Origin: Aggregatilineales bacterium | GTDB taxonomy: Bacteria; Chloroflexota; Anaerolineae; Aggregatilineales; Phototrophicaceae | Length of the DNA: 34,700 bases | Reading direction: 5' to 3' | Assembly (NCBI GenBank): GCA_029975765.1 | Contig: JARKOK010000419.1 | Location: 1 to 34,700 of the forward strand | Part shown: positions 1 to 34,700 of the stretch, piece after piece | Layout: the number at the start of each line of letters is the position of its first letter | Position numbering within the stretch: the stretch's first letter is position 1 | Notes under the pieces: generated by a model | The model's database searches: none | The model's input: the letters and a program-made list of their open reading frames with translations, nothing else | What the model was told of the DNA's origin: nothing | Translations under genes and position numbers: made by a program

Positions 1-18
1 CTGCCGTATGTGTTCCAT
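1..18 (-). CDS. Possible 5' end of the gene after ylxR (infB expected)
   Basis: An ATG on the minus strand at 18-16 opens five further codons (EHIRQ) before the window ends, 12 bases after the ylxR stop. In many bacteria infB (translation initiation factor IF-2) follows nusA and ylxR, so this is the expected position. Only six residues are visible, no clear ribosome binding site is seen, and the identity is inferred from gene order alone. Confidence 0.22.
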
Positions 19-30
19 CGCTCGCGCCCA

Positions 31-315
31 TCATCCGGGTTGCGGCTTTGCCTGGTACAAACGGTCACGGTCGGCGGCGCTCAAAGGCGACCGCAGCGCG
101 CGGCTTAAAACATCGGTCGAGAGCGCCCGCTCCCAGCAGCCTGGCTGGTCGCACAGATACGCGCCGCGTCCATTCAGCTTGCCGCTGGGGTCTACCTGCA
201 CGCCCTGCTCCGTCCGCACGATGCGCGTCAGAGTGCGTTTATTGTTTTTCTCCCGGCAGACGATACAGGTTCGCAGTGGAACATGTTTCGCCCGCAGCTG
301 ACGCTCCTGGTTCAT
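31..315 (-). CDS. ylxR: YlxR (DUF448) family RNA-binding protein
   Basis: This 94-aa protein matches the YlxR/DUF448 family, small basic proteins encoded between nusA and infB in many bacteria and thought to bind RNA. The family hallmark is clear: an RTCIVCREK segment near the start, an RIVR strand, a GRGAYLC motif and a following cysteine. The cysteines are those of the conserved CxxC...C pattern. I chose the ATG at 315; the reading frame stays open upstream to 360 but that extension would overlap nusA and has no family counterpart. It lies 23 bases after the nusA stop, on the same strand, so it is very likely co-transcribed with nusA. The length is normal for the family. Confidence 0.9.
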   Translation of the reverse strand: MNQERQLRAKHVPLRTCIVCREKNNKRTLTRIVRTEQGVQVDPSGKLNGRGAYLCDQPGCWERALSTDVLSRALRSPLSAADRDRLYQAKPQPG

Positions 316-338
316 AACCCAACCTGATTGCTGGCTCG

Positions 339-2261
339 TTATTCCGCGTCGTCGTCCCAATCGCCACGATTGCGGCTGCCTTTACGCCGCCGCTTGGCAA
401 CTACCTGCCCACGATCCTCATCGTAGACCAGGGCGCGCCGCTGGTTGCGCTCTTTGCTTTTCTTCTTCTGTTTCTTCCCACCACCGGGCTGCGCCAGCGC
501 CTCTTCATCTTCGTCTTCGTCGAAGCCCGGCTCAACCACCGCCACTTCCGGTTTGACCGGCGCAGGCACCGGCTTGCGCGGCGCCGCTGCCGCCACACGC
601 GGCTTAACCAGCGGCTCAATTTCCACATGGTCGTCGGCAAAAGCCGCCGCCACTGCTTCGTCATCCAGTTCACCGGCCAGTACGGCGGCAGCCGGCGGCA
701 CATCGAGGACGGCAGGCTGCTCGGCGACAGCTTCTACTTCAGCCAGTTCTTCCGCCGGCAGGTCTTCTGGCAGCACAACTTTATCCAGCGCGGCCTGAAC
801 CCGCGCCAGCGAGTCACTTGGCAGGTTGACAAGCATCTGGCGCAGGCGGTTTTCATCCAGCAGGAAGCGCCACATGATCTCGCCCACGTTCTCCAGCGGC
901 TGGAGAACTTCGATGATTTCGTCCGGCAGATCAAGCGAGGTGATCGGCAGTTGGAACATACCCTGCGGCAGCGTGGCTTTGACGGCGTTGATCTCCGCGA
1001 TCCGCGCCTGACGCGCGGCTTCGCGCTTCGCCACCTGCCGGCGCTGGACGTAGTCGGCAAATTTGCCCATCAGCGCGTATTCTTCCGGCATGATAGTGCG
1101 GCTGGCCGCCTTCTTTTCCAGGATGCGGTGAACCTCTTCGGTCATTTCCGGGTACTGGCGCTGCATCTCGGCCAGTTCCGGCGAACCAGGACGATTCAGC
1201 ACTTCATATACGGCTTCGGTCACACTCTTGATGTCAATGCGCCAGCCGGTCAGCTTGGCGGCCAGACGGGCATTCTGCCCCTCGCGGCCAATCGCCAGCG
1301 ACAGTTGATCATCCGGCACGATCACCACCGCCGTGCGCCCCGCGTCGGGATCGTCTTCCAGGTATACGCCGTTGACACGGGCGGGACTGAGCGCCTTCGC
1401 AATAAACTCTTCCTGGTTGGAACTCCACTCAATCACATCAATTTTTTCGTCGTGGAGTTCTTTCACGATGTTCTGGATACGAATGCCGCGCATCCCGACG
1501 CACGCGCCGACCGGGTCAATGCCTTCCTGCAGCGCGGCGACCGCCACTTTCGAGCGATAACCGGCCTCGCGGGCGATATTCTTGATGTCTACCTGGCCGT
1601 TGAAGATTTCCGGCACTTCGTATTCCAGCAGGCGGCGCAGCATATTCCGATGGCTGCGGCTGACCACAATCTGCGGCCCGCGATTGGTACGCTTCACCTC
1701 GACCACGTACACCCGTACTTTATCATAGGGTTTGTAGCGTTCGCCGGGAATCTGCTGGTTGCGCGGCATAACCGCTTCCGCACGTCCCAGACTCAGGGTG
1801 ATCGCGTTCGCATTCGCGTTCTGCACCGTGCCCGTTACCAGGTCACCTTCGCGTTCGACAAACTCATCAAACAGTGAGTTGCGTTCGGCCTCACGAATTT
1901 TTTGCAGAATGACCTGCTTGGCGGTCTGCGCGGCGATACGTCCAAACTTTTTGGTAGTGCCTTCCACCTGCACCATGACCATATCCCCAAGCTGGGCTTC
2001 AGGGTCATAGTAGCGGGCTTTTTCCAGCGTCACCTCGGTATTGGGGCTTTCGACCGACTCAACCACTTCTTTTTCGACAAAAATGCGCGCCCGCCCGTTA
2101 TTCGGGTCAATGGTGACTTCCACACGCTGCGCCGCGCTGGCGGTTGTATCCCGCCGGTACGCGGACACCAGCGCGGTTTGTAACGCCTCCAGCACCACCT
2201 CGCGCGGGAGCGAACGCAGCTCCGTTATTTCATTGAAGGCGACTTCAAACTCGCTTCTCAT
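339..2261 (-). CDS. nusA: Transcription termination/antitermination protein NusA
   Basis: NusA binds RNA polymerase and nascent RNA and modulates pausing, termination and antitermination. Domain order is visible: the NusA N-terminal domain (about residues 1-130), an S1 domain (about 141-205), KH1 with the GACVGMRG loop (252-259) and KH2 with [10 protein letters not shown] (323-332). After about residue 350 comes a long C-terminal extension: a helical part to about 510, an acidic Ala/Glu/Val/Pro-rich linker, then a Lys/Arg-rich block ([14 protein letters not shown]) ending in DWDDDAE. The total of 640 aa is well above the 350-500 aa of typical NusA. ylxR follows directly. rimP, usually upstream of nusA, is not adjacent here; the preceding gene is a glycosylation-type membrane protein. 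The ATG at 2261 has only a distant GGGAG upstream. Confidence 0.96.
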
Positions 2262-2328
2262 GCCTGTACTTTAACTCCCGTACCATCCCCCGATGAGGAC
2301 GACGATTGTTCTATTATGATACAACAAA

Positions 2329-2354
2329 ATGCTCAAAGTATTTCATTTGAGCAT
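2329..2354 (-). promoter_or_regulatory. AT-rich leader of nusA with a 9-bp inverted repeat
   Basis: The gap 2262-2513 upstream of nusA is clearly AT-rich and must hold the nusA promoter, since nusA starts a new transcription unit here. A perfect 9-bp inverted repeat (ATGCTCAAA / TTTGAGCAT, 8-base loop) lies about 70-95 bases before the nusA start. An AT-rich stretch with CATAAT follows on the minus strand. I could not assign a clean -35/-10 pair. The repeat could be an operator or a leader hairpin; nusA is known to be autoregulated in other bacteria, but nothing here proves that. Confidence 0.35.
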
Positions 2355-2389
2355 CACAAAAAACGACGACAAATTCCACAAAAACAATG

Positions 2390-2412
2390 AAAAGTGGGGA
2401 TTACCCACTTTT
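2390..2412. terminator. Perfect 9-bp hairpin, probable bidirectional terminator-like element
   Basis: AAAAGTGGG and CCCACTTTT pair perfectly around a 5-base loop (GATTA). A-rich and T-rich arms give it terminator form in either direction; on the minus strand CATTGTTTTTG follows. It lies between the end of the Agl23-like operon and the nusA promoter region, where it would insulate nusA from upstream transcription. Confidence 0.5.
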
Positions 2413-2481
2413 CTTGCCCGACAAATTACATTTTAGCAGAGGGTCAGCGATCTGACAAGAGTAATCGAGAACAATCAACCG

Positions 2482-2504
2482 GCGGGCAGAACGACCCTGC
2501 CCGC
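2482..2504 (-). terminator. GC-rich hairpin just after the Agl23-like gene
   Basis: GCGGGCAG and CTGCCCGC form a perfect 8-bp stem with a 7-base loop, starting 10 bases after the stop codon of the 1,344-aa gene on the same strand. On the minus strand the stem is followed by CGGTTGATTGTT, a weak T-rich tail. This is the most likely intrinsic terminator of the sigma/anti-sigma/Agl23-like operon. Confidence 0.5.
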
Positions 2505-2513
2505 TGATCATCT

Positions 2514-5500
2514 TTAACCGGCTGCCGTCGCTTCCGGCGTGGCCTCGGCAGTAATCTCCAGCATGATGCCACCCGGCTGATCCGGCGTGACTTCCGGTGT
2601 GATCTCGATCACCGCCCCCAGATTGTTACTCTCCGGCGGCGCGACTGCCGGGCGTGGGAAAGCCGCAAATTCCAGAATGCGCCCCGACCCCGCGTCCGTG
2701 ATAAAAACATTACTCCCGGCGTCCACTGTCAGCCCGCCGATGCTGGCGAACTCCGCCGTACCGGGGCTTTCACGGTTCAACTGCCCGAACGACCCGACAC
2801 ACGTGCCGTTTATATCATACACCAGCACTCGTCCCGCGTCGGGGTCAGTGACATACAGCAGGTTTTGCGCGGAGTCAACGGCCAGATACGGGCGGTTGCC
2901 CAGATCATCGAACCAGGCGCGCACGCGGAAGTAATTCACCAGCGAACCATCCGCCGCCGCGAACAGGGTCGCCGGGCTGCCATCGAGGTTAAAGACGGAG
3001 ATACGACGGTTCCAGGTATCGGCCACGTATAACAGGCCGCTGGAACTGAGCGCGAGGCCGGAAGGTTCATCCAACTGGCCGACGCCGCTGCCCGCTGTGC
3101 CGATGTCCCGCAGCCACTGGCCGTCCGCCGTATACACCCGCACGCGCTTATTGCCCGTATCCGCGACATACACCTGATTATTCGCATCCACTACAACGGC
3201 GCGCGGCCCCCAGAAACCATCCATTGGGTCAGCCTGCGCCGCCGCGCCGTACTCGCCGCGCTGGCCCCAGCCGGTGATATACTCACCTTCCGGCGTAAAC
3301 CGCTGCACCCGGTAGTTCCACGTATCGGCCACAAAGATGCTGCCGTCCGGCCCGACCGCGATGCCGTTCGGGCGCTCGAAGAACGGCCCCGGCTGCCCAC
3401 CCTGCTGCCCGAAGGTCAAAGCCAGCGTGCCATCCGGGTTATAAACGGACACGCGGTGGTTAAATTCCTCGGCCACATACAGCCGGCCATCCGGCCCGAC
3501 CGCGATCTGGCGCGGGCTGCTCAACTGCCCCGGCAGCGTGCCTGCCGTGCCAAAGCTGCGGCTCGCGACCAGCGGCTGCCAGTTCTGCGTACACAGGTTG
3601 ACCTCGGTCGTCTGCGTCAGCGGGTTCGCTGCCGAGCCTTCACCCACACCGAGATTCCAGATTTGCGAGGCGATATCCTTCCGCACGAATACGTACATCC
3701 GGTCGGCTACCGGCCATTCGGTGATTCTGAAGCTCTTACCCACCGCCTCACCGAAGGTCGTATAATCGCGCCACCACCAGATGTTAAAGATGCCCTGCCG
3801 GATTAACGCCGCCTGCGTGTTTTCCGGCGAAAAGTCAAACGTGTTGATCACACGCTGCGGTGTCAGACCGAAGTAATCCTGCATCGGCCACCACAGACGC
3901 GGGTAGGTGAACGTGTAGTAACGATCTTCCAGCGCGGCTTCCACCGCCGACCGGTTTTCATCCCCCACGATGACCATCACCGCACCTTCCATCACGCGCG
4001 GGCTGACGCTTTCGCCCATGTAAACCGCGTTTCTGAAATTGCGGAAGTACCACGCGCCCGGCCATGAGATTTTGAAGTCGTAGGCGAACTTCGCATCCAT
4101 GCCGCCGGTGGTGCGCCGGCTGATTTCCTCAAGCTGCTCGGTGACCCGTTTATTGGCCGGCGCGCCGTGCGCGTATACCAGATATTCCGTCGCCAGATCG
4201 TAATTGATGAATGACGCCATCCACGCCGAACGCAGCGTGATGACCGACAGCGCCGCAAAGACCGCCACACCCAGCAGCAGCCGGAGCTGCCCCCAACCGG
4301 TGCGTGCCGCCAGCCGGAACAGCAGATACAGCACCCCCGCTGTGATCACCAGGCCGGCAATCCACTGATAGGTGCGCGCCAGCTGCGCCTGCTGCAAGCC
4401 GCCCAGCGAGGCCCCCATCAGCACCGGCGCGAGTACCTGCGCCAGCGCCACGAACAAAACCGGGAACAGCAGCAGGTATAACCAGGTGTTCTGGCGGAAA
4501 GCCGGGAAACTTACACGCTCGAAGATGCGCCCGAAGAACCACGCCGCCAGGAAAATCAGCGGCAGGGTGAGATGCGTGCCCAGCCAGGGCATTTTTTCTC
4601 CGGCCAGGGTCAGCGCGATGTGCATGAAAATCGCCCACCACGACACGAAGATGAGGAACGGCACGCGGGTCAGCCGCTCCGATGGAGCTACCTCGCCGGC
4701 AAACCATATTTCCCCACGCTTGCGCTTCGGTTTTTCGTCATAGGTATCGGGGGAAGTTTCCGGCGGCTCACTCACCACCTCCATGCCTGCCGCCAGTTCT
4801 TCCGGTGACATCGCCGCCATGCGGTCGGCATCCCACGCCGCCGCCTCCCCTTCTTCCAGCCGGTCGCGCCGGAAGTGCCAGAAAGACGTCATACCCACGA
4901 TCATCGCCAGCAGGCTGCCGATTATCGGCAGGAACTCGTAAAACGGCATGATGATGACAAGGTAATAATACTGCGGCTGGTTGCCACGCCGGACGGCCTG
5001 CTGCTCCAGCCAGTAATCCAGACTGGTATATATACCCGCCAGCCCGGTCATATTCGTAAACACGGTTGTGAAGAAAAACACGTACAGCACATGGTAAATA
5101 CCGCTGGCAATCGCCCAGCGTTTGGCGTTCCATACCAGCCCCGCCGTGATCGCCACCGCAAAGGTGGGAATCATAAACTGCAAGGCGAGGAAGGTTTTGC
5201 CAATCGCGTCCGGCGCAGCCACCGGCAGAATGTTCTTAATGAACTGCGGCGCAGCCTGCCCGATAGCCGTATAGTCCGCTGCCGTCACCCCGGTAAACGA
5301 CACCAGGAACGGCGTCAGCCAGGGCAGCGCCAGCGTGCCCATCAGCCACATGATATCCAGCTCGCGGAAGCGGTACAGTGTGCGCCACCAGCCGCGCCGC
5401 GCGGTGAAGATCAGGAACCCGATCAGCGCCGCCGCCCCGATATATGTCGCATACAGCACCCAGGGACGAATACCCGTACCCAGTACCGCTCCGCTTTCCT

Positions 5501-6548
5501 GCCCCGGCACGGCGGGCGCCGCCGGCGCACTGGCGCTCTGGGTGGTCACATGCGAGCGTTCTTCGATATAGATAAAGAACGCACAGACGGCCACAATCAG
5601 CACCAGCAGCAGCAGCAGATCACCCCAGACAATGCGCGGCATACTCCGCCGCCGGTAGGCCCACAGCAGCGTGCCGAGAATCACCACAAATACCGCGCCA
5701 AACACCAGCAGCGACCAGACGATCAGGCTGGTGAATTCCTGCGTGCCAGCGCCCAGCGCCAGCGCCGTATCCAGCGGATTAACCGACAGCACCACGTACA
5801 TGCCCAGCGCCGCCACTCCTGACAGCAGCACCGCCAGCGACAGGAAGTAGAAAATCGTGCGGCCCGGCAGCTTAAAGAAATACTGCCCCAGATGCACCAG
5901 CCAGTACAGCGTGAGCACGCTGCCGAAAATGGCGATGTACATGAAGGCCACTTCCTTCGACGCCATGCTCGCCAGCATCGCGGCGGCGAAGATATACAGC
6001 CAGCGCGCCCGGCGGCGCAGATGGCGCGGCCCATCCAGATACATGAACGTACAGTACACCATCACCAGCGTGTAGAAGATGGACGGCGTATCCTCACGGA
6101 TGTAGCGGTTGTAATACAGCAGCAGCGGCGAGATCAGCACCATAATCGAAGCGAGAATCGCGCCCCACCGCCCCAGCCACCGCCGGAACAAAATCGGGAA
6201 CAACACCATCAGCACACCCAGCACCGCCGGATAGATGCGCGCGGTGAAATCATTGTCCCCGAACAGCGTGTACATCAGCGCCGTTGCATGGAACAGAATC
6301 GGCCCGTGCATCAGGGGAGTGTGCTGGTAAATACCGTCGCTGTACAGATCATGCGAGAACTTGGTGTGCAGGCTCTCGTCGTGGCTCATCACCCGGTCGC
6401 CCAGAATGTAAAACCGCGTGAAGATCGCCAGCAGTAAAATCACCAGATAAATGGCGACTTCCCAGTTCAGCGTAAACGTCCAGCCCGTCAAACGGCGGGT
6501 GGGCGCGGCATCGGACTCAATAGTCTCTACAGGTCTGATCGTCGTCAT
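2514..6548 (-). CDS. Agl23-like (TIGR03663-type) membrane protein with C-terminal NHL beta-propeller
   Basis: This 1,344-aa protein has an N-terminal multi-pass region resembling the mannosyltransferase-like TIGR03663 family (flippase activity-associated, Agl23-like). After the first membrane segment (about 32-50) comes HDESLH with the acidic pair D57-E58, typical of GT-C enzymes, then a HTPLMHGP motif (about 76-83). Further membrane segments run to about residue 800. A soluble region follows, then NHL-type repeats at about 998-1294 (repeated GPDG-ILYVAD-N-RV-V-DG patterns), which should fold as a beta-propeller outside the membrane. The C-terminus is low-complexity (TPE/ATPEAT). Its ATG overlaps the anti-sigma stop as ATGA, so it is translationally coupled to it. 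The likely role is lipid-linked sugar transfer or handling in surface glycan assembly; the substrate is unknown. The propeller fusion may bind glycans or partner proteins (inference). Confidence 0.8.
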   Translation of the reverse strand: MTTIRPVETIESDAAPTRRLTGWTFTLNWEVAIYLVILLLAIFTRFYILGDRVMSHDESLHTKFSHDLYSDGIYQHTPLMHGPILFHATALMYTLFGDNDFTARIYPAVLGVLMVLFPILFRRWLGRWGAILASIMVLISPLLLYYNRYIREDTPSIFYTLVMVYCTFMYLDGPRHLRRRARWLYIFAAAMLASMASKEVAFMYIAIFGSVLTLYWLVHLGQYFFKLPGRTIFYFLSLAVLLSGVAALGMYVVLSVNPLDTALALGAGTQEFTSLIVWSLLVFGAVFVVILGTLLWAYRRRSMPRIVWGDLLLLLVLIVAVCAFFIYIEERSHVTTQSASAPAAPAVPGQESGAVLGTGIRPWVLYATYIGAAALIGFLIFTARRGWWRTLYRFRELDIMWLMGTLALPWLTPFLVSFTGVTAADYTAIGQAAPQFIKNILPVAAPDAIGKTFLALQFMIPTFAVAITAGLVWNAKRWAIASGIYHVLYVFFFTTVFTNMTGLAGIYTSLDYWLEQQAVRRGNQPQYYYLVIIMPFYEFLPIIGSLLAMIVGMTSFWHFRRDRLEEGEAAAWDADRMAAMSPEELAAGMEVVSEPPETSPDTYDEKPKRKRGEIWFAGEVAPSERLTRVPFLIFVSWWAIFMHIALTLAGEKMPWLGTHLTLPLIFLAAWFFGRIFERVSFPAFRQNTWLYLLLFPVLFVALAQVLAPVLMGASLGGLQQAQLARTYQWIAGLVITAGVLYLLFRLAARTGWGQLRLLLGVAVFAALSVITLRSAWMASFINYDLATEYLVYAHGAPANKRVTEQLEEISRRTTGGMDAKFAYDFKISWPGAWYFRNFRNAVYMGESVSPRVMEGAVMVIVGDENRSAVEAALEDRYYTFTYPRLWWPMQDYFGLTPQRVINTFDFSPENTQAALIRQGIFNIWWWRDYTTFGEAVGKSFRITEWPVADRMYVFVRKDIASQIWNLGVGEGSAANPLTQTTEVNLCTQNWQPLVASRSFGTAGTLPGQLSSPRQIAVGPDGRLYVAEEFNHRVSVYNPDGTLALTFGQQGGQPGPFFERPNGIAVGPDGSIFVADTWNYRVQRFTPEGEYITGWGQRGEYGAAAQADPMDGFWGPRAVVVDANNQVYVADTGNKRVRVYTADGQWLRDIGTAGSGVGQLDEPSGLALSSSGLLYVADTWNRRISVFNLDGSPATLFAAADGSLVNYFRVRAWFDDLGNRPYLAVDSAQNLLYVTDPDAGRVLVYDINGTCVGSFGQLNRESPGTAEFASIGGLTVDAGSNVFITDAGSGRILEFAAFPRPAVAPPESNNLGAVIEITPEVTPDQPGGIMLEITAEATPEATAAG

Positions 6549-7075
6549 AATCCCTCATTGTCAGGAGCAGCAGTCGCACTCAGGCCGGGCGCGCTGCGTA
6601 AGTTGGCTTCGGGCGTGGCGGCGCGGTCATTCACCGTGACGGACAGCGCCACCACCGTACCCTGCGGCCCCGGTTCGGTAAGTTCAGCCGTTCGGATAAC
6701 CAGCAGCGGCGGCGGCTGGGTAGGCGGGGCGGCGCTGGTCAACCGCTGCCCGCCCATTGTCCAGGGGAACAGCAGCGCCAGCAGCAGCGCCAGCAGCGCC
6801 AGACTGTACCGCGCGTGAAACTGCGGCGAACGGCGCGGCTGCACCAGTTCACCCTGAACGGACAGCCACACCCGGTCAAACCGGGGCGCGTCGTTCCTGC
6901 CGATCAACGGTACAGCATTCTGCAACTCGCGCGCCAGCTCACGCTGCTGCACATACAGCGCATAACACGCGGCGCAGTCATCCAGGTGATAAGCCACCCG
7001 CCGCCGCAGGTGCGGCGAGAGTTCATTATGTAAATAACTGACCAGATGTGCCTGGCAGCTTCGACACGTCATCAT
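6545..7075 (-). CDS. Zinc-finger (zf-HC2) anti-sigma factor, single membrane segment
   Basis: The N-terminus holds a zinc-binding anti-sigma motif, HLDDCAAC (H-x3-C-x2-C), preceded by a CRSC pair at residues 4-7. The middle is charged, one membrane segment (YSLALLALLLALLFP) follows, then a Pro/Thr-rich extracytoplasmic tail. This architecture is that of a membrane-tethered ZAS-type anti-sigma factor that would hold the ECF sigma factor encoded immediately upstream. I placed the start at 7075, where ATG overlaps the sigma stop as ATGA; a second ATG three bases later is equally possible. The stop overlaps the next gene's ATG in the same manner, so three proteins are translationally coupled. Length is about 176 aa. 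The partner assignment is inferred from adjacency. Confidence 0.82.
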   Translation of the reverse strand: MMTCRSCQAHLVSYLHNELSPHLRRRVAYHLDDCAACYALYVQQRELARELQNAVPLIGRNDAPRFDRVWLSVQGELVQPRRSPQFHARYSLALLALLLALLFPWTMGGQRLTSAAPPTQPPPLLVIRTAELTEPGPQGTVVALSVTVNDRAATPEANLRSAPGLSATAAPDNEGL

Positions 7076-7656
7076 GATAGTTCGAGGCCGACCCATTCTT
7101 CCAGTATCGTTTCGGATTGCAGCAGCCCGCGCAGACGTTCATGTGCCAGCCGCACGCGGCTTTCTGCCGTCTTTTGCGGGCAGCCCAGCACCGCCGCCAT
7201 TTCGCGGTACGTCAGGCCATGCCCGTAGCGCAGGATGACAGCCTCCCGCAGCGCGGGGGACAGTTCCTTAAGCGCCGCCAGCAGCGCCGCGTGTAAATCA
7301 CGCTGCGCCAGTGTGGCTTCCGGCAGTTCCGAATTGGGCGCGGGCAAATCCGGTGACAGCAGCAGCGAGAAATTCAGCAGCGGCAGGCGCTTGCGCCGGT
7401 ACAAATTCCGGCAGCGGCTCAAGGCGATGGTGTACAACCAGGTCTTCAGGGCTGACCGCGCCGCATCATAACGATGCAGATTACGAAAGGCGTAAACAAA
7501 CGTTTCTTGCAGTACATCCTCGGCATCCTGCGCGTTCAGCAGCAGGCTGTAACACAGCCGGTAAATGGCCGGGGCGTACTCGTCGTATAACTGCGCAAAG
7601 CCGCTCTGGTCGCCCTGCAAACAGCGCCGGATCAGCGCGTCGGTTGCCTCTGTCAT
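7072..7656 (-). CDS. ECF-type RNA polymerase sigma factor
   Basis: About 194 aa with the two conserved parts of an extracytoplasmic-function sigma factor: region 2 (LYDEYAPAIYRLCYSLL ... DAEDVLQETFVYAFRNLHRYD ... LKTWLYTIALSRCRN) and region 4 (LSPALREAVILRYGHGLTYREMAAVLGCPQKTAESRVRLAHERLR). It would direct polymerase to its own promoters when released by the anti-sigma factor encoded next. I chose the ATG at 7656; the frame extends to 7698 but without a better start. GGAG lies only two bases from this ATG, so the start is not certain. On the minus strand GGAATC (7716-7711) lies 16 bases upstream of ATATAG and could be an autoregulated ECF promoter, a weak call. Confidence 0.9.
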   Translation of the reverse strand: MTEATDALIRRCLQGDQSGFAQLYDEYAPAIYRLCYSLLLNAQDAEDVLQETFVYAFRNLHRYDAARSALKTWLYTIALSRCRNLYRRKRLPLLNFSLLLSPDLPAPNSELPEATLAQRDLHAALLAALKELSPALREAVILRYGHGLTYREMAAVLGCPQKTAESRVRLAHERLRGLLQSETILEEWVGLELS

Positions 7657-7716
7657 AACTCCGCCTCGGTTGGTTGGCCTGGTCAAGTCTATATACACGC
7701 TGCGCCGCCGGATTCC

Positions 7717-9600
7717 TTACCTGCCGAGGTCGTTAAACGGCACGCCGCTGTAGATGTCCTGCCGCAGCCACAGCACCATACGACTCGCCGCCTGTGCCGG
7801 TGTTCGTACTTCGCGCTGAAGCCACCATGCCGGAAAATCGGCCAGCCGCACCGACTGTGGACTCCAGCCGCCGGTAATCGTAAAAGGCTGCCCGACGTAG
7901 CTTCCACCCAGATCAGGCGGATCGGCCAGTTCCGGCAGCAGCACCACCGGCAGCGTGCGCGCTTCGCTGATATGCTGCACAAACCGCGTGTTGGGATAGG
8001 CGCGCAGCAGCCAGGCGACAACGCCATCCTCCGGCGCGAGGGCGGCTACTTCCAGCATCGGGAAGCCCCGGCTCTCACGGGCCGACAGTTCGGTAAGTGT
8101 TTGCCGCAGCAGCCACGTATTGCGGCTGGTTGGCTGGATGTGCCAGAACTCAACCGGGCTGTCGGCGTCGAACACCGCCGTGTTCCAGCCCGCCCCCAGA
8201 CTGCTTACCAGCCCGAAGGCCAGCAGTCCCAGCGCCCAACCTCGCAGAGCTGTCCCCCCGCCCCACACGCTGCCCGCCATAAAATAGCCGGTAATCATGA
8301 ACAGCAGCGCCACCAGTACCCACACGGCGCTGCGCGCGTCAATCTGGCTGATCTGCACCGTGCCTTCCGGTGACTTCAGCAGCGCGCGCCCTAACGCCTG
8401 GGTATGCACTGCCAGCACCACCAGCAGCGCCACCATCGCCAGCGCCAGCGCCCACTTCGCCCACCCTGGCGCATACCAGATGAGGCGGTCAGAGTCGCGC
8501 AGCAGTTCCACGACCACGCGGGAGGTCAGCCCGGCCAGCGGCAGCACCACCCACAGCGCATGGTCAGCGCCCAGACCGGCATACAGGATCGAAACCACCG
8601 CGCCGAAAATCAGCCAGCCCAGCAGAAAACGATCCACGCCAGCCAGCCGTCCGCTGCGCGCCAGCCACAGCGCGCCCACCACACCGAATAACACCAGCAC
8701 CGGCTCGTAAAACAAGACAACCAACAGCGGGAATGCCAACGGCGCGCCGGACGGCGGCGCTGTCAGACCGCGAGCGCCCGCGCCGAGCAGCCCGCTGACG
8801 GCGCTCAACCCTTCGGGGTACGTCAGGAACAGCGTGCTCACCAGCACCACCGCCAGCAGACCTACCAGCAGGCCGTACAGCCATGACCCACCGGCCAACA
8901 GTTCGCGCAACGGCGTGCCCTGCCCCTCCTCGTCTGCCCGTTTACCCCACAGCGTGACCGCCGCCGCGCCGAGCAGTATCAGCGCCAGCACCGGCCCGGT
9001 GGGGTCGGTCAGCAGCAGCGCCGCCAGCAGGCACACGACAGCCAGCGCGGAATAACCGGACTGCCGCGAATCCCGCCAGCGCCACAGCGCCCACAGGCCG
9101 ATCACGGCCACCAGCAGCGTCCATACTACCGGACTGTCCGCGCGCGAACTGATGAGCAGCGCGGGCGAGAAAAACAGCAGCGTGCTTAAAAGCAGCGCCC
9201 GCTGCCGCCCCAGCAGATCACGGAACAGCGCCGGTGACAGGATGAGGGCCACACCCGCCAGCGCCGTAAAAATACGCGCCGTGAACTCGTTCCCGCCCAG
9301 GGTACTGAAACTGAACACCTGAAGCGCGAACAGCAGCGGACTGTCCGGCACGATGTCCACGCCGGCGGCGTTCGGCCAGGCGACGCGCCACGCGGCCAAC
9401 GCCTGCCGCGCCTCGCTGTCAGACAGCGGCACGGCGTCCAGTTCGGCCACCCGCAGCACCAGCGCCAGCAGCAGCAGCGCCAGATAGGCCGCCAGTTCCA
9501 ACCGCAGCGTCAGCCCGCGCGGCTGTGCCGCCGCCCGTCCATCATAAAGTCTGTCTTGTGTTATATCCATAAACAGCTTCCCGCCGGAGGCTGAAGCCAT
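7717..9600 (-). CDS. Multi-pass glycosyltransferase-like membrane protein (GT-C/Agl23-like)
   Basis: 627 aa, very hydrophobic, with many membrane segments. The N-terminal part (LELAAYLALLLLALVLRVAELDAVPLSDSEARQALAAW) has the layout of GT39/PMT and TIGR03663 proteins: a first helix, then a short loop with an acidic DSEAR in place of the usual DE pair. The following NEFTARIFTALAGVALILSPALFRDLLGRQRALL parallels the NDFTARIYPAVLGVLM segment of the 1,344-aa protein. A soluble C-terminal region of about 130 aa follows. It probably transfers or handles polyprenyl-linked sugars; activity is uncertain because the acidic motif differs. ATG 9600 is used; ATG 9570 (MDITQD), with GGGA eight bases upstream, is a reasonable alternative. 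It lies 60 bases upstream of the sigma gene. Confidence 0.7.
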   Translation of the reverse strand: MASASGGKLFMDITQDRLYDGRAAAQPRGLTLRLELAAYLALLLLALVLRVAELDAVPLSDSEARQALAAWRVAWPNAAGVDIVPDSPLLFALQVFSFSTLGGNEFTARIFTALAGVALILSPALFRDLLGRQRALLLSTLLFFSPALLISSRADSPVVWTLLVAVIGLWALWRWRDSRQSGYSALAVVCLLAALLLTDPTGPVLALILLGAAAVTLWGKRADEEGQGTPLRELLAGGSWLYGLLVGLLAVVLVSTLFLTYPEGLSAVSGLLGAGARGLTAPPSGAPLAFPLLVVLFYEPVLVLFGVVGALWLARSGRLAGVDRFLLGWLIFGAVVSILYAGLGADHALWVVLPLAGLTSRVVVELLRDSDRLIWYAPGWAKWALALAMVALLVVLAVHTQALGRALLKSPEGTVQISQIDARSAVWVLVALLFMITGYFMAGSVWGGGTALRGWALGLLAFGLVSSLGAGWNTAVFDADSPVEFWHIQPTSRNTWLLRQTLTELSARESRGFPMLEVAALAPEDGVVAWLLRAYPNTRFVQHISEARTLPVVLLPELADPPDLGGSYVGQPFTITGGWSPQSVRLADFPAWWLQREVRTPAQAASRMVLWLRQDIYSGVPFNDLGR

Positions 9601-9670
9601 CCGGCCACCTGTTCCGGCGGGAAGTCGGCTGTAGCCGTTCCCAACCCGCCGGGTATCTCGATCATGCTAT

Positions 9671-9785
9671 GCCTCTGAGTCTCTGTATTACGCTTTTTCT
9701 TCGCGTCTTTGCCTCTTTGCGCCTTCGTGTTACGCCTTTTCTTCTCTGCGCTTCTGAGTCTCTGCGCCCCGCTGTTGCGCTTTTT
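9671..9785. repeat. Low-complexity CTCTG/CTTTGCG-rich intergenic repeat
   Basis: The gap between two large membrane-protein genes is filled by degenerate units such as GAGTCTCTG, GCGTCTTTGCC, TCTTTGCGCC and GCGCTTCTGAGTC. The strand asymmetry is strong: pyrimidine-rich here, purine-rich on the transcribed strand. A related stretch (GTCTCTGTGTTAAGGC...) lies at 17983-18024, so this appears to be a dispersed non-coding repeat. No gene is seen in 9601-9785. Confidence 0.5.
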
Positions 9786-12503
9786 CTATTCGCTCACAGC
9801 GGCCAGTGCCGCCGGTGTCACCCGGTAGAACAGGCTGCCGCCGGTATCACACACCGGCTCCAGATACGCCTGGAATTTCTCCTCGCCGCCCGTACCATAG
9901 GTCAGGCGTTCGCTGCTGCCGTAGAAAATGTAATCAATACCGTAGCGTTGAATGATCTCCCGCGCGGTGTCCCAGCGCACATCACTGTACAGCAGCCGGA
10001 TATCCGCCGCGCGCGACCCGGCAGCCGCATCGTAAGTCGCGCCGCGCCACTGGCGTTCGTGGTTCTCCCATCCGATCAGAATCGGCATTCCGGTCAAAGC
10101 GGCCACCCGCCCAAAAGCGGGATTATACGCACCGCCTACCGCTTCAGCTACCACCAGATTATCACCCTGTACCTGCTGCTGCCAGCACTGAATCGCAGCC
10201 AGATCGCTGCCGGCGATACCAAAAGCCGTGCTGCCGTCCAGTGTCAGCGGGCGCGCGTCGGTCAAACCGGCGCGGTTGGTCTCGATAAACATGCGGTTGT
10301 GAATGGCAAAGACCGGATACACCAGCCCCAGACCTACCGCCACCACCGCCAGCGCGCCAAAAGCTCGCTGTAGTGCCGGTCGCGCGCTTTTACGCGGGTC
10401 GCCGGCCAGCACATAATACACAGCGTAGGCGCTGGCAAGGCTGAATGCCAGCCACGCGGCGTAATAGAACTTAAAAATCGTATTGATGCGTGTGCCAAAG
10501 TTGTCCCGCAGATAGAAAAATTCCGGCACGAGTGACAGACCGATGCCGACCGCCACCAGCAGCAGCGCGAAAGCTGTCGAAGGTGACGCCGTTGGGATGA
10601 CCGCCGGCGCTTCTTCCTCTGGCGGCAGCGGGCGCGGGAACAGCCGCGCCACAACCACGACCAGCCCGGCCAGCAGCAGCGCCAGCGTTGGCAGAGCCTC
10701 CAGCCGCCGCCCCAGCACCGCCGGCAGCGCCGCGCCGAGTCCGCCGTTTTCGTCCATAAACCGCAGCGCCACGCTGCGCAGTTCCGGCACGAACTGCGCC
10801 AGCAGCGCCAGCCCCAGCAGCACGGCCACCAGCACCCCGACCAGCAGGCCGATCACCTGCCAGCCGGCTTTCCAGTTCATGCTGCGTCCCGCGCGGGCTG
10901 TTTCGTACAGCAAAAATGGCACGAGGATCAGGATAAACGGACCAAACATCAGGAAATAATGCGGCAGGAAGGTCGGGAAAATCAGGTTAGGCAGCAGTCC
11001 CGCCGCCTGCGACCGGAAGCCGATAATAAACGGCAGGTACAAGATGAACGTCAGCACGCCGAGCGACAGCAGCAGATTAAACAGCATCCACCAATCCGAC
11101 AGACGCAGCCAGCCGCGCCGCAGCAAACGCCGCAGGCCGTCCGCGCCGACCATCGCCAGCATATAGATTGGCCCATCCCAGGTATTCAGAAACACCAGCG
11201 CGCCGATACACAGCGCGTACAGCAGCACATCACCGCGAGTGGGGTCGTGTCCGACCAGCAGCAGATTGAGCGCCAGCCCCAGCGCCAGCGCCGCGAAGGG
11301 CAGCGCCATGACATGCGGGTGATTGTCCGACAGCAGGAAGCTGAACTGTGGAAACTCATCAATCGGCTGCGCGCCGGACGACAGCGTGCCGTCCAGATTA
11401 AAATCCGTCAGCACGCGGCTGGCGCGGAACCACCACCAGTACACCCGACCGGCATTCGCCGGGTCAAGAATATCTACCGGGATCAGCGTCACCGGCTGAT
11501 CGTCCGCGATGCCGGCGTCCCGCGCGGCGGCGCGTTCCGGGTAGACGGTGCGTTCCTGCGTCGCCCAGAACTGCAAGTACCATTCCGGCGCGGTGCGCGC
11601 CTGGTACGGCAGTTCGATCAGCGCCGCCTGAAAGTTACCCATCAGCACGACCATCACCGCCGCCAGCAAACCGGCCAGCAGCGCCGGGCGATGCGCCGGT
11701 GAATTGCTCCGGTCACCGGTATAGGGGAGAAAAGACCGCTTAAGCCCCTCGCCCTGAGGGAGAGGGGTTTGGGGTGAGGGCTTTTCAAACGGTATCTGAG
11801 ACCCTTCCCCAGAGTCATTTTCATCATGTGAAGCAAGGGGAGAAGCGTGTCTTAACAGCCGCGCCCGTACCAGGTTGTACACCACGCCAAAGGCCGTCAG
11901 GCCGGTGAGCGCAAACAGCATGGCGTTCCACAGGTTGTAACCAACGGTGCTGGCCGCGCCGCTGAGGGTCGACAGCATGGCCGCCAGCATATAACCGAAG
12001 TAGTAATAACTGATCGCGTACCCGGCCATCCAGCCGTCGTTCGGCGGGAACGTCTCGCTCCGCATGATGCTGCTGAGGAACATCAGGTCCATCGGCTTTT
12101 CGGTCGTTCGCAGATCTGGCTGGTGCGCCCGCACCAGCGCCCACCCGATGAACAGCACCGCAAACAGCAGTTCCCCGGCGATCACGACCGGACGATTGTC
12201 ACGCCACCACGCACGCCAGTCGAACGGCTGCCGCGCATAAACCACCACGCCAACCAGCAGCACAATCAGCCATGCCAGCAGCATACTACCCGGCGTATTC
12301 GGCACAAAACCCAGACTTGCCAGCAGCCAGAAGGTATAACCAACCAGCAGCAGCCCGACCGCACGCGCCAGCGTATAGCCCCGGTCCGGCAGGCCGGTCA
12401 GCACCCGCACGCACAGCGGCCACGCCGCCGCGCCGGCTGCCGCCGCCAGCGCCCACCAGCTTAGTATCATCCAGCCCTCGCGGGCGAGCCAGTCAACAAT
12501 CAC
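9786..12503 (-). CDS. Chlor_Arch_YYY (TIGR03662-type) membrane protein
   Basis: 905 aa with a dozen or more membrane segments. The family's tyrosine triplet is in SYYYFGYML (about residue 163), preceded by KPMDLMFLSSIMRSETFPPNDGWMAG, a conserved lumenal-type loop. A DNHPHVMALPF segment and RINTIFKFYYAAW also recur in the C-terminal half of the neighbouring 1,749-aa protein, showing the two are paralogous. The family occurs in Chloroflexota and some archaea and is associated with glycan or glycoprotein assembly; no reaction is established. Residues about 218-272 form an insertion absent from the paralogue, partly encoded by a dispersed repeat (PSPQTPLPQGEG). The start used is GTG 12503, keeping a REGW segment before the first helix; ATG 12470 with GAGGG upstream is an alternative. 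The gap 12504-12587 shows only a weak hairpin. Confidence 0.8.
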   Translation of the reverse strand: MIVDWLAREGWMILSWWALAAAAGAAAWPLCVRVLTGLPDRGYTLARAVGLLLVGYTFWLLASLGFVPNTPGSMLLAWLIVLLVGVVVYARQPFDWRAWWRDNRPVVIAGELLFAVLFIGWALVRAHQPDLRTTEKPMDLMFLSSIMRSETFPPNDGWMAGYAISYYYFGYMLAAMLSTLSGAASTVGYNLWNAMLFALTGLTAFGVVYNLVRARLLRHASPLASHDENDSGEGSQIPFEKPSPQTPLPQGEGLKRSFLPYTGDRSNSPAHRPALLAGLLAAVMVVLMGNFQAALIELPYQARTAPEWYLQFWATQERTVYPERAAARDAGIADDQPVTLIPVDILDPANAGRVYWWWFRASRVLTDFNLDGTLSSGAQPIDEFPQFSFLLSDNHPHVMALPFAALALGLALNLLLVGHDPTRGDVLLYALCIGALVFLNTWDGPIYMLAMVGADGLRRLLRRGWLRLSDWWMLFNLLLSLGVLTFILYLPFIIGFRSQAAGLLPNLIFPTFLPHYFLMFGPFILILVPFLLYETARAGRSMNWKAGWQVIGLLVGVLVAVLLGLALLAQFVPELRSVALRFMDENGGLGAALPAVLGRRLEALPTLALLLAGLVVVVARLFPRPLPPEEEAPAVIPTASPSTAFALLLVAVGIGLSLVPEFFYLRDNFGTRINTIFKFYYAAWLAFSLASAYAVYYVLAGDPRKSARPALQRAFGALAVVAVGLGLVYPVFAIHNRMFIETNRAGLTDARPLTLDGSTAFGIAGSDLAAIQCWQQQVQGDNLVVAEAVGGAYNPAFGRVAALTGMPILIGWENHERQWRGATYDAAAGSRAADIRLLYSDVRWDTAREIIQRYGIDYIFYGSSERLTYGTGGEEKFQAYLEPVCDTGGSLFYRVTPAALAAVSE
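11742..11785 (-). repeat. Dispersed palindromic repeat inserted in frame in the YYY gene
   Basis: On the minus strand this segment reads as the recognisable CCTCACCCC-AAACCCCTCTCCCT-CAGGGCGAGGGG type of interspersed repeat, translating to PSPQTPLPQGEG. Its core CCCCTC (11745-11750) pairs with GAGGGG (11762-11767). It sits in a loop between membrane segments and keeps the reading frame. The same position in the paralogous 1,749-aa protein has no such insertion. Confidence 0.6.
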
Positions 12504-12587
12504 AGTGAAATCAATCTCGCTTTCAAACGGCTTTTCGCAAAATCGGTTTGCAGGAAAGGGCCTGAAGCCCTCCCCTGCCCTCTTCGT

Positions 12588-15500
12588 CTATCCGTCGTTA
12601 CCTGGCAAGGCCGCTGTCTGCCGCGCCCCGATCACCTCGTAAATCACCGAGTTACCTTCTTTATACACCACCTTCAGCAGTCCTTCCTCAGCCATGCGGT
12701 CAAACTTGGCGAGGCTGTCCGCCCGGTAGTACGCCCGCTCAAAGTCGCTGACGATGACGTACTTCACGTTATAGTGATTCAGGATGGTCATCGCCACCGC
12801 GCTGTCCGGCGTCGTGTAAAAAGCGTTGATATTCGCCACACGCTGCTCAACCAGGCGGGGCATCGGGTCAAACGTGCGCTGCTGCCGCTGGTGGAAGTTC
12901 CAGCCGTTGACCGACGGCAGGCCGGTATAAATCGAAATGCGGCTTTCCCAGCGATATTCGCGGTCGGCGCGGCCTTCCATAATAACCGGCGTACCCTGCA
13001 CATTTTCCTGAAGCCAGCGAATCACGTTATAGTCACCGGCCAGCGGGAACGGCGCGGCGGACGGATCCGCCTGCAGGACATCCAGGCTGCCTTCGTACAG
13101 CGCCGCCGTCTGCATGTAGGTCATACCATCCAGCGTCAGCGGTGTTTCGGCCATACGATCCAGCGCCCGCCCGCGTGTCGCCATAATCGGATACAGCCCG
13201 GCCACCGTGACCAGCAGGCCCAGCGCCGCGAACCATACCCCGTTCAGCCAGCCGCGCCAGCGCGGCGTATGGCTGATGAGCCACGCGGCAGCCGCGCCGC
13301 CGGTTACGCTCAACAGCAGCCACGCTTGCAGGTAGAACTTAAACACCGTATTCTGCCGGCCTACATCACCCTCAATGACGATGTATTCCACCCCCAGCGA
13401 CAGGCCCAGCGCCAGCCCCGCCAGCGCCAGCACGTACTGCATCTCACGCGCCTGCCCCTGCCGGAAGAACAGCACCGCAATCCACAGCAGCAGCGGCGCG
13501 GCGACCAGCGTGACCGGATAGCCGCTGGCCGACAGCATCACGACGCCGGACATGATGACCAGCGCCGCCGCCGCCAGCAGCGCCAGCAGCGCCCCTTTGC
13601 CGGTCAGCGACCGCACATAGACGCTCCGCAGCCAGCGCCCGGTATCCCACACCAGCAGCGACAGCACCAGGAACAGGAACAGCCCGTAAATGGTGAAATA
13701 CGTCCACAGCGGCGAACGCGGCCCGTCCCACGCCATCACCCGCGTGTATACCGAAGCGTACCAGGTGGCATACGGCAGCGCGAGCAGGAAGCTGAATATC
13801 ACAAACCCGCCCACCCGCAGCGCCAGATTCACCAGCGACCGGCGCGCCAGCCGCCGCCAGTCCAGCCACCAGGCAAAACCCACCCCGGCCACCCCCAGAA
13901 TCATGAAGGTGATCCAGTCCCACGTATTCGTAGCCCGCAGCAGGCCGGTTGTGCCCGCGCCGACCGCCAGCGCCAGCCATCGCGCCCAACCACGCCGCGA
14001 GTCGCCGCCCGCCAGCAGCACTTCGTTTAAGACAAAGGCCATCACCAGCAGCAGCATCGGCATCGAAATCATGTGCGCGTGCAGGTCACCGTAGAGGAAC
14101 GTGAAATACGGCATTTCGGCAATCGCGCCGCCGGAACTGACCGGCGGTTCGCTGAGGATACGGGTCGGCGCCCAGTACCAGCGGTTCGGTGCCAGATCGA
14201 GTGGTTCGCGGTCAAGCACGCGCCGCAGCCCGCGCAGGATGCTGGCGTTCAGATCATTCGCTTCCCGCGCCGCCTGCGACGAGATGCGGGACATTTCTTC
14301 GGGCGGCGGCATTTCGTCGTTGTGCGCCCTGGCATAATCCCGCACCAGATAGTCTTGCAGCGCCGTCGCCTGCTGGTAAAACCCGGTGCGTGTCAGCCCT
14401 TCCGCTACAAACACACGCGGCGTATCCAGATTACCGAGCACGACCGTCAGCAGCAGCGCCATGATACCCGCCACCCAGGGATTGCCCAGACGGTACGGTT
14501 TATCGGGGTCGAGCGCGTCGGCGCGGCGCTCCCGCCACGCGGCCACGACGTTAAACGCCACTGTGAACGCGCCAATGCCGGTCAGCGCGAACAGCGTCGG
14601 GATGATGAGGTTATAGGCGATGGACGGCATTATCCCCAGCAGCAGCGTGGGCGTGCCAACCAGCACGTAACCCCAGTAGTAGTAGTTGATAAAACCACCG
14701 GCGTGCCAGGGGTCTATCGGCGGGAAAATTGTGCTGCGGAGTACGCCGTTAAAATAGGCGAAGTCCATCGGTTTTTCGCCGCCAAACGCCGGATGCCATA
14801 GATCGGGGTTGCTCAGGCGCACCGCCAGAAAAGCCGCGAACGCCAGCAGTGTAATCACTTCAATGGCGATCAGCCGCCCGGCGTGCGCGCGCAGGTAAGC
14901 CGCCAGTTCTGACCGCTGCCGCCACGCGACGAATATACTCACCAGCGCCAGCAGCGCCAGCCCGGCGGTGATACCCTCGCGCGACCAGACCGGTACGTTC
15001 ACACTGGCGAGATACCACGTACCCCACCCCACGATGAGCATACCGGCCAGCTTGGCGAAACCGTAGCCGCGATCCGCCAGGCCGGGAAACAGTGCGAACA
15101 GCAGCGGCCACGCCGCCAGCCCAAAAATCAGAATGGTCAGCCACCACGCCAGCACTGTCACGACAGGCTGGGTATTGATGGCGCTGCCAGAGTCAAAACG
15201 CTCCGACCACGTGCCGCCCTCGGTCTGAATCTGCTGCCGTTCCGGCGTAAATTCGAGGAAGGTAGGCGCGGCGCTGGCCGGCAGCGAGTACTGCTGCACC
15301 ACACCGATCAGCGCCGGGTCGCAGTAATACGCGGCGCTGCTGTCCGGGTTAGGCGGGACAGTCGGCAGCCAGGGGCAGGCGAAGCGGGTCTGCACGCTGT
15401 TGACGGTCGCCAGCGGCACATCGTCCAGAATAGCCTGCGTCTTTTCTGGCGAATAGGCCGCCGTCTTGCGGAAGATGAACACCGCCGGATGATCGTAGAC

Positions 15501-17837
15501 GTGGAAAGCTTCTTCCGCCTCAAATTCGTTCAGCCATCGGGGCGCGTCGTACGTGGGTAAATACTGGTCAGAGACACGCAGCGGGCCAAATTCAAAGGTC
15601 CGGTGAAAAGTTTCGACCCGTTCAAAGCCCAGTTCGCCGCTGAACAGCGCGTCGTAATAACGCAGCGTCATCGGCCACCGCTGCGGGATGCGCGACTGCG
15701 AATCGTAGCGGCGGTTTGTGCCGATGATGATGTACTCACTGTTGTTGAGCACCGTCAGGAAACGGTCGCGTTTATAGTCCTCTTCTTCCCAGTAGACCTG
15801 CAATTTGTAACCGTTGATATGCGCCGACCACAGATCACTGCCGCCGCAGTCACGCGGGCCGCGCAGGCCGGGCGGCGGGTCATCCGCCAGGGTCACGCCG
15901 TCCGGCAGGTTACACACCTTCGGCGGCACCGGCTCATCCCAGTCGCCTTCCCAGTTGAACACTTCCCCCGCGCTGATGATAGTCCCGCCGCTTTCAACCG
16001 CGACCGAAAACGTATAGGTTTTGCCCGCCTCGACTTCCAGCGGCGGATTCAGCGGCAGGTCGTAAGCATTACCTAACGGGTGCTGGTCACGCGGGAGATA
16101 GCCCTCATAGACCGCCTCGGAAAAAGTCACATCACCGGCACTGACACGAATTCGCACCAGCGCCGGGCCGCTGGCACTATCCAACTGCCCCAGATGGGGG
16201 GTATGAATGCTGCTGATCGTGCCGCTGGCAGGCGCGGTGAACGCCTGCATATGCAGTTGATTGGGCGCATAGCGCGAAGCCAGCAGTTCTATCGCCATAT
16301 CGTCCGTGCCGAACTGATTGACGACCGGGATATTAATCAGCGGCACGTCGGCGCCTTCGATCCGCATTGAGAAATCGGCGGAGACATTTTCCTGTATCCA
16401 GTAACTGGCTGCCGCCGGACTGAACAGATGGCGGTCGATATTGGTGAACATCAGCGCCCACAGCAGCGTGAATGTTATCACACCGACCGCCAGCGCCCAT
16501 GCCGCCAGCCTGCGCCATGCCACCCCGGAACGCTGCGCGCGGCGCAGCAGTTCCACCAGCGCCCACGCCGCCAGCAGCGCGAAGGCCGGATACATCGGCA
16601 GGTAGTAGCGCATGGACATCACCCACTGGTTGCCCAGCCAGCCGAAATAAACCAGCACCCACAGCACCAGCAGCAGATTACCCAGTGCCCCGGCTCTGCC
16701 GCGCACCGCGCGCCACAGCGACCAGCCCCAGGCCGCCCAACCGGTCAGCCCCAGCGCCGCGCCCATGCCCCACAGCACCATATTGCTGAAGGCAAAAACG
16801 TAGCGTGTCCGTGCGACCCACTGCCAGTTGGGCGGCGACTCGGCGTTGCCGCTGACGAGATGCTGCGCCTGGCCCATGTCCTCCAGCCAGCGCGGGTTGA
16901 GCGACAGGCCGAAGAAACCTGGCCCGACAAAGGCATACGGGTTGCCAATACGGAAGATCAGAATCGTGAGAAAACCGGCCAGCACCAGGCCGGTGAAGTT
17001 CTGTGTAAAGAGGCGGTTGCGTTCGCGCCAGGCCAGCCGACCATCCAGCGCCGGTAGAATTTGCAGGACTGAGGCCGCCAGCAGCAGCCCGACCAGCGGC
17101 GCGGTGTTGATACGGCTTGCCAGCGCCGCGCCAAAAAAGAGGCCAAACAGCGCATAACTACCCAGACTGCCGCGCTGCTGCACCCGCACCGCCGACCAGA
17201 TCGCCAGCGCGACAAACAGATTGGTGATCGCGTCGGCTGTCCAGAAGTGTGCCTGCTGGATCGGGAACACGGCGCAGGCATACAGCGCCGCCGCCACCAG
17301 ACCCACCACCCGCCCATGCAGCGCCACGCCGGTGAAAAACACGACCAGTATCACACCCATTTCGGCGGCAGCGGACAGCGCCCGTCCTACCAGATGAACC
17401 GCCGTGTACTCGCGCCATACATTGTCGCCCGTAACCTGCGACACAACGTCCGCCGTCATCCGCACCATAAACGTGGGCAGCGTACCGTACACGTACAGGC
17501 CATGTCCGATGTTATTCGGATTCCAGGAAGAACACTCCGCGTCGAAGAAACCGCCCTGCCCGCCGGTATTCGGGTAACGTTCCAGGCATCGCTGGTACAT
17601 ATCCTGCGGGAAATCGTTCGTTACTTGCAGCGCGCCGCCCAGCCCTGACGCTACCTGCGACAGAAACCGCTCGTCCGGGTGGAAACGCACGAAGTCATCC
17701 CAGTTCTGCCCGACAAACCGGAAATAGCCACCCAGCAGCAGAATGAACACCAGCGCCGCGCCTACCAGCACATCGCTGCGTGTCAGTCCCAGGCCGCGTA
17801 CTGTCGTATTGTCCGAACGGGAAACCGCTTCCACCAT
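12588..17837 (-). CDS. Giant fusion: GT39/PMT-like glycosyltransferase plus Chlor_Arch_YYY domain
   Basis: About 1,749 aa. The N-terminal half is a PMT/ArnT-like GT-C module: a first helix, then FRFVGQNWDDFVRFHPDERFLSQ with an HPDE acidic motif, followed by multiple membrane segments to about residue 480 and a soluble region to about 870. The C-terminal half is a complete Chlor_Arch_YYY module with INYYYWGYVLVGTP (about 1049), DLHAHMISMPML and RQNTVFKFYLQAW, closely paralogous to the separate 905-aa protein next to it. This suggests one polypeptide joining sugar transfer and the YYY function. ATG 17837 is chosen because AGGGG lies four bases upstream; the open frame continues to 17873 without support. 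It is probably expressed with its minus-strand neighbours. The exact substrate is unknown. Confidence 0.82.
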   Translation of the reverse strand: MVEAVSRSDNTTVRGLGLTRSDVLVGAALVFILLLGGYFRFVGQNWDDFVRFHPDERFLSQVASGLGGALQVTNDFPQDMYQRCLERYPNTGGQGGFFDAECSSWNPNNIGHGLYVYGTLPTFMVRMTADVVSQVTGDNVWREYTAVHLVGRALSAAAEMGVILVVFFTGVALHGRVVGLVAAALYACAVFPIQQAHFWTADAITNLFVALAIWSAVRVQQRGSLGSYALFGLFFGAALASRINTAPLVGLLLAASVLQILPALDGRLAWRERNRLFTQNFTGLVLAGFLTILIFRIGNPYAFVGPGFFGLSLNPRWLEDMGQAQHLVSGNAESPPNWQWVARTRYVFAFSNMVLWGMGAALGLTGWAAWGWSLWRAVRGRAGALGNLLLVLWVLVYFGWLGNQWVMSMRYYLPMYPAFALLAAWALVELLRRAQRSGVAWRRLAAWALAVGVITFTLLWALMFTNIDRHLFSPAAASYWIQENVSADFSMRIEGADVPLINIPVVNQFGTDDMAIELLASRYAPNQLHMQAFTAPASGTISSIHTPHLGQLDSASGPALVRIRVSAGDVTFSEAVYEGYLPRDQHPLGNAYDLPLNPPLEVEAGKTYTFSVAVESGGTIISAGEVFNWEGDWDEPVPPKVCNLPDGVTLADDPPPGLRGPRDCGGSDLWSAHINGYKLQVYWEEEDYKRDRFLTVLNNSEYIIIGTNRRYDSQSRIPQRWPMTLRYYDALFSGELGFERVETFHRTFEFGPLRVSDQYLPTYDAPRWLNEFEAEEAFHVYDHPAVFIFRKTAAYSPEKTQAILDDVPLATVNSVQTRFACPWLPTVPPNPDSSAAYYCDPALIGVVQQYSLPASAAPTFLEFTPERQQIQTEGGTWSERFDSGSAINTQPVVTVLAWWLTILIFGLAAWPLLFALFPGLADRGYGFAKLAGMLIVGWGTWYLASVNVPVWSREGITAGLALLALVSIFVAWRQRSELAAYLRAHAGRLIAIEVITLLAFAAFLAVRLSNPDLWHPAFGGEKPMDFAYFNGVLRSTIFPPIDPWHAGGFINYYYWGYVLVGTPTLLLGIMPSIAYNLIIPTLFALTGIGAFTVAFNVVAAWRERRADALDPDKPYRLGNPWVAGIMALLLTVVLGNLDTPRVFVAEGLTRTGFYQQATALQDYLVRDYARAHNDEMPPPEEMSRISSQAAREANDLNASILRGLRRVLDREPLDLAPNRWYWAPTRILSEPPVSSGGAIAEMPYFTFLYGDLHAHMISMPMLLLVMAFVLNEVLLAGGDSRRGWARWLALAVGAGTTGLLRATNTWDWITFMILGVAGVGFAWWLDWRRLARRSLVNLALRVGGFVIFSFLLALPYATWYASVYTRVMAWDGPRSPLWTYFTIYGLFLFLVLSLLVWDTGRWLRSVYVRSLTGKGALLALLAAAALVIMSGVVMLSASGYPVTLVAAPLLLWIAVLFFRQGQAREMQYVLALAGLALGLSLGVEYIVIEGDVGRQNTVFKFYLQAWLLLSVTGGAAAAWLISHTPRWRGWLNGVWFAALGLLVTVAGLYPIMATRGRALDRMAETPLTLDGMTYMQTAALYEGSLDVLQADPSAAPFPLAGDYNVIRWLQENVQGTPVIMEGRADREYRWESRISIYTGLPSVNGWNFHQRQQRTFDPMPRLVEQRVANINAFYTTPDSAVAMTILNHYNVKYVIVSDFERAYYRADSLAKFDRMAEEGLLKVVYKEGNSVIYEVIGARQTAALPGNDG

Positions 17838-17861
17838 GCACCCCTGATCTGTTATGCGTCG

Positions 17862-17889
17862 GTAGGGGCGCACAGCCGTGCGCCCCTAC
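17862..17889. repeat. Perfect GTAGGGGC palindrome
   Basis: GTAGGGGCGCAC and GTGCGCCCCTAC pair perfectly across a 4-base loop. The same terminal GTAGGGG/CCCCTAC signature recurs at 17951-17979 (imperfect) and 21526-21555. A half-copy ending CGCCCCTAC also lies at about 17911-17923. It looks like a small non-autonomous dispersed hairpin repeat in the gap 17838-18044, which holds no gene. Confidence 0.65.
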
Positions 17890-17950
17890 ATATCCTCGAG
17901 CGGCCACATCGCGCCGCCCCTACGATTTAACAACGCGAATCTGTGGTCAT

Positions 17951-17979
17951 GTAGGGACACAGCGTGCCGTGCCCCTGCC
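17951..17979. repeat. Imperfect GTAGGG-type palindrome
   Basis: GTAGGGACAC and GTGCCCCTGC pair with two mismatches around AGCGTGCC. It is a diverged copy of the hairpin at 17862-17889, about 80 bases away in the same gap. Confidence 0.45.
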
Positions 17980-17982
17980 ATA

Positions 17983-18024
17983 GTCTCTGTGTTAAGGCTT
18001 TTTTCCTTGCGCCCTTGTCTTTAC
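17983..18024. repeat. Second copy of the pyrimidine-rich intergenic repeat
   Basis: GTCTCTGTGTTAAGGC followed by TTTTTTCCTTGCGCCCTTG resembles GTCTCTGTATTACGC followed by TTTTTCTTCGCG at about 9679-9704. Both lie just downstream (minus strand) of or between large glycosyltransferase-like genes. Confidence 0.4.
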
Positions 18025-18044
18025 ACAGGGATTCGTCGTTTTCC

Positions 18045-20657
18045 TCACTCCGCCGCGCCAGTACGCACCACAAAATCAACAAACGCCTCCGTACCCAGCG
18101 CCGGAACGCGAAACACCATAAAATCATTATTCGGTTTGATGCTTTGAATCTGCCGCGCGTAGCCGGTCGGGAACAGTTCCGCCAGCCGCTCCCCGGAAGC
18201 AGTATCCAGCGGCGAGTAGAAAAACAGGATGTCCTTTTCCGGGTTGAAGCGGTAGCGCCCACTTACCAGGGACGCGAGATAAATAAACTGCGGCACACCG
18301 TCCGCTGCCGACTGCGGCCCCGCATCACCATCGGGGTCAACGATGCCATTGGGCCAGTCCATTAACCCGGCTTCCATGCCGACCGCGCGATGATCCCACC
18401 AGTAAGGATAACCGAGCATAAAGGCATTACCAAACGCGCCGCCGCTGCTGGCAAAACCTTTCAGAAACGCGCCGGCCTCGGAATACGCGGCGGGGGACGA
18501 TTCAAAATATGCGTCATGGTAAGCGGTGAAATAGGTGTAATAGTTCGCGCCGCCGGCGGCCAGCAGCGCCAGCCCGGCCAGCGTCCCCCCCGCGATCTGG
18601 CCGCGTTTGCCGCGCAGCAGCCGCGACCAGGACGCCGCCAGCAGCGCCAGAGGGAATGCTGCGAACAGGTAGGCGACCGGCAGCGTGCCGCTGGTACGGG
18701 TGGCGCTGGGGTTTTCTATCGGATAGGCAATCGAAAACGCTGAGGGCAGCAGCATAATAAATAAGGTAACCGGCAGCAGCCAGTCCACCACATCTCGCCG
18801 CCGGAACATCCGCGCCAGCCAGGCCGCCAGCCCGATCACCAGCAGCGTGCCAGTCACGGTATCCATCGCCGGACGGTTGGGCACGGCGCTGAACCACAGC
18901 ACGTCACCTTTCCAGTTGTACATCAGCAGCGCGTTGCGGATATTGCTCATCAGCACCGGCAGGTTTTTCTGAAAAGCGGCGATGCGCTCCGGCAGCAGTG
19001 CCTGTCGTTCGATCAGCCGGCCCTCTTCGTCCCGCGTGGTGATGATGTCGTCCCCCAGCAAACGCCCGGACGTTCGCATCCAGAAGTAGTCCGGGTACTG
19101 AAGCGAAAACGTCAGCAGCGGCACAAACGCCGCTACAGCGATCAGCACCAGCACCGCAAAATTGAGGCCATAGGTGCGGCGCTCCAGCCATGTTCTCGCC
19201 TTAAACACCACCGCCAGCGCCACACCGATCATGACGACCACCGGCAGCATTCGCACCGCCTGATAGGTATACAGGCCAAAACCAAGCACCAGCCCGGCCA
19301 GGATAAAATCGCCGCGCCGGTTGTGGCGCAGCGCCCGCGCCAGAAAAATGAGCAGCAGCGATGCGACCAGCACCGTTAAAACGATCCGCAGCCCCAACCG
19401 GCTGAGCGCCACGTGCCAGTAACTTACGGCGACCAGTGCCGCCAGCGCCAGCCCGACCAGATTGCCCAGGCGTGGATTATCGTCGCCCACGACCGCGCGC
19501 CCCAGCCACCACAGCACCGGCAGCGTGAGAATACCTTCCAGCGCCGACAGCAGCTTAAGCGTCGTAAAGTTCATACCCAGACCCGGCACCTGGGACAGCA
19601 GCGCCATCGCGTACATCTGAAGGGGTTCGCGCCCGCCGTTGTTGGGGAAAAACACCTGAGGATGGCCGTTCAGCACACGCTGCGCGTCCAGCAGTTTTTC
19701 AACGTGGTCGCTGGTCATCTCCGGCGGGGTGTGGTCGAGCGCGTTCAGCCGGAAAAATGCGCCGACAATTATGATCGCCACCAGCGCCCAGAAGGTCACG
19801 CCGCGCCGAATGCGAAGATTACGCAGCGCCGACCAGACCGCGCGCGGTCGCCAGCCCGGCGGCGCGACCGCCGCTACCCACAGCCCCACGCTGACGAACC
19901 ACGCCACCACACCGGGCAGCGTAAAAACATTACCGGCGTTAAAGACTGCCGCCATCAGGCTGAAAGCCAGCCCGCCGCCGGCCAGCAGCACCCGTTCCCG
20001 CCAGCGATCGCTGAACAGCGGTTCGGCAGCCGTCGTAACTGGCTCGTGATCGCGTTTCCAGTAGCCGCCTCTTACCTGGCCGCGCGCCGCCCACCAGTGT
20101 TGTATTGCCGGCCACGAGCCATAGAGTTCACTGAACAACCACAGCAGGAAAGCCAGCAGCAGATACGGCAGGCCGGCATTCAGCCCAAACTGTTCGCTGC
20201 GTTCCGCCGCCAGAATACCGCTGCCGTACAATCCGACGACAAACGCCGAGAACCGCAGACCAAACTGCACGGCATCCCGCTGCCGCGCCTGCTGCTGCTC
20301 CCCTGTCAGCGGGTCTAAATGCTCATTCATGACCGAACGCAGCGCAGGCACCCATGCCGTCGAGGGCACAGCGGCCAAAGCAGTCGCCGGGCGGCGAACG
20401 ATGCTCTCATCGCGTTCAACCGGCGGCGTTTCAGGCTTGTGGACAAAACCCCGCAGGATGCGGGTAAGGGCGGCCCAGGTCTGTAATGGAGCAGACCAGA
20501 GATGACTGAACAATTCTGCCAGCGTCAGGTCTTCAACGTTTAACGGGGCGGCAGTCAGCGTGGGGGCTTCATCGGCGGCGGTAGTATCAGGCAGCGGGCT
20601 TAAATCCCGCGTTTCGCTGTCATCCTGCGGCTCATCGTTCCACCATGACTCGCTCAT
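18045..20657 (-). CDS. GT39/PMT-family-like glycosyltransferase with long N-terminal extension
   Basis: 870 aa. Residues 1-130 are soluble and acidic, then come several helices, a basic loop, and a GT-C module from about residue 285. There the first helix (FWALVAIIIVGAFFRLNAL) is followed by DHTPPEMTSDHVEK and PNNGGREPLQMYAMALLSQ, the region where PMT-like enzymes carry acidic catalytic residues and the substrate loop. Many more helices follow to about residue 690, and a soluble C-terminal domain ends the protein. It should transfer a sugar from a polyprenyl-phosphate donor to a lipid or protein acceptor on the outer membrane face; acceptor unknown. Its ATG overlaps the methyltransferase stop as ATGA, indicating translational coupling. 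Confidence 0.78.
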   Translation of the reverse strand: MSESWWNDEPQDDSETRDLSPLPDTTAADEAPTLTAAPLNVEDLTLAELFSHLWSAPLQTWAALTRILRGFVHKPETPPVERDESIVRRPATALAAVPSTAWVPALRSVMNEHLDPLTGEQQQARQRDAVQFGLRFSAFVVGLYGSGILAAERSEQFGLNAGLPYLLLAFLLWLFSELYGSWPAIQHWWAARGQVRGGYWKRDHEPVTTAAEPLFSDRWRERVLLAGGGLAFSLMAAVFNAGNVFTLPGVVAWFVSVGLWVAAVAPPGWRPRAVWSALRNLRIRRGVTFWALVAIIIVGAFFRLNALDHTPPEMTSDHVEKLLDAQRVLNGHPQVFFPNNGGREPLQMYAMALLSQVPGLGMNFTTLKLLSALEGILTLPVLWWLGRAVVGDDNPRLGNLVGLALAALVAVSYWHVALSRLGLRIVLTVLVASLLLIFLARALRHNRRGDFILAGLVLGFGLYTYQAVRMLPVVVMIGVALAVVFKARTWLERRTYGLNFAVLVLIAVAAFVPLLTFSLQYPDYFWMRTSGRLLGDDIITTRDEEGRLIERQALLPERIAAFQKNLPVLMSNIRNALLMYNWKGDVLWFSAVPNRPAMDTVTGTLLVIGLAAWLARMFRRRDVVDWLLPVTLFIMLLPSAFSIAYPIENPSATRTSGTLPVAYLFAAFPLALLAASWSRLLRGKRGQIAGGTLAGLALLAAGGANYYTYFTAYHDAYFESSPAAYSEAGAFLKGFASSGGAFGNAFMLGYPYWWDHRAVGMEAGLMDWPNGIVDPDGDAGPQSAADGVPQFIYLASLVSGRYRFNPEKDILFFYSPLDTASGERLAELFPTGYARQIQSIKPNNDFMVFRVPALGTEAFVDFVVRTGAAE

Positions 20658-21502
20658 GCCGGTTTCCGCCCTTTGATGCTTAAATTGACCGTAGACCGTC
20701 CCGGCGGCTCGCTCATCACGTTCGGGCGGTCAAAGTAGTTTAACACCTTCAGACCCAGGTTGACCGGGTTCAGCAGGCTGCCGCTGTTTTTGTCGAAGGT
20801 CGTGCGGTCAGCAGCATTCGCCATCGCCGCCGGCATCATGCCGGACTCCAGCAGCGGCTTGCCCAGACCGTACACCAGATTATGAATGAACGGGAAGCTG
20901 TGATGCGTAAAAGCGCGTTCTTCTTCAACCACGAAGCCCGCCGCCAGCACACTGCCGCGAAGCTGTTCCGGCGTGTACAGACGGACATGATTGGCCCAGA
21001 TACCCGCCAGCGGCCCGCGCCCGATGTGTGTGCGGAACAGCGTTTCCAGCGTCTTGTTGATCGGATCCCACCAGAAGGGGTAATTGGCATTGGGCACGGT
21101 GATTGCCACCACGCCGCCGGGCTTCAGCACGCGGTAGACCTCACGCAGACCGTCTACATCCCGCTCTACATGTTCCAGGATTTCCGACAAAATCACCGCG
21201 TCGAAGGCATTATCGGGATACGGCAGCGCGTAGAGGTTGGCGTTAGTCAGCAGCACATCCGGCAGATGGCCAACGTTGCGCCGCGCCTTGCGGATGACCT
21301 CCCAGTCCAGTTCCAATCCGACCAGTTTGCACCGGCTGACATACCGCAGCATGTTCAGGTAAAAGCCGCGCCCGCAGGCACAGTCCAGAATCGTCATGTC
21401 GTCGCGCGGGTTCACCCACTCGAAGATCGTTCGTACGCGCTTTTTGAAGGCCATGTCGGCCTCGTTGCGCGTCATGTGTTCAATCGTTGCCAGGTCTACC
21501 AT
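20654..21502 (-). CDS. Class I SAM-dependent methyltransferase
   Basis: 282 aa with a Rossmann-type methyltransferase core. Motif I is MTILDCACGRGFYLNML (usual D-x-GCG-x-G, here CACGRG), motif II is KLVGLELDWE, and the post-motif is DAVILSEILEHV followed by LREVYRVLKPGGVVAITVP, typical of Methyltransf_11. It would methylate a small molecule, lipid or sugar; its position between glycosyltransferase genes suggests a glycan or lipid carrier (inference). The ATG at 21502 has no strong ribosome binding site; MTRNEADM nine codons inside is an alternative. It overlaps the following GT39-like gene by four bases. Confidence 0.85.
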   Translation of the reverse strand: MVDLATIEHMTRNEADMAFKKRVRTIFEWVNPRDDMTILDCACGRGFYLNMLRYVSRCKLVGLELDWEVIRKARRNVGHLPDVLLTNANLYALPYPDNAFDAVILSEILEHVERDVDGLREVYRVLKPGGVVAITVPNANYPFWWDPINKTLETLFRTHIGRGPLAGIWANHVRLYTPEQLRGSVLAAGFVVEEERAFTHHSFPFIHNLVYGLGKPLLESGMMPAAMANAADRTTFDKNSGSLLNPVNLGLKVLNYFDRPNVMSEPPGRSTVNLSIKGRKPA

Positions 21503-21525
21503 GAATTTATCTTAACATCTCTTCG

Positions 21526-21555
21526 GTAGGGGCGGGTTTGTAAACCTGCCCCTAC
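21526..21555. repeat. Near-perfect 30-bp GTAGGGGC palindrome
   Basis: GTAGGGGCGGGTTT and AAACCTGCCCCTAC pair over 14 positions with a single G-T pair and a 2-base centre. It fills most of the 63-base gap between the GT4 stop and the methyltransferase start. It belongs to the same dispersed family as 17862-17889. It could act as a transcript-stabilising or terminating hairpin, but no T tract follows it on the minus strand. Confidence 0.65.
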
Positions 21556-21565
21556 ACCCCGTTAA

Positions 21566-22783
21566 TTATTTGCGTTCCCGTTCTGGCACCGCGTATTCGC
21601 TCAGAATACGTTCGTAGCCGTCCACTGTTTCCTGAAACGAAAAAATGCGCTCGATGTCCGCGCGCGGCCTGACATACTGCTGGCGGTTGCGAATGACTTC
21701 TACCAGTGCCTCGCCAATCGAGCGCCAGTCGCCAGCCGGAGTCAGTTTGCCCATACCAGTTACCTGCACCGGCACCCGCCCGCCGGGCGTGTTGGTCATC
21801 ACCACCGGCGTGCCGCTTAACATGGCTTCTACCTGCACCAGCGCGAAACATTCCGTATCGCTGGTCAGCGCCAGTACGTCGCAGGCGGCATAAAAATCCG
21901 CCATATACTGCATGTCGTCCACCAGCCCGACAAATACTAGCTGGTCGCGGTACTGGTTGACCAGCTCCTGGTGGCGCTCCCAGGTGTCTTCATATGGAAT
22001 ATCATACTCACCCACAAACACAACACGGGCATTGGGATAGGTCTGGTTCACGACTTCTAACGCCCGGATCAACAGGTCAGGCCGTTTTTCCTCCACGAAT
22101 CGCCCGGAGAAGCCGATGAGTGGCCCAGCCTCTTTTTGCCACTGCTGCCGCAGTTTTTGAGCCTGTTCAGGATTGGGCAGCGGCATCTGAACAGGCGGAT
22201 AAACCGGCGTTACCTTCGCCAGAAATGGGCGCAGATAATAGGAGTTTTCAGCATAATCCTGACTGTAGGCGATGATGCGGGCGGCACTTCTTGCCATGAA
22301 TTTATACATGGCAAACATCGTGTTCTTGATGAGGCTGTTCGTCAGTCCTTGGGGCAGGATCAGATCGCCGTGATGGGTGACCACCACCTTGCGCCCGGTC
22401 AGCTTCGCCAGCACCGCGATCAACCCCGTTTCCAGCATTGGCGTGTGGATGCTCACCACGTCATGTTGCAGCATCAGCCCCAGCGCCGCCCAGGGATAGG
22501 CCGGCATAATCATACCCCGGCTGATGGGAATCGGCGGCACCCACAGCCGCACGACACGCACGCCGTTATACATCTCATCGTCACGCGGCAGCGACAGCTT
22601 GTAACGCGCCGTCAGCACGGTAACTTCATGGCCGCGCCGCGCCAGTTCTTCGGCCACGCGCTGCACATGGATGGTGAGGCCGGTGCGGTGCGGCACATAG
22701 TACAGCAGGCACATCAGAATTTTCAGTTTGCGCCCCGCCGCCTGGATTTCGATCCGGTCGGCCTCTCGTTCCTCAACGCTCAT
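21566..22783 (-). CDS. Glycosyltransferase family 4 (GT-B)
   Basis: 405 aa. The N-terminal domain starts with a beta strand (KLKILMCLLYYVPHRTGLTIHVQRVAEELARRGHEVTVLTARY), the usual acceptor-side Rossmann domain with a G-T/G-x-HV loop. The C-terminal domain has GFSGRFVEEKRPDLLIRAL, VFVGEYD and the EX7E motif ECFALVQVE (about residues 305-313) followed by AMLSGTPVVMTNTPGG, the nucleotide-sugar-binding signature of GT4. It is a cytoplasmic retaining glycosyltransferase adding a sugar to a lipid-linked or glycan acceptor. It starts 11 bases inside the end of the flippase-like gene, so the two are probably coupled. The specific sugar cannot be read from sequence. Confidence 0.9.
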   Translation of the reverse strand: MSVEEREADRIEIQAAGRKLKILMCLLYYVPHRTGLTIHVQRVAEELARRGHEVTVLTARYKLSLPRDDEMYNGVRVVRLWVPPIPISRGMIMPAYPWAALGLMLQHDVVSIHTPMLETGLIAVLAKLTGRKVVVTHHGDLILPQGLTNSLIKNTMFAMYKFMARSAARIIAYSQDYAENSYYLRPFLAKVTPVYPPVQMPLPNPEQAQKLRQQWQKEAGPLIGFSGRFVEEKRPDLLIRALEVVNQTYPNARVVFVGEYDIPYEDTWERHQELVNQYRDQLVFVGLVDDMQYMADFYAACDVLALTSDTECFALVQVEAMLSGTPVVMTNTPGGRVPVQVTGMGKLTPAGDWRSIGEALVEVIRNRQQYVRPRADIERIFSFQETVDGYERILSEYAVPERERK

Positions 22784-23816
22784 CCTGAACCATCACCTTC
22801 TGGCCGCGCATCCCACGAACACCCTGTGACAACTGCCCCAGTGTGATACCCTCCTGAATAAAACCTACCACGCCGGTGCTGACATGTACGGCCAGATTCA
22901 GACCATGTACCACCAGCGCGAACGCGACGGCCACTTCCGACGGCTCGCCATAACCCACCGCTCCCAGCGCCAGCAGGATCGAACCTTCATACGTGCCGAG
23001 GTTACCCGGAATGGCCGGCACCGCAATCGAGAACGCTGCCGCCGCGATATATAAACCTGTCGCTGCCCAACTGGCCGTATCATAAAACGCGAACATCAGC
23101 ACGTAACCCGCCGCCGCCGACAGCCCCCAACTGAGGGCCGTCCAGCCCAGGGCGCGGAACAGAGCCGGCGGCTGCGCCAGAGGCGATAAACCATCCAGAA
23201 ACTGCCCGACCCACACCGACAAATGACGCACGAATGACGGCTGATGGCCGTCCGCCGTCCCATCAAACCGCCCGGCCACCGCCCCCAGCAGCCCCAGTGC
23301 CCGCGCGCGCTGGCTGGACAGCGCCACCAGTATCAGAAAGCCCAGCAGCGCCAGCGGCCCCATAACCAGTCCCGCCGCGCGCAGTTCATCCGGCACCGGC
23401 CCGGCGGCCAGCGCCCCGGCCAGCAGCAGCACGACCGCCAGCAGATCCAGCAGCCGTTCAACAATAATGGTACTGGCCGTCTGAAACACCGGCACCGGTG
23501 GATCGGCCTGCGCTGCCAGGTACATCCGCGCGACCTCGCCAATGCGCAGGGGCAGCACACCGTTGACCAGATAAGCCACATTCATAATGTTAAAGGTACG
23601 CAGCAGCGGCAGTCCACCATTGAGCAGCACCCGCCAGCGGAACGCCCGCGCGACCAGTCCAGCCAGCAGCAGCATAATCGCCGGCAGCAGATAGACGTAC
23701 CGCGCCCGCGCCAGCGCGGTCGCCAGCGCGGTCAGATCCTTCATCTGCGACAGCATGAACGCGACGGCCAGCAAACTGACCGCCCCGCCCAACAACCCCA
23801 TTCGCCAGCGTTTCAC
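22773..23816 (-). CDS. UPF0104/LPG-synthase-type flippase-like membrane protein
   Basis: 347 aa with about eight membrane segments. Motifs of the lysylphosphatidylglycerol synthase TM/UPF0104 family are visible: RAFRWRVLLNGG (about 62-73), NVAYLVNGVLPLRIGEVARMYLA (about 79-101), TIIVERLLDLLAV (about 115-127) and a C-terminal AIPGNLGTYEGSILLALGAVGYG. The family includes proteins associated with lipid-linked sugar translocation and AglD-like archaeal glycosylation proteins. Next to a GT4 gene it likely moves or presents a lipid-linked glycan intermediate (inference). It appears to be the first gene of the minus-strand run; the 157-base gap to the tRNA holds the tRNA promoter on the other strand. 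Confidence 0.82.
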   Translation of the reverse strand: MKRWRMGLLGGAVSLLAVAFMLSQMKDLTALATALARARYVYLLPAIMLLLAGLVARAFRWRVLLNGGLPLLRTFNIMNVAYLVNGVLPLRIGEVARMYLAAQADPPVPVFQTASTIIVERLLDLLAVVLLLAGALAAGPVPDELRAAGLVMGPLALLGFLILVALSSQRARALGLLGAVAGRFDGTADGHQPSFVRHLSVWVGQFLDGLSPLAQPPALFRALGWTALSWGLSAAAGYVLMFAFYDTASWAATGLYIAAAAFSIAVPAIPGNLGTYEGSILLALGAVGYGEPSEVAVAFALVVHGLNLAVHVSTGVVGFIQEGITLGQLSQGVRGMRGQKVMVQDER

Positions 23817-23932
23817 AAGCTATCCTTACCTCGTTGCGCCGGATATTATACGCGGCGCAGTCCGGTTTTCCTCACAACCGGCTTACACTTTAGCATCTGG
23901 CCGGGGTGTTGAGAAGAGGCGATCCGTCGTCC

Positions 23933-23961
23933 TTGACAGTGCCGGATGAGCGGCCTATAAT
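23933..23961 (+). promoter_or_regulatory. Consensus sigma70 promoter of tRNA-Gly
   Basis: A perfect TTGACA (23933-23938) and a perfect TATAAT (23956-23961) are separated by exactly 17 bases and sit 12 bases before the tRNA 5' end. This is a textbook strong housekeeping promoter. Confidence 0.9.
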
Positions 23962-23973
23962 ATTCTCCAACAT

Positions 23974-24046
23974 GCGGGTGTAGCTCAGTTGGTAGAGCAC
24001 TTGCTTCCCAAGCAAGGTGTCACGGGTTCGAATCCCGTTACCCGCT
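23974..24046 (+). tRNA. tRNA-Gly (anticodon CCC)
   Basis: A 73-base cloverleaf is evident: acceptor GCGGGTG with TACCCGC, D arm GCTC-AGTTGGTA-GAGC, anticodon stem CTTGC/GCAAG with loop TTCCCAA (anticodon CCC at 24007-24009), T arm ACGGG-TTCGAAT-CCCGT, and discriminator T at 24046. CCA is not encoded. The 3' part from 24005 onward is the integration site of the adjacent element, which restores the tRNA sequence, so the gene remains intact. Confidence 0.96.
24005..24046 (+). repeat. attL: left 42-bp direct repeat within tRNA-Gly
   Basis: This 42-base segment, from the anticodon loop to the discriminator base, recurs exactly at 34103-34144. Flanking bases differ on both sides (24004 C versus A; 24047 T versus A), so the match is exactly 42 bp. 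Together with the tyrosine integrase beside it, this marks the left attachment site of an integrated element. Confidence 0.93.
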
Positions 24047-24060
24047 TTTGAGATAAAAAA

Positions 24061-24085
24061 GCCCCTCGAATTGAGGGGCTTTTTT
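24061..24085. terminator. Strong bidirectional intrinsic terminator after tRNA-Gly
   Basis: GCCCCTC and GAGGGGC form a perfect 7-bp stem with loop GAATT, preceded by AAAAAA and followed by TTTTTT. On the plus strand it ends the tRNA transcript; on the minus strand it ends the element's leftward operon, whose last stop codon is at 24087. It belongs to the element side of attL. Confidence 0.9.
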
Positions 24086-24086
24086 A

Positions 24087-24434
24087 TCACCATTGCCGCC
24101 TGTGCCGTGCTTCAAGCATTTCCCGCCGGGCTACAGCATCCTCATCTTTAGCCATCACAAGCAAATCCGTGATTTCATCACGTAAGCGGATAAGCTGCTC
24201 CCGGTAATGTGCTATGTCCTCGTGCCGTTTTAAGCTGTCACGGATTTTCTGCAATTCATGCAAAATCATGATGTGTGCGGCATGGGCTTCTTTCTGCCGC
24301 CGCTCGCGGGCCTTGCGACACTTCGGACTACACGTGAGGGCTTTTTTCCCTGTGATCGGCTTCTTGCATTCGGTACAGGTGTGACCGGGCGATGTCACAT
24401 CTCGAAAGCTAAAATCATAGCTGTGACTGGTCAT
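24087..24434 (-). CDS. Zinc-ribbon plus coiled-coil small protein
   Basis: About 115 aa. A CTECKKPITGKKALTCSPKCRKARERRQKE segment gives a CxxC...CxxxC zinc-ribbon-like motif followed by a basic patch, resembling zinc knuckles found in plasmid and phage accessory proteins. The rest is charged helix, probably coiled coil. I place the start at ATG 24434, 10 bases after GGAGG; a GTG at 24440, overlapping the integrase stop, is also possible. It is the last gene of the leftward operon, directly after the integrase, so it could act in recombination as a directionality or accessory factor. That is only a positional guess. Confidence 0.65.
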   Translation of the reverse strand: MTSHSYDFSFRDVTSPGHTCTECKKPITGKKALTCSPKCRKARERRQKEAHAAHIMILHELQKIRDSLKRHEDIAHYREQLIRLRDEITDLLVMAKDEDAVARREMLEARHRRQW

Positions 24435-24436
24435 TG

Positions 24437-25315
24437 TCACATTTCCTCCAATTTCTTAGCCGGGCTGTACTTCTCATGCGCAGCCGCGATTTCTTCACTG
24501 GTGAAAACAGCGTAGTAGCGCGCCAGCGTATCAACGCTTTCGTGCCCCAGAATGCGCGCCAGTGTGACCGGATCGCCGCCGGCCTTGATGTACGCCATCG
24601 TCAGCGCATGGCGGAAACTGTGCGGGTTAAAGCGCCCCTGCACTCCCGCCCGCCGCGCCAGCCGCCGGAATAACTGATACAATCCGCTCCTGGTCAGCGG
24701 CTCTAAAGTGTCCGTGCTGTAAAACAGCGTGGGCACGTCCTGGCGAACGTCTATCCAGCGCAGCAGCAGCGCCGCCGTGACTTTGGTGAAAGGCAGCGCG
24801 CGCGTCTTACCGCCCTTCTCTGTGACCACTGCCGTCCTGTGCTCCATATCCAGCGCGCCGACGGTCAATTCCCGTATGCCCTGCGAACGTGCGCCCGTGT
24901 CCAGGGCAAACGCGAGAATGGCCTGATTCCGCTCTACATCGCGTCCTAACGCGGCTGCGTGAAACATCAGCAGCATATCCTCCAGCGAAGCGGCTTTAGG
25001 CGCCTTCTGGGCCGGTTGCCGGGGATAGCTGATGTTCCTCATGGGGTTGCGGATGTCATATTCCGCCGCTGCCCACTTCCAGAAGCGATGCAACGCCCGC
25101 GCATGGTCAGCCTGAGTATCGGCGCTGCTGTAGTGCCCCCGCAGGGCTTGCAGATACAGCCGCATATCGTGCGCCGTGATAGACGCCAGCGCGCGCCCGG
25201 CGTGCTCATTTACGAAGCGCGTGAGCAGCCAGCGGTACCAATCCGTTGTACTCTGGCGCAGGCCGTCCGCAATGGTGCTGAGTAGGAATTCCTGGAGTGC
25301 TGTTTCAATGCTCAT
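24437..25315 (-). CDS. int: Tyrosine recombinase/integrase of the element
   Basis: 292 aa, a full-length XerC/D-like tyrosine recombinase. The N-terminal SAM-like DNA-binding domain covers about residues 3-90. The catalytic domain shows Arg143 (TGARSQGIREL), Lys170 (TEKGGKTR), His232-x-x-Arg235 (PHSFRH), His258 (LGHES) and the nucleophile Tyr267 (LARYYAV). It should catalyse integration and excision between the 42-bp tRNA-Gly repeat and its attP counterpart. It sits about 400 bases from attL, as expected for a tRNA-site integrase, and near the end of the leftward operon. ATG 25315 is the first in-frame start; a TATAGA lies just upstream on the minus strand, but no clear Shine-Dalgarno. Confidence 0.95.
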   Translation of the reverse strand: MSIETALQEFLLSTIADGLRQSTTDWYRWLLTRFVNEHAGRALASITAHDMRLYLQALRGHYSSADTQADHARALHRFWKWAAAEYDIRNPMRNISYPRQPAQKAPKAASLEDMLLMFHAAALGRDVERNQAILAFALDTGARSQGIRELTVGALDMEHRTAVVTEKGGKTRALPFTKVTAALLLRWIDVRQDVPTLFYSTDTLEPLTRSGLYQLFRRLARRAGVQGRFNPHSFRHALTMAYIKAGGDPVTLARILGHESVDTLARYYAVFTSEEIAAAHEKYSPAKKLEEM

Positions 25316-25333
25316 GGTCTATAATCCAGGCAG

Positions 25334-25401
25334 CGCCCCGGCACAGTTACCTGCCGGGCCGGGGCGTGTGGATGTTAGCCGGGTAGCCCCCACTACCCGG
25401 C
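25334..25401 (-). terminator. Two strong hairpins between membrane-protein gene and integrase
   Basis: CGCCCCGGC (25334-25342) pairs perfectly with GCCGGGGCG (25358-25366), and GCCGGGTAG (25378-25386) pairs perfectly with CTACCCGGC (25393-25401), which overlaps the membrane-protein stop. Neither has a T tract. They may attenuate transcription into the integrase gene or stabilise the upstream message. Confidence 0.4.
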
Positions 25402-26085
25402 GTCCTCCTTCCCGTTGGTTGATAAGTGCTCACTGAGTAATTCGCAGCGTGCCTTGTGCGCCCGCAGCGCCATTGTTGCCGACCGGCTGTTGCTGTACTC
25501 CCCGCTCCAACCGCAATCACACCGGGCAATGATGCCGGTCGCCTCCCCCTCATCCGGCGCCGGCAGCGCCACCGGCTGCGTGTCGCCGTCCTCCAATGTG
25601 GGCACGGCGACGGCCTCCAATTCTATCTGGAGCGCGGGCTGTGCCCCGGCGGGCGGCTCACTGCTGAACGTGTACAGCAGCGTGCTTAAAGGCAGCAGCG
25701 CCGGGATGATCCACAACGCCGCGTCTCTTAGGCTGATGACGCTCGCACGCGCAATATCGGATACTCCCTCACCCACCGGCAGCGCAGGCATATGATGAGC
25801 GATATACAGCCATTGCAGGTAATACGTCGCCCCGGCGAAGATCACAAAAGTCAGACCCCGCCGCCCCGTGAGGCCGTGCGCCCGGATTTCTGCGCTCGTG
25901 GCGATCTGACCTACGTCCAGCGCGAAAGCAATCAACAGCGCGGGTGCCAGCCAGCCTACCAGATGCCAGCCGTCCGGCTGCTGCCCGGCGAACAAGGTCC
26001 CCAGCGCCCAAGTTGAATGCACCAGCGCCGCGAGTCCAGTTGCGAAAATGAAAGGCTGCTCCAGAATGTGCCGTAGAAATTTCAT
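25393..26085 (-). CDS. Four-helix membrane protein with C-terminal Cys/His motif
   Basis: 230 aa. About four membrane segments occupy residues 1-145: FIFATGLAALVHSTWALGTLF, LVGWLAPALLIAFALDV, GLTFVIFAGATYYLQWLYIAH and ALWIIPALLPLSTLLYTF. An acidic linker follows, then a compact CDCGWSGEY...ALRAHKARC segment whose C-x-C and H-x3-C spacing resembles a zinc finger. I do not recognise the family. ATG 26085 overlaps the previous stop as ATGA, with GGGGAGGAG upstream, so expression is coupled to the 60-aa gene. Possible roles include membrane anchoring of the replication apparatus or exclusion of related elements; neither is shown. Confidence 0.68.
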   Translation of the reverse strand: MKFLRHILEQPFIFATGLAALVHSTWALGTLFAGQQPDGWHLVGWLAPALLIAFALDVGQIATSAEIRAHGLTGRRGLTFVIFAGATYYLQWLYIAHHMPALPVGEGVSDIARASVISLRDAALWIIPALLPLSTLLYTFSSEPPAGAQPALQIELEAVAVPTLEDGDTQPVALPAPDEGEATGIIARCDCGWSGEYSNSRSATMALRAHKARCELLSEHLSTNGKEDAG

Positions 26086-26264
26086 GATTGCTCCTCCCCA
26101 AAATAGAGACGATGCGCCTCGTCACTGCCGACCAGTTCCGCCAGAAGTGGGAAATACAATTCATAGTCGCTAAGATACTCCTCAATCAAGGCGTCAACAT
26201 CCCCGACGGCCATCAGGTACTTAAGTAAATCTCTCTCGTCATACTCGTCTCTTCCGTAGCTCAT
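26082..26264 (-). CDS. Small acidic protein, unknown function
   Basis: 60 aa, strongly acidic, rich in Tyr, Leu, Asp and Glu, with no recognisable family. The start is well supported: AGGAG lies six bases before ATG 26264, and the stop overlaps the ATG of the membrane-protein gene. It is the first gene after the putative origin, so its promoter probably lies in 26265-26340. A small acidic protein there could be a DNA mimic or replication modulator, but nothing in the sequence shows this. Confidence 0.6.
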   Translation of the reverse strand: MSYGRDEYDERDLLKYLMAVGDVDALIEEYLSDYELYFPLLAELVGSDEAHRLYFGEEQS

Positions 26265-26310
26265 GATGCTCCTTTCAAAAGTTTCTGTGCGGTTAGCGAA
26301 CGGTTGGGAA

Positions 26311-26488
26311 ACGTACCATTGGTTTTGGTACGTCGTGCGAGAATTTTAAAATGTGCGATTTCATCTTCCCCATCTTCCCTGAGAATGAGTCTCTTCTTTA
26401 TATGCGCAAGATAAAAATGGGGAAGGTCATCTTCCCTGCATCTTCCCTGATGTTCCCTAATAGGGAAGATAGGGAAGATGGGAAGATG
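26311..26488. other. Putative replication origin: iteron cluster with palindrome
   Basis: The only sizeable gap inside the leftward operon (26265-26503) carries repeated CATCTTCCC(T) motifs. Forward copies lie at 26362-26370, 26371-26380, 26428-26437, 26439-26448 and a variant at 26450-26458. Inverted copies lie at 26462-26470, 26471-26480 and 26480-26488. TTCCCTA-A-TAGGGAA forms a dyad where the orientations meet. Left of the iterons are an 8-bp inverted repeat (ACGTACCA 26311-26318 / TGGTACGT 26326-26333) and the AT palindrome ATTTTAAAAT (26343-26352). Iterons, an AT-rich patch and adjacent primase/helicase genes fit a replication origin; function is inferred. Confidence 0.68.
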
Positions 26489-26503
26489 GTTTTACGCACA
26501 GAA

Positions 26504-27853
26504 TCACGTCAATAGCCGTGCTCCTTTCCAGACTTTGAGGCCGTTGGTTTTGCTATCAGACAAACCTAAGCGCCGCCATTCTTTGGCAGCGTTAGCCGCG
26601 TTTTTCGCCTTGTAGCCGTTGCGCTCGCAGTATTGCCGGTAGTCGTCATAAAGGTCTTGTCCGCCCACATTGAATGATGGGTTAAAGTCCAGCCGGTCAT
26701 CTGCGTACATGGCTTCAATGTCGTTTTCGCGCCGGTATTGCTCGCGCCACTTCTGGGAGCGTTCCGGCAGGGTGAACCGGCCCGTTTCCATGAGGCGGTT
26801 GTAGCCGTCCAGGAGGTAATTGAAGATGCCGGGGCGCTCCTGTTCAATCAGGCGGGGCAGGGCGCTGTTGCGCTGGTCCGGAGGGATGATGTGCTCAAAC
26901 AGCAGCGGCAGCAGCCGGTTGAGCGTGGCGCCGGAGCGGTCATTGACCTTCGGCGCGCTGTTCATTGCCCACCAGAATTTAGCGGTTGGCACAAATGAGA
27001 TGCCGGGTTTGTTCTTCACATCCACGTAAATCTCATCACTGCCGCCCACCATCGCTTTGTACAGCGCGTCGGGCAGGAACATCGTGGAATCGGCTTCGGT
27101 GAAGGTCACGACGCGCTTGCCCACAATTCCAGACAGCAGAAAGCGGTTGTTTGCCAGTTGATTCAGGTCAATCGTGGCGTGCAGATTGCCCATGATGCCC
27201 CGAATTGCCCCAATTAAGGTGCTTTTACCGGTATCTGGCTTGCCCACCAGCCAGAACGACGCTTTTAAATCAGTTCTGGCGGTCATTGAGTACGCCAGCG
27301 CCTCTTGCGCCAGCATCAGCATCTCAAAATCGGTTGTACCGTCCTCATGCGCCAGTGAGGTCTTGAGAAATCGCTTGAAGATCGGGCAGTCTGCCGCCTC
27401 ATCAAAACTAAACGATAGTTGGGTGCTGAAATACAGATCAGGGTTGTGCGGCTCAAGCTGGAAGGTCTCCAGGTTGAACAGCCCGTTTTGCAGGTTGATA
27501 TATTTAGCCGTGTCCTGTTCCAATTCGTTGATTCTCCGGTCTGGGACAAATACATCGTCCTGGAGCATGGCGGCTACCGAATTGATGCGCCCCTGCCGGA
27601 TGCCGCCCTTTAGTTTCGCCCGGTGAGGTTTCAGGGCTTGCCGGATGAACTTACGCGGCTCATTGTCCTCCCGCTCGAACCAGCAGCCCGCTTCATACAC
27701 GCGCCAGCCGCCGCGAAAGTACGCCACTTTCCCGGCCCATTCCCCGGCGATGAAGGTCGCAATTTGGTCATCATCGGCATAATCCGGCAGTCCGCTGGTG
27801 TCATCCACCGGCGCGGCTGCTAATTCGCGGTCTACGTGTTGCGCTTCTGCCAT
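26504..27853 (-). CDS. D5/P4-type SF3 replicative helicase
   Basis: 449 aa. The D5_N-like region includes YINLQNGLFNLET...LEPHNPDLYFSTQL (about 118-145). The superfamily 3 helicase core follows: Walker A GKPDTGKST (204-212), Walker B VVTFTEAD (248-255) and motif C FVPTAKFWWAMNSAP (287-301, sensor Asn298). Such proteins unwind DNA at the origin of P4-like satellites, phages and integrative plasmids, working with a primase. Here the primase is a separate upstream protein; the start overlaps its end by 22 bases and has GAGGAG six bases upstream. The putative origin lies directly after the stop. The C-terminus (370-449) is a winged-helix-like basic region that may bind the origin. Confidence 0.93.
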   Translation of the reverse strand: MAEAQHVDRELAAAPVDDTSGLPDYADDDQIATFIAGEWAGKVAYFRGGWRVYEAGCWFEREDNEPRKFIRQALKPHRAKLKGGIRQGRINSVAAMLQDDVFVPDRRINELEQDTAKYINLQNGLFNLETFQLEPHNPDLYFSTQLSFSFDEAADCPIFKRFLKTSLAHEDGTTDFEMLMLAQEALAYSMTARTDLKASFWLVGKPDTGKSTLIGAIRGIMGNLHATIDLNQLANNRFLLSGIVGKRVVTFTEADSTMFLPDALYKAMVGGSDEIYVDVKNKPGISFVPTAKFWWAMNSAPKVNDRSGATLNRLLPLLFEHIIPPDQRNSALPRLIEQERPGIFNYLLDGYNRLMETGRFTLPERSQKWREQYRRENDIEAMYADDRLDFNPSFNVGGQDLYDDYRQYCERNGYKAKNAANAAKEWRRLGLSDSKTNGLKVWKGARLLT

Positions 27854-28695
27854 TGAAGACTCCTCGGTTCTGCGATGCCCGCCGTCAGGCCGCTGCGGAT
27901 CGTGCGCCCGGCTTCACCTGGTGGACACTGCGCCGTCTGCGCCGCGCCGAGCAGCGCCGCCGTCACTTCGCTTTCGGTCAGCAGCCCATCCCCGACAAGC
28001 TGCCCCAGGTTGTACGCCGCACGATGCAGCGTCTCATTGCGCGCGCCTTCCCGCGCCGCTGCCACATCCCGCGACTCGTAATACAGCGCCGCCCGCGCCG
28101 CCCGCTCATAACCAATGGTACGTTTCAGGTCTGCCGCTGCTGGTGTCCGCCTGGTGCGCTGCGCCCGCTGTTCCTGTTTCGCGTGGATCATGCCGATGAT
28201 CCACATCACCACCGGCTGCATGTCCTTCAACCGGCGCGGCGGGGCAGGGTTGGTAAGCAGGTACGGCGCGCCCGTGTCGGGATGGATGGAGGGCGGCGCC
28301 ACCACATAGCAGCCGTTAGCCCGTAGTTCCACGTTACCGGTGTATCCGATATAGCGCGTCGTGTTGGGCAGGCTGTCCGCCTGGTAGTACAGGTGCTTGC
28401 CGCGCCCGCTGCCAGTGGCGACGGTATACGTGTCCAGCAGGTCAGGCCAGCGCGCTTCAAATGCGGCTATTGCGGTCAGGCCGTCCAGGTCAATCACGAC
28501 CAGGTTGCCCGATATGCGCCCGCACACGATGCCCACGTTCATCAGCCAGCCTTTCCGCTCCCACGCCTGAATTTGCCCGTGTGAGGCGATTTTGTGCTGC
28601 CGCTCGCCCCAGTCTATGGCGGGCTTCTTGCCCACCAGCGGCAGCACGCTGTAGCCCCGTTCGGCATAGGCTAGAGCTGCTTCCAGGATGTTCAT
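27832..28695 (-). CDS. Bifunctional primase-polymerase (Prim-Pol, AEP superfamily)
   Basis: 287 aa. The N-terminal Prim-Pol domain shows the archaeo-eukaryotic primase motifs: VVIDLDG with D69 and D71, GSGRGKHLYY with H101, and NVELRANGCYVVAPPSIHP with E123. The C-terminal 100 residues are a PriCT-like helical region. It should synthesise primers, and perhaps extend them, for replication of the element together with the SF3 helicase encoded next. The ATG at 28695 overlaps the upstream stop as ATGA and has GGGAGGA just before it. Length fits stand-alone Prim-Pol proteins of integrative plasmids. Confidence 0.92.
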   Translation of the reverse strand: MNILEAALAYAERGYSVLPLVGKKPAIDWGERQHKIASHGQIQAWERKGWLMNVGIVCGRISGNLVVIDLDGLTAIAAFEARWPDLLDTYTVATGSGRGKHLYYQADSLPNTTRYIGYTGNVELRANGCYVVAPPSIHPDTGAPYLLTNPAPPRRLKDMQPVVMWIIGMIHAKQEQRAQRTRRTPAAADLKRTIGYERAARAALYYESRDVAAAREGARNETLHRAAYNLGQLVGDGLLTESEVTAALLGAAQTAQCPPGEAGRTIRSGLTAGIAEPRSLQWQKRNT

Positions 28696-29054
28696 TTGTC
28701 CTCCCGGATGTGCGCCTCATCTGTCAGCACTTCTTCGATGAAATCCGCGTCCGCCGTCGCTGCGAACCCCGGTTCGCTTTCAACCGTCGCATTCAGCCCG
28801 AACGCCTCGAGCTGCGCCCGAATCACGCTGTCTATGCTTACGTCCATCTCCAGCGCGTCCATCACGGCCTCCAGCAGTTCCGCCTGCGCGATGTAAAGCT
28901 CCTGCTGCCAGCGTGTGTACTCCTGGCTGTAGCGCCAGTGTTTGCCCGGCTGGTCGCCGCTTTCCCGGCACAACTGCATTGCCAGCTCCAGCCGCTTCAG
29001 ATGTGACTGACATGTCACCACGTTGCCCGCTGCCTGCCGAATTTCCCCGTTCAT
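28692..29054 (-). CDS. Small helical protein in the replication operon
   Basis: 120 aa from ATG 29054, which overlaps the HTH gene's stop as ATGA. It is mostly charged helix (residues 15-75) with an acidic C-terminus (DADFIEEVLTDEAHIREDK). No family is recognised. The longer frame to 29117 lacks a better start and would overlap the HTH gene. Its place between a regulator and the primase suggests a replication accessory protein, by position only. Confidence 0.68.
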   Translation of the reverse strand: MNGEIRQAAGNVVTCQSHLKRLELAMQLCRESGDQPGKHWRYSQEYTRWQQELYIAQAELLEAVMDALEMDVSIDSVIRAQLEAFGLNATVESEPGFAATADADFIEEVLTDEAHIREDK

Positions 29055-29242
29055 GCTGCGCTGCCTTCCTGTTTCACATACACCTGCTTGAGCGTGTAGC
29101 CGTTGTCTTTCAGCCACTTGTTGACAGTTGCCGCCGATACGCCCAGAATCCTGGCCGTTTCGTGCTGCCCGTGCGCGTTGACCAGTTCCGGGATTACCCG
29201 GTTCAGGTCGCCTTTCTGTTTTTCAATGTCTCGGAGTTTCAC
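29051..29242 (-). CDS. 63-aa helix-turn-helix protein, first gene of leftward operon
   Basis: The protein contains HGQHETARILGVSAATVNKWLKDNGYT, a clear helix-turn-helix of homeodomain/Fis-like type. I chose GTG 29242 because GGAGG sits five bases upstream. An in-frame ATG at 29254 would itself overlap that Shine-Dalgarno, and a TTG at 29272 would start before the operator. With this start the operator-like repeat 29254-29271 lies just upstream. As first gene of the replication/integration operon and divergent from an Xre repressor, it could act like a Cro or early regulator, or an excisionase. The sequence does not decide between these. Confidence 0.72.
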   Translation of the reverse strand: MKLRDIEKQKGDLNRVIPELVNAHGQHETARILGVSAATVNKWLKDNGYTLKQVYVKQEGSAA

Positions 29243-29253
29243 GATAGCCTCCA

Positions 29254-29342
29254 TAAATCGTATTCGATACAAAACATCTTATCTCATGAGATATGCAAAA
29301 TCAAATCAAATACGATTTAAAATGGTTACAACTTGGTATGAA
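29254..29342. promoter_or_regulatory. Divergent promoter region with symmetric operators (putative genetic switch)
   Basis: A perfect 14-bp palindrome TATCTCATGAGATA (29280-29293) is centred at 29286.5. Outer arms TAAATCGTATT (29254-29264) and AATACGATTTA (29309-29319) are centred on the same point. A leftward promoter fits: -35 TTGATT (29304-29299), 17-base spacer containing the palindrome, -10 TAAGAT (29281-29276). A rightward extended -10, TG-G-TATGAA (29334-29342), could serve the Xre gene, with the right arm upstream of it. Each outer arm also reads as an imperfect TAAATCG-N4-CGATTTA operator. Promoter calls are by eye. Confidence 0.6.
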
Positions 29343-29366
29343 AAATTTGAAATGTGAATTACTGAG

Positions 29367-29699
29367 ATGATAAGTGGCGAGAGACTTCGCATGTTGAGAG
29401 AATCAGCAGGCTATACACGGGAAACCTTTGCCAACGCAATTGGCATTGGTACGGCACAGGTTGCCCGGTATGAGCGTGGTGAAAATGATGCTACGGGGGA
29501 GGTGCTTTCTCGAATTGCTCAATTGTTCGGTGTAACAACTGATTATCTTCTAGGGTTATCTGATGCTCCAGAAGCGTCTGTATCAGACAAATTATCTGTG
29601 AAAGAGCGCATGGCTATTTCAGCTTGGAGGCGGGGGGAGCGGCTTGAAGCTATGAAGGTCATCGCTAATGATGATGATATAGTCAGCGCGGGCAAGTAA
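29367..29699 (+). CDS. Xre-family (HTH_3) transcriptional regulator
   Basis: 110 aa. Residues 3-62 (ERLRMLRESAGYTRETFANAIGIGTAQVARYERGENDATGEVLSRIAQLFGVTTDYLLGL) are a classical cI/Xre HTH_3 domain. The remaining 48 residues are a short charged tail without a peptidase or sensing domain. It is transcribed divergently from the replication operon across a symmetric operator region, so it is the likely element repressor. By eye the gene and its surroundings are clearly AT-richer than the flanking element genes. ATG 29367 has only a weak ribosome site (ACTGAG). Confidence 0.88.
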   Translation: MISGERLRMLRESAGYTRETFANAIGIGTAQVARYERGENDATGEVLSRIAQLFGVTTDYLLGLSDAPEASVSDKLSVKERMAISAWRRGERLEAMKVIANDDDIVSAGK

Positions 29700-29776
29700 A
29701 TCATTGACACAACATTAATTCATCAGCTGGCTGCTAGGGGGTAAAATCAAGAGAAAGACAATGATCGGAGTAGATC

Positions 29777-29971
29777 ATGAAAATTCCTCGATGGGTCTGG
29801 GGCACAACGCTTATTGGATGGTCATTGATGACCATTGCTGTTATAACCCCCGGCCCTATCTTTGCTTCATGGGCTTATCCTCTTGTGGCGCCTGCTTTTA
29901 TCTCAGGCTTTGCCGTTTTTGTGGGGGGGCTGATTATAGGGGCAATTAGGACATATAAACGCCCCGACTGA
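29777..29971 (+). CDS. Small two-helix membrane protein
   Basis: 64 aa with two membrane segments (about 7-25 and 33-56) and a basic tail (RTYKRPD). The start is supported by GGAG six bases upstream of ATG 29777. Size and topology match class II holin-like or toxin-like small membrane proteins, but no family is recognised. The 77-base gap before it contains TTGACA at 29704-29709 without a convincing -10 at the right distance. Confidence 0.6.
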   Translation: MKIPRWVWGTTLIGWSLMTIAVITPGPIFASWAYPLVAPAFISGFAVFVGGLIIGAIRTYKRPD

Positions 29972-29981
29972 GGCCGGGGCG
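29960..29981. terminator. Hairpin between convergent small membrane-protein genes
   Basis: CGCCCCG and CGGGGCG pair perfectly around an 8-base loop, spanning the stop of the plus-strand gene and ending six bases before the stop of the minus-strand gene. No T tract follows, but the convergent arrangement suits a shared bidirectional terminator. Confidence 0.5.
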
Positions 29982-29987
29982 CTGGTG

Positions 29988-30230
29988 TCACTGGTAAACG
30001 GCGCGGCTGGCGCGGCTGGCTTTGACGGCAGCGGGCGGCGCGCTGGATTGTTCCTCAGTCGGCAAGGGCCGCAGGCTGGCTTTCAGCCCGGCCATCTCCC
30101 GTAAATCGTTGATGTAAGCCTCCGTCCGCTGATTCAGTTTCACCCACACGATCCACCAGGCGATGAGCACAATCGCCGGCCAGCCCATTTCCAGGATCGT
30201 CCGCAGTCCGGTTAAAACATCACCTTCCAT
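29988..30230 (-). CDS. Small single-helix membrane protein
   Basis: 80 aa from ATG 30230, which has GGAGG six bases upstream; the frame is open to 30329 but that start has no such support. One membrane segment (GWPAIVLIAWWIVWVKL, about 16-32) is followed by a helical part (NQRTEAYINDLREMAGL) and an Ala/Ser-rich tail. The topology recalls phage holin/spanin accessory or coiled-coil membrane adaptors, with no family recognised. It is divergent from the cargo promoter at 30340-30396. Confidence 0.6.
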   Translation of the reverse strand: MEGDVLTGLRTILEMGWPAIVLIAWWIVWVKLNQRTEAYINDLREMAGLKASLRPLPTEEQSSAPPAAVKASRASRAVYQ

Positions 30231-30339
30231 GACGCGCCTCCTTAACTCTCGTGCTCCTATTATCATGCCTTTTGCCCCGTATTTCCGTAACAAAAAATGA
30301 ATTTTTAGCTCGAATTTTCTAACTAACACATGATTGTGT

Positions 30340-30396
30340 AAACATATGAATTGACATTCATATGTTTATCGGTTTAAATCGCAGTAGCGATTTAAA
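30340..30396 (+). promoter_or_regulatory. Cargo-operon promoter embedded in two perfect inverted repeats
   Basis: TTGACA (30351-30356) and TTAAAT (30374-30379) are separated by 17 bases. The -35 box lies in the centre of a perfect 12-bp inverted repeat, AAACATATGAAT (30340-30351) / ATTCATATGTTT (30356-30367). The -10 box lies in a second perfect 10-bp inverted repeat, TTTAAATCGC (30373-30382) / GCGATTTAAA (30387-30396). The centres are 31 bp apart, about three helical turns. This arrangement predicts tight repression of the downstream operon by a dimeric regulator binding twice on one face. The second repeat shares TAAATCG with the repeats at 29254 and 29313, with a different spacer. Confidence 0.8.
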
Positions 30397-30415
30397 GCAA
30401 TCGGAGGTCAATCCC

Positions 30416-30661
30416 ATGCCTGAACAGAATTCGGATGTCGTTTTCACCCCGTCCGCTGAGGATAAAAACCTCATGCACGCCCACCTGCAAACCCTTGATC
30501 CGGAGGGCAAGGGCGTCACCCTGGACAAGCTGCGCACGTTCTATCCCAAAACCGGCTGGAGTCCGATTTTGGTCACGCTGCGCGCGCTGGTCAGTGAAGG
30601 CCGCGCCCGGACCGCCATGCGCGGCCAGCCGGTCGCGTTTGAGTATTTCATCTGGCAGTAG
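30416..30661 (+). CDS. Small winged-helix-like protein, first gene of cargo operon
   Basis: 81 aa. ATG 30416 has GGAGG nine bases upstream; the frame extends to 30362 but that would place the start inside the operators. VTLDKLRTFYPKTGWSPILVTLRALVSEGRARTAMRGQPVAFEYF has a helix-helix-wing pattern like small winged-helix DNA-binding proteins. No specific family is recognised. Sitting just behind two inverted repeats, it may autoregulate the operon (inference). Confidence 0.62.
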   Translation: MPEQNSDVVFTPSAEDKNLMHAHLQTLDPEGKGVTLDKLRTFYPKTGWSPILVTLRALVSEGRARTAMRGQPVAFEYFIWQ

Positions 30662-30683
30662 GCTGCCATTTCGTCGGCTTTCG

Positions 30684-30713
30684 CCTGGTTCACCCTGGTT
30701 CACCCTGGTTTAC
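30684..30713 (+). repeat. Three tandem copies of a 10-bp motif
   Basis: CCTGGTTCAC occurs at 30684-30693 and 30694-30703, and as CCTGGTTTAC at 30704-30713. It lies in the 75-base gap between the wHTH gene and A1. A period of one helical turn could suit a protein-binding array, but it may equally be slippage. Confidence 0.6.
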
Positions 30714-30736
30714 CTGCCTAAGAGGAGAGGCACACA

Positions 30737-31234
30737 ATGGCAGCACCCCATGTTTTCCTGGTCTACAGCATTCGGGACGCGAAGGGTAAAACCTCCACCG
30801 TCAAAATCAATTTCCCGGTTACGGTCAATATTGGCATGGTTCAGGACTTCGCCGTCAGCACGGCCACCATGATCAACAGCCTTATCAAGGGCCAGATCAT
30901 GGATGCCGGAATCGGCCTGGCCGTTGACCTGTCGGGCGCTACCATCCGCAACGCCCCCGACCCCAACAGCGACGTGGAAGAAGGCGCGCGCTTCTCCTGG
31001 CGTTCTGCCGCTGGCGCTATCACGAATTTCCGTTTGCCCACGTTTGATGAAGCCTTCATGGTTTCCGGCACGCGCAACGTGGACACCGAAGACACAACGG
31101 TAGATGCTTTCGTGCAGCGCATCATTGAAGGCCGAACAGTCGGCCTGGAGAATGCATCGCCGTCCGATGACCGGGGCAGCGATATTGAAGCCCTGGACAC
31201 GGCGCGCGAATCCTTCACTTCCAGCCGGGGCTGA
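30737..31234 (+). CDS. A1: conserved element protein, paralogue of A2
   Basis: 165 aa, no signal peptide or membrane segment, mixed beta character. ATG 30737 has GAGGAGAGG upstream. It is paralogous to the 166-aa protein at 31935: both begin with a beta strand and DAKxx, share PNSDVEEG followed by an aromatic strand, an R-[LI]-PT motif, and a DxRGS segment before the C-terminus. I do not recognise the family. Each A gene is immediately followed by a B gene encoding a fibre-like protein, so A may be an adaptor, assembly partner or chaperone for B (inference). Confidence 0.78.
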   Translation: MAAPHVFLVYSIRDAKGKTSTVKINFPVTVNIGMVQDFAVSTATMINSLIKGQIMDAGIGLAVDLSGATIRNAPDPNSDVEEGARFSWRSAAGAITNFRLPTFDEAFMVSGTRNVDTEDTTVDAFVQRIIEGRTVGLENASPSDDRGSDIEALDTARESFTSSRG

Positions 31235-31235
31235 C

Positions 31236-31934
31236 GTGTTTCCGGTCTGTGATGCGGACGCTGAGACGTATCTTGCCCCCGTGCCCAGCGCGGGGGTTTT
31301 TGATGCGCCGGGTATCCGGTTATGCCTGAATACTCAGTGGGCGTCTCATCTGGACGGCCTGCTCGGTCAATTGCTGAATCGCTGTCTCTGGGCGGGTTCT
31401 GAAACCGACGTGGACGCGGCGCTCCAAGAGGTAAACAAGCTGCTGGTCAAACTGGCGGAGGTGGGAGACTGTGAAAGCGAGCCTATCGTGACCCCCTACG
31501 CGCTGTTTCGAGACGAAAAAACGATGGGGCAAGATGGCGGCACCTTTACCGCTGGCGCCTGGCGGCGCCGCCAGCTTGGTTTTACCTTCGCCACTGGCGG
31601 CTTTGCCACAATGACGGATGATCAGATCACCCTACCCGCTGGCACGTACCGCTGCCGGATTCAATGCCCGGCGGCTGCCGTCAATAAACATCAGGCGCGG
31701 CTGTACAATGTTACTGATTCCGCCGTGCTGCTGTGGGGATCGTCGCAGCGTACTGCGGCCACGCTTAATACCGTCATTCCCAGCATCATCATTGGGCGCT
31801 TTACACTGGCCGCGTCGAAAGTGCTGGAGGTACAGCACCGGTGTGAAACCACTGTGACAAACACCGGCTTTGGATATGCTGCCGGATTCGACACGGAAGT
31901 TTATACAATCGCTGAAATCTGGAAGGAGGCCTGA
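31236..31934 (+). CDS. B1: fibre-like protein with phage receptor-binding-type head
   Basis: 232 aa from GTG 31236, one base after the A1 stop; an upstream ATG would overlap A1 by about 130 bases and break the similarity to B2. Residues about 13-85 (VPSAGVFDAP...CLNTQWASHLDGLLGQLL...W) match residues 37-104 of B2. Residues about 98-232 resemble a C-terminal head domain common in phage tail-fibre proteins: a TF-AGAW strand, LPAGTYRCRIQCPA, HQARLYNVTDSAVLLWGSS, IIGRFTLAASKVLEVQHRCETT and VYTIAEIWKEA. It is thus a modular two-domain fibre with a probable ligand-binding tip, recognised by memory rather than search. The A2 ribosome site (GGAGG) lies inside its end. Confidence 0.78.
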   Translation: MFPVCDADAETYLAPVPSAGVFDAPGIRLCLNTQWASHLDGLLGQLLNRCLWAGSETDVDAALQEVNKLLVKLAEVGDCESEPIVTPYALFRDEKTMGQDGGTFTAGAWRRRQLGFTFATGGFATMTDDQITLPAGTYRCRIQCPAAAVNKHQARLYNVTDSAVLLWGSSQRTAATLNTVIPSIIIGRFTLAASKVLEVQHRCETTVTNTGFGYAAGFDTEVYTIAEIWKEA

Positions 31935-32435
31935 ATGGCGCAGCAATGGTTAGTAAGCCTTACGGTTCGAGACGCGAAAGATCAGAAATCCGTTATCCCG
32001 GTTTATGTGCAGTCGCCAGATGTCATTGCTGATCCAGCCGATGACCCGGCAGAATGGGCCCAGGAGCTTGCAACCCGCATGGATGATCTGATTGATGGTC
32101 AGATTGTGGCAATCGCGGCGGCGCGTGTCGTCGAGCTGCCCGCCGGACTGAAAGCCGCGCCCAACCCCAACAGTGACGTGGAGGAAGGCATGACCTTCTA
32201 TTGGAACACGGCAATCAGCGCGCCGTCTCATGTGCGTATTCCCACCTGGAGGGAAGATTTAGCGGAAATTGATGGCAGCGCCTCCGATACAGTGGATGTT
32301 GCCAATTTTTCCCTGATGTTCACCGGACCGGAGGAATTACCCGCCAACTGGTCGGTTGATCCGACCGATTCGCGCGGTTCAAGCATCGTGGCGCGCATTC
32401 GCACTAAAGAGACGTTTCGGCGTTCACGGCGGTAA
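31935..32435 (+). CDS. A2: paralogue of A1
   Basis: 166 aa, starting directly at the B1 stop (TGA-ATG) with GGAGG five bases upstream. It aligns with A1 along most of its length: VRDAK near the start, DLIDGQIV against SLIKGQIM, AAPNPNSDVEEGMTFYW against NAPDPNSDVEEGARFSW, VRIPTW against FRLPTF, and DSRGS against DDRGS. Divergence is substantial, so the duplication is not recent, unlike the collagen repeat in B2. No known family is recognised. Conserved pairing with a B gene argues that the two proteins work together. Confidence 0.78.
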   Translation: MAQQWLVSLTVRDAKDQKSVIPVYVQSPDVIADPADDPAEWAQELATRMDDLIDGQIVAIAAARVVELPAGLKAAPNPNSDVEEGMTFYWNTAISAPSHVRIPTWREDLAEIDGSASDTVDVANFSLMFTGPEELPANWSVDPTDSRGSSIVARIRTKETFRRSRR

Positions 32436-32438
32436 ACC

Positions 32439-34085
32439 ATGCCCAGAGGCAGCGGCGGACGCCAGGGCACCTACCCCACCCCCACCCCGGCGCATTTTGT
32501 GCCGGAAGTCATCCGGCCTTATGATGTGCGCCTGAACCCGCGCCCCGTGCCATCTGAAGGCGTTTTCGACGCGCCAACGGTCAAAATCTGCGTTAATTCC
32601 ACCTGGGTAAGCCATGTGGATGGCGTGCTGGAGCGGCTGCTCTACCGGGATGCCTGGCTGGGTAATCAGGCTGAGGTACAGCGCGCGCTCGGTGAGGTTC
32701 GGAAGCTGCTGGCGGCGCTGGCAAGAATAGGATCATGTGAGGACATGGCAATCACTGACATTCGTGTCAACGGCTGCTCGCTGGAAGTGCAGTACGACAA
32801 TTCTGGTGACTGGGTGATTGTCGGAGACTTAACCGCCTGTGCCGTGCCCGGCCCGCAGGGGCCGCAGGGCGAACCCGGTGAACCTGGCCCACCTGGTCAG
32901 GACGGCGCGCCCGGTGAACCCGGCCCGCAGGGGCCGCAGGGCGAACCCGGCGAACCTGGCCCGCCTGGTCAGGACGGCGCGCCTGGTGAACCCGGTGAAA
33001 CCGGCCCGCAGGGGCCGCAGGGCGTGCCGGGGCCTCAGGGCCCGCAGGGGGAAACAGGCCCGCAGGGGCCGAAAGGTGACAAGGGGGATCCCGGGGACTG
33101 TACCTGTGTGGAAGTGCCGCCGGTCGAAAAAGACCCCACCGACGGCTTACGCTGCTCGATTGCTATCAACCTGGCAAACGACCTCAAGCGCATCTGGGAT
33201 AAGGCATGGGCAAACGACAATGATTTTATCGGTGACTACATCAGTGGCGTTTTATCTATTGGCGGAGTGGTTGCTCTCTTAATCCCCGGCGTTAATGTTG
33301 GTTACGCAGTCGTCGCTTTCTTGGGTGCAGCACTTATAGAGGTTGGTCAACTTATCGAACAAAATGAAGCCAACGCTTTCGACCAGGATGCCCTGGAGCG
33401 GTACCGCTGCTACCTGTACTGTCTCCTGCCCGACGATCTCAATTTTACCGACGCGGTTAAAGAAGCATGGGCACAGGAAATCGAAGCGGACACCTTGAAT
33501 CCTCAGGCGATGGTGGTTGCTCACGTACTGCGCGGCATTCCGTATGAGGAATTTCAATGGCTGGCGTGGGCCAGTTCCGAAGTCAACCCGGCAGCCTGCG
33601 CCGAATGCGAGTGCGAAGAAGAACCGGAACCGTGCGGGGATTGCATCAACACTGACCATAACTACGCTCACAACAGCACGGCCTGGGAAGGGAATTTTCA
33701 ACTTCTGCGCACTTCCGTCTCTACACCGGTCGGACAGACCGATTCAATTGGTGTACTCCAGCCGGATCAGAGCATCATCCTCAATATGGGCGCTGAATAC
33801 TGCGTCTGGGATGTCAAGCTCTACCAGTATGATGCCGTGACCACTAACCGGTACTGGAAAACCATCAAGGCCGAGTTCCTGAATGACAATAATAACGTTG
33901 TGTATGAAAGTTCGGCGCTGGATTCGCGCGGCGGGGTGCTTTGCGGCCATATGAACCCCATTACCTTTGCTCCAGATACGCCCATCCTTGCCAGCAAGAT
34001 TCGCTTTACCGGCGTAACTTACGGCACCGGGCAAAGTGGGGTTAGCAATGTATTATGGTGCGCGAAGGTCAACCGCTGCGACTGA
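32439..34085 (+). CDS. B2: collagen-like fibre protein
   Basis: 548 aa, starting three bases after A2. Residues 37-104 match the B1 N-terminal domain ([46 protein letters not shown]). Residues 105-135 are a beta-rich lead-in ([14 protein letters not shown]...WVIVGDL). Residues 138-221 are 28 uninterrupted Gly-X-Y triplets, a collagen-like shaft. A cysteine pair follows (CTC), then a hydrophobic helical stretch (about 268-305), helices, a Cys/Glu-rich linker ([16 protein letters not shown]) and a beta-rich C-terminal domain of about 140 aa with several Cys. There is no signal peptide. Collagen shafts are common in phage tail fibres. It ends 17 bases before attR. Confidence 0.82.
32850..32993 (+). 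repeat. Two tandem 72-bp collagen-coding units
   Basis: Units 32850-32921 and 32922-32993 each encode the same 24 residues (eight Gly-X-Y triplets). They differ at three bases, all synonymous third positions (GGT/GGC, CCA/CCG, CCC/CCT). This indicates a recent in-frame expansion of the shaft with the protein sequence preserved. Confidence 0.88.
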
Positions 34086-34102
34086 GGCGATAGACACCAA
34101 TA

Positions 34103-34144
34103 TTCCCAAGCAAGGTGTCACGGGTTCGAATCCCGTTACCCGCT
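34103..34144 (+). repeat. attR: right 42-bp direct repeat
   Basis: Exact copy of the tRNA-Gly segment 24005-24046. No 5' tRNA half precedes it, so it is not a tRNA gene but the displaced 3' end of the original one. Confidence 0.93.
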
Positions 34145-34152
34145 ATAGACGT

Positions 34153-34182
34153 AAAAACCGCCCCGAAAATGGAGCGGTTTTT
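34153..34182 (+). terminator. Probable original terminator of tRNA-Gly, now behind attR
   Basis: AAAAACCGCCCC and GGAGCGGTTTTT form a 12-bp stem with one mismatch, followed by T-rich sequence. Before integration it would have followed the tRNA gene directly. It now ends transcription leaving the cargo operon. The rest of the gap 34183-34292 shows no feature. Confidence 0.75.
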
Positions 34183-34292
34183 CATTCCGTAGTTTTACCC
34201 CGTGCGTCTGGTTGTCCGTCCAATTGTTTTCCAGGGCAGTTTTACACGGTACTACCGGTACGTATATCAGCCTTGATCGCGACTCCTCGTTT

Positions 34293-34700
34293 TTAATGCA
34301 CGCCGTACAGGTCAAGGAGCTGCAGGCGGGTGCGATCCATCGACAGCATCATCTTGTGCGAAAAGCGTTTCATGAACTCGTACCCCAGCGTGTGATCCTC
34401 CTCACACTTCCGCCGCAGGCACACCCCGTCCAGCGCGATCACCCGCACCAGTTCCAGTGCCCGCCCGCTGAAGTGCCAGTTGTACGGCTGGAACAGCCAC
34501 GACCAGCCGACCACATCACCCTCATCGTGTGTGTAGAGGATGTTGCTGCCGCCCGGCGCGGCGATTTCGATGGCGATCCGCCCGTGACGGATGATGAAGA
34601 ACTTGGTGGCCTCCTGGCCTTCGTGGAACAGGTACTCGTCGGCGTCGTAGCGTTCGTTGCTGGCGCAGCCGGTGAGCAGTTCGAGGTAGGGTTTCTCCAG
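34293..34700 (-). CDS. Cyclic-nucleotide-binding (Crp/Fnr-type) protein, N-terminus beyond window
   Basis: The 135 visible residues run in from the right edge without a start codon. ERYDADEYLFHEGQEATKFFIIRHGRIAIEI is the beta-roll of a cNMP-binding domain, followed by a DEGDVVGWSWLFQP segment in the position of the phosphate-binding cassette, then a long helix (YEFMKRFSHKMMLSMDRTRLQLLDLYGVH) that ends the protein. The stop comes right after that helix, so no C-terminal DNA-binding HTH follows; it is a stand-alone cyclic-nucleotide-binding domain at its C-terminus. The usual arginine of the cAMP cassette is not evident, so the ligand is uncertain. It lies outside the element. Confidence 0.85.
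   Translation of the reverse strand: MEKPYLELLTGCASNERYDADEYLFHEGQEATKFFIIRHGRIAIEIAAPGGSNILYTHDEGDVVGWSWLFQPYNWHFSGRALELVRVIALDGVCLRRKCEEDHTLGYEFMKRFSHKMMLSMDRTRLQLLDLYGVH

Follow-up and report, generated by a model that had tools for sequence, protein, structure and literature searches.

The 34,700-nucleotide stretch of DNA analysed here (the window), from a Chloroflexota MAG of the order Aggregatilineales, carries a 10,098-bp integrated element whose right end is the four-gene operon A1-B1-A2-B2. We propose that this operon is the adsorption module of an integrative, phage-satellite-like element. It is very probable that A and B form a phage-type fibre module on a common anchor, and there are roughly even chances for the whole account, in which the satellite-like element brings its own two-fibre adsorption module and borrows the particle. 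If true, host-range control would be separated from the DNA-carrying particle, with the element picking its recipients whatever the vehicle.

Boundaries and gene content of the element

The limits of the element are two exact 42-bp direct repeats (24005-24046 and 34103-34144), one of them the 3' end of a tRNA-Gly gene, which gives precise borders to the element of the first-pass annotation. Its features, in window coordinates, are as follows.

23974..24046, + strand: tRNA-Gly (CCC) found with ARAGORN, the integration target; its last 42 bp (24005-24046) are attL, an exact direct repeat
24087..24440, - strand: 117-aa protein with Cys motifs; by sequence comparison, a 46% relative in the G004 element
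24437..25315, - strand: tyrosine integrase (Pfam ID PF00589, E=1.4e-28)
25393..26085, - strand: o230, conserved and hydrophobic, probably a membrane protein; common to tailed-phage contigs
26504..27853, - strand: D5_N/DUF5906 primase-helicase part (D5-type helicase; Pfam, PHROGs)
27832..28695, - strand: Prim-Pol primase (Pfam ID PF09250, E=4.4e-28)
28692..29117, - strand: 141-aa protein, no family match in Pfam or PHROGs
29367..29699, + strand: HTH_3 regulator (Pfam ID PF01381, E=5.1e-15)
29988..30329, - strand: 113-aa protein with a single hydrophobic stretch; a 43% relative in the G013 element
30362..30661, + strand: 99-aa protein upstream of A; relatives also upstream of A in loci L023 and L030
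30737..31234, + strand: A1, proposed adaptor, 165 aa (model with pLDDT 88.5; viral-library match E=2.3e-15)
31236..31934, + strand: B1, putative short fibre, 232 aa; anchor at aa 1-84, phrog_24210 head at 31488-31934
31935..32435, + strand: A2, paralogue of A1, 166 aa (E=2.9e-14)
32439..34085, + strand: B2, putative long fibre, 548 aa (Collagen E=7.5e-17; relatives' alignment; low-confidence model)
32439-32846, + strand: B2 anchor
about 32847-33095, + strand: B2 collagen shaft
about 33096-33638, + strand: B2 helical domain
about 33639-34085, + strand: B2 beta-rich head
34103..34144, + strand: attR, exact 42-bp copy of the tRNA-Gly 3' end

Like a satellite, the element has the means of site-specific integration with its own recombinase (the integrase and the 42-bp att repeats at tRNA-Gly) and its own replication and regulation genes (Prim-Pol, D5_N/DUF5906 and HTH_3). 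Capsid, portal, terminase and lysis families gave no match in Pfam and PHROGs searches of the genes from 26504 rightwards, or in Pfam searches of the integrase, o230 and 117-aa genes. Within the scope of these searches the element therefore lacks the full gene set for a phage particle and lysis, in agreement with the earlier statement that capsid and terminase genes are missing. A complete temperate tailed phage was rejected as a candidate, no terminase, portal or major capsid gene being detected between the att sites by these searches.

Two related Anaerolineae elements are bounded alike, the L025 element at a tRNA-Lys (42-bp repeats, 9.8 kb) and the L020 element at a tRNA-Gly (47-bp repeats, 14 kb). 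The examined stretches of L019, L022, L023, L024, L030, L082 and L083 contain no att repeats of 22 bp or longer. All genomes are MAGs, the window's own having an estimated contamination of 6.65%, and co-location on different contigs of one MAG is less certain than adjacency on a single contig.

Relatives of o230 were found on five IMG/VR contigs. One of these (L088) encodes a terminase, a portal and a major head protein, a second (L086) relatives of the L088 head protein and portal, a third (L090) a tape measure protein, and a fourth (L089) a related integrase, helicase and methylase. Since o230 and the early genes match tailed-phage contigs, the element's early half is of phage type, with A-B in the position where structural genes would be expected. 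A was not found in the five o230-bearing records, some of which are fragments.

The A1-B1-A2-B2 operon

The four genes are packed closely, with 1 nt between A1 and B1, 0 nt between B1 and A2, and 3 nt between A2 and B2, and only 17 bp separate the end of B2 from attR. The coordinates and lengths first given for A1, A2 and B2 are correct, and the listed open reading frame of B1, starting at 31104 inside A1, was replaced by one with a likely GTG start at 31236, encoding 232 aa. A1 and A2 had been called paralogues sharing the motif PNSDVEEG; both carry it, and they align with 34% identity (E=2.9e-14).

The B proteins combine a common N-terminal anchor with unrelated C-termini, as the first-pass annotation had described. 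Across 70 residues the anchors of B1 and B2 share 53% identity, and the remainder of the two proteins is unalignable. The anchor motif of B1 is LCLNTQWASHLDG, and B2 carries a 13-residue counterpart inside the 70-residue anchor. The C-terminus of B1 belongs to PHROG tail-fibre family 24210 (E=2.5e-30), and its head shows 43% identity to Sulfitobacter phage tail fibres. B2 contains a Pfam Collagen region (E=7.5e-17), followed by a helical stretch that contains a hydrophobic segment and a Cys motif and is conserved in other long B proteins. The collagen shaft once claimed for B2 is thus present, whereas its supposed Cys-rich head is replaced by a helical domain ending in the Cys motif and then a variable beta-rich head; this secondary structure is taken from a poor, low-confidence monomer model and the alignment of relatives. 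By inspection, neither A nor B has a signal-like N-terminus.

A and B families across the order

Strong matches to the B anchor occur in 8 of the 154 genomes of the order, and strong matches to A in the identical eight, with A and B adjoining in every one; these counts are not independent of phylogeny. Homologues being adjacent in eight genomes, chance is ruled out for the A and B families. A had been suggested as an obligate partner of B, and it is indeed its constant neighbour; neither family turned out to be a housekeeping family or to be found apart from the other. The two genes mostly overlap or lie within 14 nt, the exceptions being 68 nt between two A genes (L022) and 343 nt within the broken L020 array. 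In a ninth genome (G549) the A matches are weak; their neighbours are a divergent long B and a Tail Collar protein whose N-terminus resembles the anchor. Among 400 genomes drawn from across the phylum, A was found in none but the window's own, and the named A relatives come from Anaerolineae and Anaerolineales MAGs (Chloroflexota). The gene layouts are as follows.

A1-B1-A2-B2: window
A-B1-B2: L023, L024, L082
A-A-B2: L022, L030
A with extra N-terminal domain, then B2: L019, L025
A-B1, at a contig end: L051
longer array with up to four A genes: L020

The strictly duplicated A-B pair of the window, put forward as the organizing unit, is therefore not general, the relatives having A-B1-B2, A-A-B2 or a fused single A (with about 160 additional N-terminal residues) plus B2. 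The general rule is at least one A together with a short and/or a long fibre on the common anchor, and the short B1 and the long collagen-containing B2 look like two fibre classes with a common anchor and one A type. Some copies are damaged, with a broken integrase in L020 and broken A genes in L021.

Diversity and origin of the B heads

The heads found on short B proteins are as follows.

window B1: phrog_24210 (E=2.5e-30)
L051: Phage Tail Collar (E=1.4e-19)
L082: Phage Tail Collar (E=4.5e-14)
L024: DUF4082 (E=1.4e-40)
L023: no family match

One anchor family thus bears at least four unrelated head types, in addition to the long form with collagen, helical domain and beta-head, in line with the idea of exchangeable tips on a common anchor. 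A conserved anchor with exchangeable, phage-type heads characterizes phage receptor-binding fibres, and the B proteins have both. As judged from sequence, nothing supports exchangeable tips more strongly than the variety of heads on the short anchor. The two anchors of L024 are 69% identical to each other and about 31-43% identical to the anchors of other elements; the anchors would fit an element-specific partner, and such identities are expected under that view.

The head of B1, and the head only (window 31489-31939), has 75% DNA identity to a gene on contig C77 of its own genome (L026, 1097-1654). The N-terminus of this C77 fibre gene differs from that of B1 and is common to fibre genes of the viral contigs L086 and L088, and two genes precede it, one tail-hub-like and the other small and conserved. 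Ranked by identity, the relatives of the B1 head are those of its own host (71.6%), G009 (68%), G006 (64%) and G005 (63.5%). The closest relative being its own host's gene, the head is typical of own-lineage fibre genes. The B2 head has a 64% relative elsewhere in the window's genome. For the other short-B heads, a match to fibre genes of their own hosts was unsupported among the fibre genes examined, and a DUF4082 protein near the G004 capsid gene was rejected as a fibre, as it begins with a signal-like segment.

Predicted fold and viral relatives of protein A

The AlphaFold2 model of A (11 sequences, pLDDT 88.5) consists of two successive beta-beta-alpha-beta units, and an internal repeat is only hinted at in the sequence (hhalign P=0.03). 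A PDB search gave no match below E=0.1, with weak alignments to residues 1-66 only. The viral structure library BFVD yielded a best entry with E=2.3e-15, TM 0.77 and 34% identity and three further entries with E below 1e-4 (A0A345N5L4, A0A345BPF5, A0A345N1Y2 and A0A345MV62 in all). Judging by the predicted structure, A is a member of a family that has entries among records submitted as viral. It appears to be a clean new family: its fold is predicted with confidence, and the searches turned up no relative of solved structure.

A tblastn search of INPHARED with A1, A2, the B2 anchor, the B2 helical domain and the L082 long B gave no match, and the L031 A matched a Burkholderia phage fibre partially (E=0.02). 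Pattern scans of IMG/VR with A and the B anchor found nothing, and an integrase scan found distant integrases only. With no homologue of A or the B anchor found in IMG/VR or INPHARED, no phage is known to use the B anchor. Plasmids carrying B2 were not found either.

Proposed function and alternative explanations

In the mechanism that we propose, the excised and replicated element would be packaged into virions made by a helper, which may be a tailed phage or, possibly, a phage-derived particle of the host itself. Element-encoded fibres would be added to the particle, with A as the adaptor docking the B anchors onto it, B1 as a short receptor-binding fibre and B2 as a long, collagen-shafted one, and these fibres may then determine the recipient cell. 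Heads would be exchanged by recombination with other fibre genes.

This account is supported by the att repeats and gene content, with L025 and L020 bounded alike, by A and B occurring together, always adjoining, in one set of 8 genomes out of 154, and by the phage-typical heads (phrog_24210, Phage Tail Collar twice and DUF4082). Further support comes from the head-only identity of B1 to a phage-type fibre gene of its own genome, from the early gene o230, relatives of which lie on tailed-phage contigs with terminase, portal and head genes, from the strong structural matches of A solely among viral proteins, and from no lysis or shell gene being recognised. It is weakened by IMG/VR and INPHARED yielding no homologue of A or the B anchor, by the poor B2 model, and by the window's B1 being the only one whose head is in common with a host fibre gene.

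The element might instead be a complete small temperate virus of a new kind, with A as the shell or coat, B1 and B2 as spikes, and packaging proteins that are unrecognised or not present. We consider this unlikely. Besides B, A is the sole protein in every relative, its family matches viral records strongly in structure, nothing but A and B lies in the late half of the element, and o230 and the 113-aa protein are hydrophobic, all of which would suit such a virus; but within one element A varies widely in sequence and copy number (A1 and A2 are 34% identical, and L020 has as many as four A genes) and some copies have the extra N-terminal domain, neither of which fits a typical major coat protein, Pfam and PHROGs searches recognised no packaging ATPase, and A was not found in IMG/VR by pattern scans. 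Quite improbable, too, is a degraded prophage, a tailed phage minus its head and tail genes with functionless leftover fibres. The early genes resemble those of tailed-phage contigs and the broken genes of L020 and L021 point to decay, yet the same head- and tail-less gene set is present in eight genomes, at different tRNA sites and with intact, divergent A and B, and independent decay would not retain the same two genes; moreover, neither the A family nor the B-anchor family is known from phages.

We give no better prospects than those of a degraded prophage to a decoy or exclusion module, in which A-B coats or competes with incoming or released phages and protects the host instead of moving the element. 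Anti-phage functions are frequent in satellites (PMC10803314, PMC12987554), and the match of the B1 head to a phage-type fibre gene of its own lineage is what a competitor for the same receptor would show, whereas the two fibre classes, long shafts and conserved partner resemble particle parts. The least probable reading makes A-B a non-viral adhesin, a cell-surface or extracellular structure carried as cargo. Collagen-like, DUF4082 or F5/8-like domains are also known in cell-surface proteins, and the G004 DUF4082 protein starts with a signal-peptide-like segment; A and B show no such N-terminus by inspection, heads of the Phage Tail Collar and PHROG tail-fibre kinds are typical of phages, and the module was found solely in mobile elements of the order. 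Such heads would favour part of a virion over a non-viral structure.

Comparison with known systems

Our preferred reading, a satellite-like element with its own fibres, has several partial parallels. PICMI, PICI and P4-like satellites are likewise small and site-specific, with their own integrase, regulator and primase and no capsid or terminase genes needed (PMC10803314, PMC11389934; the latter reviews hitcher elements), and PICMI models use DUF5906, also present here (PMC10803314). PICMIs as described have no structural genes (PMC10803314), whereas this element, for which helper dependence is proposed, ends in a fibre and putative adaptor operon. The integrative element PLE of Vibrio cholerae similarly adds its own tail parts to a partly helper-built particle, but it supplies the tape measure, chaperone and hub and keeps the helper's tail fibres (PMC12987554); here, the element would bring the fibres, and neither a tape measure nor a hub was detected. 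MiniFlayer has a tail fibre and adjacent unknown genes proposed as an adsorption module, a further likeness (PMC10690885). It carries encapsidation genes and the fibre but no integrase, and MiniFlayer and MulchRoom of Streptomyces encode encapsidation genes without key replication genes, the reverse of the situation here (PMC10690885).

Modular tailed-phage fibres also have a conserved N-terminal attachment region, swappable heads, collagen shafts and Tail Collar or phrog_24210 heads. They differ in that the anchor and A described here have no sequence relative in the searched phage records, and the element carries no head or tail genes. The compared satellites either borrow the helper's adsorption machinery or bring their own capsid plus fibre; this element would do neither, and it may serve as a compact natural example of modular fibre heads. 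In the open-access literature searched, with subscription papers mostly outside, we found no integrative element with fibres as its sole structural genes.

Scattered phage structural genes in the order

A very unlikely variant of the borrowed particle is that the element, lacking head and tail-tube genes but carrying a full swappable receptor kit, travels in a domesticated particle of its host that has a head-sharing fibre. Scattered, conserved structural genes are possibly the expected look of a gene transfer agent or other domesticated particle, to go by their sequences and distribution, and such a particle, if real, would be one candidate vehicle for the element. The L088-type terminase is present in 2 of 14 genomes and missing in the other 12.

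The tail-hub-like gene of C77 has matches in 118 of the 154 genomes (74 of the 90 of good quality), mostly one or few per genome. Five genomes have a capsid-protease gene with 64-73% identity among them and unrelated neighbours around it; in G014 and G520 the portal gene is on the contig as well, but at a great distance.

Fused A proteins and head variation

In three arrays of related Anaerolineae elements, the proposed adaptor A is fused to an additional N-terminal domain of about 160 residues, the fused genes being located as follows:

L019:17571-18548, A with the additional N-terminal domain
L025:10705-11679, A with the additional N-terminal domain
L020:9626-10483, A with the additional N-terminal domain

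The arrays holding these fused copies do not contain a separate head-bearing short B, and the extra domain is possibly a head that has been relocated onto A.

The chromosomal fibre genes adjacent to the tail-hub-like gene (L124-L152) also swap heads, since their first ~33 residues are kept between species, while the head differs from clade to clade.

In genome G549, a divergent A-B1-B2 module is found twice, in near-identical copies on separate contigs (L082 and L083), with a short B carrying a Tail Collar domain. The primase-helicase of L082 is 56% identical to that of L025.

Scattered phage structural genes

Conserved phage structural genes are scattered over the order, including L026:735-5688 on contig C77 of the window's own genome, L103-L106, L119-L123, and L124-L153. 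The hub gene is matched in 118 of the 154 genomes, and an isolated capsid-protease gene shows 64-73% identity in five genomes. The portal genes are likewise isolated, being distant from the capsid-protease gene though on the same contigs. These scattered genes could belong to a gene transfer agent or to a domesticated particle of some other kind.

Related backbones and the attL boundary

The IMG/VR contig 3300011432_000018 (L089 and L091) encodes a related helicase, hydrophobic early protein o230, integrase, and methylase. The place that A-B would occupy is taken by genes for an FtsK-like ATPase and for proteins that are rich in Thr and Pro and appear to be secreted; these genes may form a third type of late module built on this shared backbone. 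A cluster of integrase, o230, helicase, and Prim-Pol is also present at L084 (G520:C23), where neither A nor B was detected between the cluster and the contig end.

Immediately inside attL, the gap separating the tRNA from the leftmost gene, which is convergent with it, holds the following feature:

24052-24088, near-perfect inverted repeat that has runs of A and T

It is probably a terminator for both genes.
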